Of a stretch of DNA of 64,000 nt, positions 1-64,000 are shown piece by piece. Positions within the stretch are counted from its first letter, which is position 1, and every line of letters starts with the position of its first letter. A program made the translations under genes and the position numbers. Below the pieces are notes generated by a model. The model was given only the letters and a program-made list of their open reading frames with translations, ran no database searches and was not told where the DNA came from. The DNA lies in the NCBI GenBank assembly GCA_024280945.1, contig JAMXLO010000129.1, positions 1 through 64,000 on the forward strand, given 5' to 3'. This stretch comes from Acetobacteraceae bacterium. Its GTDB lineage: Bacteria; Pseudomonadota; Alphaproteobacteria; Acetobacterales; Acetobacteraceae.

Positions 1-2
1 TG

Positions 3-878
3 TTGCCGATGCCGGAGGCCGCGACACGTACAGCTGCGCTGCTGACCGGGCAGGTCAACTTCGTCGAAGCGCCATCACCCGATGCCATTCCCAAGCTGAA
101 GAGCGCGGGAATGCAGATCATCCTCAATCAGTACCCGCATAACTGGCCGTATATTCTGAACTTCGTGCGTGGGCCGATGACGGACATCCGCGTCCGTCGC
201 GCGGCCAACTATGCGCTCAATCGTGCGGAGTTTGTGGAACTCTTGGGTGGCACTGCAATCGAAGACTACGCGGTGGTGCCACCGGGGACTCCATACTATG
301 GGAATCCGGTCAAGTACGAGTTCAATCAAGGCAAAGCCAAGGAGCTGCTGAAGGAAGCCGGCTGCCTGCCGTGCAAGATCACCCTGGCGATCTCTACCTC
401 CGGCTCCGGCCAGATGCAGCCCTTGCCGATGAATGAGCTGGTCAAGTCGCAGCTCGAGGAGGTTGGCTTCCAGGTCGAGTTCAAAGTGATGGACTGGAAC
501 TCGCTGATCGAGATCGGGCGCTCCGGCGTGGTGAAATATCCGGAGATCGACGGCTACAATGGCTCGCGTGCGCTGCTCGATCCGGTCAGCGCGCTGATCA
601 AGCCGGTGGGCAAGCTCTACTGGTCGCCGGCCGGGCAGAACTGGGGCCACTTCTACGACCAGGAGATCGAAACGCTGGTCGGCCAGATCTTCAATGAATT
701 CGATGCCGACAAGCGGCTGGCCATGCTGACCAAGCTGCACGAGCTTGAAAGCGATCGGGCGCAGATGATCTGGGTGGTGCACGACCTCAATCCGCGCGCC
801 CTATCGCCCAAGGTGCACGGCTTCGTGCAGGCGCAGAACTGGTTCCAGGACCTGACGCCGATCACGGTCGAGCCATGA
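3..878 (+). CDS. ABC transporter substrate-binding protein, family 5 (peptide/nickel type), 5' truncated by window edge
   Basis: This is the C-terminal 291 residues or so of a periplasmic binding protein of the SBP_bac_5 family; the start lies before the window and the reading frame is open from base 3. Typical family features are the RRAANYALNR helix, the VVPPGTPYYGNP segment and the repeated aromatic contacts near the C-terminus. Full-length members have about 500-550 residues. It heads an operon with two permeases and two ATPases on the same strand, so it supplies the ligand to that importer. The ligand cannot be read from sequence; the downstream amidases suggest an amide-bearing compound (inference). 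Confidence 0.9.
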   Translation: MPMPEAATRTAALLTGQVNFVEAPSPDAIPKLKSAGMQIILNQYPHNWPYILNFVRGPMTDIRVRRAANYALNRAEFVELLGGTAIEDYAVVPPGTPYYGNPVKYEFNQGKAKELLKEAGCLPCKITLAISTSGSGQMQPLPMNELVKSQLEEVGFQVEFKVMDWNSLIEIGRSGVVKYPEIDGYNGSRALLDPVSALIKPVGKLYWSPAGQNWGHFYDQEIETLVGQIFNEFDADKRLAMLTKLHELESDRAQMIWVVHDLNPRALSPKVHGFVQAQNWFQDLTPITVEP

Positions 879-883
879 GCCGG

Positions 884-991
884 TGTCATTGCGACCCTCG
901 CGAAGGCGAGGGAAGCGATCTCGATGATCGTGCGTATTCCGCACGCGATTGCTTCGTCCCCCGGCCTGCGCCGGGGTCCTCGCAAATGACA
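884..991. repeat. Composite intergenic palindrome between binding-protein and permease genes
   Basis: The gap between the binding protein and the first permease holds a nested palindrome. The outer arms are TGTCATTGCG (884-893) and CGCAAATGACA (981-991), which match with one extra A. An inner perfect 7-bp hairpin CCCTCGC/GCGAGGG lies at 895-901 and 906-912. Further partial pairing (GAAGCGATC with GCGATTGCTTC) lies between. Elements of this kind are common between alphaproteobacterial genes. Sitting after the binding-protein gene it could stabilise the 3' end of that message so binding protein is made in excess; this is inference. Confidence 0.7.
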
Positions 992-1002
992 GTGGGCGGC
1001 TG

Positions 1003-1959
1003 ATGCTCGCTTATATCATGCGACGCATGCTGCTCGCCATTCCGATCGCCTTCGGGGTCAGCGTGGTGTGCTTCTCGCTGGTCTATCTGGCGCCAGGTGA
1101 TCCGCTGTCGGTGATCCTGCCGGCTGATGCCACGCAGGAGATGGTGGCACAGATCAGGCACGCCTATGGCTTCGATCGGCCACTGCCGGTGCAATACCTG
1201 TTTTGGCTCGGCCACGTGCTGACCGGCGACTTCGGCATGTCGATTGCGACGCGCCGTCCGGTGATCCTTGAAGTGACCGGCGCGCTGTCCAATACCTTCA
1301 TGCTGACCAGCTTCGCGGTGCCGCTTGCCTTTGGCCTCGGCTACGCGATGGGCGCGCTGGCCGGCTGCTTCCCTGGTCGGGCGGTTGACCGTCTGGTCAC
1401 TGGCGCAGCGGTGGTCGGTGTCAGCCTGCCGAACTACTGGCTTGGCATCGTGCTGGTGATCATCTTCGCCGTCGAATTCATGGCGTTGCCCGCGACCGGC
1501 ATGGGGCCGAAGGGATCGGCGCAATTCAGTCTGCTGCGCTGGTCGGATGCCCAATACATGATCCTGCCGGTCGTGACCTTGGCGCTGATCCCGGTCGGCA
1601 TCATCGCGCGCACCACGCGGGCCGCGGTTGCCGAAGTGCTGAACCTGGACTTCGTCACCACGCTGCGCGCCAAGGGTCTGAGCGAGATCGCGGTGATCCG
1701 TCATGTGCTGAAAAACTCCGCCCCGCAGGTCCTGGCGGTGATGGGGCTGCAGTTCGGCTATCTGATGGGCGGCTCGATCCTGATCGAGACGGTGTTCACC
1801 TGGCCGGGCAGCGGCTTCATGTTGTCGAAGGCAATCATCAACCGCGACATCCCGGTGCTGCAGGGAACCATCCTGTTCCTGTCGATGATCTTCGTTGCCA
1901 CCAACCTGGTTGTCGATCTGCTGCAGTCGATGATCGACCCCCGCATTCGTCGGAGCTGA
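1003..1959 (+). CDS. ABC transporter permease, DppB/OppB type
   Basis: A 318-residue inner-membrane permease of the BPD_transp_1 family, first of two subunits of a family-5 importer. It begins MLAYIMRRMLLAIPIAFG, the usual DppB opening with an N-terminal membrane helix, followed by a periplasmic loop containing YLAPGDPL and then five further hydrophobic segments. The EAA-like cytoplasmic loop that contacts the ATPase includes FVTTLRAKGLSEIAVIRHVL. I chose ATG 1003 over an upstream in-frame codon at 949 because the latter would add unrelated residues encoded by the palindromic repeat. The partner permease starts 4 bp after its stop. Confidence 0.93.
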   Translation: MLAYIMRRMLLAIPIAFGVSVVCFSLVYLAPGDPLSVILPADATQEMVAQIRHAYGFDRPLPVQYLFWLGHVLTGDFGMSIATRRPVILEVTGALSNTFMLTSFAVPLAFGLGYAMGALAGCFPGRAVDRLVTGAAVVGVSLPNYWLGIVLVIIFAVEFMALPATGMGPKGSAQFSLLRWSDAQYMILPVVTLALIPVGIIARTTRAAVAEVLNLDFVTTLRAKGLSEIAVIRHVLKNSAPQVLAVMGLQFGYLMGGSILIETVFTWPGSGFMLSKAIINRDIPVLQGTILFLSMIFVATNLVVDLLQSMIDPRIRRS

Positions 1960-1962
1960 GCG

Positions 1963-2862
1963 ATGTCGCAAACCGCCGCTCTGCCAGCCACCTTCGCTGA
2001 TGAGACGTCGCCGGCAGAGCGAGTACGCGGCTATTGGGGAACGGTCGGCTATCGACTGCGCCACGATCCGGTGACCTTGTTCTTCGGCGCGATCGTGCTG
2101 CTCATCGTGCTGATGGCGATCTTCGCGCCGTTACTCGCGCCGTTCGATCCTTACAAGGAGAGCGTCGTCCTACGTCTGAAGCCGTGGGGTTATCGCGGCC
2201 ACACGCTGGGCACCGACGAACTCGGCCGTGACCTGCTCAGCCGGCTGATCTACGGCGCGCGCTCGTCGCTGCTGATGGGGCTGGTACCCGTCGCGATCGC
2301 CACCTTCCTTGGCGGCACGCTGGGCGTCATCGGCGGCTATGCGGGGCGCCGGGTCAACGCCGTGATCATGCGCACGATGGATGTGTTCTACGCTTTCCCT
2401 TCCGTGCTGCTGGCCGTGGCGATCTCCGGCGCGATGGGGGGCGGTATGGTGAACGGCATGACGGCACTGGCGCTGGTGTTCATCCCGGCGATGTGTCGCG
2501 TCGCGGAGACGGCAACAGCGCAGGTCCGCAGTCTCGACTTCATCGAGGCAGCGCGCGCCACCGGCGCCGGCACGTTGACCATCGTGCGCTATCACGTTCT
2601 GGGCAACGTGCTGGGGCCGGTATTCATCTATGCTTCGTCGCTGGTGAGTGTCAGCATCCTGCTCGCATCCGGCCTGTCATTTCTCGGGCTTGGCGTGAAG
2701 CCGCCGACGCCTGACTGGGGGCTGATGCTGAGCACATTGCGTCAGTCGATCTACGTGGTACCGCTGTCCTGTGCGCTCCCGGGGGCTGCGATCTTCGTCA
2801 CCTCCATCTGCTTCAACCTGGTGAGCGACGGCATCCGTTCGGCGATGGATGTGCGGCTGTGA
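1963..2862 (+). CDS. ABC transporter permease, DppC/OppC type
   Basis: A 299-residue second permease. A short hydrophilic N-terminus precedes the first membrane helix (residues about 43-65) and the family motif [19 protein letters not shown], which is diagnostic for DppC-type subunits. The EAA loop [20 protein letters not shown] precedes the last helices, and [16 protein letters not shown] is the usual C-terminal signature. It overlaps the next gene by four bases (GTGA), which implies coupled translation with the ATPase. Confidence 0.93.
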
Positions 2863-3890
2863 GTGCCACCGCCGACCAACGCGACATCGGCGGCCCGGCG
2901 CAGCCGTTGTTGATCGCCCGCAATCTCGCCAAGCACTTTGCCGCGCGCGGCGCCAGCAAATCGGCACGCGTACGCGCTGTCGACGATGTCTCCTTCACCT
3001 TGTTCAAGGGCGAAACGCTGGGCATCGTCGGCGAGTCCGGTTGTGGCAAATCAACGCTCGCACGCCTTCTGCTGCATTTGATCCAGCGCGATTCCGGCGA
3101 GCTGATCTTCGATGGCGAGCCGGTCGGCGCACCGCGTGGCATCACAGTCGCAGCGCTGCGGCGCAACGTGCAGATGGTGTTCCAGGACAGCTACTCATCA
3201 CTGAACCCGCGGATGCCGGTGCAGGATTCGGTGGCGTTCGGCCCGTTCGTGCATGGCCGTCGCAAGTCGGAGGCACGCCGCGCCGCGCGCGACATGCTGG
3301 TGAAGGTCGGACTCAATCCTGATCTGTTCGGGCCGCGTTATCCGCACGAACTGTCCGGAGGACAGAAGCAGCGGGTGAACATTGCGCGGGCGCTGGCGAT
3401 CGAGCCGCGCATGGTGATCTTGGACGAAGCGGTCTCGGCGCTGGACAAGTCGGTGGAGGCGCAGGTCCTGAACCTGCTGCGCGCACTGAAGCAGCAGTTC
3501 AACCTGACCTATCTGTTCATCAGTCACGACCTGAACGTGGTGCGGTATATCAGTGACCGCGTGCTGGTGATGTATCTCGGGCGGGTGGTGGAGCTTGGCC
3601 CATCCGAGGCCATCTTTATACAGCCGCTGCATCCCTATACCCGCGCGTTGCTCGGCTCGCAGCCGTCAATGGATCCGGCGCATCGGATCGAGCAGCCGCC
3701 GGTCACCGGCGATCCGCCGAGCCCGATCGATCCGCCGTCCGGCTGTCGTTTTCATCCTCGCTGCCCATTTGCCGAACCAGTGTGTGCGCAGCGTTCGCCG
3801 GAACTGGGCGCCTGGCGCGAGCGGGATTCGCATGTCGCGGCCTGCCACATGCTGGATCCTGCGTCTGGTCATTCAAAGGCGATGCAATGA
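2859..3890 (+). CDS. ABC transporter ATP-binding protein, DppF/OppF type
   Basis: A 343-residue cytoplasmic ATPase. Walker [10 protein letters not shown] is at residues 58-66, the Q-loop MVFQD near 107-110, the signature LSGGQKQR at 165-172 and Walker B MVILDE at 185-190. The C-terminal oligopeptide-transporter extension has HPYTRALL and the cysteine cluster [14 protein letters not shown]. The start is GTG overlapping the permease stop. It precedes the DppD-type ATPase, the reverse of the more usual D-F order. Confidence 0.93.
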
Positions 3891-4936
3891 ACGCTGAACC
3901 GATCCCCGCCATCAGTGCGCAACAAATCGCCGGCACGGCGTTCGGCCATGACGAGGCGCTGGTCGAGGTCCGTGACCTCACTGTCCGTTTCGTCACCCGC
4001 GAAACGACGGTGCATGCGGTGAATGGCGTCAACTTCAGCGTGCGGCCTGGCGAGGTTCTCTGCATCCTGGGTGAGTCGGGGTCCGGTAAGAGCGTGACGC
4101 TGCGCGCCATGATGCGTCTGCTGCCGCCGCGCCGGACTCGCATCGAGGGTTCCATCGCTATCGACGGACAGGACGTGCTGGCGCTCGACAAGCGCGCTCT
4201 GGGGGAATTGCGCGGCGGCCTGGTGTCGATGATCTTTCAGGAGCCAATGACGGCGCTCGATCCAGTCTACACGATCGGCACGCAGATCGCCGAGACGGTG
4301 CTGCGCCACAAGGGCGGCAGCCGTGCGGCAGCACGTGCGCGGGCGCTGGAACTGCTGGAGCTGGTGAAGATCCCCGAGGCCGCGCGGCGGCTCGACAATT
4401 ATCCGCACGAGCTGTCCGGCGGGTTACGCCAGCGGGCGATGATAGCCATGGCCCTGTCCTGCGGGCCGCGGCTGCTGCTTGCCGATGAACCGACCACGGC
4501 GCTGGATGCGACCGTGCAGATCCAGGTGCTGATCTTGCTGCGGCGGCTGCAGCGGGAACTCGGCATGGGCACGATCTTCGTCACGCACGACCTGGGTGTG
4601 GCGGCCGAGATCGCCGACCGGATTGCCGTGATGTACGCCGGCCGCATCGTCGAGGAGGGCCCGGTAGCCGACGTGCTGCGCGCGCCCCTTCATCCGTATA
4701 CACAGGGCCTGCTGGCTTCGACGGTGCACGGCCAGAGCCGTGAGCGCGATATCGAGGCGATCCCCGGGAGCCCGCCGGATTTGCGGCGGCTGGCCGCAGG
4801 GTGCGCGTTTGCGCCGCGGTGCGGGCTGGTGCAGTCGGAATGCCACGCCGCCATGCCCGAGCCGCGTTACACGGCGGCCGGGCGAATGGCGCGATGCGTC
4901 CGCATCACCCAGGCGGCGCTGGCGGCCGCGGAGTGA
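3887..4936 (+). CDS. ABC transporter ATP-binding protein, DppD/OppD type
   Basis: A 349-residue ATPase, the second of the pair that powers the family-5 importer. Walker A GESGSGKS is at residues 62-69, the signature LSGGLRQR at 176-183 and Walker B LLLADE at 196-201. The C-terminal extension ends with the cysteine motif [18 protein letters not shown] 3887 overlaps the previous stop as ATGA, so this start is well supported. A 128-bp gap with no recognisable gene separates it from the enzyme genes of the same operon. Confidence 0.93.
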
Positions 4937-5064
4937 ACCGCTTTCTGGTCCTGCAGCTCTGGACCTGCTCGACAACCTATGCATTCTCGCGTCAGCTCGA
5001 TCTGAGGCGGTGCCCAGACGAGTTGCCGAGGTTCTGTTTGTCCACTTGGAAATGAGGGGGAGCG

Positions 5065-5259
5065 ATGCCGCAGATTGACGATGCCGCACTCGATTACCTG
5101 TTGGCACGCGGCGGCCTTACGGCAAATGCTGAGCAGCGAGCGGGCCTGAAGGCGGCGTATGAGCATGTCGCAGCCATGGCAGAACGCGTGCGCAAACCGC
5201 GTGGGCGGATGGCCGAACCGGGACTGACCTACGGTTTCGTCGAGGAGGATCTGGCATGA
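5065..5259 (+). CDS. AtzG-like (DUF4089-type) small amidase subunit
   Basis: A 64-residue helical protein with a good ribosome-binding site (AGGGGG, 5055-5060). It has the layout of AtzG/DUF4089 proteins: a short N-terminal helix, a central helix like LKAAYEHVAAMAERV, and a tail with AEPGLTYGF resembling the family's EPAxVF ending. In Pseudomonas sp. ADP, AtzG binds the amidase AtzE and resembles the GatC subunit of the GatCAB complex. Here it overlaps the amidase start by four bases (ATGA), so a stoichiometric complex is likely. The match rests on motif shape and context, since the protein is too short for a firm call by eye. Confidence 0.65.
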   Translation: MPQIDDAALDYLLARGGLTANAEQRAGLKAAYEHVAAMAERVRKPRGRMAEPGLTYGFVEEDLA

Positions 5260-6665
5260 GCGAGGTCCCCACCATTGCCGAAGCGGCGAAACTCATCGCG
5301 GCGAAGCAGCTGTCGCCGGTCGAACTGACGCGCGCCTGCCTTGAGCGCGTGAAAGAGTTGGACCCCGCACTGCACGCCTTCGTGCTGAGGACCGAGGAGC
5401 GTGCACTTGCCGACGCCCGTGCGGCGGAGGCGGCCGTGATGGCGGGCAAGTCGGTTGGGCCGTTATGCGGCATTCCCATCGGGCTGAAGGACATCGTCGA
5501 TACCAAAGGGATCGCGACCACCTGCCACTCAAAAATCCTGCGCGATAACGTCCCCGACACCGATGCGACCTGCGCTGTGAAGCTGGCAGACGCCGGCACG
5601 GTGTTGATGGGCAAGACCGCAACGCACGAGTTCGCCGATGGTGGGCCATCATTCGATCTACCATGGCCCCCGGCGCGCAATCCGTGGAACACACAGCATT
5701 TCACCGCGGGTTCCAGCAGCGGCACGGGTGCGGGCGTGGCAGCGGGGCTGATCCTGGGCGGCATCGGTACGGATACCGGTGGCTCGATCCGCGGGCCCGC
5801 TGCGCTGTGCGGCATCGCCGGCATCAAGCCGACCTATGGCCTGGTCAGCCGCGCCGGCGTGGCGCCCGCGGCATTCACGCTGGACCACATCGGGCCGATG
5901 GCGTGGACAGCAGAGGACTGCGCACTGATGCTGCAGGCGCTCGCAGGACACGACCCGCGCGATCCGGCCAGCGCATCGCGGCCAATCCCCAACTACACGG
6001 CACAGCTCGGTGCCGGCATCAAAGGGATGCGTGTCGGCGTCATCCACCACTTCCATGAAGTCGACCACAAGGTAAGCGACGGGACACAGCGCGGAATCGA
6101 TGCAGCGATCGCCAGCCTCCGTGCACTCGGCGCGACGATCAGCGAAGTGACCCTATCGCCACTCGCTGAGTGGCACGCCTGCGGCACGCTGATCTCGCTG
6201 ACCGAGCGCGCTGCCGCCTATGAGGAGTGGGCGCGCACGCGGCTCGGAGACTTCTCAGCGCGCGTTCAGCAGCGTCTGCTGCTGGGATCGATGGTGTCTG
6301 GCGTTGACTACGTGCAGGCGGTGCGGCGGCGGCGGGAGCTGCGCGCCGAGCTGCAGGCGGCGATGGCAAAGCTGGACGTCGTTCTGACGGCGGCGCAACC
6401 CGCCGAGGCACAGAAGATCGACGAAGTGCCGGAGTGGGACGTGGGGCAGAAGCCTAGTTTCACCATGCCGTTCAACGTCGCCGGCTATCCCGCGATATCG
6501 GTGTGCTCCGGCTTCGGCGAAGGTGGCCTGCCGGTGGCGATCCAGCTTGTCGGCAAGCCGTTCCAGGAAGCGACCGTGCTGCGCATCGCCGACGCGTTTG
6601 AGAAGGCGACCCCGTTTCGTGCGCACCGCCCCGCGTTAAGCTCGGATCTCGTCGCCGCCCAATAG
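5256..6665 (+). CDS. Amidase, amidase-signature family (AtzE/GatA-like)
   Basis: A 469-residue hydrolase of the amidase-signature family that cleaves a C-N amide bond. The Ser-cisSer-Lys triad is visible: Lys78 in GIPIGLKDIVD, Ser153 in AGSSSGTGAG and the nucleophile Ser177 in GTDTGGSIRGPA, with the expected 24-residue spacing between the serines. Length suits AtzE or GatA. It is translationally coupled to the AtzG-like subunit and followed 9 bp later by a formamidase. The substrate is unknown; gatC and gatB are absent nearby, so a metabolic amidase is more likely than the tRNA amidotransferase. Confidence 0.92.
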   Translation: MSEVPTIAEAAKLIAAKQLSPVELTRACLERVKELDPALHAFVLRTEERALADARAAEAAVMAGKSVGPLCGIPIGLKDIVDTKGIATTCHSKILRDNVPDTDATCAVKLADAGTVLMGKTATHEFADGGPSFDLPWPPARNPWNTQHFTAGSSSGTGAGVAAGLILGGIGTDTGGSIRGPAALCGIAGIKPTYGLVSRAGVAPAAFTLDHIGPMAWTAEDCALMLQALAGHDPRDPASASRPIPNYTAQLGAGIKGMRVGVIHHFHEVDHKVSDGTQRGIDAAIASLRALGATISEVTLSPLAEWHACGTLISLTERAAAYEEWARTRLGDFSARVQQRLLLGSMVSGVDYVQAVRRRRELRAELQAAMAKLDVVLTAAQPAEAQKIDEVPEWDVGQKPSFTMPFNVAGYPAISVCSGFGEGGLPVAIQLVGKPFQEATVLRIADAFEKATPFRAHRPALSSDLVAAQ

Positions 6666-6674
6666 GAGCAATCG

Positions 6675-7631
6675 ATGGCCCAGCACAGTCTTCGCGCATC
6701 GCCGGACACCGTACGCATCGGCGTGTTCGACGCCAGCTTTCCACCGGTGCTCACCATCGAGTCTGGCGACCGGGTCGTCGTGCAGTGCGTTTCCGGGCGG
6801 CCGGACGTCATGCCGCCGGCCAGCGCCCGTCTGCCTGTTCCGCCGGAACTCAGCGCCATCATCGCGGCCAACCCGGCGATGCGCCCCGGGCATATCGTCA
6901 CCGGCCCGATCGCTATCGCCGGCGCCGAGGCGGGTGACATGTTGGAGATCCGCATCGAGATGATCGAGCCCGGCGCCGACTGGGGCTACAACATGATCCG
7001 CCCGCTCGCCGGCACATTGCCCGAGGACTTCCACGAGACAGTGCTCAGCCACATCCCGGTCGATCGCGCGCGCCGCGTGTGCCTGCTGCCATGGGGCACG
7101 GAACTTCCTCTGGCGCCGTTCTTCGGCGTGATGGGGGTGGCGCCCCCGCCGGCTTTCGGCACCATCGCCTCCAAGGAGCCGCGCATCCACGGCGGCAATA
7201 TGGACAACAAGGAGCTGGTGGCAGGTTCCACTCTGTATCTACCGGTGTGGGTACCCGGGGCGAACTTCTCGGTGGGCGACGGCCACGGGCTGCAAGGCGA
7301 TGGCGAGGTATGCGTCACCGCGCTGGAGATGTGCCTGACCGGCACCTTCACTTTCATCCTGCACAAGGGTGGCGGCCCGTCGCGCCCGTTGCTGCGGATG
7401 CCGAAGGCAGAGACACCGACCCACTTCATCAGCATGGGACTGAACGAGGATCTCGACCAGGCGATGAAGCAGGCGCTGCGCGAGATGATCTCCTTCATCT
7501 GCTCGCGCAGCAACCTGTCGCGCGAGCAGGCTTATCAGTTCTGCTCGCTGGCGGTGGACTTCCATGTCACGCAGACGGTGAACGGAGAAAAGGGCATCCA
7601 CGGCATGCTGAAGAAGGGGCTGCTGTTCTGA
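6675..7631 (+). CDS. Acetamidase/formamidase family protein
   Basis: A 318-residue protein of the FmdA_AmdA family, enzymes that hydrolyse formamide or short amides to ammonia and the acid. Recognisable segments are ESGDRVVVQCVSG near the N-terminus, RPGHIVTGPIAIAGAEAGD, the glycine-rich HGGNMDNKEL and GDGHGLQGDGEVC, and an acidic C-terminal region. The ribosome-binding site TAGGAG sits 7 bp before the start. It follows the amidase directly and its stop overlaps the next start by one base (TGATG), so the three enzymes form one translational unit. It may act on the ammonia- or formamide-like product of the amidase (inference). Confidence 0.88.
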   Translation: MAQHSLRASPDTVRIGVFDASFPPVLTIESGDRVVVQCVSGRPDVMPPASARLPVPPELSAIIAANPAMRPGHIVTGPIAIAGAEAGDMLEIRIEMIEPGADWGYNMIRPLAGTLPEDFHETVLSHIPVDRARRVCLLPWGTELPLAPFFGVMGVAPPPAFGTIASKEPRIHGGNMDNKELVAGSTLYLPVWVPGANFSVGDGHGLQGDGEVCVTALEMCLTGTFTFILHKGGGPSRPLLRMPKAETPTHFISMGLNEDLDQAMKQALREMISFICSRSNLSREQAYQFCSLAVDFHVTQTVNGEKGIHGMLKKGLLF

Positions 7632-8584
7632 TGAGCACGCGCATTCTGCTGTGGACCGACACACCCGCCGCGTATCTGGACGCGATCGCCGCGGCTGACC
7701 TGACGAGCCGTGTGAAGGTGGAGGCACTGGCGCGGAAGGAGACCCCGAACCAGGCGCAGCGCGCCGAAACCGAGGCGATGCTGGCGTGGGGCGCGCCACC
7801 CGGCCTGCTGCCGCAGATGCCTAAGCTGCGCTGGGCACAGGCGCTGACCGCAGGTGTCGAAACCTGGCTGGCGCTGCCAGACCTGCCGCCCGCCCTGACC
7901 TTGACCTGCGCGCGCGGCACGCATCGTGAGTCGATGGCGGAGAACATACTCGGCGCGCTGTTCCACCTGACCAAACCATACGCGGCGATCGTCGAAGACC
8001 AGAAGTCGAGCAAGTGGGTCCGCCGGGTGGCGACACCGCTCGCCGGTCAGACTCTCGGCATCCTCGGTCTTGGCGCAATCGGGCAGCAGGTGGCTGGCAT
8101 CGCCAAGGCGATCGGCATGCGCGTCATCGGCACCAAGCGTCGCGTCGAGACGCTGCCTGAATTGGACGAAGTGCTGCCGCCGGAACACACAGACGAGGTG
8201 CTGGCGCAGTCCGACTTCGTGCTGCTGCTGTTGCCGGCGACCGCGGAGACCGAGAATTTCATGAACGCACGGCGCCTCGCCCGGATGAAGCCAGGCGCAT
8301 GGCTGCTGAACTTCGGTCGGGGCCACCTGATCAAGGACGACGATCTGATCGCGGCGGTGACGGCGAAGCGTATCGCCGGCGCAATCCTGGATGTGTTTCG
8401 CCAGGAGCCACTGCCGGTCGAGCATCCATTCTGGACCACGTCCGGCATCGTGGTGCTGCCGCATATCGGCGGCGGTCATCCCGAGCGCGACAAGTCGGTG
8501 GCGAAGCTGTTCATTGACAATCTTGCACGCTTCCTCGATGGCAGACCGCTCAAAGAGGTGGTGGATCGGGCGGCAGGATACTGA
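7631..8584 (+). CDS. D-2-hydroxyacid dehydrogenase, NAD(P)-dependent
   Basis: A 317-residue enzyme that interconverts 2-oxo acids and D-2-hydroxy acids. The Rossmann motif GILGLGAIGQQVAGIAKA is near residue 140. The catalytic Arg lies in NFGRGHLIKDD, the Glu in FRQEPLPVEHPF and the His in VLPHIGGGHPERD. The first 100 residues are the variable substrate-binding part. ATG 7631 overlaps the formamidase stop. It ends the import/amidase operon and may handle the acid released from the imported amide. The true substrate is unknown. Confidence 0.9.
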   Translation: MSTRILLWTDTPAAYLDAIAAADLTSRVKVEALARKETPNQAQRAETEAMLAWGAPPGLLPQMPKLRWAQALTAGVETWLALPDLPPALTLTCARGTHRESMAENILGALFHLTKPYAAIVEDQKSSKWVRRVATPLAGQTLGILGLGAIGQQVAGIAKAIGMRVIGTKRRVETLPELDEVLPPEHTDEVLAQSDFVLLLLPATAETENFMNARRLARMKPGAWLLNFGRGHLIKDDDLIAAVTAKRIAGAILDVFRQEPLPVEHPFWTTSGIVVLPHIGGGHPERDKSVAKLFIDNLARFLDGRPLKEVVDRAAGY

Positions 8585-8613
8585 GACGAAGCGGCGCCAG
8601 TCGGAGTCGTTGA

Positions 8614-9597
8614 TTACGTGGTGAGCACCGCTGCGCCCTGCAGCCGGCCGGCTCTCAAGTCGTCGAGTGCCTGATTCGCTTGTTCGAGCGGATAAGGCAA
8701 AGGCCGTGTGCGCACGGGCACGCGAGGGGCCAGCCGCAGGAACTCGTCACCGTCACGGCGGGTAAGATTTGCGACGGATCGTACCGCACGTTCGCCCCAA
8801 AGTATGTCGTAGGGAAAGCTCGGGATCGGGCTCATGTGGATACCGGCGCAGACGACGGTGCCTCCACGCTCTGTTGACCGTAAGGCAGCTGGCACCAGCG
8901 GACCGACAGGCGCGAAAATTATCGCCGCATCCAGCGACGTGGGCGGCGACTGATCGGAGCCGCCTGCCCAGATTGCGCCGAGCTCACGCGCGAAGTCCTG
9001 CGCCTCGGTATCGCCCGGACTGGTAAAGGCATAGACCTCGCGTCCCTCCCAGCGGGCCACCTGGGCAATGATGTGAGCGGCGGCACCAAAACCGTAGAGA
9101 CCGAGCCGGCGCGCATCTCCCGCCATGCGCAGCGAGCGGTAGCCGATCAGCCCGGCGCAGAGGAGCGGTGCGGCTTCAGCATCGGTGTATGGATCAGGAA
9201 TGGCGAAGCAGAAGCGTTGGTCTGCGACCGTGAACTCGGCGTAGCCGCCATCGATCTGGTAGCCGGTAAAGCGGGCGTGGTCGCAAAGGTTCTCGCGGCC
9301 GGAGCGGCAGAATTGGCATACGCCGCACGTCCAGCCGAGCCACGGGATGCCGACACGATCGCCGACGGCGAAGCGGTCCACATCCGGACCGAGCGCGGAC
9401 ACCCGACCGACGATCTCGTGACCGGGAATGAGCGGCAGCTTCGGCTCAGCGAGTTCGCCATCCACCACATGCAGATCGGTTCGACATACGGCGCAGGCAT
9501 TCACCTGGATCAGCAGCTGGCCAGCTCCCGGTGCTGGAACCGCAACAGCGGCAGACTGTAAAGGTCGATGCGCCGCCTCGAGGACCATCGCGTGCAT
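8614..9597 (-). CDS. Zinc-dependent alcohol dehydrogenase family protein
   Basis: A 327-residue medium-chain dehydrogenase. The catalytic zinc region is CAVCRTDLHVVDGEL followed by IPGHEIVGRV. The structural zinc site is the four-cysteine loop CGVCQFCRSGRENLC. The NAD-binding segment is GLYGFGAAAHIIAQVA. The start MHAMVLEAAH follows a good site (GGGAGAG), so I reject an 88-residue upstream extension that runs through the divergent promoter region. The gene converges with the hydroxyacid dehydrogenase and diverges from the Rieske gene. Members oxidise aliphatic alcohols or reduce aldehydes; the substrate is not readable. Confidence 0.9.
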   Translation of the reverse strand: MHAMVLEAAHRPLQSAAVAVPAPGAGQLLIQVNACAVCRTDLHVVDGELAEPKLPLIPGHEIVGRVSALGPDVDRFAVGDRVGIPWLGWTCGVCQFCRSGRENLCDHARFTGYQIDGGYAEFTVADQRFCFAIPDPYTDAEAAPLLCAGLIGYRSLRMAGDARRLGLYGFGAAAHIIAQVARWEGREVYAFTSPGDTEAQDFARELGAIWAGGSDQSPPTSLDAAIIFAPVGPLVPAALRSTERGGTVVCAGIHMSPIPSFPYDILWGERAVRSVANLTRRDGDEFLRLAPRVPVRTRPLPYPLEQANQALDDLRAGRLQGAAVLTT

Positions 9598-9739
9598 GCT
9601 GCTCTCTCCCTGACAGTTCAACAGCAGCCACGGCAACCGCCTCGGGCAAGCTAGGGCGGCGGGTTCAGCAGGGTCAAGGCGTTGCCGCACCACCATGCGG
9701 GATGTAGCGTCGCCCCAGATCGCCAGGAGACGACGCAGC

Positions 9740-10153
9740 ATGAGCAAGCACGTGGTCGCAACCGTTGCCGAGATCCCGCCAGGAGGCAGGAAGCTGGTGA
9801 CCGTGCGCGGCCGCTCGATCGCGGTATTCAACCTAGGCGGTGAATTCTTCGGACTGTTCAACCGGTGTCCGCATCAGGGTGGGCCGATGTGCGAAGGCAT
9901 CCTGACCGGGCTGATCGAATCGGATGAGCCGGGGCGCTACAAATATTCGCGCAAGGGCGAGATCATTCGCTGCCCATGGCACGGCTGGGAGTTCGATGTG
10001 CGCACCGGGCAGTCGTACTGTGAGCCCGAGCGGATTCAGGTGCGGAGCTATCCCGTCGAGGTGGCAGAGGGACAGCGCGTCGTGCAGGGCCCGTACGTGG
10101 CGGAGACAGTGCCGGTCTCGGTGGAGCAACAGTACGTCATCGTAGACGTCTAG
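9740..10153 (+). CDS. Rieske [2Fe-2S] ferredoxin-type protein
   Basis: A 137-residue soluble electron carrier. The two cluster-binding motifs are CPHQG near residues 46-50 and CPWHGWEF near 78-85, in the C-x-H / C-x2-H pattern with about 30 residues between. The inserted region GLIESDEPGRYKYSRKGE is typical of stand-alone proteins annotated as the Rieske component of ring-hydroxylating dioxygenases. No catalytic oxygenase subunit or reductase lies beside it. It is separated from the sugar transporter by a palindromic repeat, so a shared operon is uncertain. Confidence 0.88.
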   Translation: MSKHVVATVAEIPPGGRKLVTVRGRSIAVFNLGGEFFGLFNRCPHQGGPMCEGILTGLIESDEPGRYKYSRKGEIIRCPWHGWEFDVRTGQSYCEPERIQVRSYPVEVAEGQRVVQGPYVAETVPVSVEQQYVIVDV

Positions 10154-10174
10154 CAGATCCGACTCCGTCTCGTC

Positions 10175-10195
10175 ATTCCCGCGCAAAGCGGGAAT
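10175..10195. repeat. Short intergenic palindrome
   Basis: A perfect 8-bp stem ATTCCCGC / GCGGGAAT with a five-base loop lies 20 bp after the Rieske stop. The same 'CATTCCCGCGCAAGCGGGAAT' family recurs at 58793-58872. It may work as a weak transcript end for the Rieske gene. There is no T-run. Confidence 0.6.
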
Positions 10196-10320
10196 CCAGC
10201 CATGCCAGAGCGCCGCCCGCATCCCCTTGTGCGGCTCCCGTATTGTCTCTAGGCTTTTCGATACAAAACTCCGCGGTTGCGATCGTTGCACCAGAAAGGA
10301 GTCGTTGGGAGGAGGCGCTG

Positions 10321-11274
10321 ATGGCGACCTACGGGTCCGCTAGCACTGTTGCCTTAAGACAGCAATATGTCCCCGCGGCGCAACGGGGGCCCATCACCCG
10401 CCTGCTCGAGGACGAGCGGCGGTTGGCTTTCTGCCTGATGCTGCCCACCATGGTGTTGCTCGCGCTCTTCATCGCCTACCCCTTTGTCAACGGTATCTTG
10501 CTGGCAGTGACCGACACCCGGGTCGGGATGCCTGGCCATTTCGTCGGCCTCGACAATTTCACCAAGATCTGGCGCGACGACATATTCCACGTCGCGGTAT
10601 GGAATACGTGCCTCTACACGTTTGTCACCACGGTCTTCAAACTGGTGCTCGGACTCTGGCTGGCGCTGCTGCTCAACCGCCATTTCCGCGGGAAGGCGTT
10701 CATGCGCGCCTTCATCCTGCTGCCGTTCATTATCCCGACAGTGCTGTCGACATTTGCCTGGAAGTGGATGTTCGACCCGACCTTCAGCGTGCTCAACTGG
10801 GTCCTGTTTCACGTCGGCATCATCCAGACGCGAATCAACTGGCTTGGCGACCCGGTGATGGCGATGGTGTCGGTGATCATCGTCAACGTGTGGCGCGGCG
10901 TGCCGTTCTATGCCATCAGCCTGCTGGCTGGACTTCAGACGATCAGCCCCGAACTGCATGAGGCTGCGGCGATTGACGGGGCGCGCGCCTGGAATCGTTT
11001 CCGCCATGTCACCTGGCCGTTGCTGTTGCCGGTGACCCTGGTGATCGTGCTGTTCTCGGTGATCCAGACATTTGCCGATTTCCAGTTGGTCTACGTGCTC
11101 ACCGGCGGAGGCCCGGCGAACGCGACCCAGTTGTTCGCCACCTATGCCTATCAACTCGGCATCGGCACCGGGCTGTTGAGTCAGGGCGCTGCGATTTCGT
11201 TGGCGATCTTCCCGATCCTGCTTCTGGTCGTGATCGTCCAGCTCATCTACATCCGCCGGGCGGAGACCCTGTGA
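10321..11274 (+). CDS. Sugar-type ABC transporter permease, MalF/UgpA type
   Basis: A 317-residue inner-membrane permease for a carbohydrate-type (CUT1) importer. A hydrophilic N-terminus of about 37 residues is followed by six hydrophobic segments. The EAA loop HEAAAIDGARAWNRF contacts the ATPase, and VLTGGGPANATQ is the usual periplasmic C-terminal motif. A strong site GGGAGGAGG precedes ATG 10321, which I prefer to an in-frame upstream start at 10243. The partner permease follows 3 bp after the stop. Confidence 0.92.
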   Translation: MATYGSASTVALRQQYVPAAQRGPITRLLEDERRLAFCLMLPTMVLLALFIAYPFVNGILLAVTDTRVGMPGHFVGLDNFTKIWRDDIFHVAVWNTCLYTFVTTVFKLVLGLWLALLLNRHFRGKAFMRAFILLPFIIPTVLSTFAWKWMFDPTFSVLNWVLFHVGIIQTRINWLGDPVMAMVSVIIVNVWRGVPFYAISLLAGLQTISPELHEAAAIDGARAWNRFRHVTWPLLLPVTLVIVLFSVIQTFADFQLVYVLTGGGPANATQLFATYAYQLGIGTGLLSQGAAISLAIFPILLLVVIVQLIYIRRAETL

Positions 11275-11277
11275 CCG

Positions 11278-12129
11278 ATGATCGAAGGAGCTAAATGGCG
11301 CCGCTGGGTCTTTTTCTACGTGCCGGTGACAGCGTTCGTCGTCGGCCTGCTGTTTCCCTTCTACTGGATGATCATCACGACGATACGGCCGGACAGGGAG
11401 CTTTACCGCCCCTGGAGCGCGCCGAACTACGCGCCATTCTGGACCACTCACCCGACGCTCGAACATATCCGCAACCTGCTGACAGAGACATTGTTCAGCA
11501 CCTGGATGCTGAACACGATGTTCATCTCGTTGGCCGCCACAGCGATTTCACTGTTCTGCGGATTGCTGGCCGGCTACGCACTGTCGCGGCTGAAGTTCCC
11601 GTATGCCGGTCTGATCGGTACCGCGATCTTCATCACCTATCTGGTGCCGCAGACTCTGCTGTTCATCCCGCTTGCCGATATCATCCGCAATTTCAAGCTC
11701 GGTGACTCGCCCTGGGCGCTGATCCTGACTTATCCCACCTTTCTGATCCCGTTCTGCACCTGGCTATTGATGGGGTATTTCAAGTCTATCCCCAAAGAAC
11801 TGGAGGAGTGTGCCCGCATAGATGGTGCACCACGGTGGAAAGCGATGGTCTACATCATCTTTCCGGTGGCGATCCCTGGCATCCTCTCGGCGGGCATCTT
11901 CGCGTTCACCCTGTCGTGGAACGAGTTCATCTACGCTCTCGTCTTCCTCTCCTCGCCGGAGCAGAAGACGGTGCCGGTCGGGGTCACCTCCGAACTGGTG
12001 CGTGGCGACGTATTCTTCTGGGGCGAACTCATGGCCGGAGCGCTGCTAGGCTCCATACCGGTCGCCTTCGTTTATTCGTTCTTCGTCGAGTACTACGTGT
12101 CCGGCATCACCGGATCGGTGAAGGGGTAG
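11278..12129 (+). CDS. Sugar-type ABC transporter permease, MalG/UgpE type
   Basis: A 283-residue second permease of the CUT1 importer. The first membrane helix starts near residue 11 and ends in FPFYWMIITTIRPD, typical of MalG-type subunits. The EAA loop is LEECARIDGAPRWKAMVYI, and SWNEFIYALVFL and the C-terminal FFVEYYVSGITGSVKG are family signatures. It lies between the first permease and the ATPase with gaps of 3 and 4 bp, so all are co-transcribed. Confidence 0.92.
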   Translation: MIEGAKWRRWVFFYVPVTAFVVGLLFPFYWMIITTIRPDRELYRPWSAPNYAPFWTTHPTLEHIRNLLTETLFSTWMLNTMFISLAATAISLFCGLLAGYALSRLKFPYAGLIGTAIFITYLVPQTLLFIPLADIIRNFKLGDSPWALILTYPTFLIPFCTWLLMGYFKSIPKELEECARIDGAPRWKAMVYIIFPVAIPGILSAGIFAFTLSWNEFIYALVFLSSPEQKTVPVGVTSELVRGDVFFWGELMAGALLGSIPVAFVYSFFVEYYVSGITGSVKG

Positions 12130-12133
12130 TCAC

Positions 12134-13225
12134 ATGGCTCGCGTCGCGATGCGCGGCTTGAACAAGAAATACGACGAGGTTCATGCGGTCATCGATGTGA
12201 ATCTCGAGATCCGCGACCAGGAGTTTGTTGTGCTGGTCGGCCCGTCCGGCTGCGGTAAGACAACGACGCTACGCATGGTGGCGGGACTCGAAAGCATCAC
12301 TGGCGGACAGATCACGATCGACGAGAAGGTCGTCAACGAGTTGCCGCCCATGGACCGCGACATCGCAATGGTGTTCCAGAACTACGCGCTCTATCCGCAT
12401 ATGACGGTCTACGACAACATGGCCTTTGGCCTGAAGATGCGGAAATTTGCCAGGCCCGAGATCAACCGGCGAGTGCAAGAGGCGGCCGACATCCTCGGCA
12501 TTCGCGAGTTGCTTAAGCGCAAGCCTCGCCAGTTGTCCGGCGGCCAGCGTCAGCGTGTCGCGCTTGGCCGAGCGATCGTGCGGCATCCGCAGGTGTTTCT
12601 GTTCGATGAGCCTCTGTCGAACCTGGATGCCAAGCTTCGGGTGCAGATGCGGGTCGAACTGAAGAAACTGCACGAAAGGCTGGGGACCACTGCAATCTAC
12701 GTCACGCACGATCAGGTCGAGGCAATGACCCTTGGCGACCGGGTCGTCGTCATGCGTGACGGTCGGGTGCAGCAGGTCGGCGATCCCATGGAGCTGTACA
12801 ACCAGCCGGCGAATCGCTTTGTCGCCGGCTTTATCGGATCGCCGGCGATGAATTTCGTCCCGGTGCGGATTGCCGCTCAGAATGGCTCGCTCTGGGCCGA
12901 AAGCGAGAGTCTCCGGATCAAGGTGCCAGCGCCGATCGCGCCCCGCCTCGGTCCATATGCCGGAAAACAGGCGACGCTTGGCGTGCGACCCGAGGACCTG
13001 CGCATCGCGAACGGCGCTGATACGAAGGATCTCAGCTTCGATGTCGCGATCGAGGTGGTGGAACGGCTCGGCTCGGAGATCCTGCTGGACGTTGCCGCCG
13101 GACCGACCACGATGGTCGCTTCGGTTGAGCCGAACGTCACCGCCAAGGTGCACGAAAGGGTCGCCCTGGCGATCAATCCTGACCGCATGCATTTCTTCGA
13201 CATGCAAACCGAAGATGCGATTTAG
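12134..13225 (+). CDS. Sugar-type ABC transporter ATP-binding protein, MalK/UgpC type
   Basis: A 363-residue ATPase. Walker A GPSGCGKTT is at residues 36-44, the Q-loop VFQNYALYPHMTVYDN at about 80-95, the signature LSGGQRQR at 134-141, and Walker B plus D-loop in VFLFDEPLSNLDAKLR. From about residue 235 a TOBE regulatory domain follows, with LGVRPEDLRIA. The stop codon lies inside one arm of a dispersed palindromic repeat. Substrate specificity is not readable. Confidence 0.93.
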   Translation: MARVAMRGLNKKYDEVHAVIDVNLEIRDQEFVVLVGPSGCGKTTTLRMVAGLESITGGQITIDEKVVNELPPMDRDIAMVFQNYALYPHMTVYDNMAFGLKMRKFARPEINRRVQEAADILGIRELLKRKPRQLSGGQRQRVALGRAIVRHPQVFLFDEPLSNLDAKLRVQMRVELKKLHERLGTTAIYVTHDQVEAMTLGDRVVVMRDGRVQQVGDPMELYNQPANRFVAGFIGSPAMNFVPVRIAAQNGSLWAESESLRIKVPAPIAPRLGPYAGKQATLGVRPEDLRIANGADTKDLSFDVAIEVVERLGSEILLDVAAGPTTMVASVEPNVTAKVHERVALAINPDRMHFFDMQTEDAI

Positions 13226-13271
13226 AGCGTGATCGCTTGAGGGTGAAGGTCGGAAAGCGTGAATCACGCTC
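13225..13271. repeat. Dispersed palindromic repeat, copy 1
   Basis: Inverted arms GAGCGTGA (13225-13232) and TCACGCTC (13264-13271) enclose a spacer that contains GTCGGAAAGCGTGAATC. The same layout and the same 17-base core recur at 37359-37406, with a diverged copy at 38095-38139. The left arm overlaps the end of the ATPase gene. It separates the ATPase from the binding-protein genes and might partly terminate or process the message. Confidence 0.75.
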
Positions 13272-13334
13272 TCAAACGAAGCGCCTTAGTTCGACGTGTC
13301 GCGCGAACGGCGCGGCACAACGAGGGAGGAAGCG

Positions 13335-14666
13335 ATGGCTCGAATCCGTCGACGCAAGACCTTGCAGCTTTCCGCCGCCAGCGCGCTCGCCGCGGGCACC
13401 GGCGGTCTGGCCGGCATTCTGGCGAGTGGGCGAGCCCCTGCCTATGCCCAGACACAGACGATGCACTGGCTGCGCTGGGCCGATTTCGTCCCTGCGTCGG
13501 ACCAACTTCTCAAGGGCGAGATCGTCAAGCTGTGCGAAAAAGACCTGGGCATGAAGCTGACGGTCGAAACAATCAACGCCAACGACATCCAGGCGCGTAT
13601 CACCGCCGCGATCCAGTCAGGTGCCGGTCCCGACATCTTCATGACAGTCAACAACTGGCCGCAACTTTATGCGGGAAGCTGCGTCGATGTCAGCGACGTG
13701 GCCGAGGATCTGGGCAACGCGCAAGGCGGCTTCTATGACATCTGCAAGGTCATCGGCACCGTCAACGGAAGGTGGATCGGCCTGCCCTGGTGCACCGGCG
13801 GTGGCCTCGTGGCCTACCGCAAATCCTGGCTCGCCGAAGCCGGCGCCGCAAATGGGTTTCCCAAGACCTGGGACGAATACCGCGCCGTCGGCAAGAAGCT
13901 GAAGGCGGCAGGCCACCCTTATGGCCAAACCGCCGGCCACACCTTCGGCGATGCGCCAGGCTGGTGGTACCCCTATCTGTGGTCATGGGGCGGAAAGGAG
14001 CTCGAGGCCGACGGCAAGACTGTGGTGCTCAACACCAAGGAGACCGTCGAGTCTGTCAAGTTCGCGGTCGCTCTCTGGAAGGAGACGATGGATGAGGGCG
14101 GGCTCGCCTGGGATGACACCAGCAACAATCGCGCCTTCCTTTCCGGCAGTATCAGCGCCACAAACAACGGCGCCTCGATCTACCTCGAGGCGAAGAAGAA
14201 GCCCGACTCCTACGTGACCGAGAAAGGTGCGCCGATGAAGGATGACATCCTTCATGCCGGCATTCCTGGCGGAGCCGGCGGTCAGTTCAACCTGCCCGGC
14301 CCGCAAACCCACCTGATCATGAAGTACTCGAAGAACCAGGACGCGGCCAAGAAGTTCCTCCGCTGGGCATCGTCGAAGGAAATCTTCGATAAGTGGTTTG
14401 TCTCCCAGCAGGGCTATACCAGCGGCCCGACCAAGATGTGGGAGGATCATCCGGTGTGGAACATCGACCCGGTCCTTGCCCCGTTCAAGAAGGTTCCAGA
14501 GACAGGGCGCTTGGTTGGCTATGCCGGCAAGCCGAACCAGAAAGCCGCCGAGGTTCAGACCAAGTACATCATCGTCGATATGTACGCGAAAGCGATCCAG
14601 GGGATGGACCCCGCCGAATCGGTCAAGGCGGCGCATGCCGAATTGGTGACGATCTACGGCGCCTGA
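13335..14666 (+). CDS. Extracellular solute-binding protein, family 1 (first of two tandem copies)
   Basis: A 443-residue periplasmic binding protein for the CUT1 importer. The N-terminus has a twin-arginine-like signal (RRRKTLQLSAASALAAG) with a likely cleavage after AYA-Q near residue 36. Segments such as YPYLWSWGGKELEADGK and DDTSNNRAFLSGSISATNNG are typical of SBP_bac_1. A strong site GGGAGGAAG precedes ATG 13335. The next gene encodes a close paralogue with matching segments throughout, so a tandem duplication produced the pair. Confidence 0.92.
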   Translation: MARIRRRKTLQLSAASALAAGTGGLAGILASGRAPAYAQTQTMHWLRWADFVPASDQLLKGEIVKLCEKDLGMKLTVETINANDIQARITAAIQSGAGPDIFMTVNNWPQLYAGSCVDVSDVAEDLGNAQGGFYDICKVIGTVNGRWIGLPWCTGGGLVAYRKSWLAEAGAANGFPKTWDEYRAVGKKLKAAGHPYGQTAGHTFGDAPGWWYPYLWSWGGKELEADGKTVVLNTKETVESVKFAVALWKETMDEGGLAWDDTSNNRAFLSGSISATNNGASIYLEAKKKPDSYVTEKGAPMKDDILHAGIPGGAGGQFNLPGPQTHLIMKYSKNQDAAKKFLRWASSKEIFDKWFVSQQGYTSGPTKMWEDHPVWNIDPVLAPFKKVPETGRLVGYAGKPNQKAAEVQTKYIIVDMYAKAIQGMDPAESVKAAHAELVTIYGA

Positions 14667-14727
14667 CACCAAAGCCGAACCGCGAGAGACCGGAACAACC
14701 GGTCCCGCCAACACAGGGAGACCGACC

Positions 14728-16056
14728 ATGCGACGCATTCATCGCCGCAAGCTGCTGAAGCTTTCAGGCGCCAGCACGCTTGCTGCCGGCAGCGGCTTGG
14801 CCGGCATCCTGGCATCTGGCCAGGCGCCTGCCTTCGCCCAGGGCACCACCCTGCAATGGCTCAAATTTGTCGACTTCGTGCCGGTCTCCGATCAGCTCCT
14901 GAAGGGCAAGATCAAAGATGAGTGCAAGAAGGCGCTCGGGATAGATCTCAGTATCGAGACCATCAATGGCGATGGCATCCAGGCGCGCATCAGCGCGGCG
15001 ATCCAATCCAGGTCTGGACCGGACATCATGATGGCGGCCAGCAACTGGGGGCAGCTGTACGCCGAAAACCTGGTCGATGTCAGCGATATCGCCGAGGAGG
15101 TTGGCAAGGCGCAAGGCGGCTACTTCCAGACCTCGCGCGACATCGCCTATGACGGCAAGCGTTGGATCGCCATGCCGTTCACGATCCTTGGCGTGCTGTT
15201 CGCCAATCGTACCTCGTGGTTCGCAGATGTCGGTGTAACTCCCGGCAAGTTCCCGGGAACCTGGGACGACTATCGCGCCATCGGCAAACAGATGAAGTCA
15301 AAGAATCACCCGTACGGCCAGACGCTCGCCCATGCCTTCGGTGATGGGCCGGCGTTCTGGTATCCCTATCTGTGGTCCTGGGGCGGCAAAGAGGTCGAAG
15401 CCGACGGCAAGACTGTCGCACTGAACAGCAAGGGAACCGTGGAATCGGTGAAGTTCGCCGTCGCTTTCTGGAAGGAATGCTTCGATGACGGCGGCATGTC
15501 GTGGGACGATGCCGGCAACAATCGCGCCTTCCTTGCCAACACGATCAGTTCCACCAGCAATGGTGCCTCGATCTATCTCTTGGCCAAGGCCAAGGCGGAC
15601 ACCTACTTGACCGAAAGCGGCAAGCCGCTGAAGGACGACATTTTTCATGCGCCGCTGCCGAAAGGTCCTGCGGGCCAGTTCAGCTATCACGTCCCGTTCT
15701 CCAACCTGGTGCCGACTTATGGGAAGAACCAGAAAGCGGCCAAGGATTTCCTTCGCTGGTTCCATACCAAGGATATTTACGGCGAGTGGTTCACGTCGCA
15801 GCAGGGGTTTTCAACCGGAACCACGAGGATGTGGGAAGACGACCCGGTCTGGAAGGTGGATCCAATCATGGCCCCGTTCCGCACCGCAGCGGAGAGCGGA
15901 CACTTCGCCGGCTACGCCGGGCCAGCAGGTCGCGCTGCCGCCGAAGCGATCAGCAAATTCATCATCGTCGATATGTACACCAAGGCGGTGCAAGGCATGC
16001 CCGCGGAGGAAGCGGTGAAGTGGGCGCACGCCGAGCTGGTAAAGATCTACGCCTGA
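14728..16056 (+). CDS. Extracellular solute-binding protein, family 1 (second tandem copy)
   Basis: A 442-residue paralogue of the preceding protein, with a twin-arginine-like signal (RRKLLKLSGASTLAAG) and a likely cleavage after AFA-Q. It shares WYPYLWSWGGKE, EADGKTVALN, TVESVKFAVAFWKE and NRAFLANTISSTSNGASIY with copy one, but differs around the presumed ligand cleft (MAASNWGQLYAEN against MTVNNWPQLYAGS; PFTILGVLFANR against PWCTGGGLVAYR). The two may bind different ligands for one transporter (inference). The gap to copy one is 61 bp. It ends 23 bp from the convergent GH15 gene. Confidence 0.92.
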   Translation: MRRIHRRKLLKLSGASTLAAGSGLAGILASGQAPAFAQGTTLQWLKFVDFVPVSDQLLKGKIKDECKKALGIDLSIETINGDGIQARISAAIQSRSGPDIMMAASNWGQLYAENLVDVSDIAEEVGKAQGGYFQTSRDIAYDGKRWIAMPFTILGVLFANRTSWFADVGVTPGKFPGTWDDYRAIGKQMKSKNHPYGQTLAHAFGDGPAFWYPYLWSWGGKEVEADGKTVALNSKGTVESVKFAVAFWKECFDDGGMSWDDAGNNRAFLANTISSTSNGASIYLLAKAKADTYLTESGKPLKDDIFHAPLPKGPAGQFSYHVPFSNLVPTYGKNQKAAKDFLRWFHTKDIYGEWFTSQQGFSTGTTRMWEDDPVWKVDPIMAPFRTAAESGHFAGYAGPAGRAAAEAISKFIIVDMYTKAVQGMPAEEAVKWAHAELVKIYA

Positions 16057-16079
16057 ACCATCTGACGCTTGTACTCCGC

Positions 16080-17900
16080 TCAGGGCGGCGCTTCGCCAGA
16101 TCGCTCCTCGGCCGGCCCCTCGCCGCGCGTGAGATTGAGTGCGGTGTTCACCAATGCGACGTGACTGAACGCCTGCGGGAAGTTGCCCATCTGTCGTTTG
16201 GCGACCGGGTCGTATTCCTCCGCCAGAAGTCCCACGTCGTTGCGCAGCGCCAGGATGCGCTCGAACATCGTGCGGGCGTCTCGCCGGCGTCCCGCCAAGA
16301 TCAGATTGTCGGCGTACCACAGGCTGCAGGCGATGAATGCGCCTTCGCCAGGCGGCAGTCCATCCGCCGTTTCACCCGTGTTGTAGCGAAAGACGAGGTC
16401 ATCGAACACGAGCCGCCGCTCGATGGCGGCCAGTGTTCCCTGAATGCGCCGGTCATCTGCGGGCAGGAAACCGACGAGTGGCAGCAACAGCAGGTTGGCA
16501 TCCACTGACTGAGAACCATAGGACTGGACGAAGCTGCCAAGTTCGCTATCGAACGCCTTGCGGCATACTTCGTCATGAATCTCGTCGCGTATCGCTGACC
16601 AGCGATCGACCGGGCCGTCGACGCCAAGCTGCTGCACCGCCTTCGCAGCGCGATCGAACGCAACCCATGCCATCACCTTGGAATGCGTGAAGTGCTGTCG
16701 TGGACCCCGCACTTCCCAGATCCCTTCGTCCGGTTGTTTCCAGGTACGCTCCAGGTGATCCAGCAGGGCACCGCCAATTGCACGCGAGCGTGCGCTGCCC
16801 GGCATGCCGCGCAGGCGCGCCTGGAACATCGCATCGGCGATCTCGCCGAACACGTCGAGCTGGAGCTGTGATGCAGCGGCATTGCCGATCCGGACCGGAT
16901 GCGCCGCGTCAAAACCCGGCAGCCAGTCCGCTTCCCATTCGGACAGACGCCGCTCGCCACCAAGACCATACATGATCTGCATCTGTTCCGGACTGCCGGC
17001 CACTGCTCGCATCAGCCAGTCGCGCCACGCCTGCGCCTCCTCTGCATATCCGGCGTCGCCAAGCGCGAGCAGGGTGAACGTTGCATCGCGCAGCCAGCAG
17101 TAGCGGTAGTCCCAGTTGCGCACCCCCCCTGGCTGTTCGGGCAAAGACGTCGTCGGGGCAGCGACGATGCCCCCGGTCAGTGCGTAGGTGAGGCCCTTCA
17201 GCACGACCAGAGAGTGCTTCACCACGCTGCTGAGAGCGCCTACCGCGGTGCAACGATCCGACCAGGCGCGCCAGGCTGTATCGGTCCTTTGCAGTTCGGC
17301 CTGTGCGTCGGGCCATGCACCAAGCTTCTGGTGCGACTGGTAATAGCGCAGCACCAGCGACACCGTCTGACCAGCGTGCACGGTGAACTCCGCGGCTGTC
17401 GTGTGATCCTCCGCCCCGTGCGGGACCGACGGATAGAGCACGGCCATTTCCGGCCCGCAGATGGCGCGCACGCTGCCATCGCCGAGTGCTTCCACCCATG
17501 GCAGGGCAGAGCCGTACTCAAAGCGCAAGGCCAGCTCGCTGCGCATTGTCATGCTGCCCGACACGCCGCGGACGAGACGCACGACCTGCGAGGCTGCGCT
17601 TTCGAGCGGCATGAAATCAAGCAGTTCGACCGCGCCGTTAGACTGTTCAAATCGCGTGAGCAGAATCAACGTGCCTTCGAGATAGCGGCGGGACACCGAC
17701 GCGTTTTCCGTGGGAGCAACTCGCCAATATCCATTGTCCTCCGACCCCAGCAGGGCGGCAAAACAGGCGCTGGAATCGAAACGTGGCCAGCAGAGCCAGT
17801 TGATCGACCCGCTGAGATTGACGAGTGCCCCGGTGGTGCAATCTCCAATGAAGGCGTGGTCCTCGATCGAAGGACCTGACCGCCGCGCGGGCTCGACCAT
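16080..17900 (-). CDS. Glycoside hydrolase family 15 protein (glucoamylase/trehalase-like)
   Basis: A 606-residue protein with the two parts of bacterial GH15 enzymes: an N-terminal beta-sandwich starting SIEDHAFIGDCTTGALVNL, and an (alpha/alpha)6 barrel from about residue 230. Barrel signatures are RNWDYRYCWLRDATF, PDEGIWEVRGPRQHFTHSK (region of the catalytic acid) and GLPPGEGAFIACSLWYAD (region of the catalytic base). No signal peptide is seen, so it is probably cytoplasmic. ATG 17900 follows GGAGAAC; an upstream start at 17984 would add unrelated residues. The product could be a glucoamylase, trehalase or dextranase-like enzyme. Confidence 0.88.
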   Translation of the reverse strand: MVEPARRSGPSIEDHAFIGDCTTGALVNLSGSINWLCWPRFDSSACFAALLGSEDNGYWRVAPTENASVSRRYLEGTLILLTRFEQSNGAVELLDFMPLESAASQVVRLVRGVSGSMTMRSELALRFEYGSALPWVEALGDGSVRAICGPEMAVLYPSVPHGAEDHTTAAEFTVHAGQTVSLVLRYYQSHQKLGAWPDAQAELQRTDTAWRAWSDRCTAVGALSSVVKHSLVVLKGLTYALTGGIVAAPTTSLPEQPGGVRNWDYRYCWLRDATFTLLALGDAGYAEEAQAWRDWLMRAVAGSPEQMQIMYGLGGERRLSEWEADWLPGFDAAHPVRIGNAAASQLQLDVFGEIADAMFQARLRGMPGSARSRAIGGALLDHLERTWKQPDEGIWEVRGPRQHFTHSKVMAWVAFDRAAKAVQQLGVDGPVDRWSAIRDEIHDEVCRKAFDSELGSFVQSYGSQSVDANLLLLPLVGFLPADDRRIQGTLAAIERRLVFDDLVFRYNTGETADGLPPGEGAFIACSLWYADNLILAGRRRDARTMFERILALRNDVGLLAEEYDPVAKRQMGNFPQAFSHVALVNTALNLTRGEGPAEERSGEAPP

Positions 17901-18140
17901 AAAGTTCTCCGGCAGGATGACAAAAGGCGCGAGGGTCGCGCTATGACTGCACGGGTTGGGCATCAATGAGGCGCGGACGGTCACGATCGGGCGATGACGT
18001 ATCGCGGCCGTGGCAGGACGCGGTGTAGCCGCGCACTTCAGAAATCGTTGAAGGCACCGCCGATTGACAGCTATCTGGCGCAGCGCTGATAGCGTCTTTG
18101 CCCTCCCGCGCGGCGCATGTAGGCATGGCTCGATACGCTT

Positions 18141-19400
18141 TCAGGCGGCGACGATCGGTGGCCTGCCGTTGAGCGCGTCTTTGTCGAAGCCGGCGATGCG
18201 CTTGTATCCGGCTGCGGTTTCCTGAAGTTCCTGTTCGGACAGCACGTCCTCGACGCGGGTGAAGCCGTCGGGAGCGCGTTCCTCGACCAGCTGCATCACC
18301 TGTTCGGGACCGTTCCTGCGATTGGCAAGAACGATCCCCGAGGTCGCGGGACGACGCTCCGCCTCATAAGCCCGGAGCGCGGCTTCTGTCGCGCCATGCG
18401 TGCGAATTTCTCGCGCCAGCACGCGCGCATCGAGGATCGCCTGCGACGCGCCGTTGGAGCCGATCGGATACATCGGGTGCGCCGCATCGCCCGCCAGCGT
18501 GACGCGGCCGAAGGTCCATCGCTCCAATGGGTCGCGATCCACCATCGGGTATTCGTAGCAGCGGTCTGCCGCGCGGATGAGACCTGGCGCGTCGAGCCAT
18601 CCAAAACGCCAGTCGTTGAACTGCGGCAGGAAGTCGGCGAGATGGCCTTGCCGGTTCCAGTCTTCACGCCGCCACTGGTGACCAGGCTGAAACTTGCGCT
18701 CAGCGATCCAGTTGAGCACCGCCTCGCCGTGCTCCGTCGCTTCGCGCGAGATTGGATAGCAGACGAATTTCTGGAACTCGTGGCCGGCCATGATCATTGT
18801 CCGGCCGGATAGGAACGGCTTGCCGCGCGTGACGCCGCGCCAAAGAATTGCGCCGTTCCAGATCGGCGGACCTTCCTTGGGATACAGGATGCCACGCGCC
18901 ACCGAGTGAATGCCGTCGGCGGCGATCAGCAACTCGCCTTGCGCCTCGCCGACACGATAGCCGCCGCGGCGATCGACGAAGAACGCCCGCAGACCGGAAG
19001 CAGTCGTCTCCCAACGCACGAGATGGTGCCCGGTGAGGACATGGTCGGCGCCAAGCCGCTCGCGCACCGCGTCGAGCAGGATGGCTTGCAGCTCGCCGCG
19101 ATGAATGGAGAATTGCGGCCAGTTGTAGCCGGCGGCGAGCCCGCGTGGTTCCGACCAGATGAGCCGGCCGTGCTTGGAGTAATATGCAAGTTCCGCGGTG
19201 GGAATAGCGATCGCAGCGAGCCGGTCGGCGAGACCGAGTTCAGTCAGCTCGCGCACCGCATGCGGCAGGACGTTGATGCCGACCCCAAGTGGTTCGATGC
19301 TGTCCGTGCTTTCGAATATCCGCGCCTCGACGCCGACCTGATGCAGGCTGAGCGCCGTCGTCAGGCCGGCAATGCCGGCACCAATGATCAAGACGGCCAT
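18141..19400 (-). CDS. FAD-dependent monooxygenase, salicylate hydroxylase-like (class A)
   Basis: A 419-residue flavoprotein. The FAD-binding GxGxxG is at residues 7-12 (GAGIAG), the DG motif appears in LLIAADGIHSVARG and the GD motif in VTLAGDAAHPMYPIGSNGA. This set marks class A flavin hydroxylases that use NAD(P)H and oxygen on aromatic acids or N-heteroaromatics. Its start is 5 bp from the stop of the thiamine enzyme beta subunit, so the two are co-transcribed. The substrate is unknown; such proteins are often named 3-hydroxybenzoate or salicylate hydroxylase without proof. Confidence 0.87.
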   Translation of the reverse strand: MAVLIIGAGIAGLTTALSLHQVGVEARIFESTDSIEPLGVGINVLPHAVRELTELGLADRLAAIAIPTAELAYYSKHGRLIWSEPRGLAAGYNWPQFSIHRGELQAILLDAVRERLGADHVLTGHHLVRWETTASGLRAFFVDRRGGYRVGEAQGELLIAADGIHSVARGILYPKEGPPIWNGAILWRGVTRGKPFLSGRTMIMAGHEFQKFVCYPISREATEHGEAVLNWIAERKFQPGHQWRREDWNRQGHLADFLPQFNDWRFGWLDAPGLIRAADRCYEYPMVDRDPLERWTFGRVTLAGDAAHPMYPIGSNGASQAILDARVLAREIRTHGATEAALRAYEAERRPATSGIVLANRRNGPEQVMQLVEERAPDGFTRVEDVLSEQELQETAAGYKRIAGFDKDALNGRPPIVAA

Positions 19401-19405
19401 TGCCG

Positions 19406-20020
19406 CTATTGCTTCACGCCGAGCCCACGCATGAACTGGTCGCGAATGCGCGGCGGATCGCGCTCGGTGGTCTCGGCCGGTTTCTCCTTGTCGATGCGGC
19501 AGCCGATCAGCCAGGGCCCATCCTCGCGCAGCGACAGCTCGATCAGTTCTTCGAACGCGGCTTCATCGGCGGCCCAGGCACTCTGTGCGATGCCGGCACC
19601 GCGCGCCATTGCGACGATGTCTGCCCCGAGTTCGGTCGAAGTAAGCTGGCCTCCGGTGATCTGGTAAGTGCCATTGTCCATGATGACGATCGCCAGGTTT
19701 TTCTGCTTCCGCGCCGCGACCGTCGCCAGCGAGCCGACCTGCATCAGGATCGAGCCGTCGCCCTCCAGTGCGATCACCTTGCGCTGTGGCTGCGCCAGCG
19801 CCACACCCAACGCGATCGGCACCGCCAGCCCCATGCTGCCCAGCATATAAAAGTTTTGCGGCCGCCGTCCCGCCGCCCACAGGTCGAAGTTGGTGTAACC
19901 GATACCGCCGATCACCGCCTCGTCGTGCTTCAGCCGCGCGACCATGCGCTTGGTGATGTCGAAGCGATTCATCACCTTGGCCTGGTCGCGGCTCGCCGGA
20001 TGGTTTGCTGTGAATGTCAT
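19406..20020 (-). CDS. Thiamine-diphosphate decarboxylase, C-terminal (beta) subunit, ComE/Ppd-like
   Basis: A 204-residue protein that forms the cofactor-binding half of a split 2-oxo acid decarboxylase. The thiamine-diphosphate/Mg motif starts at EGDGSILMQVGS and ends with IVIMDNGTYQ about 30 residues later. LGSMGLAVPIALGVALAQP is the usual preceding helix. Families with this split are sulfopyruvate decarboxylase (ComD/ComE) and related phosphonopyruvate decarboxylases. The first 16 residues may be extra; an internal Met at residue 17 is an alternative start. It pairs with the alpha subunit encoded 61 bp upstream. Confidence 0.87.
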   Translation of the reverse strand: MTFTANHPASRDQAKVMNRFDITKRMVARLKHDEAVIGGIGYTNFDLWAAGRRPQNFYMLGSMGLAVPIALGVALAQPQRKVIALEGDGSILMQVGSLATVAARKQKNLAIVIMDNGTYQITGGQLTSTELGADIVAMARGAGIAQSAWAADEAAFEELIELSLREDGPWLIGCRIDKEKPAETTERDPPRIRDQFMRGLGVKQ

Positions 20021-20035
20021 GTTTGGTTCCGGGCG

Positions 20036-20085
20036 ACAGCCCGGCCTTCTATCGTCATGGCCGGGCTTGACCCGGCCACCGTCAT
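20036..20085. repeat. Intergenic palindrome between the two decarboxylase subunit genes
   Basis: The short gap between the split-decarboxylase genes carries the palindrome GGCCGGGCTTGACCCGGCC with flanking GTCAT, a member of the intergenic repeat family also seen near 22250, 28140, 51880 and 52850. It interrupts an otherwise tight operon and may slow or process the transcript between subunits. Confidence 0.65.
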
Positions 20086-20612
20086 TTCGCGAAAACCTTT
20101 CCGCCCGTCAGCAGCGGCGAGAGGATGAACACGCACGGCGCCTGGGTGGCGACCGCCTGGGTGATGCTGCGATCGACGATGAACTCCACCTCGTCCAGCC
20201 GCGTCATCGTGTGATGCTCGACCGCGAGCGCCTGCAGCACCGGGCGCATGGTGCGCGCGACCAGTGACTGGCCGATGTTGAATTCGCCCAGCGTGCCGCG
20301 CTCGGACACCATCATCAGCACCGGGATCTGAAACGGCACCGCCAGCGAGGCGATCGCGTTCGGCAGCGTGGCGAAGCCGGACGTCTGCATCAGCACGATG
20401 CCGCGCAGCCCGCCCATCCAGGCCCCGGAGACAATGCCCACGGCCTCCTCCTCACGCGCGCAGGAGAATGCGGTGAAGAACGAATCGCCGTGCACCGCGT
20501 CGATCAGCGGACGCAGCACATTGTCCGGCACATAGGTCACCAGCTTCACCTGGTGTCGCTTCAGCACGTCGCGCACGATCTCGTGCCACGCGCCCGGGGC
20601 CTCCTCGTCCAT
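20082..20612 (-). CDS. Thiamine-diphosphate decarboxylase, N-terminal (alpha) subunit, ComD/Ppd-like
   Basis: A 176-residue protein carrying the pyrimidine-binding domain of a split thiamine enzyme. The catalytic glutamate region is FSCAREEEAVGIVSGAWMGG, and LMQTSGFATLPNAIASL and VLMMVSERGTLGEFN match ComD-like proteins. It starts after a good site (GAGGGAAG). It is first in an operon with the beta subunit and a flavin monooxygenase, and diverges from a TcuA-like dehydrogenase across 137 bp. The substrate is probably a 2-oxo acid such as sulfopyruvate or phosphonopyruvate; the sequence does not decide. Confidence 0.85.
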   Translation of the reverse strand: MDEEAPGAWHEIVRDVLKRHQVKLVTYVPDNVLRPLIDAVHGDSFFTAFSCAREEEAVGIVSGAWMGGLRGIVLMQTSGFATLPNAIASLAVPFQIPVLMMVSERGTLGEFNIGQSLVARTMRPVLQALAVEHHTMTRLDEVEFIVDRSITQAVATQAPCVFILSPLLTGGKVFAK

Positions 20613-20749
20613 CTTCCCTCTCTCGGTCGGGGCGCGGCACTGTGCGATGCCTTGCGTATGGCGGCAACCGTTCGTAAGGAGGTCCGGCGAAGGCGCGCAG
20701 GGTTGGTGTGGCGGCTGCGCGCAAAACAGAGAGTGACCAGGAGGCCCCT

Positions 20750-22240
20750 ATGGCTGATGCCGGCCAGTATGATGTGATCGTGGTTGGCGCAGGCAATGCC
20801 GCGCTGTGCGCCGCTCTCTCCGCGCAGGAGCAGGGCGCCAAGGTGCTGGTGCTGGAAAAGGCGAGCGAGGAGGAGCGTGGCGGCAACTCCACCTTCACCG
20901 CCGGTGGTTTCCGCTTCGTACATAACGGCCTCGAGGATCTGCGCACCGACGTGCTGGTGGATCTGTCGGAGAGCGAAGCCAAGCAGATGCTCATCCCGCC
21001 GTTCACGGCGGACACCTATACCGAAGACCTGATGCGGGCGACCGAGAACCTGTCTGAGCCTGATCTGATCGATCTCTTGGTCGGGCGTTCGCGCGAGACG
21101 GTGGTGTGGATGCGCGAGAAGGGCGTGCGCTGGATTCCGATGTTCAAGCGCCAGTCATATCTGGTGAACGGCGTGCAGCACTTCTTCGGCGGCATGGCGG
21201 TCGAGGCGGTCGGTGGCGGCTGGGGCCTGGTAGACTTCCTGTTCAGGTCGGCCGAGCGTCACGGCATCACTGTGCGCTACGATACCGGCCTGCGGAAGCT
21301 GATCCAGAACCGCAAGGGAGACGTCACTGGCGTTACGGTATTCGGCCCGGACGGTTATCAGGACATCGATGCCAAGGCCGTGGTGCTGGCCTGCGGCGGC
21401 TTCGAGGCCGATCCGGAAATGCGCGTGCGCTATTACGGCCCGGGCTGGGAACTCGCGCGCGTTCGCGGCACGCGGCACAACACCGGCGACGGCATCAAGG
21501 CGGCGCTGGAAATCGGCGCCGCCGCGTTCGGCGGCTGGTCGAGCTGCCATGCGGTGCAGTGGGATCTAAGCGCTCCGCCATTCGGCGATCGCGTGGTGCT
21601 CGACAACTATCAGAAGCATTCCTATCCGATCGGCATCATCGTCAACGCCGATGGCGAGCGGTTCGTGGATGAGGGGGCTGATTTCCGCAACTACACCTAT
21701 GCGAAGTACGGCCGCGAGGTGATGAAACAGCCGCAACGCATGGCGGTGCAGATCTTCGACAAGAAGACCGTCGACATGACGCGCGACGAGTATCGCATTC
21801 GCCAGGTGACCAAGGCGCAAGCGAACACGTTGGAGGAGCTGGCGCAGAAGCTGGAGATCAGCCCCGAGGGGTTGATAAAGACAGTGCGCGAATTCAACGC
21901 GGCGTGTCAGCCAGGCGAGTACAACCCGGCGATCCTCGATGGCAAATGCACCAAGGGGATCACGCCGCCCAAGTCGAACTGGGCGCTGCCGATCGACGAG
22001 CCACCGTTCCATGGCTTCGCCGTGACCTGCGGCATCACGTTCAGCTTCGGTGGCCTGAAGATCACCACCGAGGGCGAGGTGGAGGATACCACCGGCCGGG
22101 TCATACCCGGTCTGTTCGCCGGAGGGGAACTGGTCGGCGGCATCTTCTACCAGAACTACCTTGGTGGTGCGGGTCTGATGTCGGGGTCAGTGTTCGGCCG
22201 ACTTGCCGGGCGATCGGCTGGCACCTACGCCAAGGCTTGA
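20750..22240 (+). CDS. FAD-dependent dehydrogenase of the fumarate reductase/TcuA family
   Basis: A 496-residue flavoprotein. The N-terminal FAD motif is VIVVGAGNAALCAALSA, followed by ERGGNSTFTAGGFRF, a hallmark of tricarballylate dehydrogenase (TcuA)-like proteins within the fumarate reductase/KsdD family. The C-terminal FAD region is VIPGLFAGGELVGGIFYQNYLGGAGLMSG. A strong AGGAGG site precedes ATG 20750. TcuA oxidises tricarballylate to aconitate. No tcuB or tcuC is seen, so the substrate here may be another carboxylic acid. A decayed palindromic repeat follows the gene. Confidence 0.82.
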   Translation: MADAGQYDVIVVGAGNAALCAALSAQEQGAKVLVLEKASEEERGGNSTFTAGGFRFVHNGLEDLRTDVLVDLSESEAKQMLIPPFTADTYTEDLMRATENLSEPDLIDLLVGRSRETVVWMREKGVRWIPMFKRQSYLVNGVQHFFGGMAVEAVGGGWGLVDFLFRSAERHGITVRYDTGLRKLIQNRKGDVTGVTVFGPDGYQDIDAKAVVLACGGFEADPEMRVRYYGPGWELARVRGTRHNTGDGIKAALEIGAAAFGGWSSCHAVQWDLSAPPFGDRVVLDNYQKHSYPIGIIVNADGERFVDEGADFRNYTYAKYGREVMKQPQRMAVQIFDKKTVDMTRDEYRIRQVTKAQANTLEELAQKLEISPEGLIKTVREFNAACQPGEYNPAILDGKCTKGITPPKSNWALPIDEPPFHGFAVTCGITFSFGGLKITTEGEVEDTTGRVIPGLFAGGELVGGIFYQNYLGGAGLMSGSVFGRLAGRSAGTYAKA

Positions 22241-22245
22241 TCCCT

Positions 22246-22300
22246 CCACCCGTCATGGCCGGCCGCATGTCCCCGGACGTGTCCCGGGGATCGGTGCCGG
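22246..22300. repeat. Intergenic palindromic repeat between convergent genes
   Basis: Just after the TcuA-like gene lies GTCATGGCCGG followed by CCCCGGACGTGTCCCGGGG, one of the GC-rich intergenic repeats of this genome. The 140-bp gap to the convergent dehydrogenase holds nothing else that I recognise. Confidence 0.55.
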
Positions 22301-22380
22301 CCACCCACGTCTTCTTCACCTCGCGTCATCTGCTCTCGACACTATGATGGTGGGTCCTCAGCTCCCAGGCGGCCTGGGCG

Positions 22381-23436
22381 TCACCCCTCCGGTCTCACCC
22401 CCAATATCCGCTCGAACCGCGCGCAGTAAGCCGGCCAGACCTCCGGGTTGATCAGTCGTGGCGGCCGCTTGCCGTCCAGTATGTCGATCAGCTGCTCGGC
22501 GGCGAAGCGTGCCATGTTGTCGCGCGATTCGTACGTCGCACCCGCGGTGTGCGGGCTGACCAGCACGTTGTCGAACGCCATCAGCTTGTGCTCATGCGGC
22601 GGTGGTTCGTCGTTCCACACATCAAGACCGGCGCCGGCGATCTGCTTCGCCGACAATGCCGCTGCAAGCGCATCTTCGTCATGAATGCCGCCACGTGCGG
22701 TTGTGACGAAGTACGCATGCTTCTGCATCAGGCCGAATTCGCGCGCGCCCATCATGTTCCTGGTCTCGCGCGTGTAGGGGCAGTTGATCGACACGTAGTC
22801 GGCCTGACGCAACAGCTCGTCGAGCGCCTCAACTCTTTCCGCCCCCTTCGCCGCTATCTGTGACGCTGACAGGTACGGGTCATAGGCCAGTACGCGCATG
22901 CGGAACAGGCCCTTGCACAATTCGGCCAACCGCCCACCGACATTGCCGATGCCGATGATGCCGATCGTCTTGTCCAGCAGTTCGGTGCCGATGTACTCGT
23001 TGCGCGGGATGCCGTCGGCGCGGCGCATGCGACGATCCACCTCGATGATGCGCTTCGACAATGTCAGCAGCATCGCCAGCGCATGTTCCGCCACCGCCTC
23101 CTTGTTGCCGCCCGATTGATTGACAACGATAATGCCTTGCCGCGTGCAGGCATCCACGTCGATCGTGTCGTAGCCAGCGCCGTTGGATGAAACAGCTACC
23201 AGATTAGGTGTTTTCGCCAGCAGCGAGTCGGTGACCTGAAGGTGCTTGCCGATCACCTGGCGTGACGCGCCGATCTGATACGCATGGGCCTGTGACAGGA
23301 CCGGTTCAGCCTCGGCATCCGGCGTCTCGTTCTCCAGTTTGTCGAGCTGGATGTCCGGTCGCTTCGCCAGGATCTGTCCGAAGATGGGGCCGGACAAGTA
23401 CTTCACATAGAACACGCGCTTCGCATTGGGCGCCAT
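22381..23436 (-). CDS. D-isomer-specific 2-hydroxyacid dehydrogenase, phosphoglycerate-dehydrogenase-like
   Basis: A 351-residue NAD-dependent dehydrogenase. The Rossmann motif GIIGIGNVGGRLAEL is near residue 170. Catalytic Arg lies in TTARGGIHDEDAL, Glu in WNDEPPPHEH and His in VSPHTAGATYESRD. The N-terminal domain includes VAVSSNGAGYDTIDVDAC. The gene starts 20 bp after an ABC ATPase gene on the same strand, so it is probably the last gene of that operon. It would oxidise or reduce a 2-hydroxy acid; it is not a close copy of the enzyme at 7631-8584. Confidence 0.88.
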   Translation of the reverse strand: MAPNAKRVFYVKYLSGPIFGQILAKRPDIQLDKLENETPDAEAEPVLSQAHAYQIGASRQVIGKHLQVTDSLLAKTPNLVAVSSNGAGYDTIDVDACTRQGIIVVNQSGGNKEAVAEHALAMLLTLSKRIIEVDRRMRRADGIPRNEYIGTELLDKTIGIIGIGNVGGRLAELCKGLFRMRVLAYDPYLSASQIAAKGAERVEALDELLRQADYVSINCPYTRETRNMMGAREFGLMQKHAYFVTTARGGIHDEDALAAALSAKQIAGAGLDVWNDEPPPHEHKLMAFDNVLVSPHTAGATYESRDNMARFAAEQLIDILDGKRPPRLINPEVWPAYCARFERILGVRPEG

Positions 23437-23456
23437 CTTCGGTTTCCTTCACAAGA

Positions 23457-24446
23457 TCAGTGGACTTCGCTGCAGGCGACAAAATGCCCAGGCCGCACCT
23501 CGCGCAACGCCGGACGCGCCTGTTTGCATCCTGCGACCGCGATGGGACACCGCGGATGGAAGACACAGCCCGGCGGGGGATTGATCGGACTCGGGACTTC
23601 GCCCTGCACCGGACGGAAAGTCCGGTGCGCTTCAACCGAAGGATCCGGCACCGGCACCGCTGCGAGCAGCGCCTGTGTATACGGGTGCAGCGGGTTGCCG
23701 AACAGTTCATCGCCGTCCGCCAGCTCAACGATCCGGCCGAGATACATCACCGCGACGCGCTGGCAGAGATGCCGTACCACCGACAGATCATGTGCGATGA
23801 AAAGATAGGTCAGGCCGAACTCTTCGCGCAGATCCTCGAGCAGGTTCACCACCTGCGCCTGGATCGACACATCGAGCGCCGATACCGCTTCGTCGCAGAC
23901 GATGAACTCTGGATTGAGCGCCAGCGCTCGCGCGATGCCGACGCGTTGGCGCTGGCCGCCGGACATCTCGTGCGGATAGCGGTCGGCAAAGCGTGGGTTC
24001 AGCCCGCACACGCTCAGCAGCTCGCGCACGCGCGCCGCGCGTTTGGCCGCGTCCGACTCGATCCCGTGCACCTTGATCGGTTCGGCGATGATATCGCCCA
24101 CCTTCATGCGCGGATTGAGCGAGCTGTACGGATCCTGGAAAATCACCTGGATGCGGCGACGCAGCGCCTGCAGTTCCTTGCGCTCCATCTTCGCGATGTC
24201 GACGCCGTCATACAGGATTTGACCGGACGTCGGATTGTTCAGCCGTAGGATGCAGCGTCCCGTTGTTGTCTTGCCGCATCCGCTTTCACCGACCAGTCCG
24301 AGAGTTTCACCGCGCCGCACGGCGAAGTCGATGCCATCGACCGCCTTCACTTCGCCGATCAGTCTGCGTGCCACTATCCCCTCGGTGATGGGGAAGTGCA
24401 TGCGCAGGTCCTTCACTTCCAGCAACGGACGTCCGACCGCGCTCAT
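23457..24446 (-). CDS. ABC transporter ATP-binding protein, DppF/OppF type (no permease nearby)
   Basis: A 329-residue ATPase. Walker A is GESGCGKTT, the signature is MSGGQRQR and Walker B is [12 protein letters not shown]. The C-terminal extension has LHPYTQALL and [17 protein letters not shown] 24446 overlaps the upstream gene's stop as ATGA. It shares an operon with a DppD-type partner and a hydroxyacid dehydrogenase but no permease or binding-protein gene lies beside it. It must either serve a transporter encoded elsewhere or be a remnant. Confidence 0.92.
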
Positions 24447-25438
24447 GCCGCGGCCTCTCGACAGACGTCCTGGCTGCGGAAGCACGCCGCAAGGTGGCCG
24501 GCAACGCCTGCCTGCTCCAGCGGCGGCTGAGCCTGTTCGCACGCAGCCACGGCAAACCGGCAGCGCGGGCGGAACGCACAGCCACTGCCGAGACGCATGA
24601 GATCGGGCGGCTGTCCTTCGACCGGATCCAGGCGTTCCTGTCGTGGACGATCCAATCGCGGAACCGATCGCAGCAGGGCCTGCGTGTAAGGATGACGTGG
24701 TTTGTGGTAAACTTCAGGCGCCGATCCAGTCTCCACGAGGCGACCCGCGTACATGACATTGACCCGATTGGCGTAGCGGGCAACGACACCGAGATTATGC
24801 GTGATGATGATGAGTGCGACGTTCAGTCGCCGCGTCAGGTCTTTCATCAGCTCCAGGATCTGCGCCTGGATCGTCACGTCCAGGGCGGTCGTCGGTTCGT
24901 CGGCGATGATCAGCTTCGGATCGCAGGCAAGTGCAATCGCGATCATGATCCGCTGACGCATCCCACCCGATAGTTGATGCGGATATTGCCTGAGGCGCCG
25001 GTCTGCATCGGCAATCCCGACCAGGCCGAGCAACTCGACCGCACGTCTGTGCGCGGCGTATCGATCCGCGCCGCGATGCTGTTCCAGCGTCTCGGTGATC
25101 TGGCGGCCGATGGTCAGCACCGGGTTCAGTGAAGTCATCGGCTCCTGGAACACCATGCCGATGTCTCCGCCACGGATTTCACGCATCTCTGCATCCGAGA
25201 GTTGCATGATATCGCGACCCGCAAAGCGAATCTCACCATGGGTGATGCGTCCAGGCGGATCGGGGATCAGCCGCAGCAGCGAGAGTGCGCTGACTGACTT
25301 GCCGGAACCACTCTCGCCGACGATGGCGACGGTCTCGCCCGCTTCCACCGTGTAGGAAATACCATCAACTGCGCGCACCAGTCCCGCACCGGTGCGGAAC
25401 TCGGTGTGCAAGTCCATGACTTCTAGGAGCGGTGGCAA
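24443..25438 (-). CDS. ABC transporter ATP-binding protein, DppD/OppD type (no permease nearby)
   Basis: An ATPase of about 331 residues. Walker A GESGSGKS, the signature LSGGMRQR and Walker [13 protein letters not shown] are clear, with a C-terminal HPYTQALL and [14 protein letters not shown]. No ATG lies at the expected N-terminus. TTG 25438 follows GGAGGG closely and gives a natural [14 protein letters not shown] start; TTG 25450 and ATG 25417 are alternatives. It is coupled to the DppF-type gene by a 4-bp overlap. Upstream only a small unrelated gene is found. Confidence 0.9.
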
Positions 25439-25554
25439 TGCCCCTCCCAACGCCGCCGTGGGGCGTATTCTTCAGCAATCTGTTCTTGGTCGCCCCGATT
25501 TCGTACCGGGCGGTCGGGTACAAGTCAACGGCACCGGGCGTCGGACGCCCACAG

Positions 25555-25803
25555 TCAGGGAGCGGGTCCCGCGGGGCGCCCTGCGTCCAATGGAGAAGGA
25601 GCCCGCCGAGGCAGTATCTTTCCCCGTTCCAGCTTCAGCACCCGCCGCGTCGCCTGCCACACCTCGACGAACCGGTAATACGGATCGCGTTCGAGGAAGC
25701 CCTCCGCTGTCGCCTTCGCTTCCTGATCGGTCGTGCAGTGAAGGTCGTGCGCCTGAACAATATGATCCTCACTGTCAAGAATGTAGCAGCGGTAGCCCAC
25801 CAT
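25555..25803 (-). CDS. Small conserved hypothetical protein
   Basis: An 82-residue protein beginning MVGYRCYILDSEDHIVQAHDL, followed by an alternating charged/aromatic segment RDPYYRFVEVWQATR. I recall similar short proteins in Rhizobiales and relatives but know no function. No signal peptide or membrane helix is visible. ATG 25803 is chosen over 25833 because the MVGYRCY opening is the natural one. The last 20 residues are proline- and arginine-rich and may not be conserved. Confidence 0.6.
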   Translation of the reverse strand: MVGYRCYILDSEDHIVQAHDLHCTTDQEAKATAEGFLERDPYYRFVEVWQATRRVLKLERGKILPRRAPSPLDAGRPAGPAP

Positions 25804-26031
25804 GTGTCCCCTCACTTGGTGCCGAGCGGTCACCGATGAATCTCACGTAATGCTAAGAGACAGCTCGGACAGGGACAACTATTTTTCGTCGGAAATGAAT
25901 ATGCGAATCTCGCGGTTGTTGACGCGCCCTGACGTTCGATCGCTGCATTATGTCACATTATATTGATCCTACGCCGATGGATCCATCGCAAAACCCTCCC
26001 GTTTCATTGCGAGCACGAAGAGGGAGTCTTG

Positions 26032-26193
26032 ATGCGAAGGAAGCTCGCAACAGTCCTGGTGCTGTTGGGATTGGCTGTCGCCGCGCCGTTGCTGACGGCC
26101 TGCAATACAACAGCGGGCGCCGGCCAGGATCTGCAGGCAGCAGGCCGAGGCTTGGAGAACTCGGCGGAGCGAAACACACCATATCGACCGTAA
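26032..26193 (+). CDS. Entericidin A/B family lipoprotein
   Basis: A 53-residue lipoprotein. A basic start (MRRK) and hydrophobic stretch lead to the lipobox LLTAC with Cys24. The mature part CNTTAGAGQDLQAAGRG and then ENSAERN is the classic entericidin pattern. Entericidins are small envelope lipoproteins linked to stress and stationary phase in enterobacteria; here the role is unknown. The site AGGGAG precedes the ATG. It is followed after 24 bp by a CsbD-like gene. Confidence 0.85.
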   Translation: MRRKLATVLVLLGLAVAAPLLTACNTTAGAGQDLQAAGRGLENSAERNTPYRP

Positions 26194-26217
26194 CTGAAAT
26201 TTGAGAGGGAGACCGAC

Positions 26218-26415
26218 ATGGACAAGGATCGCATTGAGGGGGCCGGCAAGCAGGCAAAGGGCAAGGTCAAGGAAGCCTGGGGCAAGGTCACCGGCGATGC
26301 CAAGACCGAAGCGGAAGGTAAAGCCGATAACGCGGAAGGGCGCGTGCAGAACGCCGTTGGCGGCATGAAGGATTCAGCGCGCGAGGCTCGCGACAAGGTC
26401 ACGGGAAAGGAGTAA
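26218..26415 (+). CDS. CsbD family stress-response protein
   Basis: A 65-residue, very hydrophilic protein rich in Lys, Glu, Ala and Gly. MDKDRIEGAGKQAKGKVKEA is the typical CsbD opening, and internal repeats of the type AEGKADNAEGRVQNA follow. CsbD proteins are induced by general stress in many bacteria; the molecular function is not known. A GAGAGGGAG site lies upstream. Confidence 0.9.
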   Translation: MDKDRIEGAGKQAKGKVKEAWGKVTGDAKTEAEGKADNAEGRVQNAVGGMKDSAREARDKVTGKE

Positions 26416-26421
26416 CCCAGC

Positions 26422-26574
26422 GTGCCCACGCTGCTCCTCATAATCCTGATCATCCTGCTGCTCGCGGCACTGCCGACGTGGCCGTACAGCTCCGGGTGGG
26501 GGTACTACCCTAGCGGCGGATTAGGATTGGTGGTGCTGATAGTGGTCATTCTGCTGTTGATGGGACGAATATGA
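26422..26574 (+). CDS. DUF3309 family small membrane protein
   Basis: A 50-residue protein starting at GTG 26422, 6 bp after the CsbD stop. The N-terminal helix LLLIILIILLLAALP is followed by TWPYSSGWGYYPSGGLGL and a second helix LVVLIVVILLLMG. This two-helix pattern with a Trp/Tyr/Gly-rich loop is that of DUF3309. Start and stop are set by reading the bases directly. The function is unknown; association with stress genes is common. Confidence 0.85.
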   Translation: MPTLLLIILIILLLAALPTWPYSSGWGYYPSGGLGLVVLIVVILLLMGRI

Positions 26575-26578
26575 GCGG

Positions 26579-26610
26579 GTGGCGGCCTGAACTTCAGGCC
26601 GCCACTCTTT
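26579..26610 (+). terminator. Hairpin terminator between convergent DUF3309 and prfC genes
   Basis: A perfect 13-bp inverted repeat GTGGCGGCCTGAA / TTCAGGCCGCCAC (26579-26591, 26593-26605) is followed by TCTTT on the + strand. It ends the entericidin-CsbD-DUF3309 unit. The stop codon of the minus-strand prfC gene lies inside the right arm. Confidence 0.75.
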
Positions 26611-28135
26611 CAGCGCGCACGTCCTTGATGTCGCGGAACGACAGATCGGGTGCCAACTCGGCAGCACGCTTCATCATGAACGCCGAGGTGGCGAGGAACA
26701 CAGGATCGCCGTCGACATCGTCAGCGATGGCACTTCGGTTGTCGTTGATGAACTTTTGCAGCGCACTAGGGTTGGCGGACGAAACCCAGCGAGCCAACGC
26801 ATAAGGCGACGGCTCGAAGCCCGTCGCCACACCATATTCGGCGGCCAGCCTCGCCGCGAGCACATCAAGCTGCAGCGTGCCGACAACGCCGACCAGCGGT
26901 GCCGCGCCATCCTGCGGGCGGAACAACTGCACCACACCCTCTTCCGCAAGCTCCGCCAGTGCCTGGCGCAGCTTCTTGGCCTTCATGGCATCGTCCAGCC
27001 GCACCCGACGCAGAATTTCGGGCGCGAAATACGGCACGCCAACAAAATTCAGATCCTCGCCCTCGGTCAACGTATCGCCGATGCGTAGCGTGCCGTGGTT
27101 GGGAATGCCGACGACATCGCCGGCGAACGCCTCGTCCGCGATCTCTCGCTCGCGAGCGAAGAAGAATTGCGGAGCGTGTAGTGGAATCACCTTGCCGGTT
27201 CGCACCTGCTTGAGTCTCATGCCGCGCGTCAACCGCCCGGAGCAGATGCGCGCAAAGGCAATCCTGTCGCGGTGATTGGGATCCATGTTCGCCTGAATCT
27301 TGAACACCAGCGCGGTGAGGCCTGGCTCGCCCGCCTCTACAACGCGCAGATCGGCCTGCTGTGCTCGTGGTGACGGCCCGTACTCAGCGAGCCCATTCAG
27401 CAGATCGCGAACACCGACCCCCTTGATGGCGCTGCCGAAGTAGACCGGCGTCAGATGACCAGCGTTGAATGCGTCGCGATCGAATTCGGGCAGCGCCGCG
27501 CGTATCAGATCCACCTCATCCGCCAGCGCCGCCAGCCGCGCATCCGACTGCGGCAAATCGACGCTCAGATGCAGGTTGCGTGCCCGCAGATCGTAGGTGC
27601 CGGCGAACGCGGCAGCGCGTCCGACCGGCCATGTCACCGGCGCCGTATCCAACGCAAGGGTCGAGGCGATTTCGTCCAACAACTCGATCGGATCACGACT
27701 CTCGCGGTCCATCTTGTTGATGAATGTGACGATCGGGATGTCACGCAGGCGGCAGATCTCGAACAGCTTGCGGGTGCGCGCCTCGATGCCCTTCGCGGCG
27801 TCGATCACCATCACGGCTGAATCGACAGCGGTCAGCGTGCGATAGGTATCCTCGGAGAAATCCTCGTGGCCAGGCGTGTCGAGCAGATTGAACACGCAAC
27901 CCGCATGCTCGAAGGTCATCACCGAGGTGACGACCGAGATCCCACGCTCGCGCTCGATGCCCATCCAGTCGGACCGGGTTCGACGACGCTCACCTTTGGC
28001 CCGCACGTTGCCGGCGAGCTGAATGGCGCCCCCGGCGCGCAGCAGATGCTCGGTCAGCGTGGTCTTGCCTGCGTCGGGGTGGGAGATGATGGCGAACGTG
28101 CGGCGGCGGGCAATCTCGGACGTAGGGTCGGTCAT
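26594..28135 (-). CDS. prfC: Peptide chain release factor 3
   Basis: A 513-residue translational GTPase that removes RF1/RF2 from the ribosome after peptide release. G1 is SHPDAGKTT (residues 18-26), G3 DTPGHEDFSEDTYRT, G4 NKMDRE. The domain-specific AIKGVGVRDLLNGL and IQANMDPNHRDRIAFARI segments identify RF3 rather than EF-G. Length fits the family. It is convergent with the small stress genes and follows asd on the same strand across a 169-bp gap that holds a palindromic repeat. Confidence 0.96.
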   Translation of the reverse strand: MTDPTSEIARRRTFAIISHPDAGKTTLTEHLLRAGGAIQLAGNVRAKGERRRTRSDWMGIERERGISVVTSVMTFEHAGCVFNLLDTPGHEDFSEDTYRTLTAVDSAVMVIDAAKGIEARTRKLFEICRLRDIPIVTFINKMDRESRDPIELLDEIASTLALDTAPVTWPVGRAAAFAGTYDLRARNLHLSVDLPQSDARLAALADEVDLIRAALPEFDRDAFNAGHLTPVYFGSAIKGVGVRDLLNGLAEYGPSPRAQQADLRVVEAGEPGLTALVFKIQANMDPNHRDRIAFARICSGRLTRGMRLKQVRTGKVIPLHAPQFFFAREREIADEAFAGDVVGIPNHGTLRIGDTLTEGEDLNFVGVPYFAPEILRRVRLDDAMKAKKLRQALAELAEEGVVQLFRPQDGAAPLVGVVGTLQLDVLAARLAAEYGVATGFEPSPYALARWVSSANPSALQKFINDNRSAIADDVDGDPVFLATSAFMMKRAAELAPDLSFRDIKDVRAERVAA

Positions 28136-28230
28136 ATACGGTTCCGGGCGCCATCCCGGCCTTCATTCGATGCGGCCGGGCTTGTCCCGGCGGTCACACA
28201 AAAGCGCCGGGGGCTGGAACCGCCCGGCGC
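28136..28230. repeat. Intergenic palindromic repeat between asd and prfC
   Basis: The gap contains GGTTCCGGGCGCCATCCCGG, then GGCCGGGCTTGTCCCGGC and a CGCCGGGGGC/CGCCCGGCG pairing. These belong to the genome's intergenic repeat family. No T-run follows. Confidence 0.55.
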
Positions 28231-28304
28231 CGTCCAACGACATAAAAGACATATAGGTGATGAGCCGGCCCGCTCACAGGGGGCCCGCAGTCGCGTGACG
28301 CAGA

Positions 28305-29336
28305 TCAGGCAGCGGCCTTCGCCAGCATGCGTTGGGCAATCAGCGTTTCGGCAATCTGCACCGCGTTCAGCGCCGCGCCCTTTCGCAGGTTGTCGGACAC
28401 GCACCAGAACGACAGGCCGTTCGTCACCGTCGGGTCCTTTCGGATCCGACTGACATACACGGCGTCCTCGCCGGCGCACTCGATCTGTGTCACGTAGCCG
28501 CCATCTTCGCGGACATCGACCACTTCGACGCCCGGCGCCTCGCGCAGACAGGCGCGTGCCTCCCCGGCAGTGACCGGGTTCTCGAACTCAACGTTCACCG
28601 CCTCGCCATGACCGATGAACACCGGCACCCGGACGCAGGTCGCGTGCACGGCGATGTTGGGGTCGAGGATCTTCTTGGTCTCGACCACCATCTTCCATTC
28701 CTCCTTGGTAGAGCCGTCATCGAGGAATCGGTCAATGTGCGGAATGCAGTTGAAGGCGATCTCCTTGGTGAACTGCTCGGGGCCCTCGTGCTCGTGCACG
28801 AACACCTTTCGGGTGTGGTTGTAGAGTTCGTCCATCGCCTCCTTTCCGGCGCCGGAAACCGACTGATAGGTCGCGACGACGACGCGCTTGATCTTGAATT
28901 GATCGTGCAGCGGCTTCAGTGCCACGACCATCTGGATGGTCGAGCAGTTGGGGTTGGCGATGATGTTGCGCCGGCCGTAATTACGCAGCGCGTGCGCATT
29001 CACCTCGGGTACGACCAGCGGGATATCGGGCTCCATGCGGAACTGGCTGGTGTTGTCGATGACCACGCAGCCGGCCGCGGCCGCGCGTGGGGCGTGTACC
29101 GCAGAAACCGAGGCGCCGGGCGAAAACAGGCCGATGTCCCAGCCGTTGAAGTCGAAACCGTCCAGGCTGCGGACCCGAAGCACCTGCTTGTCGCCGAAGG
29201 ATACTTCGGCCCCGGCGGAACGGCCGGAGGCGACCGCGGCCACTTCGTCCACCGGGAACCGGCGTTCGGCAAGCGTCTTGAGCATCTCGCGCCCAACCGC
29301 TCCGGTGGCTCCGACGACAGCAACTCTGTAGCCCAT
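28305..29336 (-). CDS. asd: Aspartate-semialdehyde dehydrogenase
   Basis: A 343-residue enzyme that reduces aspartyl phosphate to aspartate semialdehyde, leading to lysine, diaminopimelate, threonine and methionine. The NADP motif GATGAVGREML is at residues 9-19. The active-site Cys131 is in NPNCSTIQM, and GAGKEAMDEL and CVRVPVFIGHGEAVN carry the substrate-binding and catalytic His residues. Length is normal. Threonine synthase of the same pathway is encoded about 20 kb away. Confidence 0.96.
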   Translation of the reverse strand: MGYRVAVVGATGAVGREMLKTLAERRFPVDEVAAVASGRSAGAEVSFGDKQVLRVRSLDGFDFNGWDIGLFSPGASVSAVHAPRAAAAGCVVIDNTSQFRMEPDIPLVVPEVNAHALRNYGRRNIIANPNCSTIQMVVALKPLHDQFKIKRVVVATYQSVSGAGKEAMDELYNHTRKVFVHEHEGPEQFTKEIAFNCIPHIDRFLDDGSTKEEWKMVVETKKILDPNIAVHATCVRVPVFIGHGEAVNVEFENPVTAGEARACLREAPGVEVVDVREDGGYVTQIECAGEDAVYVSRIRKDPTVTNGLSFWCVSDNLRKGAALNAVQIAETLIAQRMLAKAAA

Positions 29337-29951
29337 GGCAGCACTCCCAATACCCGCCAGGCGGATCAGTTAGCGGCGGTCCTTCGCGTAGGCAAGGAAG
29401 AAACGCGCTCGTCCGGGCGGCACAGGGCAGAACCGGCGCGCCTCCCCCGCACGCAATCACTAGTGCGGTGGTTACGCAGTCCGCCGCTTTGTGGATCACC
29501 CGCCGTCGCGGACTTCGGAACCAGAAACCACACTAGGATCAATGGTTTGCTGGTGTCCTCATCGATTCGGAAGCCGTATCTTGCGGATCCACACCGTGAC
29601 GGACTTCCGAACCGGGACACCAGCCGTCGGCTTCGCCAGCGAGGCGCAATACGTGTTCAACCCCAAATGCCATCCCGCCAATTTCCTGCGCAGCGATGGT
29701 TTCGTCCGTCCTGTTCCTTCGCCGGCTCAGCCTCCGAGAGGATGCACTCATGATGTTCCGCTATAGGTATGAAATTTGTCACCATCCGGCGCGCCGCAGG
29801 CAGCGTTAAGAATGCTGTCCTTTCTTTCTTGCCAGGAAACGACCGCGAAGAGAAAAATAAATCGGTTCTCCGTCAGATCGCTCGCGTTTCGTTGACCCTC
29901 GTTGCTTCAGCCGATATCGCGGCCCCCGTTAAATCAATTCGGGGGATGTCG
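29337..29951. other. 615-bp region without a convincing gene
   Basis: This gap separates asd from the GH16 gene. Two imperfect direct repeats of about 38 bp lie at 29493-29530 and 29585-29622, both with GGATC, CGGACTTC and GAACC in register. An open frame continues upstream from the GH16 start to 29769 but its residues show no domain. Base composition becomes less GC-rich towards the GH16 gene. I see no promoter of consensus type. Confidence 0.5.
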
Positions 29952-31085
29952 ATGGCAAATCTCACATTCGATGATGAATTCGACTCGCTTGACAGCACGT
30001 GGCAGCCGACGTGGCCGTGGAGCGCAGGCGGAACCAGTGTGCTCAGCGCATGGTTTCCCAACCCGTCGCTTGTGCCTGCGGATGGCAATCCAATTTCGGT
30101 CAGCAACGGGTCGCTCGACTTAGCAAACTACCCGCGTCCTGATGATGTGTCCGCCGACTCAGTCGGTGGTCAATCGCGCATCGGCGGGCAAGTGAATACA
30201 CATGGCACATTCTCGCAGGCGTATGGGTATTTCGAAATCAGGGCACAGTTGCCAGCAGATCCCGGCTATCTGGGGGCGATCTGGATGATGCCCGTACAGA
30301 GCGGTGCCTTGTATTCCGAACTGGATATCGCCGAAGTCGTCAGCGAGTCACCTTCGACCTTGACCTATAATGTCTGGCGTCCAGACCCGGATGGTGGTTG
30401 GGTCGATGTCGCGAATACGTCGCAAGGGTTCCACACTTATGCAGTTGATTGGGAACCCAACAATATCACGTGGTACTTTGACGGAAAGCAAATCGCTCAG
30501 ACCACAACACCTGATTACATGAACCAGCCGATGTACCTGATCCTCAGCAATCAATCTGGAACCAATGACAGTTGGGGAGGCGCTCCTGACTCCGGAAACA
30601 GCTCACAGATGCTGGTCGATTATGTTCGGGTCTATGATTCCAACCCTCACGCCAGCGGCGGAGCGCAAACGCCTCAGTCGACCGACAGTGCCACGACCTC
30701 ATCATCGGCTTCGATGGACAACAGTGCAGCCTCAGCCTCTGGCTCGTTGTCCAACAGCGGGGGGACCGGATCAGTCGGGAACAGCTCGAACGGATCGATC
30801 AACATCGTTGACATTGGCGGTGGTCAGTCAGGAATCTCCGCTACCTCTGGCCGAGATGTGTTCGTCGTCGATGGCTCCGATCATCAGGCCAGGATCAGCG
30901 ATTTCACTCCAGGGACAGATAAGCTGGATTTCGAAATGACAGCGCAGGACTTCAGCGATGTCTCGATTGACAGCAGTAGCCAGGGCTGGGCGTTGATCAA
31001 CTTCGACGGCAATCGGATTTACCTGCCGGGTGTCGTTCCCTCTCAGTTGAGCCAGGGCGATTTTCTGTTCAATACAGGCCAGTAA
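29952..31085 (+). CDS. Glycoside hydrolase family 16 beta-glucanase with C-terminal secretion-like domain
   Basis: A 377-residue enzyme. The GH16 jelly-roll covers residues 1-230, with catalytic E123-L-D125-I-A-E128 in YSELDIAEVV. A serine/glycine-rich linker spans about 232-285, and a final domain (about 295-377) contains GRDVFVVDGSDHQARISDF, the type seen after RTX-like regions of type I-secreted polysaccharidases. No signal peptide is present, which fits type I export. ATG 29952 lies 6 bp after GGGGG; ATG 29946 and an extension to 29769 are possible. Codons are less GC-rich than in neighbours, suggesting transfer. The substrate is probably a beta-1,3- or mixed-linkage glucan or an own exopolysaccharide. 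Confidence 0.85.
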   Translation: MANLTFDDEFDSLDSTWQPTWPWSAGGTSVLSAWFPNPSLVPADGNPISVSNGSLDLANYPRPDDVSADSVGGQSRIGGQVNTHGTFSQAYGYFEIRAQLPADPGYLGAIWMMPVQSGALYSELDIAEVVSESPSTLTYNVWRPDPDGGWVDVANTSQGFHTYAVDWEPNNITWYFDGKQIAQTTTPDYMNQPMYLILSNQSGTNDSWGGAPDSGNSSQMLVDYVRVYDSNPHASGGAQTPQSTDSATTSSSASMDNSAASASGSLSNSGGTGSVGNSSNGSINIVDIGGGQSGISATSGRDVFVVDGSDHQARISDFTPGTDKLDFEMTAQDFSDVSIDSSSQGWALINFDGNRIYLPGVVPSQLSQGDFLFNTGQ

Positions 31086-31097
31086 TAGGCTCGACGG

Positions 31098-31133
31098 GGG
31101 CGCGTTCCACGTCTGCGGATGAGGAACGCGCCC
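31098..31133. terminator. Candidate hairpin between convergent GH16 and fhs genes
   Basis: Perfect 11-bp arms GGGCGCGTTCC and GGAACGCGCCC flank a 14-base loop in the short gap between converging stops. No T-run follows on either strand, so it may act with Rho or as a 3' end stabiliser. Confidence 0.55.
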
Positions 31134-31141
31134 AAGCCCCG

Positions 31142-32812
31142 TCAGAACAGCCCTTCGATCTCCCCATCTTCCCGCAGATGGATGGCTTCCGCAGAAGGAA
31201 TGCGCGGCAGGCCGGGCATGGTCATGATGTCGCCGCAGATCGCCACCACAAAGCCGGCGCCAGCCGACAGCCGCACTTCGCGAACCGGCAGAGTGAAGCC
31301 TTCCGGGGCACCCATGACCGCGGGATCCGCCGTGAAGCTGTACTGCGTCTTGGCGATGCACACCGGCAGATGACCGAAGCCCTGTTTCTCGAAGCCTTCC
31401 AGCCGCCGTGCCACAGCCTCGTTCATCATGATGTCGCCAGCACGATAGATCTTCTGCGCGATGGTGCGGATCTTCCCGGCAAGCGGCATGCTTTCCGGAT
31501 ACAGCGGCACCGGCTTGGCCTCGCCAACCAGGATCTTCTGCTGCACCGCGCGCGCAAGCGCCTCGGCGCCCTTGCTGCCGTCACCCCAGTGGGTGCAGGA
31601 GATCGCTTCCACCCTCTGCTGCGCCATGGCATCGCGAATCACCGAGAACTCGGCCTCGGTATCCGAGGTGAAGTGGTTGACCCCCACCACCACGGGCAGA
31701 CCGAACTTGCCCAGGTTCTCGACATGCCGCTCAAGATTTGCGACGCCGCGCCGTACCGCCGCGACGTTCTCGGTGCCCAGCGCGCTGCGCGCCACGCCAC
31801 CATGCATCTTCAGCGCGCGGACCGTCGCCACTACGACTGCGCACGACGGTTTCAGCCCCGCCTGACGGCACTTGATGTCAATGAACTTCTCTGCCCCTAG
31901 ATCGGCACCGAAGCCGGCCTCGGTCACCACAACGTCGGCGAGCTTGAGCGCGGTACGCGTCGCCATCACCGAATTGCAGCCATGTGCGATGTTGGCGAAC
32001 GGCCCGCCATGCACGAACGCCGGCGAGCCTTCCAGCGTCTGCACCAAATTCGGCGCCAGCGCGTCCTTCAGCAGCACCGCCATGGCGCCGTCCGCCTTCA
32101 GGTCTTTCGCAGTGACCGCGGTGCCGTCGCGCTTCTGCGCGACAATCATGCGTCCCAGCCGCGCCTGTAGATCGTCGAGGTCGCGCGAGAGACAGAACAC
32201 CGCCATCACCTCGGAGGCGACAGAGATGTCGAAGCCGTCCTCGCGCGGGAAGCCATTGGCGACGCCGCCCAGGCTGTTCACGATCGAACGCAGCGCCCGG
32301 TCGTTCATGTCGAGACATCGTCGCCACGAAACGCGGCGCGCATCGATGCCCAGCGCATTGCCCCAGTAGATGTGGTTGTCGATCATCGCCGCCAGCAGAT
32401 TGTTCGCGCTGGTGATTGCGTGGAAGTCGCCGGTGAAATGCAGGTTGATCTGGTCCATCGGCACGACCTGCGAGTAGCCGCCCCCAGCCGCGCCACCCTT
32501 CATGCCGAAACTCGGGCCGAGTGATGGCTCGCGCAGGCAGATCACTGCGCGGGAGCCGATACGGTTCAGCGCGTCGCCGAGACCGACTGTCGTGGTCGTC
32601 TTGCCCTCGCCGGCCGGAGTCGGGCTGATGCCCGTGACCAGCACCAGCGCGCCATCCGGCTTGCCTTGCAGCGACTTGACGTAGTCGATGCCGATCTTTG
32701 CCTTGTGTCGCCCGTACGGCTCCAGGGCATCGACGGGGATATCCAACTTGGCGGCGATGTCGCCGATCGGACGCAGCGGTGTCTCGCGGGCGATCTCCAG
32801 GTCGCTTTTCAT
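31142..32812 (-). CDS. fhs: Formate--tetrahydrofolate ligase
   Basis: A 556-residue enzyme that joins formate to tetrahydrofolate with ATP, giving 10-formyl-THF. The P-loop TPAGEGKTT is at residues 65-73, followed by [20 protein letters not shown] and the [22 protein letters not shown] region. Near the C-terminus [10 protein letters not shown] is typical. Length is normal. It lies 13 bp after a small Dabb-like gene and in line with a phnW-like gene, so it is the last gene of that operon. Formate could come from the formamidase encoded at 6675-7631, but this link is inference. Confidence 0.96.
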
Positions 32813-32825
32813 TCTTTCGGCTTCC

Positions 32826-33152
32826 TCAGGCTAGCTTGCGCATGATGGTGTGCGACCGATTGGTCGTGTGCGGCCGGACCTTGGCGATCCAGTCGCCAAC
32901 CGCCGCCGCCTCCTGCCAGGCAGGGCTGTCCACCAGGTCGGGCGAGTCCAGCTCATACAGCGCGAGATAGCGCGCCATGCCTTGCTTGTTGGTCTTCTCC
33001 AACACGTAGCGTGTGCAGCCGCGCACGCCGGGCACCTTCGTCAGTGCCGGTACGTGCTCCGTATCGTAGATACGATTGAATTCCGCCTCGTGTTCGGCGG
33101 GAATGTCCATCTGCACCATATAGACGTACGAGGCGCGTGTGCCTTGTGGCAT
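32826..33152 (-). CDS. Small alpha/beta-barrel (Dabb/DUF4286-like) protein
   Basis: A 108-residue protein. The pattern [34 protein letters not shown] is that of dimeric alpha-beta barrel proteins such as DUF4286/EthD-like families, and [13 protein letters not shown] continues the fold. Several GGAG repeats upstream of the ATG form a strong ribosome-binding site. It sits between the aminotransferase and fhs genes. Small Dabb proteins may act as isomerases or accessory proteins; no function can be given. Confidence 0.75.
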
Positions 33153-33201
33153 TTGTTGTCTCCTCCTCTCCTACCGATATCCCGTGTTGGGATGACCATC
33201 G

Positions 33202-34317
33202 CTACGCAGCTTTTCTCCGCTCGATCCCCAGTTCACTCAATGCCTCGCCCATCGCGGCCACGGCGCGCGTCATGTCGGCTGGCGTGATCGCGCCGATGCA
33301 GCCCACACGGAAACTCGGCTGTTCCGTGTTGTAGAAATTGCTGATCAGCACGCCACGCACCTTCAGCACATCGACGAAACGCTGCAGATCCCAGGCCGGA
33401 TCAGCCGGTGCGTGAACGTTGACGATGATCGGTCCCTGCACCTGAGGCGAAAGGCACGGCGTCAGGCCCAGCCGGCGCACGCCGTCATAGAGCGTGCGCA
33501 TGTTGGCGGTATACCGTGCCAGACGCGCGGGCTGCCCGCCTTCGGCGTCGAACAGATCGAGCGCCACATTGAACGCATTCAGCACCTGCGCCGGAGGCGT
33601 GAAGCGACAGCTTCCCCAGCCGCTGCGCAGCGCGTGCGCGTAGATACTTGAGAGGTCGAGTGACCAGCTGCCGGCGTTGCCGGCGCAGTGCTCGACGCGG
33701 TCGATGCGTGCCACCGCAAACGCCATGCCCGGCACGCCTTCCAGGCATTTGTTGGCGGTAAACCCGACGCAATCGATCTCCGGTTGCTGCGCCAGATCGA
33801 GCGGCAAGGCACCGAATGCCGATACCGCATCCACCAGCAGGCGGCGCCCCAGCCTGCGCGCCACGGCACCGATCGTCACCGGGTCGTGCACGATACCGCT
33901 GCCGGTCTCACTCTGAACCAGTCCGACATGGCCGATGTCAGGATCGGCCTCGAGCGCGGCCGCAACCGCATTGGAATCGACGGCGGCAACCGGAGACACC
34001 GGCAGAACGACGGGAATGCGTCCTGCCTCGCGCGCCAGGCGGATCATCCGATCGGCATAGGCGCCGGTGCCAGGGATCAACAGCTTCCCGCCGGCCGGGA
34101 CGAAGGTACGGATTGCTGCTTCCGTAATGAAGTGGCCGCAGCCTTGCAGCGGCAGGGTGGCATGCTCGCCGGGGATGCCATGGGCGATATGCAGCACGCG
34201 CTCGCGAATGCCGGCGTAGAGCGGACGGAAATCATTGTCCCAGGGCGCAAAGTCGTAACGCAGGGCCTCGCGCACCGCGGAGCGGGTGGTGACGGGGCCG
34301 GGGATCAGGAGAAGCAT
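33202..34317 (-). CDS. PLP-dependent class V aminotransferase, 2-aminoethylphosphonate transaminase (PhnW)-like
   Basis: A 371-residue enzyme. The opening MLLLIPGPVTTRSAVREAL, then LPLQGCGHFITEAAIRTFVP and the PLP lysine K190 in FTANKCLEGVPG match the PhnW branch; Asp163 in LLVDAVSAFG holds the pyridine nitrogen. PhnW converts 2-aminoethylphosphonate to phosphonoacetaldehyde. A serine- or alanine-glyoxylate type activity remains possible. I chose ATG 34317 because it gives the family length; a GTG at 34392 with AGGA upstream would add 25 residues. No phnX or phnY lies next to it. Confidence 0.8.
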   Translation of the reverse strand: MLLLIPGPVTTRSAVREALRYDFAPWDNDFRPLYAGIRERVLHIAHGIPGEHATLPLQGCGHFITEAAIRTFVPAGGKLLIPGTGAYADRMIRLAREAGRIPVVLPVSPVAAVDSNAVAAALEADPDIGHVGLVQSETGSGIVHDPVTIGAVARRLGRRLLVDAVSAFGALPLDLAQQPEIDCVGFTANKCLEGVPGMAFAVARIDRVEHCAGNAGSWSLDLSSIYAHALRSGWGSCRFTPPAQVLNAFNVALDLFDAEGGQPARLARYTANMRTLYDGVRRLGLTPCLSPQVQGPIIVNVHAPADPAWDLQRFVDVLKVRGVLISNFYNTEQPSFRVGCIGAITPADMTRAVAAMGEALSELGIERRKAA

Positions 34318-34505
34318 GCAGACACCGGGAACGGACGATACGGCAGGCTTGCCACGAGGGGCGCCGGAAATCCAGGTATCAAGGTTCGCCACGCCGCTGG
34401 TCCTGGGGCGGCGAGGTGGTATCCGGCGCCATTTTGCACGGCGTCAGATAGCGGAGCGTGGCGAAGGTGATCCCGCCATGGTCCACGAACTCGAACCCGC
34501 CACCG

Positions 34506-35105
34506 TTATCCTCCCTTTGCGGTCGGCACGTCCTTCTGCCTCAGATAATGCCGATGCGCCTTGGCCCGATTGCCGCAGGCGCTCATCGAGCACCAGCGGC
34601 GGTTGCCGCCCTTGCTGTTGTCCAGGAACAGCCAGCCGCAATCCGGATTGGCGCACTGCCGCACCCGCGCGAGCCGACCACGAACCAGCAGGTCCGCGGC
34701 CGACCACAGCACCGGTGCGAGGAGCGCCGCGGCCGAGGGCTCGGGCCATCCGACTTCCCAGCCGGCGGGCCGGACACGCTGACGTGCAGGTGCCGCGGCG
34801 AGCGCCGCGTTGAGCGCGGCCACATCGGGGTCAGCCGGCGCCAGGCCGGATGCCGTCGCGGCAAAGCAGCGATGAATTGTCTCCCGCAGCGCGATCGCCT
34901 CGTCGAGCAGATCGGCCGCTTGGGCAAGCTGCGCGGTCAAGTCCGGGGGCAATCGCTCCGCTTTGGCCGCCCAGCGCAGCAGGTCGCCAGGCTCGTTCAG
35001 CTCCTCGGTCGGGGCCGCAGTGCCGCGCCAATATCGGGTGTTGGCGAAGGCGAGACAGAGATCGTCATCGGGCGCCGGAATGACCGCGCCTGCTCGGTTC
35101 GGCAT
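34506..35105 (-). CDS. CGNR zinc-finger (ABATE domain) transcription regulator
   Basis: A 199-residue putative regulator. The N-terminal ABATE-type domain includes DDDLCLAFANTRYWRG. The C-terminal CGNR zinc finger has ligands C151 and C156 (CANPDCGWLF) and C172 and C177 (RWCSMSACGNRAKAHRHY). The gene diverges from a VOC-family gene, and the 84-bp gap carries a perfect inverted repeat plus a third half-site close to its own start codon, consistent with control of both genes including itself (inference). Confidence 0.88.
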   Translation of the reverse strand: MPNRAGAVIPAPDDDLCLAFANTRYWRGTAAPTEELNEPGDLLRWAAKAERLPPDLTAQLAQAADLLDEAIALRETIHRCFAATASGLAPADPDVAALNAALAAAPARQRVRPAGWEVGWPEPSAAALLAPVLWSAADLLVRGRLARVRQCANPDCGWLFLDNSKGGNRRWCSMSACGNRAKAHRHYLRQKDVPTAKGG

Positions 35106-35109
35106 GGCA

Positions 35110-35131
35110 TCTAACCATATAGAGGGTTGAC
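35110..35131. promoter_or_regulatory. Second, imperfect operator-like site beside the CGNR gene start
   Basis: TCTAACCAT (35110-35118) repeats the half-site of the main operator and lies 4 bp upstream of the CGNR start codon. A poor second half, GGGTTGA, follows. TTGACT at 35127-35132 could be a -35 box for the VOC gene. A protein bound here would block translation initiation or transcription of its own gene. Confidence 0.5.
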
Positions 35132-35154
35132 TTCTCGCCGGCAATGTGGACCAA

Positions 35155-35176
35155 TCTAACCATCAATATGGTTAGA
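35155..35176. promoter_or_regulatory. Perfect 9-4-9 operator palindrome in the CGNR/VOC divergent promoter
   Basis: TCTAACCAT-CAAT-ATGGTTAGA is a perfect inverted repeat of 9-bp arms. It ends directly at the AAAGGAGGA ribosome-binding site of the VOC gene, 13 bp before the ATG. The same half-site recurs at 35110-35118. Position and symmetry fit a dimeric repressor, most simply the CGNR protein. Confidence 0.75.
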
Positions 35177-35189
35177 AAGGAGGAGCTCC

Positions 35190-35567
35190 ATGATCGCCCA
35201 CCTGTCCATCGGCGCCCGGGACATCGCCCGCGCACGCCGCTTCTACGACGCGGCCCTCGAGCCACTCGGCTACACCTGCCTGAGTTCCGATGACGGCTCC
35301 CTGGGCTACGGAGCGAAGGCGGCTGAATACTGGGTCAACCGGACAGATCATCCTGTGGCGGCGGATGACCGCTCAGGTCTGCACATCTGTTTCAGCGCGC
35401 CGGATCGAGACGCGGTCGATGCATTCCACAAGGCGGCGCTGAAGGCGGGCGGCAAGGACAACGGCAAGCCGGGGCTGCGTGCCGCTTATGGCCCCAACTA
35501 CTACGCCGCGTTTGTGCTCGATCCCGACGGCTATCGGATCGAGGCGTGGTGCGGCAAGAAATCCTGA
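35190..35567 (+). CDS. VOC (glyoxalase/bleomycin-resistance) family protein
   Basis: A 125-residue single-domain protein of the vicinal oxygen chelate fold. The opening MIAHLSIGARDIARARRFYD has the metal-ligand His4, and FVLDPDGYRIEAWCGKK has the C-terminal ligand Glu. AFHKAALKAGGKDNGKPGLR is the usual loop. A strong AAAGGAGGA site precedes the ATG. It is controlled by the adjacent palindrome. Members include lyases, dioxygenases and drug-binding proteins; which applies here is unknown. Confidence 0.88.
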   Translation: MIAHLSIGARDIARARRFYDAALEPLGYTCLSSDDGSLGYGAKAAEYWVNRTDHPVAADDRSGLHICFSAPDRDAVDAFHKAALKAGGKDNGKPGLRAAYGPNYYAAFVLDPDGYRIEAWCGKKS

Positions 35568-35641
35568 TCCCTCGTCCTGCTACCGGTTTCTCCCCGCGGT
35601 GTTAGGATCACGCAGTCCAAACACCACTCAGGGAGGAACCG

Positions 35642-36364
35642 ATGGCACGTGTGGCACTGGTGACAGGCGGGACGCGCGGAATCGGCGCTGCCATCTGCGT
35701 GGCGCTGAAGGAGCAGGGTCGCACAGTGGTTGCGAACTTCGCCGGCAATGAGAAGGCGGCTGCGGCCTTCCATGAAGAGACCGGCCTGCGCGTGGAACAG
35801 TTCGACGTCGGCAAGCTCCAGGAATGCGAGCGGGCAGTGCAGCGCATCACCGAAGAGGTGGGACCGATCGAGGTGCTGGTGAACAACGCCGGCATCACAC
35901 GCGACGGCACGCTGCAGCGCATGTCCCGCGACATGTGGGATGCGGTGATCGACACCAACCTCGGCGCCTGCTTCAACCTGTGCAAGCTCACCTTCCCGGG
36001 CATGCGCGAGCGCAAGTTCGGTCGCATCGTCAATGTCGGCAGCATCAATGGTCAGGCCGGGCAGTACGGACAGGTGAACTATGCCGCCGCCAAGTCGGGC
36101 ATTCACGGCTTCACCAAGGCGCTGGCACAGGAAGGCGCGCGATTCGGCATCACGGTTAACGCCATTGCGCCCGGCTACGTCGATACTGACATGGTGCGCG
36201 CGGTGCCGCACGACGTGCTGGAAAAGATCGTCGCCCGCATTCCGGTGGGCCGGCTGGGCCACGCGTCGGACATCGCTCGCGGCGTGGCATTCCTGACCGC
36301 GGACGAGGCGGAATTCATCACCGGATCGACTTTGTCGATCAATGGCGGTCAGCACATGTACTGA
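35642..36364 (+). CDS. phaB: Acetoacetyl-CoA reductase
   Basis: A 240-residue short-chain dehydrogenase that reduces acetoacetyl-CoA to (R)-3-hydroxybutyryl-CoA for polyhydroxybutyrate. The cofactor motif TGGTRGIG is at residues 8-15 and the triad is S134, Y147, K151. PhaB-specific segments are NNAGITRDGTLQRMSRDMWD, INGQAGQYGQVNYAAAKSG and ending SINGGQHMY. Neither phaA nor phaC is close. A GGGAGGAACC site precedes the ATG. Confidence 0.94.
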   Translation: MARVALVTGGTRGIGAAICVALKEQGRTVVANFAGNEKAAAAFHEETGLRVEQFDVGKLQECERAVQRITEEVGPIEVLVNNAGITRDGTLQRMSRDMWDAVIDTNLGACFNLCKLTFPGMRERKFGRIVNVGSINGQAGQYGQVNYAAAKSGIHGFTKALAQEGARFGITVNAIAPGYVDTDMVRAVPHDVLEKIVARIPVGRLGHASDIARGVAFLTADEAEFITGSTLSINGGQHMY

Positions 36365-36475
36365 CAGGCTGGTACTGACGGACTGGTCCTGACGGACTTG
36401 GGGCTTGTGACGCAGGTGCCGTCGGCTTTGCAGCGCATGCGCAGCACGTCATTATAGCCGCGAGGAGGGCCGCCG

Positions 36476-37351
36476 ATGAATGCTCCAAGCCATGCCCAGT
36501 ACCGCCATATCGAGACCCGCCGCATCGCCGGTTCCGGTGGTGCCATCGTGGAAGGCATCGATCTGTCCACGGATCTGCCGGACCATGTGCTGGCGGAAAT
36601 TCGCGCCGCGTTGCTCGATAACTGCGTGATTTTTTTCCGCGATCAGCGACTGACCCCGGAGCAGCAGCTTCGCTTCGCGCGCCGCTGGGGCGAGATCCAC
36701 CTGCATCCGTTCATGCAGGGCATGGCGGACTATCCGGAGATCCTCGAGATCATCAAGACGCCGGAGGACAAGAAGAATTTCGGCGGTTCATGGCACACCG
36801 ATCAGATGTTTTCGCCGCAGCCGGCAATGGGCACCATCCTCTATGCGCTCGAAGTGCCGTCGGCCGGCGGCGACACGATGTTCACCAACCAGTACCTCGC
36901 CTACGAGAGCCTGTCGGACGGCATGAAGACGCTCTGCAGCCAGCTTCGCACCGTCTGCGTCGGCGATAATTTCAAGCAGCATGGCGGTGTGTCGCGGGCG
37001 GCGCGCTATGACCGCGAGATGACGCACATGAAGGTCAAGCAGCCGGGGAACGTGCAGACGACCTCGGTGCACCCGCTGGTGCGCACGCACCCGGAGACGG
37101 GCCGCAAGGCGCTTTATATCGGCGGTCACGTGCAGCGATTCGACGGCATGACCGACGAAGAAAGCGAGCCGCTGATCGATTTTCTCAAGCGCCACTCGGT
37201 GCGGCCCGAGTTCACTTGCCGGTTCCGTTGGGAGACCGGCTCCGTCGCCTTCTGGGACAATCGCTGCACCCAACACTTCGCGGTCAACGACTACCCCGCA
37301 GAGACCCGGATCATGCGCCGGATAACGGTATGTGGGGACACGCCGTTCTGA
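36476..37351 (+). CDS. TauD/TfdA family Fe(II)/2-oxoglutarate dioxygenase
   Basis: A 291-residue enzyme. The iron ligands are H107 and D109 in GGSWHTDQMFSPQPAMGT and a distal His near residue 267 in CTQHFAVNDYPAETRIMRR, whose Arg binds 2-oxoglutarate. The N-terminal LLDNCVIFFRDQRLTPEQQL is typical. The family hydroxylates sulfonates, aryloxyacetates, quaternary amines and others. The substrate is not evident. A GAGGAGG site lies upstream. It lies 111 bp after phaB. Confidence 0.92.
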   Translation: MNAPSHAQYRHIETRRIAGSGGAIVEGIDLSTDLPDHVLAEIRAALLDNCVIFFRDQRLTPEQQLRFARRWGEIHLHPFMQGMADYPEILEIIKTPEDKKNFGGSWHTDQMFSPQPAMGTILYALEVPSAGGDTMFTNQYLAYESLSDGMKTLCSQLRTVCVGDNFKQHGGVSRAARYDREMTHMKVKQPGNVQTTSVHPLVRTHPETGRKALYIGGHVQRFDGMTDEESEPLIDFLKRHSVRPEFTCRFRWETGSVAFWDNRCTQHFAVNDYPAETRIMRRITVCGDTPF

Positions 37352-37358
37352 CGGCCTA

Positions 37359-37406
37359 GAGCGCGATCGCTCGAAGCGGAATCGTCGGAAAGCGTGAATC
37401 GCGCTC
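37359..37406. repeat. Dispersed palindromic repeat, copy 2
   Basis: Arms GAGCGCGA (37359-37366) and TCGCGCTC (37399-37406) enclose the core GTCGGAAAGCGTGAATC (37384-37400), the same 17 bases as in copy 1 at 13249-13265. It begins 7 bp after the dioxygenase stop. The arms of the two copies differ by compensating changes (GTGA/TCAC against GCGA/TCGC), which argues for selection on the hairpin. Confidence 0.75.
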
Positions 37407-37418
37407 TCCATCAACGAA

Positions 37419-37463
37419 GCGCAGAGCATGATCGGGTCAAGCTGATCCGATCATGCTCTGCGC
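37419..37463. repeat. Long hairpin with 17-bp perfect stem
   Basis: Arms GCGCAGAGCATGATCGG (37419-37435) and CCGATCATGCTCTGCGC (37447-37463) flank an 11-base loop. It lies directly after dispersed repeat copy 2, between the dioxygenase and CHAP genes. It could act as a terminator stem, but no T-run follows. The rest of this 220-bp gap holds nothing else I recognise. Confidence 0.7.
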
Positions 37464-37574
37464 GGGACGGCGGCTGGCGCTTTCGGCCGCCGCCGCGCCG
37501 CATCAGAATATTATTGCCCGCTTCTGATCTCATGGTGGATAATTTGGTTCTAAGTGGCTGTTTATTCGAGGCAC

Positions 37575-38096
37575 ATGTCTCGTCTCCTGTTGGGTCTGCT
37601 GCTCGCCCTGTCCGCCTGCGCGTCGGGCTCGCGCGGCGGCTATGTCGGCGGCTCCGTCGCCGTGGAGTGTGCGCCATTCGCCCGCGCCCTTAGCGGCGTC
37701 TGGCTCTCGGGCGACGCGGCCGACTGGTGGTGGCAGGCGGGCGAGCGCTACTACGACCGAAGCACCCGGCCCACCATCGGCAGCGTGCTCGTCCTTCGAC
37801 GCTCGGGCCGGCTTCCCAGCGGGCATGTCGCGGTGGTTTCGCAGCTGCTCGGCCAACGGCAGATCCTGGTCACCCAGGCCAACTGGGTGCACCACAGGGT
37901 CAGCCAGGACCAGCCGGTCATCGACATTTCGTCGGCGAACGATTGGTCCCTGGTGAAGGTATGGTGGCCGCCGACCGGCGAAATGGGCTCCACCGCGTAT
38001 CCTGCCTTCGGCTTCATCCGGCCGGAACGGCCTGCCACGCACGATCAGCTGATCGCGGCGACGTCGCGCGCGATCCGGTTGGCGGCCAGTGAATGA
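37575..38096 (+). CDS. CHAP-domain lipoprotein, probable peptidoglycan amidase/endopeptidase
   Basis: A 173-residue exported protein. A short signal leads to the lipobox LSAC with Cys15. The CHAP/NlpC-like core has the catalytic Cys32 in AVECAPFARAL and His84 in PSGHVAVVSQ, followed by VTQANWVHH. Members cut peptide bonds in peptidoglycan. The lipobox suggests outer-membrane anchoring. I start at ATG 37575 rather than 37554 because it places the signal correctly. The diverged repeat copy 3 overlaps its end. Confidence 0.85.
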   Translation: MSRLLLGLLLALSACASGSRGGYVGGSVAVECAPFARALSGVWLSGDAADWWWQAGERYYDRSTRPTIGSVLVLRRSGRLPSGHVAVVSQLLGQRQILVTQANWVHHRVSQDQPVIDISSANDWSLVKVWWPPTGEMGSTAYPAFGFIRPERPATHDQLIAATSRAIRLAASE

Positions 38097-38139
38097 GCGT
38101 GATGATCGCAGGCGCAATCGCCGGAGATCTGAATCACGC
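38095..38139. repeat. Dispersed palindromic repeat, diverged copy 3
   Basis: GAGCGTGA (38095-38102) and TGAATCACGC (38130-38139) match the arms of copy 1. The internal core has diverged. Like copies 1 and 2 it begins at or next to a stop codon, here that of the CHAP gene. Confidence 0.55.
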
Positions 38140-38153
38140 GACGAAACAGCCTC

Positions 38154-38678
38154 TCAGGCAGCGTCCTCGCGTCGGTCGCGCACCTTGACATAGGCGAGCT
38201 TCACGTGGTCCGGGCAGTATGGCTTGCCCGGCTCCGAGGGTTCGTCGCAGAAGCGGAAGGTTCGGGTCCCAGGCTCGCCCAGCGGCCAGCAGCACGTGAT
38301 GACCCGGCCGTAGGGACGAGGGGCGGGCGGTGACACGCGCGCCGGTGGCGGCGCGGGCGCCGGCCTGACCGACATGACGGCGAGATGCGGCACAACCGCC
38401 GGGCCGGGTGTCGAAGACGACAAGCCGTTCAGTGGCCCCGTGCTGGAAAGCGGGGGCAGTGTCGGGCCGGCGACACGGCGGGGCGCACTGCGTCGCGGTG
38501 CCCCGCCACCGGAACCATCACGACGAATGGGTGAAGGTCGTGCCGGCAGATCGAGGCGATGAGCCTTGCCTACCACGGCGTTCTTCGACACCCCCAGGCG
38601 CCGACCGATTTCGGCGGTGGACAGCCCCTCGTCCCACAGCGCTCGCAAGCGAACGATCGTTTCCTCGGCCCACTCCAT
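38154..38678 (-). CDS. gcrA: GcrA-like cell-cycle regulator
   Basis: A 174-residue protein. The N-terminal helix-turn-helix MEWAEETIVRLRALWDEGLS and then AEIGRRLGVSKNAVVGKAHRL is diagnostic of GcrA. A long proline-rich linker follows, and the C-terminal zinc-type region is CCWPLGEPGTRTFRFCDEP with YCPDHVKLAY. In Caulobacter, GcrA binds sigma-70 RNA polymerase at CcrM-methylated GANTC promoters and drives S-phase genes. The start MEWAEE follows GGGGGAG. Confidence 0.93.
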   Translation of the reverse strand: MEWAEETIVRLRALWDEGLSTAEIGRRLGVSKNAVVGKAHRLDLPARPSPIRRDGSGGGAPRRSAPRRVAGPTLPPLSSTGPLNGLSSSTPGPAVVPHLAVMSVRPAPAPPPARVSPPAPRPYGRVITCCWPLGEPGTRTFRFCDEPSEPGKPYCPDHVKLAYVKVRDRREDAA

Positions 38679-38815
38679 CTCGTGGCTCCCCCGACGGTGC
38701 AACCACAAGATACGGTATACTGGTGTAGGCGGCCGTCAACAAAACAATGCCGCGGGGCCACAAAAAGTTGTGGAAAACCTATCCAGTCACAACAAGGCCT
38801 AGTAGGCGAGCGCGC

Positions 38816-39061
38816 TCAGTGTGCTGCCGTGTGCTCGCGCTTGGCGGCGTTGGCCTGGCCGGCAGGGCCGGCGATCGTGCCGGTCGGCTTTTCGGCATTC
38901 GCCTCCATCGAGACGTCCTCGTCGCCCTCTGCCATGTTCTTCTTGAATGACTTGATGCCTTTGGCGAAGTCGCCCATCAGGCTGCTGACCTTGCCGCCGC
39001 CAAACAGCAGCAGCACGACCAGCAGCACCACCATCCAGTGCCAAATGCTGAAGCTACCCAT
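38816..39061 (-). CDS. tatA: Sec-independent protein translocase TatA
   Basis: An 81-residue protein with one N-terminal membrane helix [20 protein letters not shown], the hinge [22 protein letters not shown] and an acidic/polar tail. This is the TatA/E pattern, the pore-forming subunit of twin-arginine export. The site TCCTCGGAGGACTT ends directly before ATG 39061. tatB and tatC are not adjacent. Both sugar-binding proteins at 13335-16056 carry twin-arginine-like signals. Confidence 0.9.
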
Positions 39062-39362
39062 AAGTCCTCCGAGGAGCGGGCGCTCACCTTTGCCGGCGCC
39101 CCGCCGGCCACGACATGGCGCGGTGTGACGGCGGATGCAAGCGCTTTCCCGGCGATCGGCATCAAGGACTGATTGCGACGTGACACATCGCCGCGTATCG
39201 TTGCCTTGGCTTGGCAACACCGTCATCTCGGTAACCAACAATGACGGGAGCCATGCCACAGGGGCAGGAGCGTCGCGGAGATGTCTGTCGCGCTCCTGTA
39301 CAATTGGGCGTCCGCTGCCCCGATGGCGGCGGTAAGCCCACAGGCAGAAAGGCAGCGCGTCG

Positions 39363-39572
39363 ATGCCCAAGGGCACCGTAAAGTGGTTCAATCCAACCAA
39401 AGGCTACGGCTTCATTGCGCCCGACACCGGTGGGAAGGATGTCTTCGTCCATATCAGCGCCGTGCAGAAGGCCGGCATGCGAAGTCTCAGCGAGGGCCAG
39501 AAGGTCGGCTTCGAGATCGAACAGCAGCAGAACGGCCGAACCGCCGCGGTGAATCTGTCGCAGTCCGACTGA
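39363..39572 (+). CDS. Cold-shock domain protein
   Basis: A 69-residue single cold-shock domain. RNP1 KGYGFIAP is at residues 13-20 and RNP2 VFVHISAV at about 28-35, with the opening [14 protein letters not shown]. It binds single-stranded RNA or DNA and acts as an RNA chaperone. The upstream gap of 300 bp from tatA is long and could hold a regulatory leader; I see no defined motif in it. A short CCGG-type hairpin (GCCGGAACCGGC) follows the stop. Confidence 0.94.
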
Positions 39573-39657
39573 GACGTTCGCCGGAACCGGCGGAAAGCGG
39601 GACGGTCGGGCACCCCCGCCCCAAGGTCGTGCGGGCGGGAAGGTGCCTATCCGCGCC

Positions 39658-40239
39658 ATGACTGCCTCGGTCTTCTTTCGGCAGTTCCTGCGCTCGCCCC
39701 GGAGCATCGGGGCGGTCATGCCCAGTTCGCCCGCGCTGGCGCGGGCGATGCTGGCGCCGATCGACTTTCCGTCGGCGAGGGCAATCGTTGAGTTCGGGCC
39801 AGGAACGGGCGCCTTCACCCGGGAGATCGTCACGCGACTTGCCCCGGGCTGCCGTTATCTCGGGATCGAGCTGAACCATCGCTTCGTCCACGAACTGACG
39901 CGCGCGTTCCCCCGACTCGACTTCGTCCAAGGCAGTGTCGCCGATCTGGGCGAAATCCTGGCCGAACAGCGGATCGGCGCAGTCGATGCCATTGTTTGCG
40001 GTCTGCCCTGGGCGACCCTGCCCGTCTCCCTTCAGGACACCGTGTTCAGCGCGATGCGGACGGCGCTCCGTCCCCAAGCGGTCTTCGTCACCTTCGGCTA
40101 TCTGCAGAGCCTTGTGCTTCCCGGCGCGCAGGCACTCCGCCGGCGACTGCGGCGGGAGTTTGCTCACGTCACCCAGACTTCGCCCATCTGGGGGAACGTG
40201 CCACCTGCTTTTGCGTATATCTGTCGAACAAGCGGTTAA
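39658..40239 (+). CDS. Class I SAM methyltransferase, Sinorhizobium-type PmtA-like (phosphatidylethanolamine N-methyltransferase)
   Basis: A 193-residue methyltransferase. Its opening FFRQFLRSPRSIGAVMPSSP is that of the Sinorhizobium-type PmtA family. The SAM motif I is IVEFGPGTGAFTREI and motif IV-like VCGLPWATLP. This family makes phosphatidylcholine by three methylations of phosphatidylethanolamine and also resembles rRNA adenine dimethylases. ATG 39658 is chosen; GTG 39643 is an alternative with closer GGGA spacing. A second methyltransferase of a different subfamily follows 103 bp later. Confidence 0.75.
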   Translation: MTASVFFRQFLRSPRSIGAVMPSSPALARAMLAPIDFPSARAIVEFGPGTGAFTREIVTRLAPGCRYLGIELNHRFVHELTRAFPRLDFVQGSVADLGEILAEQRIGAVDAIVCGLPWATLPVSLQDTVFSAMRTALRPQAVFVTFGYLQSLVLPGAQALRRRLRREFAHVTQTSPIWGNVPPAFAYICRTSG

Positions 40240-40342
40240 CCCGGCTTGGGCCTTCGCACCATTTCGGCTAGTACGACGGACATCGGAAGAATCGCCCGCC
40301 TTGCGGCCTACCGGCATGGCAACGGGAGGTAGTCAGACACGC

Positions 40343-41008
40343 ATGAGCGATACTCTTCAGCGCCGCCACCACGGCCCGCACACCGCGCCCGCGCTGGACG
40401 CGGAGGCCGTGCGGACCGCGTATCGCCGATGGGCCGGCGTCTACGACGCGGTGTTCGGCGGCATCTTTCTTACCGCGCGCCGCCGCGCGGTCGCCCTGGT
40501 CAATCGCCTGCCCGGGCGTGACGTCCTGGAGGTCGGCGTCGGCACCGGACTGGCACTGCCGCACTACGACCCGAAGCGGCGAATCACCGGCATCGACCTC
40601 TCGGCAGAGATGTTGGCGCAGGCACGCAAGCGAGTTGCCAACCGTCGTCTCAGCAATGTGGTCGCGCTGCGCGAGATGGATGCAGAGGCCACGGACTTCG
40701 AGGACAATTCATTCGACACGGCGGTCGCGATGTTCGTCGCCTCGGTCGTGCCGAACCCTCGTCAGCTGCTTACGGAGATGCGACGCCTGGTGCGCCCCGG
40801 CGGCAACCTGCTGTTCATCAGTCACTTCGCCGCTGAGAAGGGGCCACGCTGGTGGATTGAACGCGGCCTGGCGCCCGCTGCACATGCCCTTGGGTGGCAC
40901 CCCGACTTCCGGGCCGACATGCTTTTCGAACCAGACGACCTTGCCGACGTGCGAGCGGCCAGCGTTCCGCCACTCGGCATCTTTCAGCTGCTGCGCCTGG
41001 AAGTTTAG
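40343..41008 (+). CDS. Class I SAM methyltransferase, Rhodobacter-type PmtA-like
   Basis: A 221-residue methyltransferase. Motif I is VLEVGVGTGLALPHYD; AYRRWAGVYDAVFGGIFLTAR, FDTAVAMFVASVVPNPRQLL and LLFISHFAAEKGP match the Rhodobacter-type PmtA branch, related to UbiE. The product is predicted to methylate phosphatidylethanolamine at the membrane surface. GGGAGGT lies 12 bp before ATG 40343. Its presence next to a Sinorhizobium-type gene is unusual. Confidence 0.78.
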   Translation: MSDTLQRRHHGPHTAPALDAEAVRTAYRRWAGVYDAVFGGIFLTARRRAVALVNRLPGRDVLEVGVGTGLALPHYDPKRRITGIDLSAEMLAQARKRVANRRLSNVVALREMDAEATDFEDNSFDTAVAMFVASVVPNPRQLLTEMRRLVRPGGNLLFISHFAAEKGPRWWIERGLAPAAHALGWHPDFRADMLFEPDDLADVRAASVPPLGIFQLLRLEV

Positions 41009-41120
41009 GAGCGAATGAAGCCACCGCCCTGCGCCCTCCCTTGATCTCATGCACGCGCTCCGGTACTCCACGGGCGAGAGCCGGCCCGGGGCGGGACCGG
41101 GGTTAGGGGACCGAAGCGGG

Positions 41121-41975
41121 ATGGATCGGGCGAAATCAGTGTGCCGGCGGCTGATTGCCGGGATCATGCTGGCCGTCGGGCCGGGTGGCGCTGCGATGGC
41201 ACAGGCTGTTGGAGCACCGCGGCCCTGGGAAATGGGCATGCAGCGCGGTTTCGGGCCGTTGAAGGACGAACAGATCTGGCTGCACGACATTGTTTTGGTG
41301 ATCATTACGCTGATCACGCTCTTCGTCGGCGCGCTGCTGGTGTGGGTGATGTGGCGCTACAACGCCAGGCGCAACCCGGTGCCCAGCCGCACGTCGCACA
41401 ACACGGTGATCGAAGTTCTGTGGACCGTCATTCCGGTGCTGATCCTGGTTGGGATCGCCATTCCGTCGTTCCGCCTGGTGTATTTCCTGGATCGGACGCG
41501 TGATGCCGATCTGACGATCAAGGTGACCGGACATCAGTGGTACTGGGAGTACACATATCCCGATAACGGCAATATCGACTTCAGCAGCTACATCGTACCG
41601 GATGACCAACTGAAGCCTGGACAAATGCGACTGCTGACGGTCGACAATCCGCTGGTCGTGCCGGTCGGCAAGAACGTTCGTGTGCTGCAGACCAGCGGTG
41701 ACGTGATCCATAGCTGGTTCATTCCATCAATCGGTATCCAGCGCTACGCTATCCCCGGCCGGACGATCGAGACCTGGTTCAAGGTCGATCAGCCGGGCAC
41801 GTTCTATGGCCAGTGCAACCAGATCTGCGGTACCAATCACAGCCGCATGCCGATCGTGGTGCGCGCCGTGCCGGAGAAAGAGTTCACCGCCTGGCTCGCG
41901 GAGGCGAAGACCAAGTTCTCGGATGCGGCGCAGCCGCAGCGTCGCGAGATCGCAGCGGCAGAGGTTCAGCACTGA
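41121..41975 (+). CDS. ctaC: Cytochrome c oxidase subunit II
   Basis: A 284-residue subunit that receives electrons from cytochrome c. A signal-like segment (residues 8-27, ending AMAQ) is followed by two membrane helices (about 55-78 and 97-122). The CuA ligands are H197, C232, C236, H240 and M243 in YGQCNQICGTNHSRMPI, and the aromatic electron-entry patch is GHQWYWEYTYP. ATG 41121 is preferred, with AGGGGA upstream. It opens the aa3 oxidase operon. Confidence 0.96.
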   Translation: MDRAKSVCRRLIAGIMLAVGPGGAAMAQAVGAPRPWEMGMQRGFGPLKDEQIWLHDIVLVIITLITLFVGALLVWVMWRYNARRNPVPSRTSHNTVIEVLWTVIPVLILVGIAIPSFRLVYFLDRTRDADLTIKVTGHQWYWEYTYPDNGNIDFSSYIVPDDQLKPGQMRLLTVDNPLVVPVGKNVRVLQTSGDVIHSWFIPSIGIQRYAIPGRTIETWFKVDQPGTFYGQCNQICGTNHSRMPIVVRAVPEKEFTAWLAEAKTKFSDAAQPQRREIAAAEVQH

Positions 41976-42007
41976 CTGCGGTCGGTGCGTGAAGGAGAGA
42001 CTGAACG

Positions 42008-43600
42008 ATGTCGGCAACCACCCACGACCACGCTCACGGCCACGAAGATCATAAGCCCGCCTTCCTGGTGCGCTGGTTGTGCAGCACGAACCACAAGGAC
42101 ATCGGCACGCTGTACCTGAGCTTTGCCGTGGTCGGCGGCCTGGTCGGCGGGATTCTGTCCGAGATCATGCGGGCCCAGCTGAACTTCCCGGGAAACCACG
42201 TCGTCGCCGACGGTCAGACGTGGAACACGATCATCACCTCGCATGGGCTGCTGATGATCTTCTTCTCGGTCATGCCGGCGCTGATCGGCGGGTTCGGCAA
42301 CTGGTTCATTCCGCTCATGATCGGTTCGCCGGACATGGCGTTTCCGCGGCTGAACAACATCAGCTTCTGGCTGCTTCCGCCGGCGTTCATCCTGATCATA
42401 ATCGGCCTGTTCATGGGCGAATCGGGCTCCGGCTGGACGCTGTATCCGCCGCTGTCGAACCAGACCTACGAAACCGGCATGGGGATGGACTGCACGCTGT
42501 TCGCGCTCCATCTCGCCGGTGCAAGTTCGCTGCTGGGCGCGATCAACTTCATCACCACGATCTTCAACATGCGCGCGCCTGGAATGACCCTGCACAAGAT
42601 GCCGCTGTTCATCTGGGCGATGCTGGTCACCGCGTTCCTGCTGCTGCTGTCGATCCCGGTGCTGGCCGGCGCGATCACCATGCTGATCTGCGATCGCAAC
42701 TTCGGCACCGCCTTCTTCGATCCCACGGGCGGCGGCGACCCGGTGCTGTTCCAGCACCTGTTCTGGTTCTTCGGTCACCCTGAAGTCTACATCATGATCG
42801 TGCCGGGTTTCGGCATCATCAGCCACGTGATCTCCACCTTCAGCCGCAAGCCGATCTTCGGCTATCTCGGCATGGCATACGCCATGGTGGCGATCGGCGT
42901 GATCGGTTTTGTGGTGTGGGCTCACCACATGTTCGTCTCAGGCATCGACGTCGACACGCGTGCCTACTTCATGGCGGCGACGATGGTCATCGCGGTGCCC
43001 ACGGGCATCAAGATCTTCTCCTGGATCGCCACGATGTGGGGCGGCTCTGTGGAGCTGAAAACGCCGATGCTGTGGGCGGTGGGCTTCCTGTTCGTCTTCA
43101 CCATCGGCGGTGTCACCGGCGTGGTGCTGGCGAATGCAGGCATCGACGAGATCGTGCACAACACCTATTACGTGGTGGCGCACTTCCACTACGTGCTGTC
43201 ACTCGGGGCCGTGTTCTCGATCTTTGCCGGCTTCTACTACTGGATCGGCAAGATGTCGGGCCACCAGTACCCGGAATTCTGGGGCAAGGTGCACTTCTGG
43301 CTGACATTCATCGGCGTCAACCTGACATTCTTCCCGCAGCACTTCCTGGGCCTGTCCGGTATGCCGCGCCGGTATCCCGATTATCCGGAGGCCTTCGCCG
43401 GATGGAACTTCGTGTCTTCGATAGGCGCGTATATCGGCGGCGTCGCTCTGCTGGTGTTCTTCTATGTGCTCTATCGCACCTTCACCTCCAGAGAGCCGGT
43501 CCCTGCCAACTATTGGGGCGAGGGGGCGACCACTCTCGAATGGACACTACCTTCGCCGCCGCCGTACCACACCTTCGCGGAACTGCCGCGCTTTCGCTGA
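42008..43600 (+). CDS. ctaD: Cytochrome c oxidase subunit I
   Basis: A 530-residue subunit with twelve membrane helices that carries haem a, haem a3 and CuB. The low-spin haem His is in [11 protein letters not shown]. The CuB/tyrosine site is [16 protein letters not shown], the two CuB histidines are in [10 protein letters not shown], and haem a3/a ligands lie in [12 protein letters not shown]. This is an A-type haem-copper oxidase. The gene lies 32 bp after ctaC. A short palindrome and repeats follow before ctaB. Confidence 0.97.
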
Positions 43601-43618
43601 TGGCCGGCGCAACGGGGA

Positions 43619-43680
43619 CCCAATCGAGGGTCGATTGGGACCCGCCCCGGCCATGACCACCGGGACGAGCCCGGTGGCAA
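43619..43680. repeat. Two palindromes between ctaD and ctaB
   Basis: CCCAATCGA-GGG-TCGATTGGG (43619-43639) is a perfect 9-bp stem, followed by a second pairing CCACCGGG/CCCGGTGG at 43658-43677. A related ATCGA palindrome occurs at 46300-46390 after ctaE. These may weaken transcription or stabilise the ctaCD message. Confidence 0.65.
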
Positions 43681-43700
43681 GCTAGGAGGATCGGGCTTTG

Positions 43701-43739
43701 CCCGACGTATATGCCCGAGGTATATGCCCGAGGTATATG
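43701..43739. repeat. Three tandem 13-bp repeats overlapping start codons upstream of ctaB
   Basis: The unit CCCGA(C/G)GTATATG occurs three times in a row (43701-43713, 43714-43726, 43727-43739). Each copy ends in ATG. The last two copies contain GAGG, and the third copy supplies the ribosome-binding site for ctaB at 43741. GGAGGA at 43685-43690 sits correctly for a short leader ORF from TTG 43698 to TGA 43748. The ATG at 43711 gives a nine-codon frame ending directly before ctaB. Confidence 0.85.
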
Positions 43740-43740
43740 A

Positions 43741-44649
43741 ATGAGTGAGGCGGTCACAACCCAGACGGCCGAACTCAGCGACTGGATCGCGCTGCTGAAG
43801 CCACGGGTGATGACGCTGGTGGTCTTCACCGGCGTCATCGGCCTGCTGATTGCTCCTGGCCACCTGAACCCCGTGCTGGCGATCACCGCGGTGCTGTGCA
43901 TCGCAGTGGCGGCAGGAGCCTGTGGTGCGATCAACATGTGGTATGATCGGGATATCGACGCCGTCATGCGTCGAACGCGCAACCGGCCCATCCCGGCAGG
44001 ACGCATCGACCCCGGCGCCGCACTCGGATTTGGCGTGACCTTGGCGGCTGGCTCGGTGATCCTGATGGGGCTGGCTGTGAACCTTGCCGCCGCGTCGGTC
44101 CTGGCGCTGTCGATCGCATTCTATGTGTTTGTCTATACGATCTGGTTGAAGCGGCGGACCCCGCAGAACATCGTCATCGGCGGCGCGGCCGGCGCTTTCC
44201 CACCAGTGATCGGCTGGGCAGCCGTGACCGGATCGGTGGATCTCTTGCCGCTCGTGCTGTTCGCCATCGTGTTCTTCTGGACACCGCCGCATTTCTGGTC
44301 ACTGGCGCTGTTCGCCAATGCCGACTACCAGCGCGCCGGCGTCCCCATGCTGCCGGTGGTCGCCGGCGCCAGGGAAACGCGACGACAGATCGTCATCTAC
44401 ACGCTGTTGCTCGTGCCGCTGTCGCTGGTTCCCTGGATCATCGGGTTTTCAGGCTTGGCCTATGGCCTCGCGGCACTGGTTCTGGGCGGCGGCTTCGTTG
44501 CCTCGGTCTGGCGCGTTGCTGCCGACCGGCAGGATGCCTCGGGCATCAGTCTGACCAACGACGCACCGGCACGGGCGGCTTTCAAATACTCCATCCTCTA
44601 CCTGTTCGGACTGTTCGCCGCGATCGCCGTCGATCGGTTTGCCGGGTAA
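43741..44649 (+). CDS. ctaB: Protohaem IX farnesyltransferase (haem O synthase)
   Basis: A 302-residue UbiA-family membrane prenyltransferase that makes haem O, the precursor of haem A. The Asp-rich motifs are NMWYDRDIDAVMRRTRNRP and NADYQRAGVPMLPVV. About nine hydrophobic segments follow the opening LLKPRVMTLVVFTGVIGLL. ATG 43741 sits directly after the tandem repeats. It lies between structural genes and the assembly gene ctaG. Confidence 0.95.
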   Translation: MSEAVTTQTAELSDWIALLKPRVMTLVVFTGVIGLLIAPGHLNPVLAITAVLCIAVAAGACGAINMWYDRDIDAVMRRTRNRPIPAGRIDPGAALGFGVTLAAGSVILMGLAVNLAAASVLALSIAFYVFVYTIWLKRRTPQNIVIGGAAGAFPPVIGWAAVTGSVDLLPLVLFAIVFFWTPPHFWSLALFANADYQRAGVPMLPVVAGARETRRQIVIYTLLLVPLSLVPWIIGFSGLAYGLAALVLGGGFVASVWRVAADRQDASGISLTNDAPARAAFKYSILYLFGLFAAIAVDRFAG

Positions 44650-44656
44650 CCTGATC

Positions 44657-44779
44657 ATGGCGCTCGATCCCGACGACATGCGCCGCCGCCGCGCGCGAAA
44701 CTGGGCAATGCTCCTGGTGCTCGTGATCCTGTGCGCGCTGTTCTATGCTATCACCATCGTCAAGATGACCAAGTCTTAA
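44657..44779 (+). CDS. Small membrane protein of the oxidase operon (CoxF-like)
   Basis: A 40-residue protein read directly from the bases. A basic segment MRRRRARN precedes one membrane helix WAMLLVLVILCALFYAITIV and a short KMTKS tail. Short one-helix proteins at this place between ctaB and ctaG are common in alphaproteobacteria and are often called CoxF. It starts 7 bp after ctaB and ends 3 bp before ctaG. A part in oxidase assembly is likely from position only. Confidence 0.8.
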   Translation: MALDPDDMRRRRARNWAMLLVLVILCALFYAITIVKMTKS

Positions 44780-44782
44780 GCC

Positions 44783-45376
44783 ATGCGCACCAGCAATCGT
44801 ACCATCGGCATCGCGCTCACCGGCATCATCGTGGGCATGGTGGGGCTGTCGTTCGCCTCGGTGCCGCTTTACCGAATGTTCTGTGCCGTCACCGGCTACG
44901 GCGGCACGCCGCAGATCGGCAAGCAAGAGGCGCCGGGAGCCACGCGCGGATTGATCACCGTGCGCTTCAACGCCAACACCAATGCCAACCTGCCGTGGGA
45001 CTTCCGTCCGGAGCAGGAGGAGATACGCCTGCCACTCGGAGACCAGAGCCTCGCTTACTACACGGCGCGCAACAGGTCCGGTGCGCCGGTGACCGGGGTC
45101 GCGCTGTACAATGTGACGCCGGACAAAGTCGGCAAGTATTTCCACAAGACTGCCTGTTTCTGCTTCAATCAGCAGACGCTGGCGCCGGGTCAAAAGGCAG
45201 ACTTTCCGCTCAGCTTCTGGGTCGATCCTGCGATCGCCAAGGACCCGGACACAGCGGACGTCCACACGATCACGCTGTCCTATACGTTCTTCCGCTCACT
45301 CGACGACGCGGAAAAATCCGGCGCCCTGGCACAGGCTGGCCCGCATGTCGGGCCGCTGACACGCCAGACCCCTTGA
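44783..45376 (+). CDS. ctaG: Cytochrome c oxidase assembly protein CtaG (Cox11)
   Basis: A 197-residue copper chaperone that builds the CuB site of subunit I. One N-terminal membrane anchor (residues 8-28) is followed by the conserved VPLYRMFCAVTGYGGTP and the copper motif CFCFNQQTL. The C-terminal part is the immunoglobulin-like periplasmic domain. The start lies 3 bp after the small membrane protein gene. Confidence 0.95.
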   Translation: MRTSNRTIGIALTGIIVGMVGLSFASVPLYRMFCAVTGYGGTPQIGKQEAPGATRGLITVRFNANTNANLPWDFRPEQEEIRLPLGDQSLAYYTARNRSGAPVTGVALYNVTPDKVGKYFHKTACFCFNQQTLAPGQKADFPLSFWVDPAIAKDPDTADVHTITLSYTFFRSLDDAEKSGALAQAGPHVGPLTRQTP

Positions 45377-45430
45377 ACACCCCGATGATTTCGCGATGAT
45401 GCGCGCGCAGCTTCCTGGGACCGGTTTGGC

Positions 45431-46285
45431 ATGAGCGACTCGCACGGCGATCTGACGATCGAGAATTCGGGGCTGCATCAGCCATACCATCTGGTCGATC
45501 CGAGCCCCTGGCCGATCGTTGGCGCGATCGGTGGATTCCTGCTGGTACTGGGCATCATCTTCGCTGCGCATTTCGCCAGCTACATCATACTGGTCATTGG
45601 CACCGTCGTGGTGCTTACCACCATGTTCTTCTGGTGGCGCGACGTCATCCGCGAGAGCCGCACCCCTGGACTGCACACACCTGTGGTGCGGCTGGGACTG
45701 CGCTACGGGATGCTGTTCTTCATCTCATCGGAGGTGATGTTCTTCGTCGCGTTCTTCTGGGCATTCTTCAACTTCGCGATTTTTCCCGAGACTCAGGGCA
45801 ACGGACAGACGGTTTGGCCACCCTCGGACATCCGAACGTTCGACCCGTTCCACGTGCCGATCCTCAACACGATGATCCTGCTGTTGTCGGGGACGACGAT
45901 CACCTGGGCGCATCACGGCCTGTTGGCGCGCGATAAGAAGACCCTGGTGCTCGGCCTCGGTCTGACCGTCCTGCTCGGGCTCAGCTTCACGCTCTGTCAG
46001 GCAATCGAATACTCGGACGCGCCGTTCAAGTTCGTCGGCGGCGGCATCTATCCGTCTACCTTCTTCCTGGCGACCGGCTTCCACGGCTTCCATGTCATCG
46101 TCGGCACCTGCTTCCTGATCGTCTGTTGGTTCCGCGCCCGCGCCGGGCACTTCACGCCGGAACGTCATTTTGGCTTCGAGGCCGCCGCCTGGTATTGGCA
46201 CTTCGTCGACGTGGTGTGGCTGTTCCTGTTCACCTGCATCTACTGGTGGGGTGCGAGCGCGGTCACTGCCAACGTCACTCCCTAG
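45431..46285 (+). CDS. ctaE: Cytochrome c oxidase subunit III
   Basis: A 284-residue membrane subunit with seven helices. Signatures are HQPYHLVDPSPWPIVGAIGG, FFISSEVMFFVAFFWAFFN, and the C-terminal HFGFEAAAWYWHFVDVVWLF. The conserved Glu in SSEVMFF sits in the proton/oxygen path. It stabilises the core of the aa3 oxidase. It is followed by a palindrome-rich gap of 177 bp before the DUF983 gene. Confidence 0.96.
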   Translation: MSDSHGDLTIENSGLHQPYHLVDPSPWPIVGAIGGFLLVLGIIFAAHFASYIILVIGTVVVLTTMFFWWRDVIRESRTPGLHTPVVRLGLRYGMLFFISSEVMFFVAFFWAFFNFAIFPETQGNGQTVWPPSDIRTFDPFHVPILNTMILLLSGTTITWAHHGLLARDKKTLVLGLGLTVLLGLSFTLCQAIEYSDAPFKFVGGGIYPSTFFLATGFHGFHVIVGTCFLIVCWFRARAGHFTPERHFGFEAAAWYWHFVDVVWLFLFTCIYWWGASAVTANVTP

Positions 46286-46299
46286 CCCGTGATCGGCCG

Positions 46300-46395
46300 A
46301 GGCGGAATCGGGCTCCCAATCGACGCGTCCGGGACCCCATCGAACGCGGTTCGATGGGAACCCGGGATTGGGGACCCGTCAGAGGCCGTGGATCA
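46300..46395. repeat. ATCGA-type palindromes after ctaE
   Basis: The gap after ctaE contains CCATCGAACGCGGTTCGATGG (a perfect 9-bp stem with a three-base loop) within GGGACCCC/GGGAACCC flanks, and an outer GGGCTCCCAATC/GATTGGGGACCC pairing. Arms resemble the CCCAATCGA palindrome at 43619-43639 in the same operon. Confidence 0.6.
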
Positions 46396-46462
46396 CGGGC
46401 TCGAATATCAGACAAGACCGTTAGCGGGCTGCGAAGTAAGCCCGGCAACGGTCTAGCGGCCG

Positions 46463-46822
46463 GTGCCGCAAACGGCACCTTCGCTGCTGCACGTGGCACT
46501 GGCTGGCCGCTGCCCTCGCTGCGGGCAGGGCCGGTTGTTCCGCGGCCTCCTGGACGTGCGGGATCAATGCGAGGTCTGCGGGCTCGACCTGCGTGCGCAT
46601 GACGCAGGCGATGGCGCGGCCGTCGGGGTGATCCTGCTGCTCGGCGCCATCGTGGTGGTGCTGGCATTTTGGGTGGAGTTCCATTTCGCGCCGCCATTCT
46701 GGGTGCATGCGGTGTTATGGCCGGTGGTGACGTTGCCCTCGGCCGTGCTGCTGATGCGGCCGGCAAAGGCTGCTCTGGTCGCGCTGCAGTTCCGGCATCG
46801 GGCGACCGAGATGGGGCTGTGA
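46463..46822 (+). CDS. DUF983 family membrane protein
   Basis: A 119-residue protein starting at GTG 46463. Two CxxC pairs, CPRCGQGRLF and CEVCGLDL, form a probable zinc ribbon, followed by AHDAGDGAAVG and two membrane helices. This is the DUF983 pattern, usually next to oxidase genes in alphaproteobacteria. The function is unknown; a part in oxidase biogenesis is assumed from position. Confidence 0.9.
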   Translation: MPQTAPSLLHVALAGRCPRCGQGRLFRGLLDVRDQCEVCGLDLRAHDAGDGAAVGVILLLGAIVVVLAFWVEFHFAPPFWVHAVLWPVVTLPSAVLLMRPAKAALVALQFRHRATEMGL

Positions 46823-46826
46823 CGGC

Positions 46827-47597
46827 ATGACCACGAAGCTGCGGCGGCTGCTGTGGCCGGGCGTGACGGCATCGGCCATGCTTGCAGTGTTGCTGGCGCT
46901 CGGTACCTGGCAGGTGGAGCGCCTGCACTGGAAGCGCCAACTTCTGGCGCAGATCGCGCGTGCCGAGGCTGCGCCGGCGATCCCTCTGCCGGCCGATCCG
47001 CAGCCGTTCACCAAGGTGCAGGTGACCGGCGAGTTGCGCGAGGATCTCGCCGCATTCTACGGCGCCCAGGTGCGCGATACGCTCGGAGGGACGCAACTCG
47101 GCACCCAGCTTATCGTGCCGCTACAGCGCGCGCAGGATGGCACGGTCCTGGTCGACCTGGGTTGGGTGCCCAACAAGCGCCTGCAGCCGCTGGGGCTGGC
47201 GGAAGGGGATGTGACGCTGCAGGGCTATGTCCGGCCAAGCGAAAAGCCTGGCCTGTTCAGTGTTTCCGACGATCGTGCGGCACGGCAGTTCTTCACGTTG
47301 AGCACATCCGCGATCGGGGCGGCACTGGGCCTGCACGATGTCGCGCCGTTCGTTCTGGTGGCGATGGGACAGGCGCCGGCGCAGGGCTATCCGGAGCCCG
47401 CGCAGCATCTGCCACGACCGCCAAACAACCATCTGTCGTATGCGATCACCTGGTACGGGCTCGCAGCAGGCCTGCTGCTGATCTTCGGGCTATGGACAAG
47501 AGAGGTGCTGACCACCGGGTCAGGCCCGGTGGCAGGCCCCGGGTCAGGCCCGGTGGCAGGCCATGGGGGCCGGGCTGACGCCCGGGATTACGAATGA
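46827..47597 (+). CDS. SURF1 family oxidase assembly protein
   Basis: A 256-residue protein with two membrane helices at the ends (residues about 10-28 and 207-226) and a periplasmic domain between. The motifs LGTWQVERLHWKRQLL, VLVDLGWVPNKR and NNHLSYAITWYGLAAGL identify SURF1, which helps haem a insertion into subunit I. The last 24 residues are GSGPVAGP-type repeats encoded by an intergenic-type repeat at 47517-47562 and are probably not needed. It overlaps the next gene by four bases. Confidence 0.92.
   Translation: MTTKLRRLLWPGVTASAMLAVLLALGTWQVERLHWKRQLLAQIARAEAAPAIPLPADPQPFTKVQVTGELREDLAAFYGAQVRDTLGGTQLGTQLIVPLQRAQDGTVLVDLGWVPNKRLQPLGLAEGDVTLQGYVRPSEKPGLFSVSDDRAARQFFTLSTSAIGAALGLHDVAPFVLVAMGQAPAQGYPEPAQHLPRPPNNHLSYAITWYGLAAGLLLIFGLWTREVLTTGSGPVAGPGSGPVAGHGGRADARDYE
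47517..47562. repeat. 24-bp tandem repeat inside the 3' end of the SURF1 gene
   Basis: The unit GGGTCAGGCCCGGTGGCAGG followed by CCCC occurs at 47517-47540 and again at 47541-47562 (last bases changed). The unit is itself a partial palindrome like the intergenic repeats of this genome. Being 24 bp it adds eight residues per copy without changing frame. Confidence 0.8.
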
Positions 47598-49081
47598 CTG
47601 CCTATGACCGTCTCGCCGCCCGCTTTGCCCGCATGGCGACCCTCGGCGAGGCGTCGTCCGTGCTGAGCTGGGATGCGGCGACAATGATGCCGACCGGCGG
47701 TGGCGTGGCACGCGGCGATCAGCTCGCGGTGCTGGCGGGCATGCAGCACACGCTGCTTGTGGCACCGGGCGTGGACGAGGACCTTGCCGAAGCGGAGGCG
47801 GCGGAAGAGACGGACGAATGGCGCACCGCCAACCTGCGCCTGATGCGGCACGCCTACACGCGTGCCACCGCGCTGCCGCCGGACCTGGTGGAGGCGGAGG
47901 CCCGGGCGAACTCCGCCTGCGAGAAGGTGTGGCGCGAAGCGCGCCGGTTGTCGGACTTCGCGATGGTCAGATCGCACCTCGAGGAGGTCGTGCATCTCGC
48001 CCGCGAAGCTGCCGCGGCTTTGGCATCGGCGTTGGATCTCGACCCGTACGACGCGCTGATGGATGGCTACCAGCGCGGGATGCGCACCACCGATGTCAGC
48101 CAGGTGTTCAGCGATTACCAGGCTTTTCTCCGCGAGGCACTTCCTCGTGCCGAGGAGCGACAGGCGCGCAATCCTGCGCCGCTGCGCCCAGCCGGGCCGT
48201 TTCCGATCGCTGTGCAAGAGGCATTGTGCCGTCGCATCGCCGAACGCCTGGGCCTGGATTTCGCACATGCGCGGCTGGACCGTTCTGCACATCCGTTCTC
48301 GGGCGGCACGCCGACCGATGTGCGAATCACCTCGCGCTACGATGAAGCAGACTTCACCCAGGCGGTGCTGGCGGTGGTGCACGAGACCGGGCACGCGCTC
48401 TATGAACGTGGCCTGCCATCTGCCTGGGCACGCCAGCCGGTGGGCGAGGCGGCCGGCATGGCTGCGCACGAGAGCCAGTCGCTGATCGTCGAAATGCAGG
48501 CCTGTCGCTCCGATGCGTTTCTCGCCTGGCTCGGTCCCGAGCTGCACGCGGCGTTCGGCGGCCAAGCCGTACCGTACGGGTCAGCCAATCTCGCCCGCAT
48601 GTGGCGGCGGGTCGGGCGCAGCCTTATCCGCGTGGATGCCGACGAGATGACCTACCCCGCGCACGTGATCCTGCGCTTCCAGTTGGAACAGGCGCTGGTG
48701 GCAGGATCGCTGACGGTGGCTGATCTGCCCGGCGCATGGAATGACGGATTTCACTCGCTGCTGGGCATCGAGGTGCCAGACGACCGGCGCGGTTGCCTGC
48801 AGGATATCCACTGGTACGACGGTGCGTTCGGCTATTTCCCGAGTTACACGCTGGGAGCCATGGCGGCGGCGCAATTGATGGCCGCGGCACGCCGCAGCGT
48901 GCCCGGACTGGATGCCGCGCTGGAACGCGGGGACCTGGCACCGCTGCTAGGCTGGCTGCGCAGCAATGTCCATGGCAAGGCCAGCCTGCTCGAATTCAAC
49001 GAATTGCTTTCGCAAGCCACAGGCAAGCCGCTCGACCCATCCGACTTCAAGGCGCACCTGGCTGCACGCTATCTGAGCTGA
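47594..49081 (+). CDS. Metallocarboxypeptidase, family M32
   Basis: A 495-residue zinc carboxypeptidase that removes C-terminal residues from peptides. The zinc motif H263-E-T-G-H267 is in VVHETGHALYERG, with the third ligand Glu in AAHESQSLIVEMQ. The conserved HPFSGG and RYDEADF segments precede it, and DIHWYDGAFGYFPSYTLG is near the C-terminus. It is coupled to SURF1 by ATGA. It is probably cytoplasmic since no signal is seen. Confidence 0.94.
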   Translation: MTAYDRLAARFARMATLGEASSVLSWDAATMMPTGGGVARGDQLAVLAGMQHTLLVAPGVDEDLAEAEAAEETDEWRTANLRLMRHAYTRATALPPDLVEAEARANSACEKVWREARRLSDFAMVRSHLEEVVHLAREAAAALASALDLDPYDALMDGYQRGMRTTDVSQVFSDYQAFLREALPRAEERQARNPAPLRPAGPFPIAVQEALCRRIAERLGLDFAHARLDRSAHPFSGGTPTDVRITSRYDEADFTQAVLAVVHETGHALYERGLPSAWARQPVGEAAGMAAHESQSLIVEMQACRSDAFLAWLGPELHAAFGGQAVPYGSANLARMWRRVGRSLIRVDADEMTYPAHVILRFQLEQALVAGSLTVADLPGAWNDGFHSLLGIEVPDDRRGCLQDIHWYDGAFGYFPSYTLGAMAAAQLMAAARRSVPGLDAALERGDLAPLLGWLRSNVHGKASLLEFNELLSQATGKPLDPSDFKAHLAARYLS

Positions 49082-49155
49082 ATCCGCGGCCGTCGCCGCG
49101 CCCGCCGTCATTCTGAAGTGCTTGCCAAGTGCCGCTGAACCCAGCAGGAGACGCC

Positions 49156-49545
49156 ATGCCGATGACCCGTGCCGCCGCCTTCGCGGCGCTCTGCGCCGTG
49201 CTTTCCGGTTGTGCGGCGAAGCCTCCGGCGCCTCCGCCGCCGCAGCCAGCACCCAGGTTGCCGGAGAGCATCGACGGTGAATACCGCGGCACCAGCACCA
49301 GGTTTCAGGCGCTCAGCCGAGGATGCCCGCATCCCGGCCTGGTGACGCTGCAGGTCGCCGGCAACGCGTTCCAGTACAAGTGGGATCGTGACACTTTTGT
49401 CGATGCCATCATTGCACCTGATGGCACCGTCACCGGCGGCGCGGAGAGCATCACGCTGGTCGGCCGGCAGTCGGGATCGAAGATCGAAGGTGACGTCACC
49501 AACGGCGCTTGCGGTCTGCATTTCACGGTGGCCAAGCGACCGTAG
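49156..49545 (+). CDS. Hypothetical small lipoprotein
   Basis: A 129-residue protein. The signal MPMTRAAAFAALCAVLSGCA ends in the lipobox LSGC, and a proline-rich linker (PPAPPPPQPAP) follows. The remaining 85 residues, from IDGEYRGTS to HFTVAKRP, look like a small beta-rich domain with two cysteines (RGCPHPG and NGACGL) that could pair. I do not recognise a family. ATG 49156 follows AGGAGA. Confidence 0.75.
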   Translation: MPMTRAAAFAALCAVLSGCAAKPPAPPPPQPAPRLPESIDGEYRGTSTRFQALSRGCPHPGLVTLQVAGNAFQYKWDRDTFVDAIIAPDGTVTGGAESITLVGRQSGSKIEGDVTNGACGLHFTVAKRP

Positions 49546-49556
49546 TAGCGTGCCGC

Positions 49557-50957
49557 ATGCGCTACATCTCCACGCGCGGCCACGCGCCGGTCCGCGACTT
49601 CGCAGGCGTGCTGCTCGCCGGCCTGGCGGAGGACGGCGGCCTGTACGTTCCGGAAACCTGGCCACATTTCTCCCCCGCCGACTGGCGGGCGCTGCGAGGG
49701 CTGCCATACCACGCACTGGCCGCCCACCTGATCCAACCCTTCGTCGGTGACGCGATTGAAACTGCCAGGCTGGCAGCGCTCTGTCGTGACGCCTACGCGG
49801 GCTTCGGCCATCCGGCCGTCGTACCGCTGGTCCAGCTCGACACCGGGCTGTGCGTGCAGGAGCTGTTCCACGGGCCCACGCTGTCGTTCAAGGACATGGC
49901 GTTGCAGCTGCTCGGTCGGCTGTTCGACCACGTGCTGGCGGCTCGCGACACGCGCGTGACCATCGTTGGCGCAACTTCAGGCGATACCGGCTCTGCCGCG
50001 ATCGAGGCGTGCGCCGGGCGCGAACGGATCGACGTCGCTTTCCTGCACCCACACAACCGGATCAGCGACGTGCAGCGTCGGCAGATGACCACCGTCGCCG
50101 CGCCGAATATCGCCAACATCGCGATCGAGGGTACTTTCGACGACTGTCAGGACCTGGTGAAGGCGATGTTCGCCGACGCGCCGTTTCGGCAAGAGTTGCA
50201 GCTGTCAGCGATGAACTCCATCAACTGGGCGCGTATCGCGGCACAGGTGCCGTATTACGCTGCAGCCGCACTGGCACTTGGCGCACCTGACCGCGAAGTT
50301 GCGTTCAGCGTGCCGACGGGCAATTTCGGCAATGTGCTCGCTGCCTGGGTGGTGCGGCGTATGGGCCTGCCAGTGGCACGGCTGATCGTTGGTTCCAATC
50401 GCAACGACATCCTTTCGCGCTTCCTGCAGTCGAACGATATGTCGATTGCGCCGGTCGAGCCGAGCCTGTCGCCCAGCATGGATATCCAAATCAGTTCCAA
50501 CTTCGAGCGCCTGCTGTTCGAACTGATGGATCGTGACGCGGCCGCGACGGGGGCCACCATGCGGGAGTTCCGCCGCGCGGGCCGGATGCATGTCTTGGAC
50601 GCAGTCTGGCATCGCTGTCGGACATTGTTCCATGGCTTCCGTCTCGATGATGCCGGCATCGAGGCTACGATCGCCCGCGTGCACGAAACGACGGGCTATC
50701 TCGCCGATCCACACACTGCGGTGGGCATTGCAGCCGCAGAGGCGCATCTCCCGGCGCGGGGTGTGATGACTGTCGCGATGGCGACGGCGCATCCGGCGAA
50801 GTTTCCCGACGCCATCGAACGGGTCATCGGCAAACGGCCTCACTTGCCGCCGCGGCTCGGCGATCTTGTCGATCAGCCCGAGCACCTCACCGTGCTGCCG
50901 AATGACCTTCCCGCTGTCGAGGCGCAGGTGCGCGCTCTTGCACGGCGCAACGCATGA
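49557..50957 (+). CDS. thrC: Threonine synthase
   Basis: A 466-residue PLP enzyme that converts O-phosphohomoserine to threonine. The PLP lysine is K112 in GPTLSFKDMALQ. The phosphate-binding loop is ATSGDTGSAAIEA, and SVPTGNFGNVLAAW is typical of the long bacterial type. Length is normal. It lies 11 bp after the lipoprotein gene and overlaps the next gene by four bases. With asd it covers part of the aspartate pathway. Confidence 0.95.
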   Translation: MRYISTRGHAPVRDFAGVLLAGLAEDGGLYVPETWPHFSPADWRALRGLPYHALAAHLIQPFVGDAIETARLAALCRDAYAGFGHPAVVPLVQLDTGLCVQELFHGPTLSFKDMALQLLGRLFDHVLAARDTRVTIVGATSGDTGSAAIEACAGRERIDVAFLHPHNRISDVQRRQMTTVAAPNIANIAIEGTFDDCQDLVKAMFADAPFRQELQLSAMNSINWARIAAQVPYYAAAALALGAPDREVAFSVPTGNFGNVLAAWVVRRMGLPVARLIVGSNRNDILSRFLQSNDMSIAPVEPSLSPSMDIQISSNFERLLFELMDRDAAATGATMREFRRAGRMHVLDAVWHRCRTLFHGFRLDDAGIEATIARVHETTGYLADPHTAVGIAAAEAHLPARGVMTVAMATAHPAKFPDAIERVIGKRPHLPPRLGDLVDQPEHLTVLPNDLPAVEAQVRALARRNA

Positions 50958-51871
50958 AGATCCTCGACGCCGCGCAGACCGCGGCCGCGCTGCCGTTCGA
51001 CCGGCTGATTGCAGCATTGCGCGAGGCCTTCGTCTCGGGTGCCGAAGTGCCGCTTCGCCATCGCCACGACATCGCGCAGCCCGACAACGTGACCGCATCG
51101 CTGCTGCTGATGCCCGCCTGGCGTGCCGCTGGCCTCATGGGTGTGAAGGTCGTGTCGGTGTTTCCCGGCAACGGCGCACGGGGCCTGCCCGCTGTGTCCG
51201 CCAGCTATCTGCTGTGCGACGGAGCAACCGGCCAGCATTTGGCGCTGATCGACGGCAGCGAGATCACCCGTCGCCGCACCGCGGCGGCATCTGCGCTGGC
51301 CGGATCGTTCCTGGCGCGCGAAGACGCATCGTCGCTGCTGATCGTCGGCTCGGGCCATGTCGCCGGGCTGATGGCTGAGGCGTATCGCGTGGTGCGACCG
51401 ATCGAGCGCGTGCAGGTGTGGAATATTCGCAGTGCCGGGGCCGAACGCCTTGCCGCACGGTTGGGGGCGGAAGTGGTCAACGACCTTGCCGCTGCGGTCG
51501 CCGATGCCGATATCGTTTCATGTGCAACTTTGGCCCGCGAGCCGCTGGTGCGTGGCGAATGGCTGCGACCAGGCACGCATCTCGATCTGATCGGCGGCTT
51601 CACCCCGGCGATGCGCGAAGCAGACGATGCGGCGGTGCAGCGCTCGCGCGTGTTCATCGACACCGATGCCGCGCTGGCCGAGGCCGGCGATCTGATCGAT
51701 CCGATCGCGCACGGCGTGTTGCGCCGCGAGGACATCGCCGGCAGCCTGTTTACCTTGTGCCGTGGCGAAACACCTGGTCGACGCGATGCGTCGGAAATCA
51801 CGCTGTTCAAGTCGGTGGGTAGCGCGCTCGAGGATCTTGCCGCGGCCGGTCTGGCATACGCATCGAAGTAG
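50954..51871 (+). CDS. Ornithine cyclodeaminase/mu-crystallin family protein
   Basis: A 305-residue NAD(P)-dependent enzyme. The substrate-binding segment GVKVVSVFPGNGARGLPAVS and GATGQHLALIDGSEITRRRTAA are family marks; the Rossmann motif is LLIVGSGHVAGLMAEA and DLIGGFTPAMREADD follows. Members deaminate ornithine to proline or reduce cyclic imines such as pyrroline-2-carboxylate; the two cannot be told apart here. It is coupled to thrC by ATGA. Confidence 0.9.
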   Translation: MKILDAAQTAAALPFDRLIAALREAFVSGAEVPLRHRHDIAQPDNVTASLLLMPAWRAAGLMGVKVVSVFPGNGARGLPAVSASYLLCDGATGQHLALIDGSEITRRRTAAASALAGSFLAREDASSLLIVGSGHVAGLMAEAYRVVRPIERVQVWNIRSAGAERLAARLGAEVVNDLAAAVADADIVSCATLAREPLVRGEWLRPGTHLDLIGGFTPAMREADDAAVQRSRVFIDTDAALAEAGDLIDPIAHGVLRREDIAGSLFTLCRGETPGRRDASEITLFKSVGSALEDLAAAGLAYASK

Positions 51872-51879
51872 ACGCGCCC

Positions 51880-51958
51880 GTCATGGCCGACCCGGCCACT
51901 CGTCATGGCCGGGCCATGTTTCCGGGCGTGTCCCGGGGATTGACCCGGCCATCCGCAG
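51880..51958. repeat. Intergenic palindromic repeat pair
   Basis: Two nested repeat units, GTCATGGCCG at 51881 and 51903, pair with GACCCGGCCATCCGC at 51944-51958, with GGGCGTGTCCCGGGG between. This is the longest run of the genome's CCGGGC palindrome family in the window. It separates the cyclodeaminase gene from the SDR gene. Confidence 0.65.
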
Positions 51959-52018
51959 CGGCAGTGTGCCTCATTGATGACCGGCACACTGAACCGACGA
52001 TGATCACCGGGAGGACGT

Positions 52019-52828
52019 ATGGGCAAGCTCGATGGCAAGGTAGCGATCGTCACCGGCGCAGCGCGGGGTCTCGGCCGCGCGTATGCTCGACGGCTCGCCG
52101 GTCTGGGCGCCAAGGTCGCCGTCACCGATCTGAACCTGCGTTCGTTCGAGGAGTTCGAAGCCGAGGCGCAGGCGATGACAGCGGAAAGCACCGTCGCAGA
52201 GATTCAGGCAGCCGGTGGCGGTGCGATCGGCATCGAGGTCGACGTGTGCGACGAGAAGGCCGTGGCCGCCATGGTCCAGCGCGTGTCCGACGAATGGGGC
52301 CGCGTCGACGTCCTGGTCTGTAACGCCGGCGGTGGACGCGGGCGCCCGGTTGATACCAAGGCAAGCACCCTCGATCCGGCACTGCTGCAGCTTGTCACCG
52401 GCATGAACCTGTATGGCACGGTCTACTGCTGCAATGCCGTCGCGCCGATCATGAAGCGGCAGCGGTCAGGCAAGATCATCACCGTCAGTTCCGTGGCCGG
52501 ACTGTCGGCCTCGACCGATGGCGGCTATGCGCATTATGGCGCCGCCAAGGCGGCGATCGCGCACTACACCAGGTATCTGGCGCAGGATCTCGGGCCCTTC
52601 GGCATCACGGCGAACTGCATCGCGCCAGGCACCATCACCACCGGGCGCATCGTCGCCACCGTCATGCCTGGCAGTGCGGACGCCAATCGCGACCGAACCG
52701 AGCGCATTGCCCTGCGCCGCCTCGGTACCGTCGAGGATTGCGCCAAGGTCGTGGAGTTTCTCGCGACCGATCTGTCGGACTACGTCTCTGGCGTGGTGAT
52801 CCCGATCGACGGAGGCCTGCTGCGCTGA
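52019..52828 (+). CDS. SDR family NAD(P)-dependent oxidoreductase
   Basis: A 269-residue short-chain dehydrogenase. The cofactor motif TGAARGLG is at residues 12-19, CNAGGG near 101-106, and the catalytic Tyr173 and Lys177 are in YAHYGAAKAAI with Ser157/158 before them. The Asp after beta-2 (AVTDLNL) suggests NAD preference. GGGAGG precedes the ATG. The substrate is unknown. It is followed by a palindrome and a CoA-transferase gene on the same strand. Confidence 0.9.
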   Translation: MGKLDGKVAIVTGAARGLGRAYARRLAGLGAKVAVTDLNLRSFEEFEAEAQAMTAESTVAEIQAAGGGAIGIEVDVCDEKAVAAMVQRVSDEWGRVDVLVCNAGGGRGRPVDTKASTLDPALLQLVTGMNLYGTVYCCNAVAPIMKRQRSGKIITVSSVAGLSASTDGGYAHYGAAKAAIAHYTRYLAQDLGPFGITANCIAPGTITTGRIVATVMPGSADANRDRTERIALRRLGTVEDCAKVVEFLATDLSDYVSGVVIPIDGGLLR

Positions 52829-52831
52829 CCC

Positions 52832-52905
52832 GTGTCATTGCGCGGAGCGGAGCGGTGGCCGGGCTTGACCCGGCCAAGCAATCTCGGATCGAGTTGCCTC
52901 CCTTC
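52832..52905. repeat. Intergenic palindromic repeat
   Basis: GTGGCCGGGCTTGACCCGGCC (around 52856-52876) forms an 8-bp stem with short loop, preceded by GTCATTGCGCGGAG and followed by AAGCAATC, the other common outer arms of these repeats (compare 884-991). Confidence 0.6.
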
Positions 52906-52925
52906 GCCCGCAATAGGAGTGGTCC

Positions 52926-54074
52926 ATGAGCCTCAGTCTCGACGGCGTGCGTGTATTGGAACTGGCCCGCTATCAGGCCGGACCGCGCGGCGGCATGATC
53001 CTGTCCGATCTCGGTGCCGAGGTCATCAAGATCGAGCGGATCGGCGGTGAGGAGACCCGCAGGCACGCGCCGATGGTCCGCGGGCAGAGCATCTACTTCA
53101 CGGTGTACAACCGCGGCAAGAAGAGCATCTGCCTCGACCTGCGCAGTGAACGCGGCAAGGAGATCTTTGCCGCGATGGTGAAGACCGCCGACATCGTGCT
53201 GGAGAATTTTCGTCCAGGCACCATGAAGGCGATGGGCTTCGATTACGACAGGCTGCGCGCGCTCAACCCCGCCATCATCCTGGTGTCGGTGTCCGGCTTC
53301 GGCCAGTACGGCCCGTATACCGATCGCCCCGCGTTCGATCCGCTCGGGCAGGCCATGAGCGGACTGATGTCGTTGACCGGCCAGCCGGTCGGCCGACCGC
53401 TGGGGACGGCGTCATCCGTCGTTGATCGCTACACGGCGCTGCACGCGACAATCGGCGCACTGGCCGCGCTGCGGCATCGCGATCGCACCGGCGAGGGACA
53501 GCTTGTCGATGTCTGCCTGCTCGATTCCGCCCTCACCATGGTGGAGATACCCACCTCCTACTATCTCGCGACCGGCGAGGAAGGCGGCGAAGGCGGCAGG
53601 CCGCCGTATCGCGCGAAGGACGGCTACGTGGTGATCTCCGCCGCGGGACGCGAAATGGCAGCGCGGCTGGCGCAACTGGTTTCAGGTGGAACTGCCGGCG
53701 GCGGCGAACCGATTACCGCCGGACAAGGCGCCGCCGATGCACGTCGCGCACTGGAAGCCTGGTGTGCCGATCGGCCGGTGGAGGCGATCTGCTCCGCGCT
53801 GATGGAGATCGGCGTCCCGGTGGCGCCGGTGCGTAACATCCCGGAAGTGGCGAAGGATCCACACCTGTGGGAACGCGAGATGCTGGTGAAGATGGAGGAC
53901 GCCGTTGCCGGCGAACTCTATGTTCCTGGCGTCACCATCAAGATGTCGAAGACACCGGGCCATGTGGGGCCGGTGCCGACACCAGGGCAGCACACTGACG
54001 AAGTGCTTGGCCGGCTGTTGGGATATGACCGAGACACACTCGGCGAATTGCGTGAATCCGGCGTCATCGCCTAG
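52926..54074 (+). CDS. CaiB/BaiF CoA-transferase family protein
   Basis: A 382-residue class III CoA-transferase. The opening LDGVRVLELARYQAGPRGGM leads to LGAEVIKIERIGGEETR; the catalytic Asp is in LVDVCLLDSALTMVE. Other signatures are NRGKKSICLDLRSERGKE, VLENFRPGTMKAMG and VSVSGFGQYGPY. It moves CoA between carboxylic acids such as formate, oxalate, succinate or carnitine. AGGAG precedes the ATG. A hairpin about 80 bp after the stop probably ends the transcript. Confidence 0.92.
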   Translation: MSLSLDGVRVLELARYQAGPRGGMILSDLGAEVIKIERIGGEETRRHAPMVRGQSIYFTVYNRGKKSICLDLRSERGKEIFAAMVKTADIVLENFRPGTMKAMGFDYDRLRALNPAIILVSVSGFGQYGPYTDRPAFDPLGQAMSGLMSLTGQPVGRPLGTASSVVDRYTALHATIGALAALRHRDRTGEGQLVDVCLLDSALTMVEIPTSYYLATGEEGGEGGRPPYRAKDGYVVISAAGREMAARLAQLVSGGTAGGGEPITAGQGAADARRALEAWCADRPVEAICSALMEIGVPVAPVRNIPEVAKDPHLWEREMLVKMEDAVAGELYVPGVTIKMSKTPGHVGPVPTPGQHTDEVLGRLLGYDRDTLGELRESGVIA

Positions 54075-54153
54075 CATCCGATCGCAGAGGAGCGTGAGTC
54101 GCGTGCGACACACGATCCGCCGCGTGAATCGGATACTCAAACCAAAGAGCGAC

Positions 54154-54180
54154 GTGCCGACTTTCACTGAAAGTCGGCAC
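54154..54180 (+). terminator. Hairpin after the CoA-transferase gene
   Basis: Perfect 12-bp arms GTGCCGACTTTC and GAAAGTCGGCAC enclose a three-base loop, 80 bp after the stop. There is no T-run, so this is a candidate terminator or 3' end barrier before the mreC operon. Confidence 0.6.
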
Positions 54181-54323
54181 TAGTCGCGCAGTCCATAAGT
54201 GCATGCGCTGACCGGACAGGTGACTTAGTACTGCTTAACAGTTTCTAAACCCGCGCATCTTGATGCTTCCGCTGGCGGGGGGCATTGGCGTATGGAAGCC
54301 CCTCGCATCGCAAGTACGCGGGC

Positions 54324-55187
54324 ATGGTGCGTCTCTCCATCCAGACGCGACAGGCACTGGCGAAATTGACCCTGCCGGTGCTGATCGCTGCCTCATTCGG
54401 GCTGATGCTGCTCGGCAAGGCGGATGCAGTGCTCGCGGAACGTGCGCGGATGGCCCTGGGTGACGCTCTGGCTCCGATCTATGCGGTGCTGACCCGACCA
54501 CTGGGTGTCGTGCGCGACCGTCTGCTGCATGTCACCGATGTCTGGGACGCGCACGCCGCGAATCGCAAATTGCGCGAAGAGAACGAGCAGCTGCGGCGGT
54601 GGCAGTCGATCGCGCTGGCACTGGATGCCGAGAACCAGCGATTGAAGGCCAACCTGCACTGGATCCCGGACAACTCCCCATCTTTCGTCACAGCCCGCGT
54701 GGTGGCCGATGCCGGCGGCGTCTATGCACGCGCCGTTCTGCTGTCGGTCGGACCGAACCATGGCGTCCGCAAGGGCGAGATTGCATTGGATGAGCGCGGT
54801 CTTGTCGGACGGGTCACCGAGGTCGGCGCTCGCACCGCGCGCGTATTGCTGTTGACCGATCTGAACAGCCGCATACCGGTGATCCTGCAGAACTCGCGCG
54901 CGCATGCGATCCTGACCGGCAACAACGGACCACGACCCCGCCTGATCTACTGGGCCGAAGGCAGTCCCCCCCAGGAAGGCGAGCGTGTGGTAACCAGCAG
55001 CGAGGCTGGCGCATTCCCTGCCGACCTTCCTGTCGGGACGGTGCACTACACCGTTTCGAACGTGCCCGAGGTGGTTCCCGCGGCAATGCTGGATCGCCTC
55101 GAAATGGTGCGCATCTTCGACTACGACCTGACCGGACTGGCCGCACCGGATGCGGTGGGCCGCCAGCCAGAACGGCGTGGCCGCTGA
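54324..55187 (+). CDS. mreC: Rod shape-determining protein MreC
   Basis: A 287-residue protein with one N-terminal membrane helix (about residues 12-30), a coiled-coil (NRKLREENEQLRRWQSIAL, about 82-115) and two periplasmic beta domains with NHGVRKGEIALDERGLVGRV and LLTDLNSRIPV. It links MreB filaments to the wall synthases. ATG 54324 gives a natural start; TTG 54285 is an alternative. Its stop overlaps the mreD start by one base. mreB is not upstream. Confidence 0.93.
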   Translation: MVRLSIQTRQALAKLTLPVLIAASFGLMLLGKADAVLAERARMALGDALAPIYAVLTRPLGVVRDRLLHVTDVWDAHAANRKLREENEQLRRWQSIALALDAENQRLKANLHWIPDNSPSFVTARVVADAGGVYARAVLLSVGPNHGVRKGEIALDERGLVGRVTEVGARTARVLLLTDLNSRIPVILQNSRAHAILTGNNGPRPRLIYWAEGSPPQEGERVVTSSEAGAFPADLPVGTVHYTVSNVPEVVPAAMLDRLEMVRIFDYDLTGLAAPDAVGRQPERRGR

Positions 55188-55741
55188 TGGCACGTCCCGA
55201 CCAAACTCCTGGAATGCGCCCTCGGCAGACCCTGGGGCGAAAACTCGATGTCGCAACACGGCACGCGTTTCCAGCCGTCTCGACAATCGTATTGATGTTG
55301 TTGGCCGAGATACCGTTCGGCTTCGCCAGCCAGGCAACGCTGCTGCCGGCGATTACCCTGGCCTGCGTATACTTTTGGTCACTGGTGCGGCCGGCCGCGA
55401 TGCCGCCACCCGTCGTCTTTCTCATCGGCTTGCTGCTGGACCTGCTGGGCTACCTGCCTCTCGGCGTTGGCGTGCTGCCACTGCTCATCGCGCACGGTCT
55501 GGTCGTCCGATGGCGGCAAGTGCTGACGCGGCAGAGCTTCCCCGCCGTCTGGCTGGTATTCGCTGGGTTCAGCGCCGGCGCAGCGATGCTGTCCTGGGCG
55601 CTGACCTCGCTGCTGTCGTTTCGTCTGCTGTCACTGGGGCCGGCGCTGTTCCAGGCGATCCTGACCGTCGCACTCTATCCCGCGCTCGCTGTGCTGTGCA
55701 TCCGCGCGCACCGCACGGTCGCCGACCCGGACCAGGCATGA
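55187..55741 (+). CDS. mreD: Rod shape-determining protein MreD
   Basis: A 184-residue membrane protein with five to six hydrophobic segments and the MreD pattern PPVVFLIGLLLDLLGYLPLG in the middle. It belongs to the elongasome with MreC, PBP2 and RodA. Assignment rests on this motif and strict position between mreC and mrdA, with 1- and 4-bp overlaps. Confidence 0.9.
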   Translation: MARPDQTPGMRPRQTLGRKLDVATRHAFPAVSTIVLMLLAEIPFGFASQATLLPAITLACVYFWSLVRPAAMPPPVVFLIGLLLDLLGYLPLGVGVLPLLIAHGLVVRWRQVLTRQSFPAVWLVFAGFSAGAAMLSWALTSLLSFRLLSLGPALFQAILTVALYPALAVLCIRAHRTVADPDQA

Positions 55742-57603
55742 AAACCGAGACGCCCCGGACGGGTGTGTTCACACGCCGCGCGCTGCTGATGATGGGCGGC
55801 CAGGTCGTGTTGCTCGGGACCCTGGCGGCGCGGCTGTATCAGGTGCAGGTGGTCGACGGCGCGCGCTATGCGACGCTGGCGGAGGAGAACCGGATCAGCG
55901 CCAGGCTGATTGCGCCGCCGCGCGGACGGATCCTCGACCGGTTCGGGACAGTGATCGCCGGCAACAAGCTGAACTGGCGCGCGCTGCTGATCGCCGAGCA
56001 GACATCCGACATGACAGCGACTCTCGGCAACTTTTCCCGCATCGTGTCGCTGGCCGACTATGAGCGCGCGCGGATCGAGCGCGAGGTACGGCGGCATCGC
56101 CGCTTCATCCCGATCATGGTGCGCGAGTTCCTGACCTGGGACGAGATGGCGGCGATCGAGGTCAACGCCCCTGACCTCCCTGGCATCCTGGTCGATGTCG
56201 GGACATCGCGGATGTATCCATACGGTGAGCAACTCGCCCACATCGCGGGCTACGTCGCGCCGCCCAGCGAGGATGACGTTGCTGAAGATCCTGGCCTGGC
56301 GCTGCCCGGGCTCCGGGTGGGACGCGCCGGACTGGAGAAGCAGCACGAGCCTGAGCTGCGCGGCACCGCAGGCGCGGTGCAGCTGGAGGTGAACGCGCTG
56401 GGCCGCGTGATCCGCGAGCTGGACCGCCAGGAGGGAGTGCCAGGCGAAGATGTCCGACTGACGATTGACGTCTCGCTGCAACAGGCGGTGCTGGACAGAC
56501 TGGGGGACGAGAGTGCCAGCGCCGTCGTCCTCGATTGTCGCAATGGCGAGGTGCTGGCGATGGGCACCAACCCGTCTTTCGATCCGTCGCTGTTCAACGC
56601 CGGTGTGTCGCAGGCGCAATGGGCGGCGTGGGCGCAGAACAAGCACACGCCGCTGCTGAACCGCGCGACGGCAGGCGTCTACGCGCCCGGTTCCACTTTC
56701 AAGATGGCCGTGGCGTCGGCGGCATTGGAATCGGGCGTGATGTCACCGGGCGATCGGGTGACCTGTCCGGGCTTTTTCGATCTGGGCAACGCGCGCTTCC
56801 ATTGCTGGCGCAAAGGCGGCCACGGCACGCTCGATATGCGCGGGGCGCTGAAGAACAGTTGCGACGTGTATTTCTACGAAACCGCGCGGCGCGTCGGCAT
56901 CGACCGGATCGCGGCAATGGCCCATCGCTTCGGTCTGGGGACCGAACTGCAGATCGACCTGCCAGGGGCGCGCCCCGGCTTCATTCCAACCCGTGAGTGG
57001 CGCCTGGGTCACGGCAAAGCATGGGCACCCGGCGATACGGTCGTCGCCGGTATCGGTCAGGGCTACATCCAGGTCACGCCCCTGCAGCTTGCGACCTATG
57101 CCGCGCGCATCGCCACCGGGCGCAAGGTCGAACCACACCTGACCCGTAAGCTGGGCACCGTGTTGCAGCCCGGCTCGCTGCCGACCGACTGGCCCAATCT
57201 CGGCGTGTCCGATCGCTCGCTGCATCTCCTGCGGGATGGAATGTGGGCGGTGGTGAACGAGGCGGGCGGCACCGCACCGGTGGCACGACTGCCTGATCCG
57301 CGCTGGCAACTTGCCGGCAAGACCGGTTCATCGCAGGTGCATCGGGTGTCGCGTGAGCAGCGCGAACAGGGCAATTTCGACAGTGCCAAGCTGCCTTGGG
57401 AACTGCGGCCGCACGCGCTGTTCGTCTGCTACGCACCCTATGATGCGCCGCGCTATGCCGTATCGGTCGTCGTCGAGCATGGCAATGCCGGCGCCGCTGC
57501 CGCCGCGCCGATTGCGCGCGACATCATGAAGGACACGCTGCAGCGCGACCCAGGAGGTCGTGACGAACCCACCGCGGCACGCGTCGCGCAGCGCGACTCA
57601 TGA
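55738..57603 (+). CDS. mrdA: Penicillin-binding protein 2
   Basis: A 621-residue peptidoglycan transpeptidase of cell elongation. One N-terminal membrane helix (about residues 15-33) leads to the pedestal domain RGRILDRFGTVIAGN. Active-site motifs are S319-T-F-K322 in YAPGSTFKMA, S374-C-D376 in LKNSCDVYFYE, and K528-T-G530 in AGKTGSSQ. ATG 55738 overlaps mreD as ATGA. It works with RodA, encoded next with the same kind of overlap. Confidence 0.96.
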   Translation: MKTETPRTGVFTRRALLMMGGQVVLLGTLAARLYQVQVVDGARYATLAEENRISARLIAPPRGRILDRFGTVIAGNKLNWRALLIAEQTSDMTATLGNFSRIVSLADYERARIEREVRRHRRFIPIMVREFLTWDEMAAIEVNAPDLPGILVDVGTSRMYPYGEQLAHIAGYVAPPSEDDVAEDPGLALPGLRVGRAGLEKQHEPELRGTAGAVQLEVNALGRVIRELDRQEGVPGEDVRLTIDVSLQQAVLDRLGDESASAVVLDCRNGEVLAMGTNPSFDPSLFNAGVSQAQWAAWAQNKHTPLLNRATAGVYAPGSTFKMAVASAALESGVMSPGDRVTCPGFFDLGNARFHCWRKGGHGTLDMRGALKNSCDVYFYETARRVGIDRIAAMAHRFGLGTELQIDLPGARPGFIPTREWRLGHGKAWAPGDTVVAGIGQGYIQVTPLQLATYAARIATGRKVEPHLTRKLGTVLQPGSLPTDWPNLGVSDRSLHLLRDGMWAVVNEAGGTAPVARLPDPRWQLAGKTGSSQVHRVSREQREQGNFDSAKLPWELRPHALFVCYAPYDAPRYAVSVVVEHGNAGAAAAAPIARDIMKDTLQRDPGGRDEPTAARVAQRDS

Positions 57604-58736
57604 GGGAAGGGCGCATCTGGCGCGAGACGTCGTTCGATCTCGGTGCCAAGGTCTGGCAGGTCAGCTGGATTTACGTGCTGCTGCTGTGCGCCCTGGCCGC
57701 GGTCGGCTACGCCGCGCTGTACAGCGCCGCGGGCGGCGCACCGGAGACCTATGCGTCGCGTCACGTGCTGCGCTTCGCAACAGGGCTGGTCCTGATGATC
57801 GGCATCGCGCTGGTGGATATTCGCTTCATCGCGCGACTGTCCTGGCCAGCCTACCTGATCGCACTGGTTCTGCTGGTGGCGGTGATGCAATTCGGACACA
57901 TGGGCAAGGGCGCGCAGCGCTGGCTGGAGCTGGGTGGCCTCCAACTGCAGCCGTCCGAGCTGATGAAGATCACCCTGGTGCTGGCGTTGGCATCGTGGTT
58001 CCACCGCGCGTCGTGGGAGCGGATCGGCAATCCGCTGTTCCTGATCCCGCCGGTGATCGCTGTCCTGCTGCCGGTCGGTCTCATCGTGAAGCAGCCCAAC
58101 CTGGGGACAGCGGTAATCACCGCGATCCTCGGCGTCGCGATGTTCTTTGCCGCCGGGGTGCGGTGGTGGAAGTTCGTGCTGATCGCGTTGCCCGTCCCAT
58201 TCGCAGCACAGCTCGCCTACAGCCAGTTGCACGATTACCAGCGCGCGCGCATCGACACATTCTTCAATCCCGAGAGCGATCCGCTCGGCGCAGGCTACAA
58301 CATCATCCAGTCGAAGATCGCGCTGGGATCAGGTGGCATGTGGGGGAAGGGCTTCCTGCAAGGCACCCAGGGCCACCTCGATTTCCTGCCGGAGAAACAG
58401 ACGGATTTCATCTTCACCACGATCGGCGAGGAGTTCGGATTTGTCGGCAGCGTCGCATTGATGGCACTGCTGGGGCTGATCGTGCTGGGAGGGATGCTGA
58501 TTGCGCTGCGCTGCCGGCATCAGTACGGGCGACTGGTGGCGTTCGGCATTGCCACCAATTTCTTTCTCTACGTCGCTGTCAACATCGCCATGGTGATGGG
58601 AGCGATTCCCGTTGGGGGTGTGCCGTTGCCACTGGTCTCACATGGCGGTTCGGCGATGATCATGGTGATGGTAGGGTTCGGCCTGCTGATGTCCGTGCAC
58701 GTGCATCGCAATGTCGCATTCGGCAACGAGGGCTGA
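57600..58736 (+). CDS. rodA: Rod shape-determining protein RodA (SEDS glycosyltransferase)
   Basis: A 378-residue SEDS-family polymerase with about ten membrane helices. Signatures are GKGAQRWLELGGLQLQPSEL, KQPNLGTAVI, the catalytic-loop region FFNPESDPLGAGYNIIQSKIALGSGG and FLPEKQTDFIFTTIGEEFGF, and VGGVPLPLVSHGGSAM near the end. It makes glycan strands that PBP2 cross-links. It ends the elongation operon and is followed by a large palindrome. Confidence 0.96.
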   Translation: MREGRIWRETSFDLGAKVWQVSWIYVLLLCALAAVGYAALYSAAGGAPETYASRHVLRFATGLVLMIGIALVDIRFIARLSWPAYLIALVLLVAVMQFGHMGKGAQRWLELGGLQLQPSELMKITLVLALASWFHRASWERIGNPLFLIPPVIAVLLPVGLIVKQPNLGTAVITAILGVAMFFAAGVRWWKFVLIALPVPFAAQLAYSQLHDYQRARIDTFFNPESDPLGAGYNIIQSKIALGSGGMWGKGFLQGTQGHLDFLPEKQTDFIFTTIGEEFGFVGSVALMALLGLIVLGGMLIALRCRHQYGRLVAFGIATNFFLYVAVNIAMVMGAIPVGGVPLPLVSHGGSAMIMVMVGFGLLMSVHVHRNVAFGNEG

Positions 58737-58792
58737 ACTGTACCGCCTTGCGGTGTACCGCAACTTGTTCCGCGCCGCACGTCGCTACAACA

Positions 58793-58872
58793 GTCATCCC
58801 CGCGCAAGCGGGGATCCAGCCACTGCAAAAGCCCCGCCCGATGGGCTGGATTCCCGCTTGCGCGGGAATGAC
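58793..58872. repeat. Large imperfect palindrome with 29-bp arms
   Basis: The left arm (58793-58821, GTCATCCCCGCGC...) and right arm (58844-58872, ...GCGCGGGAATGAC) are inverted copies with two or three mismatches. Each arm is itself a small palindrome (CCCGCGCAAGCGGG / CCCGCTTGCGCGGG). It resembles a pair of REP-like units in opposite orientation after the rodA operon. Confidence 0.8.
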
Positions 58873-58922
58873 GGACCGAGCGACGCGTCTGCCCGCCTCG
58901 CCGGCGCCATGAGGCGCAAACC

Positions 58923-59447
58923 ATGCTCTACCAACTGATGGTCAGGACCCTGCCGCACAACCATCATCACCGCGCGATCATCGGCATGTATGGCGGCGGT
59001 GAGGACAACATCTTCTGGCGCCGCCTGCCCGAAGACGCGAAAGGCCGTGTGGAGGCGGCAGGCGCCGCGTCGTTACGCCAGGGCGACGTCACGGCACTTG
59101 GCCGCGACATCATTCATTCTGTGACCAATCCGTTGGACAAGGTGTCCTACGCGATCCATGTCTATGACGGCGATTTCCTCTCGGCCGAGGGAAAAAGCTG
59201 CTGGCATGCGGAGACGCTTTGCGAAATGCCCTGCGACGCCGGCGCGGTGTCGCCCGCCTTCGGCCACGCGCTTGTGGACCCTGTCATCTCCGAGCTGAAA
59301 GCCGCGTGTGCGGCCATCGATGCCCTTGGCGCTTATACCAGCCGACATAATGAATGGCGTGCCAGCCTTATTCGTCATGGCCGGCCTTGTGCCGGCCATC
59401 CGTCGTGGCACCTGCCGCTACTGATGGCCCGGACAGGCCGGCTGTGA
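58923..59447 (+). pseudogene. N-terminally deleted copy of the cysteine-dioxygenase-like gene
   Basis: From 58948 to about 59273 the bases nearly equal those of the intact gene at 60861-61186, including LPHNHHHRAIIGMYGGGEDN. Upstream the copy keeps CCAACTGATGGTCAGGA, the leader of the intact gene, then jumps straight to codon 71: 219 bp are missing between two GGA triplets. The original start and first domain are therefore lost. The frame stays open past the old C-terminus, running into repeat sequence (GAYTSRHNEWRASLIRHGRP) to 59447. ATG 58923 would give 174 residues, but a working protein is unlikely. Confidence 0.75.
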
Positions 59448-59485
59448 CGCGCGGAGCGCAACACAACCTTCTCCGTGGTCCTCTG
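59341..59485. repeat. Direct repeat X, copy 1
   Basis: GCCGACATAATGAATG, CTTATTCGTCATGGCC, GGACAGG and ACGCGC...GCAACACA...CTTCT match the segment at 60431-60550 in the same order and orientation. Copy 1 has an extra GGCCGGCCTTGTGCCGGCC palindrome inserted. The two copies flank the MAPEG gene. The remaining bases to 59698 hold nothing recognised. Confidence 0.7.
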
Positions 59486-59698
59486 CGCCCTCCGTGTTAG
59501 ATGAGAGTCTGCTGCGGCCTCCCGAGGCCTTGCCCGCAAGCCACGATGAATGGCCCGCGCCGACCGCACGGCCGCTGAGCTGAGCGACGCCGCGACGCGT
59601 AACCTTATCGCGCTGATTCCAGCAAGGCAGGCCGATTTCGAGGACAAACGCAGGAATCAAGAGTTCCGGAATCTTCGCCGCAGGATTACGCTGCTTGC

Positions 59699-60355
59699 AT
59701 GAATGACGCGGAATCGGAGCCGCAGGACAGCTTGGCAAAGCAGCGTCGCGCAGGCCTGCTTGCCATAGCCATCTCGCTGCCCGTTGCTCTCCTGCTTTGG
59801 CTGGCCGTTGCTTTCTTCGCACCGCCTTCGACGGCCATGGACGACCTCGGCGCCAGGATGCTCTTCGCGCTGAAATGCCTGAGCTTTGCGGTTCTGTTTT
59901 GCCTCGTGCTGGGCGTGGAGGCCGTCGCTCATGAGCGACTGTTAACGCCAGCGTTCGACCCGCTTGCCGGGTTTGAGACACGAAGACTGCGGGTGAATCA
60001 ACGCTATCTGCAGAACACGCTGGAGCAGATCGTCGTGTTTGCCGTCGCGCTTTTCGGTCTTGCGGCGTACGCGCCGGACGGCTTCGCGCCGCGAGCGGTC
60101 CTGGCGACCACTGTGGTCTGGATACTTGCACGATTTGCCTTTTGGATCGGCTATCATCGGAGCGCCGCAATGCGCGGCCTCGGTGCGCCGGGCATGGCGC
60201 TCAGTATGATTGTCCTGCTTTATGTGACGGCGCGGATCGGTTTTGATGGCGGTGGTTTCTTAGGAGCGGCGGTTCCGGTCGCGGCGTTTGTCGCTATAGA
60301 GGGATTCCTGTTCCGGGCGACGCGCCCTATCGCCAATCGGAAGTCCGATGCGTAA
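59699..60355 (+). CDS. MAPEG family membrane protein
   Basis: A 218-residue protein with four or five hydrophobic segments. The block LRVNQRYLQNTLEQIVVFAV followed by RFAFWIGYHRSAAMRGLGAPGM is the MAPEG signature with the conserved Asn and Arg residues. MAPEG proteins include membrane glutathione transferases and related enzymes of lipid-oxide metabolism; the bacterial ones are mostly uncharacterised. Codons are slightly less GC-rich than neighbours. It is framed by direct repeats X. Confidence 0.8.
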   Translation: MNDAESEPQDSLAKQRRAGLLAIAISLPVALLLWLAVAFFAPPSTAMDDLGARMLFALKCLSFAVLFCLVLGVEAVAHERLLTPAFDPLAGFETRRLRVNQRYLQNTLEQIVVFAVALFGLAAYAPDGFAPRAVLATTVVWILARFAFWIGYHRSAAMRGLGAPGMALSMIVLLYVTARIGFDGGGFLGAAVPVAAFVAIEGFLFRATRPIANRKSDA

Positions 60356-60430
60356 GTCAAGCGAAGCTCGCGGCATTTTCGAACGCGAGAACCACTGAGC
60401 CATCGTCATGGCCCGCGCGAACGGCCATCG

Positions 60431-60550
60431 GCCGACATAATGAATGACTTGCCAACCTTATTCGTCATGGCCCCTACTGCTATTGACCGCCTGGACAGGC
60501 TGGCCGTGACGCGCCGAGTGCAACACAGCCTTCTCTGTGGCCCTCCGAGC
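60431..60550. repeat. Direct repeat X, copy 2
   Basis: Second copy of the repeat described at 59341-59485, lying just upstream of the intact dioxygenase-like gene. It lacks the internal palindrome. Confidence 0.7.
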
Positions 60551-60649
60551 CACCCTACGTCTGTCCCCGTTGACGGCGCCTGACACGTGTGCGCTCGTTG
60601 CCATCAAACGCGATCCACGCCCCCCCAACTGATGGTCAGGAGAACCGCG

Positions 60650-61198
60650 ATGTTCGATATCGACCGTTTTGCCGCTGATTGCCGCGCCGCCCTTGCGGAA
60701 CGCGGCAGTGAAGCAATTCGCGATGTCGTCCGCCGCGCCGTCTCCGACCCCGCCGCTCTCATAGCCGCTTTGGGCGAACATAGCGGCCCCCACGCCGCCG
60801 TCCTGGTCCGCGCGCCTGACCTGACCATCTTGAACGCTGTGTGGGGCGCACGCCAATGGACCCTGCCGCACAACCATCATCACCGCGCGATCATCGGCAT
60901 GTATGGCGGCGGCGAGGACAACATCTTCTGGCGCCGCCTGGCCGAAGACGCGAAAGGCCGCGTGGAGGCGGCAGGCGCCGCGTCGTTACGCCAGGGCGAC
61001 GTCACGGCACTTGGCCGCGACATCATTCATTCAGTGACCAATCCGTTGGACAAGATGTCCTACGCGATCCATGTCTATGACGGCGATTTCCTCTCGGCCG
61101 AGGGAAAAAGCTGCTGGCACGCGGAGACCCTTTGTGAAATGCCCTATGACGCCGCCTCGGTGTCGCCCGCCTTCGGGCACGCGCTTACGAGCAGGTGA
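60650..61198 (+). CDS. Cysteine dioxygenase-like cupin protein (intact copy)
   Basis: A 182-residue protein of the double-stranded beta-helix superfamily that resembles predicted metal-dependent cysteine/thiol dioxygenases. The metal site is in LPHNHHHRAIIGMYGGGEDN with a later His in IHSVTNPLDKMSYAIHVYDGD. A helical N-terminal part (1-60) precedes. AGGAGA lies 8 bp before ATG 60650. A deleted copy lies 1.7 kb upstream. The C-terminus stops at GHALTSR, earlier than in the deleted copy's frame, and may itself be altered. Confidence 0.8.
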   Translation: MFDIDRFAADCRAALAERGSEAIRDVVRRAVSDPAALIAALGEHSGPHAAVLVRAPDLTILNAVWGARQWTLPHNHHHRAIIGMYGGGEDNIFWRRLAEDAKGRVEAAGAASLRQGDVTALGRDIIHSVTNPLDKMSYAIHVYDGDFLSAEGKSCWHAETLCEMPYDAASVSPAFGHALTSR

Positions 61199-61467
61199 AG
61201 GATGCTCGTAAAGCGCGTGACCTTGTTATCTCTGAACTGACGGCTTTCAAGGGCACGCTTCCGCAGGACTCGTTCCAGCAGAAACTATCGTTGGTGAAGA
61301 AGCGCCACGCGAAATCCAGGCAAAATCTCCAAAATGCCGGCAAGCACACCAGGACTAGCGAAACGGTGCCCCATGACAGGCCCGACTACTTTGTGAGCAA
61401 GACCCAGTTGGTGCCGCGGCTTTCCCATTCTTCCTTGACCATGGGCCGTTGCGCGCGGAAGCGATAG
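61195..61467 (+). other. Doubtful ORF or gene fragment after the dioxygenase-like gene
   Basis: A possible 90-residue frame starting at GTG 61195 that overlaps the previous stop. The first 45 residues (VKDARKARDLVISELTAFKG and on) are helical and charged like a genuine protein end, while the rest overlaps the convergent acetyltransferase gene on the other strand. No family is recognised. It may be the tail of a gene cut at a rearrangement joint near 61187. Confidence 0.3.
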
Positions 61468-61979
61468 CCGTGGCGTTCGTAGAGGCGTCGGGCACCATGG
61501 TTGCCGTCGGAGACGATAACGCTCAGTCCCGACCGGCCGGTGGCATGCATCCATTGCTCCGCCAGGTCGAGCATCTGCCCGCCCAATCCGCAATTCCGGT
61601 GCTCAGGATATGCGGCAAGCACGTTCACATACCATGTCCCGCAGGCTAAATTCTCTAGTTCCTGCATAGGAACGAACATCGCTGGCAGGTCGGCGCCAAT
61701 CGGTTCCGGTGTATCCCCGATGGGATAACCGACGAGCATGGCGACCGCGCCAGCCCCCAGATCGGCGACAACTGCATTGCGATAGGAAAAGGCGCCTTCC
61801 TCTCGAGCCGCTCGGCGGCGGCCGACGTCCATGGCCGTTTCACCCGGTTGGGCCATCTTGGCCCAAAGATAGCAGGGCAGGCCCTCACCTGCGAAATCCA
61901 CGAGATCGGCGAGCGCTGGGGCATCGTCTATCCTGGCCGGGCGGAAGGGTGAAGAAAGTGGTATCATATGATCGGACAT
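61386..61979 (-). CDS. GNAT family N-acetyltransferase
   Basis: A 197-residue acetyltransferase. Acetyl-CoA motif A is NVLAAYPEHRNCGLGGQMLD, followed by SVIVSDGNHGARRLYERHGY of motif B. The N-terminal FRPARIDDAPALADLVDFAG is the common GNAT opening. ATG 61979 is chosen; ATG 61967 is also possible. A longer upstream frame to 62318 overlaps intergenic sequence and is rejected. The substrate is unknown. Confidence 0.87.
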   Translation of the reverse strand: MSDHMIPLSSPFRPARIDDAPALADLVDFAGEGLPCYLWAKMAQPGETAMDVGRRRAAREEGAFSYRNAVVADLGAGAVAMLVGYPIGDTPEPIGADLPAMFVPMQELENLACGTWYVNVLAAYPEHRNCGLGGQMLDLAEQWMHATGRSGLSVIVSDGNHGARRLYERHGYRFRAQRPMVKEEWESRGTNWVLLTK

Positions 61980-62317
61980 TTCCCGTATTGAGCGGCCCCA
62001 TCTCGGGGCACCTTGGCTGAACAATAATGGCGGATAAGCACGCCGATAAGAACCCGTGCCAAAATAATTGCGTGGCCATTCGCCAGCGGTCCGTTCGAAA
62101 CCCGATGGCATCTCCCCTTCGCATAAGTGCGACGCGTCAATGTTGCGCCAACATGGACCCAGACGTGCGGCGAATATCAAGAATCTCCGGCACGCGTCGA
62201 CTTCACTGAGTGCGGATATGGCGTCGTCCACAGGTTGAGCGACGCTGCAACCGATCTTGTTCGACGGCAAGCCTCCCGCCGACCTAGACTTCCGCCGCCC
62301 AACCCGCGGAGGCAGCA

Positions 62318-62743
62318 ATGCCCAAGACGATCGAGCACTGCCACTGGCCGGACGCGCCGGACATGTGGATGCCCTTTGCGCCTGCGATCAAGGCGCGCGG
62401 CGGCACGACGGTCTATCTCGCCGGCTGCACCGCGGCGCCGGTCTATCACCATCACCCGCATCGGCCGGAGGAATTCGATTCCATGCCGCGCGACATGGAG
62501 GGCCAGGCGCGCGCTGCGCTTACCAATCTAAAGCGCGGGCTCGAGGCGGTCGGGGCGAGCTTTGCCGACGTGGTGACCTGTGACCGCTTCGTCACCGATC
62601 TGTCGGATCAGGATGCGCTCAATCGCGTTTGGGCCGAGTTCTTCGGCGACACCAGGCCGGCAACGACGACGGTGCAAGTGGTGCGGCTCGCCACCGACCC
62701 ACGTTGCCTGGTCGAGATCAACGCGGTCGCGGTGATTGATTAA
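62318..62743 (+). CDS. RidA/YjgF/Rid family protein
   Basis: A 141-residue protein. The Rid fold is shown by AIKARGGTTVYLAGCTAAPV, then QARAALTNLKRGLEAVGASFADVVTCDRFVTDL and RPATTTVQVVRLATDPRCLVEI, where the conserved Arg of RPATTTV binds the carboxylate of imine intermediates in RidA. The insert HHHPHRPEEFD is longer than in RidA itself, so it belongs to another Rid subgroup. It probably hydrolyses reactive enamines or imines. Confidence 0.88.
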   Translation: MPKTIEHCHWPDAPDMWMPFAPAIKARGGTTVYLAGCTAAPVYHHHPHRPEEFDSMPRDMEGQARAALTNLKRGLEAVGASFADVVTCDRFVTDLSDQDALNRVWAEFFGDTRPATTTVQVVRLATDPRCLVEINAVAVID

Positions 62744-62941
62744 ATAAGCTCTCCTCGCGATGCCCTTTGACATAAAGCACATTATCGGCCCGGCCACCGC
62801 CCAGTGGTCACCGGCCCGATCAACCTCCCATCCGGCGTCGGTTCGACGATGGGGCATGACCGGGTCCCCGCCCCGCCCCCATAAGAACCGCCTGCCACCG
62901 GCGCTTCGCGCAGGCCCCAGACAGGCGGAGATCCCGCGCAA

Positions 62942-63931
62942 CTACGTTCGCCCAGCCAGAAGATCATCCCTGCGATGTTGATGGCTGCCGCGACGCGCCG
63001 CAAATACCTTGGTGAACTCCGCGCCCAGCAGGAAGATCTGCGCCGAGTAATAGATCCACAGCAGCACGATGATCAGCGAACCCGCCGCGCCATAACTCGA
63101 TGCCATCGAACTGCTGCCGATATACAGGCTGATCAGGAATTTGCCCGCGCTGAACAGAAAGGCCGTCATCACCGCGCCGATCATCACATCGTGCCATTCG
63201 ATCCTCCTGTCCGGCAGGATCCGGTAGATTGCGCCGAACAGCAGAGTAATCAGGCCGAACGACACCAGGAACGTCAGCGCTTTCAAGATCAGATGGCCGA
63301 ACGGGACATAGGCATTGATGATGTCGCTGAGCGCGGTCAGCAGCGCACTGACCACCAGCGAGACCAGAAGAAGAAAACCCAGAGTCGCGACCAGACCGAG
63401 GCTCGCGGCACGGGCGCGGATCAGACGTGACACCGTGGTGCCCTTGGGTTCGGCGCGCCAGATCACGTTCAGTGTCTGCTGCATCTCGGTGAAGACGCCC
63501 GAGGCGGTAATGATCAGGGTGACGATCCCAATGGTTGCGGCGAGAAAACCCGATGACGTCCGTCCGGCATTCCTGATCGCCGCCTCGAGCAGGTCGGCGC
63601 TCTGCTGACCCATCAGGCCGCCAAGTTCTCTCGAGATCGCCCCCCGGGCAGCGTCCTCGCCGAACGCCAGGCCTGCGATCGCCACCACGATGAACAGGAC
63701 CGGGCCGATCGACGTCACGGTGTAGAACGCGATCGCGGCCCCCCGGGTCAGCGCTTCGTCATCGATGAAGGCGACGGCGCTTTGCTTCACCATGTCCAAC
63801 ACGGCAGTCCCCCTCGCCCAGGCGAATGTCGGTCCGGCACGTTCTCCGTTAACGATCGGGGCGGACACCAGTTTGTCGCGACGCTGAACCGGCCGTCTCG
63901 GCGCCCGCGGCGTCACCTGGCGGCGTGCCAC
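62942..63931 (-). CDS. YihY/BrkB family membrane protein
   Basis: A 329-residue inner-membrane protein. About 45 basic residues precede the opening of the conserved region FIDDEALTRGAAIAFYTVTSIGP. Six hydrophobic segments follow, with the family motifs TEMQQTLNVIWRAEP, YRILPDRRIEWHDVMIGAVM and SLYIGSSSMASSYGAAGSLI. The function is unknown; the old link to serum resistance (BrkB) and to RNase BN is not supported for most members. The start appears to be GTG 63931; a later Met (residue 47) could be used instead. Confidence 0.88.
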   Translation of the reverse strand: MARRQVTPRAPRRPVQRRDKLVSAPIVNGERAGPTFAWARGTAVLDMVKQSAVAFIDDEALTRGAAIAFYTVTSIGPVLFIVVAIAGLAFGEDAARGAISRELGGLMGQQSADLLEAAIRNAGRTSSGFLAATIGIVTLIITASGVFTEMQQTLNVIWRAEPKGTTVSRLIRARAASLGLVATLGFLLLVSLVVSALLTALSDIINAYVPFGHLILKALTFLVSFGLITLLFGAIYRILPDRRIEWHDVMIGAVMTAFLFSAGKFLISLYIGSSSMASSYGAAGSLIIVLLWIYYSAQIFLLGAEFTKVFAARRGSHQHRRDDLLAGRT

Positions 63932-64000
63932 GTAACGGGCCGGTACCGATCATCCTGCGACCGTCATCGCGCCGCCGCTTGCGTCGTACGCTCGGTCGCC

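Follow-up and report, generated by a model that had tools for sequence, protein, structure and literature searches.

The question raised by this locus is which DNA sequence a CGNR zinc-finger protein might read. In the window, by which we mean the whole stretch of 64,000 nucleotides of Acetobacteraceae DNA analysed here, the gene for such a protein is divergently oriented with respect to a gene of the VOC (glyoxalase/bleomycin-resistance) superfamily, and a first-pass annotation had proposed an operator for the regulator between them, composed of an exact palindrome at the ribosome-binding site of the VOC gene and a third half-site close to the start of the CGNR gene. The finger was named in the study of Jann_2411 (PDB 3h0n; PMC2954205), which, in the passages considered, predicts a dimeric, ligand-sensing DNA binder and names no DNA target; a search of the open-access literature, with subscription papers mostly outside its scope, likewise found no CGNR operator or DNA target among the matches listed. 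Beyond what is described for Jann_2411, the present proposal specifies the half-site, the rule for its spacing and its placement at the promoter. The relevant features of the window are the following:

34506 to 35105, minus strand: ABATE-CGNR regulator gene, 199 aa, with its ATG start at 35105-35103
35110 to 35131, no strand assigned: candidate operator O1, TCTAACCAT-ATAG-AGGGTTGAC, a degenerate palindrome with the core TAACC-N8-GGTTGAC
35127 to 35132, plus strand: TTGACT, likely -35 box of the VOC gene, inside the right arm of O1
35155 to 35176, no strand assigned: candidate operator O2, TCTAACCAT-CAAT-ATGGTTAGA, an exact 22-base palindrome with the core TAACC-N8-GGTTA
35178 to 35183, plus strand: AGGAGG, ribosome-binding site of the VOC gene, from the sequence
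35190 to 35567, plus strand: VOC gene, 125 aa, the proposed divergent target

The regulator matches both the ABATE domain (PF07336; E 5.7e-24, 85.6 bits against a cut-off of 24.4) and, at its C-terminus, the zf-CGNR domain (PF11706; E 1.2e-20, 73.4 bits against a cut-off of 24), and its zinc cysteines C151, C156, C172 and C177 are present along with the CGNR motif. An alignment of 43 proteins has no variation at C156, C172, C177 or G178, conservation of at least 90% at C151 and N179, and of less than 90% at R180; it has 13 invariant columns, of which 11 belong to the zinc finger, the ABATE part being variable. The AlphaFold model of the protein (pLDDT 91.7) is predicted to have the fold of Jann_2411, 3h0n being the only PDB match with an E-value below 0.001 in a Foldseek search (E 1.4e-6, TM 0.62/0.66), and the protein also matches 3h0n in sequence (E 7e-4); the two proteins are alike in having the same two domains and, as modelled, the same fold. 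The window gene is the single zf-CGNR match found in its genome. The VOC protein is recovered by the Pfam Glyoxalase model (3.4e-9) and matches PDB chain 4z04_A (E 1.2e-28). Downstream of it, on the same strand, lies a short-chain dehydrogenase gene (35642-36364).

The exact palindrome is present as claimed, at the position of O2: it is followed directly on its 3' side by AAGGAGGAG, adjoins the VOC ribosome-binding site, ends 13 bases before the VOC ATG (35190) and lies over the expected -10/+1 region of the predicted VOC promoter. A search with the O2 pattern gave one match at up to three mismatches, against a mean of 0.01 over 100 shuffles (one of which had a match), and the 6.42 Mb genome has a single TAACC-N8-GGTTA, at 35157-35174 of the window, the same pattern read backwards occurring five times. 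The nine-base half-site TCTAACCAT taken singly is not significant, with 5 matches at up to one mismatch versus 3.8 expected. The third half-site is also present, 4 bases from the CGNR ATG at 35110-35118, but it is not a spare element: it constitutes the left arm of O1, which has the AACC-N8-GGTT core in common with O2 and starts 45 bases away from it. The longer open reading frame permits a TTG extension of the CGNR gene to 35144, which would run through O1. The candidate -10 box of the VOC gene (ACCAAT at 35150-35155, with a 17-base spacer) is weak, matching at 3 of 6 positions, and a generic scan of 34950-35300 for sigma-70 promoters and terminators gave no matches.

Protein searches, supplemented by tblastn within the fetched loci, recovered 25 divergent VOC-CGNR loci including the window; as the 25 proteins fall into 14 clusters at 70% identity, conservation across these loci reflects more than near copies. 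An exact AACC-N8-GGTT core is found in every one of them, as are at least two cores with 8-base spacers when up to one mismatch is allowed in each, and for either count shuffled regions give an expectation of 0.07 loci; two exact cores are found in 15 of the 25 and in none of the shuffled regions. The exact cores have a spacer of 8 (25 loci) or of 0, in the form AACCGGTT (11 loci), and at spacers from 1 to 18 there is none in these loci at any length except 8. Across the set O1 takes the form TAACC-N8-GGTTGACA, with exact AACC-N8-GGTT followed by GA in 25/25, and is always overlapped by a -35-like hexamer (TTGACA in 21 loci, TTGACT in three and TTGATA in one). O2 takes the form TAACC-N8-GGTTA and starts either 37-38 or 43-47 bases downstream of O1, and the -10 boxes are weak throughout, with 2 to 4 matches of 6. 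The first-pass annotation had let its operator depend on the palindrome being conserved upstream of orthologous pairs, and such conservation is what all 25 divergent loci display; it supports the operator reading in an amended form, with two complete candidate operators in place of a palindrome plus a half-site. In several loci of the Reyranella group (L026, L033, L034 and similar ones) O2 is made up of a pair of N8 cores that overlap with an 8-base offset, which might accommodate two dimers side by side.

A palindrome in this position could also be read at the RNA level, as a hairpin in the leader of the VOC transcript that controls translation, and indeed the segment 35140-35200 folds well (z -3.0, one of 200 shuffles being as good), with the stem just before the ribosome-binding site. 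However, while TAAC and GTTA are retained in all 25 loci, the inner two pairs of the stem are retained in only 8 and the outer two in 10, and O1, whose core is the same, coincides in part with the likely -35 box and hence should be outside the VOC transcript. As the full stem is not conserved, we rejected the hairpin, which is extremely improbable.

We consider it very likely that the ABATE/zf-CGNR protein works as a dimer to repress both the divergent VOC gene and its own, acting through O1 and O2 and released by a small molecule. The twofold symmetry of the sites is consistent with a dimeric CGNR protein, and the conserved candidate operators overlap predicted promoter elements of the divergent gene, as befits an autoregulated repressor. 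Each treble-clef zf-CGNR domain would read one TAACC half-site, with one dimer on O1 masking the VOC -35 box next to the CGNR start and a second dimer on O2 masking the VOC -10/+1 region; with 4 bases between O1 and the CGNR start, the protein would mask its own promoter as well. With both dimers bound the VOC and CGNR genes would be off, or the CGNR gene merely low, until the ABATE domain senses a small molecule, which at a guess might be the substrate of the VOC enzyme, and the protein is released. Binding, dimerisation on DNA and the ligand are what we infer from this architecture, and repression is preferred over activation solely on the position of the operators. In view of the weak -10 boxes, repression by promoter overlap would lean on the -35 element. 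These same boxes, together with the lack of a match in the generic promoter scan, lead us to retain as a rival that the CGNR protein binds the sites and activates, or activates one promoter while repressing the other. Some activators also bind at the -35, so that the position of O1 would fit, as would a VOC -10 box as poor as those at activated promoters. On the other hand, O2 over the expected -10/+1 and abutting the ribosome-binding site is in a repressing position, and the -35 hexamer is near consensus in the set as a whole, the most frequent form being TTGACA (21/25), whereas activated promoters seldom need a consensus-like -35; we hence regard activation as unlikely.

The association of the sites with the CGNR gene could be gauged from the 30 best VOC matches in a search of 147 genomes. 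All five VOC homologues with an adjacent CGNR gene (the window included, and all among the 25 divergent loci) have two sites, as opposed to an exact core in 0/25 of those with no CGNR gene in the fetched locus, within 300 upstream bases (252 in one case), and a one-mismatch core in 1/25 at the same depth; most of the unpaired proteins are more distant (43-52% identity to the window VOC), eight being 54-66% identical as against 61-72% for the paired ones, and a very distant CGNR gene could escape the tblastn by which the loci were called unpaired.

The search for the motif upstream of CGNR genes in relatives, which had been suggested from the window, extends the half-site to CGNR genes with other neighbors. 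In the discovery set, CGNR genes without a VOC neighbor have TAACC...GGTTA pairs upstream with spacers of 8-9 or 17-19, and a pair with any spacer from 0 to 25 is present upstream in 34/74 loci versus 0/74 in each of three control zones. The hypothesis was fixed from this set, and 92 new loci were then drawn, of which 63 unique ones came from the window's phylum and the genomes of other loci and 29 from the phylum of a Streptomyces genome; loci were fetched best-scoring first (48 of 50, 30 of 94 and 30 of 95 family matches), and identical zinc-finger stretches were counted once (183 reduced to 162). The upstream zone was defined as 350-750 bases upstream, measured from the zinc finger, so that start annotation plays no part; L042 and L226, with too little upstream sequence, were scored as misses. 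TAACC-N(8,9,17-19)-GGTTA was found upstream in 26 of the 92 new loci (21/63 and 5/29 in the two groups), two of the 92 (L137 and L139) falling within the VOC clade of the protein tree and L139 again being beside a VOC gene, versus 0/276 control zones (Fisher 1e-17). With the proteins clustered at 50% identity the exact site is present in 16/49, versus none in the controls. Within the 63-locus set, allowing spacers of 0-25, there are 21 upstream versus 1, 0 and 0 in the three control zones; among seven control words placed in the same test TTACC is found upstream in 4/63 and GAACC in 1/63, the other five in none, and TAACC/GGTTA is the most enriched pentamer (91 versus 11 expected). The exact site was not found upstream in 66/92 new loci, and 73 of the 166 loci outside the VOC set have no site even with one mismatch allowed; such CGNR genes may have no promoter of their own or a diverged half-site. 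At up to one mismatch, the phyla named among the rows with a site are Pseudomonadota, Actinomycetota, Myxococcota, Acidobacteriota, Verrucomicrobiota and two candidate phyla, with one row each for all but the first two.

The motif is thus, on comparison of sequences, a matter of the CGNR family and not only of the window pair: TAACC is probably the half-site of the family, and a five-letter half-site that recurs before so many related regulators is very probably the sequence that the family reads. Among 62 divergent frames scanned at other CGNR genes (out of 88 non-VOC divergent frames, near copies being mostly dropped and the picking being mechanical, so that some may be wrong) are Abhydrolase_6 (20), Glyoxalase (5), Lipocalin_5 (4), EamA (3) and the branched-chain amino acid permease family (3), a set which would fit local control of small enzymes and transporters.

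When one mismatch is allowed, the spacers of the 166 loci peak at 0 (18 sites), 8-9 (53), 17-19 (112) and 28-30 (19), with control zones at 0 to 0.7 sites per spacer and small upstream excesses also at spacers 1, 6, 7 and 11. Many promoters have two sites, frequently at a distance of 41-45 bases, and promoters with exactly two sites are predominantly uniform (15 short/short, 26 long/long and 4 mixed), while 16 of the 17 loci with at least three sites combine both spacer classes, in many cases with arms in common. A tree of 113 CGNR proteins requires 6 changes of spacer class versus 36.7 when the labels are shuffled (0/500 shuffles as low); this tree was made by a fast method and has long branches, near copies help the clustering of classes, rows with both classes were assigned the better-scoring one, and 5/191 rows under 120 aa and 73/186 that could not be placed clearly in one class were excluded. 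Such tracking would be expected of a family in which TAACC is recognized by the finger and the half-site distance is fixed by the dimer. Comparison across loci shows that promoters of the pair have two sites, that this arrangement is conserved and goes with a neighboring CGNR gene, that the half-site recurs in the family and that the spacers fall into classes. In L074 (1511-1966), from Streptomyces, the CGNR gene likewise faces away from a VOC-family gene, with 18-base spacers, i.e. the same pairing in the other class, and at L137, with two N8 sites and a CGNR protein of the VOC clade, the divergent open frame is an AraC-type regulator and not a VOC gene.

These data bear on the further alternative that a different regulator binds the palindrome, the CGNR protein being a bystander. 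The link between protein and site is drawn from sequence comparison, which leaves room for such a reading, but the half-site lies upstream of CGNR genes with unrelated neighbors such as the Abhydrolase_6 frames, the exact core is missing from all 25 of the VOC promoters with no CGNR gene in the fetched locus, and the site spacing tracks the CGNR tree, making a bystander very improbable.

Local repressors of the TetR and MarR type in divergent promoters typically control a neighboring enzyme or transporter gene, bind palindromic operators at its promoter and let go when a ligand is present. The window pair shares the divergent gene and the palindromic operators with these, and likely also the autoregulation and the ligand release; it differs from them in that the CGNR reader is a treble-clef zinc finger and not a helix-turn-helix, and in that the half-sites are, from one clade to another, about a helical turn closer together or farther apart. 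Divergent autoregulated repressors with twin operators are a common kind of system, and what is new is the DNA word of the zinc-finger family. The half-site and spacing rule make the zf-CGNR family testable and its targets predictable in genomes, and suggest that the word read by the zinc finger stays fixed as the geometry of the dimer evolves.

On the scale of whole genomes it is placement and not abundance that sets these sites apart, since their numbers are not above the control patterns overall. In the genome of the window AACC-N8-GGTT occurs 62 times versus 81 for the backwards pattern; in the absence of an excess a wider regulon in this genome was rejected, and the operator looks private to the VOC/CGNR pair. 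Among the places listed three were examined, the one with ATGG/CCAT arms (C132:15584) lying inside long open frames. In 11 genomes to which earlier loci had led, TAACC-N17..19-GGTTA has 18 sites versus 11 for the backwards pattern (compared by number and not by place), and 12 of the 18 are 350-510 bases upstream of a zinc finger, though 5 of these 12 had suggested the motif; in nine genomes TAACC-N8..9-GGTTA has 10 sites versus 33, and 5 of the 10 are 474-500 bases upstream of a zinc finger, all at previously known loci, so that these tests are only partly independent of the loci that suggested the motif. Of the other five short-spacer sites three are suggestive. Two of them are located, in two genomes, a short way ahead of the ribosome-binding site in SnoaL-like genes that are orthologs of each other (92% identity), and the third belongs to a full copy of O1+O2 in Reyranella soli, which has a GNAT gene on one side and a divergent Ada/AraC-type gene on the other. 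The CGNR-type sites at SnoaL-like and GNAT genes with no zf-CGNR gene in the fetched stretch are:

L248, 1541-1969
L251, 1541-1969
L253, 1547-2221

One of these two Reyranella-type genomes has one zf-CGNR gene and the other two, and the stray sites may represent a small regulon, in which case some CGNR members may act in trans. Taken jointly, it appears likely that the treble-clef finger of zf-CGNR proteins has TAACC as its shared half-site in several phyla, that the half-sites are shifted by about a helical turn (spacers of 8-9, 17-19 and perhaps 28-30) in step with the protein clade, and that some members act in trans on small regulons, an example being the VOC, SnoaL-like and GNAT genes of Reyranella-type bacteria. 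As to distribution, zf-CGNR genes are common, being found in 48/119 sampled genomes of the phylum of Streptomyces and in 38/299 of the window's phylum, and 231 records with a match represent plasmid-borne CGNR genes.
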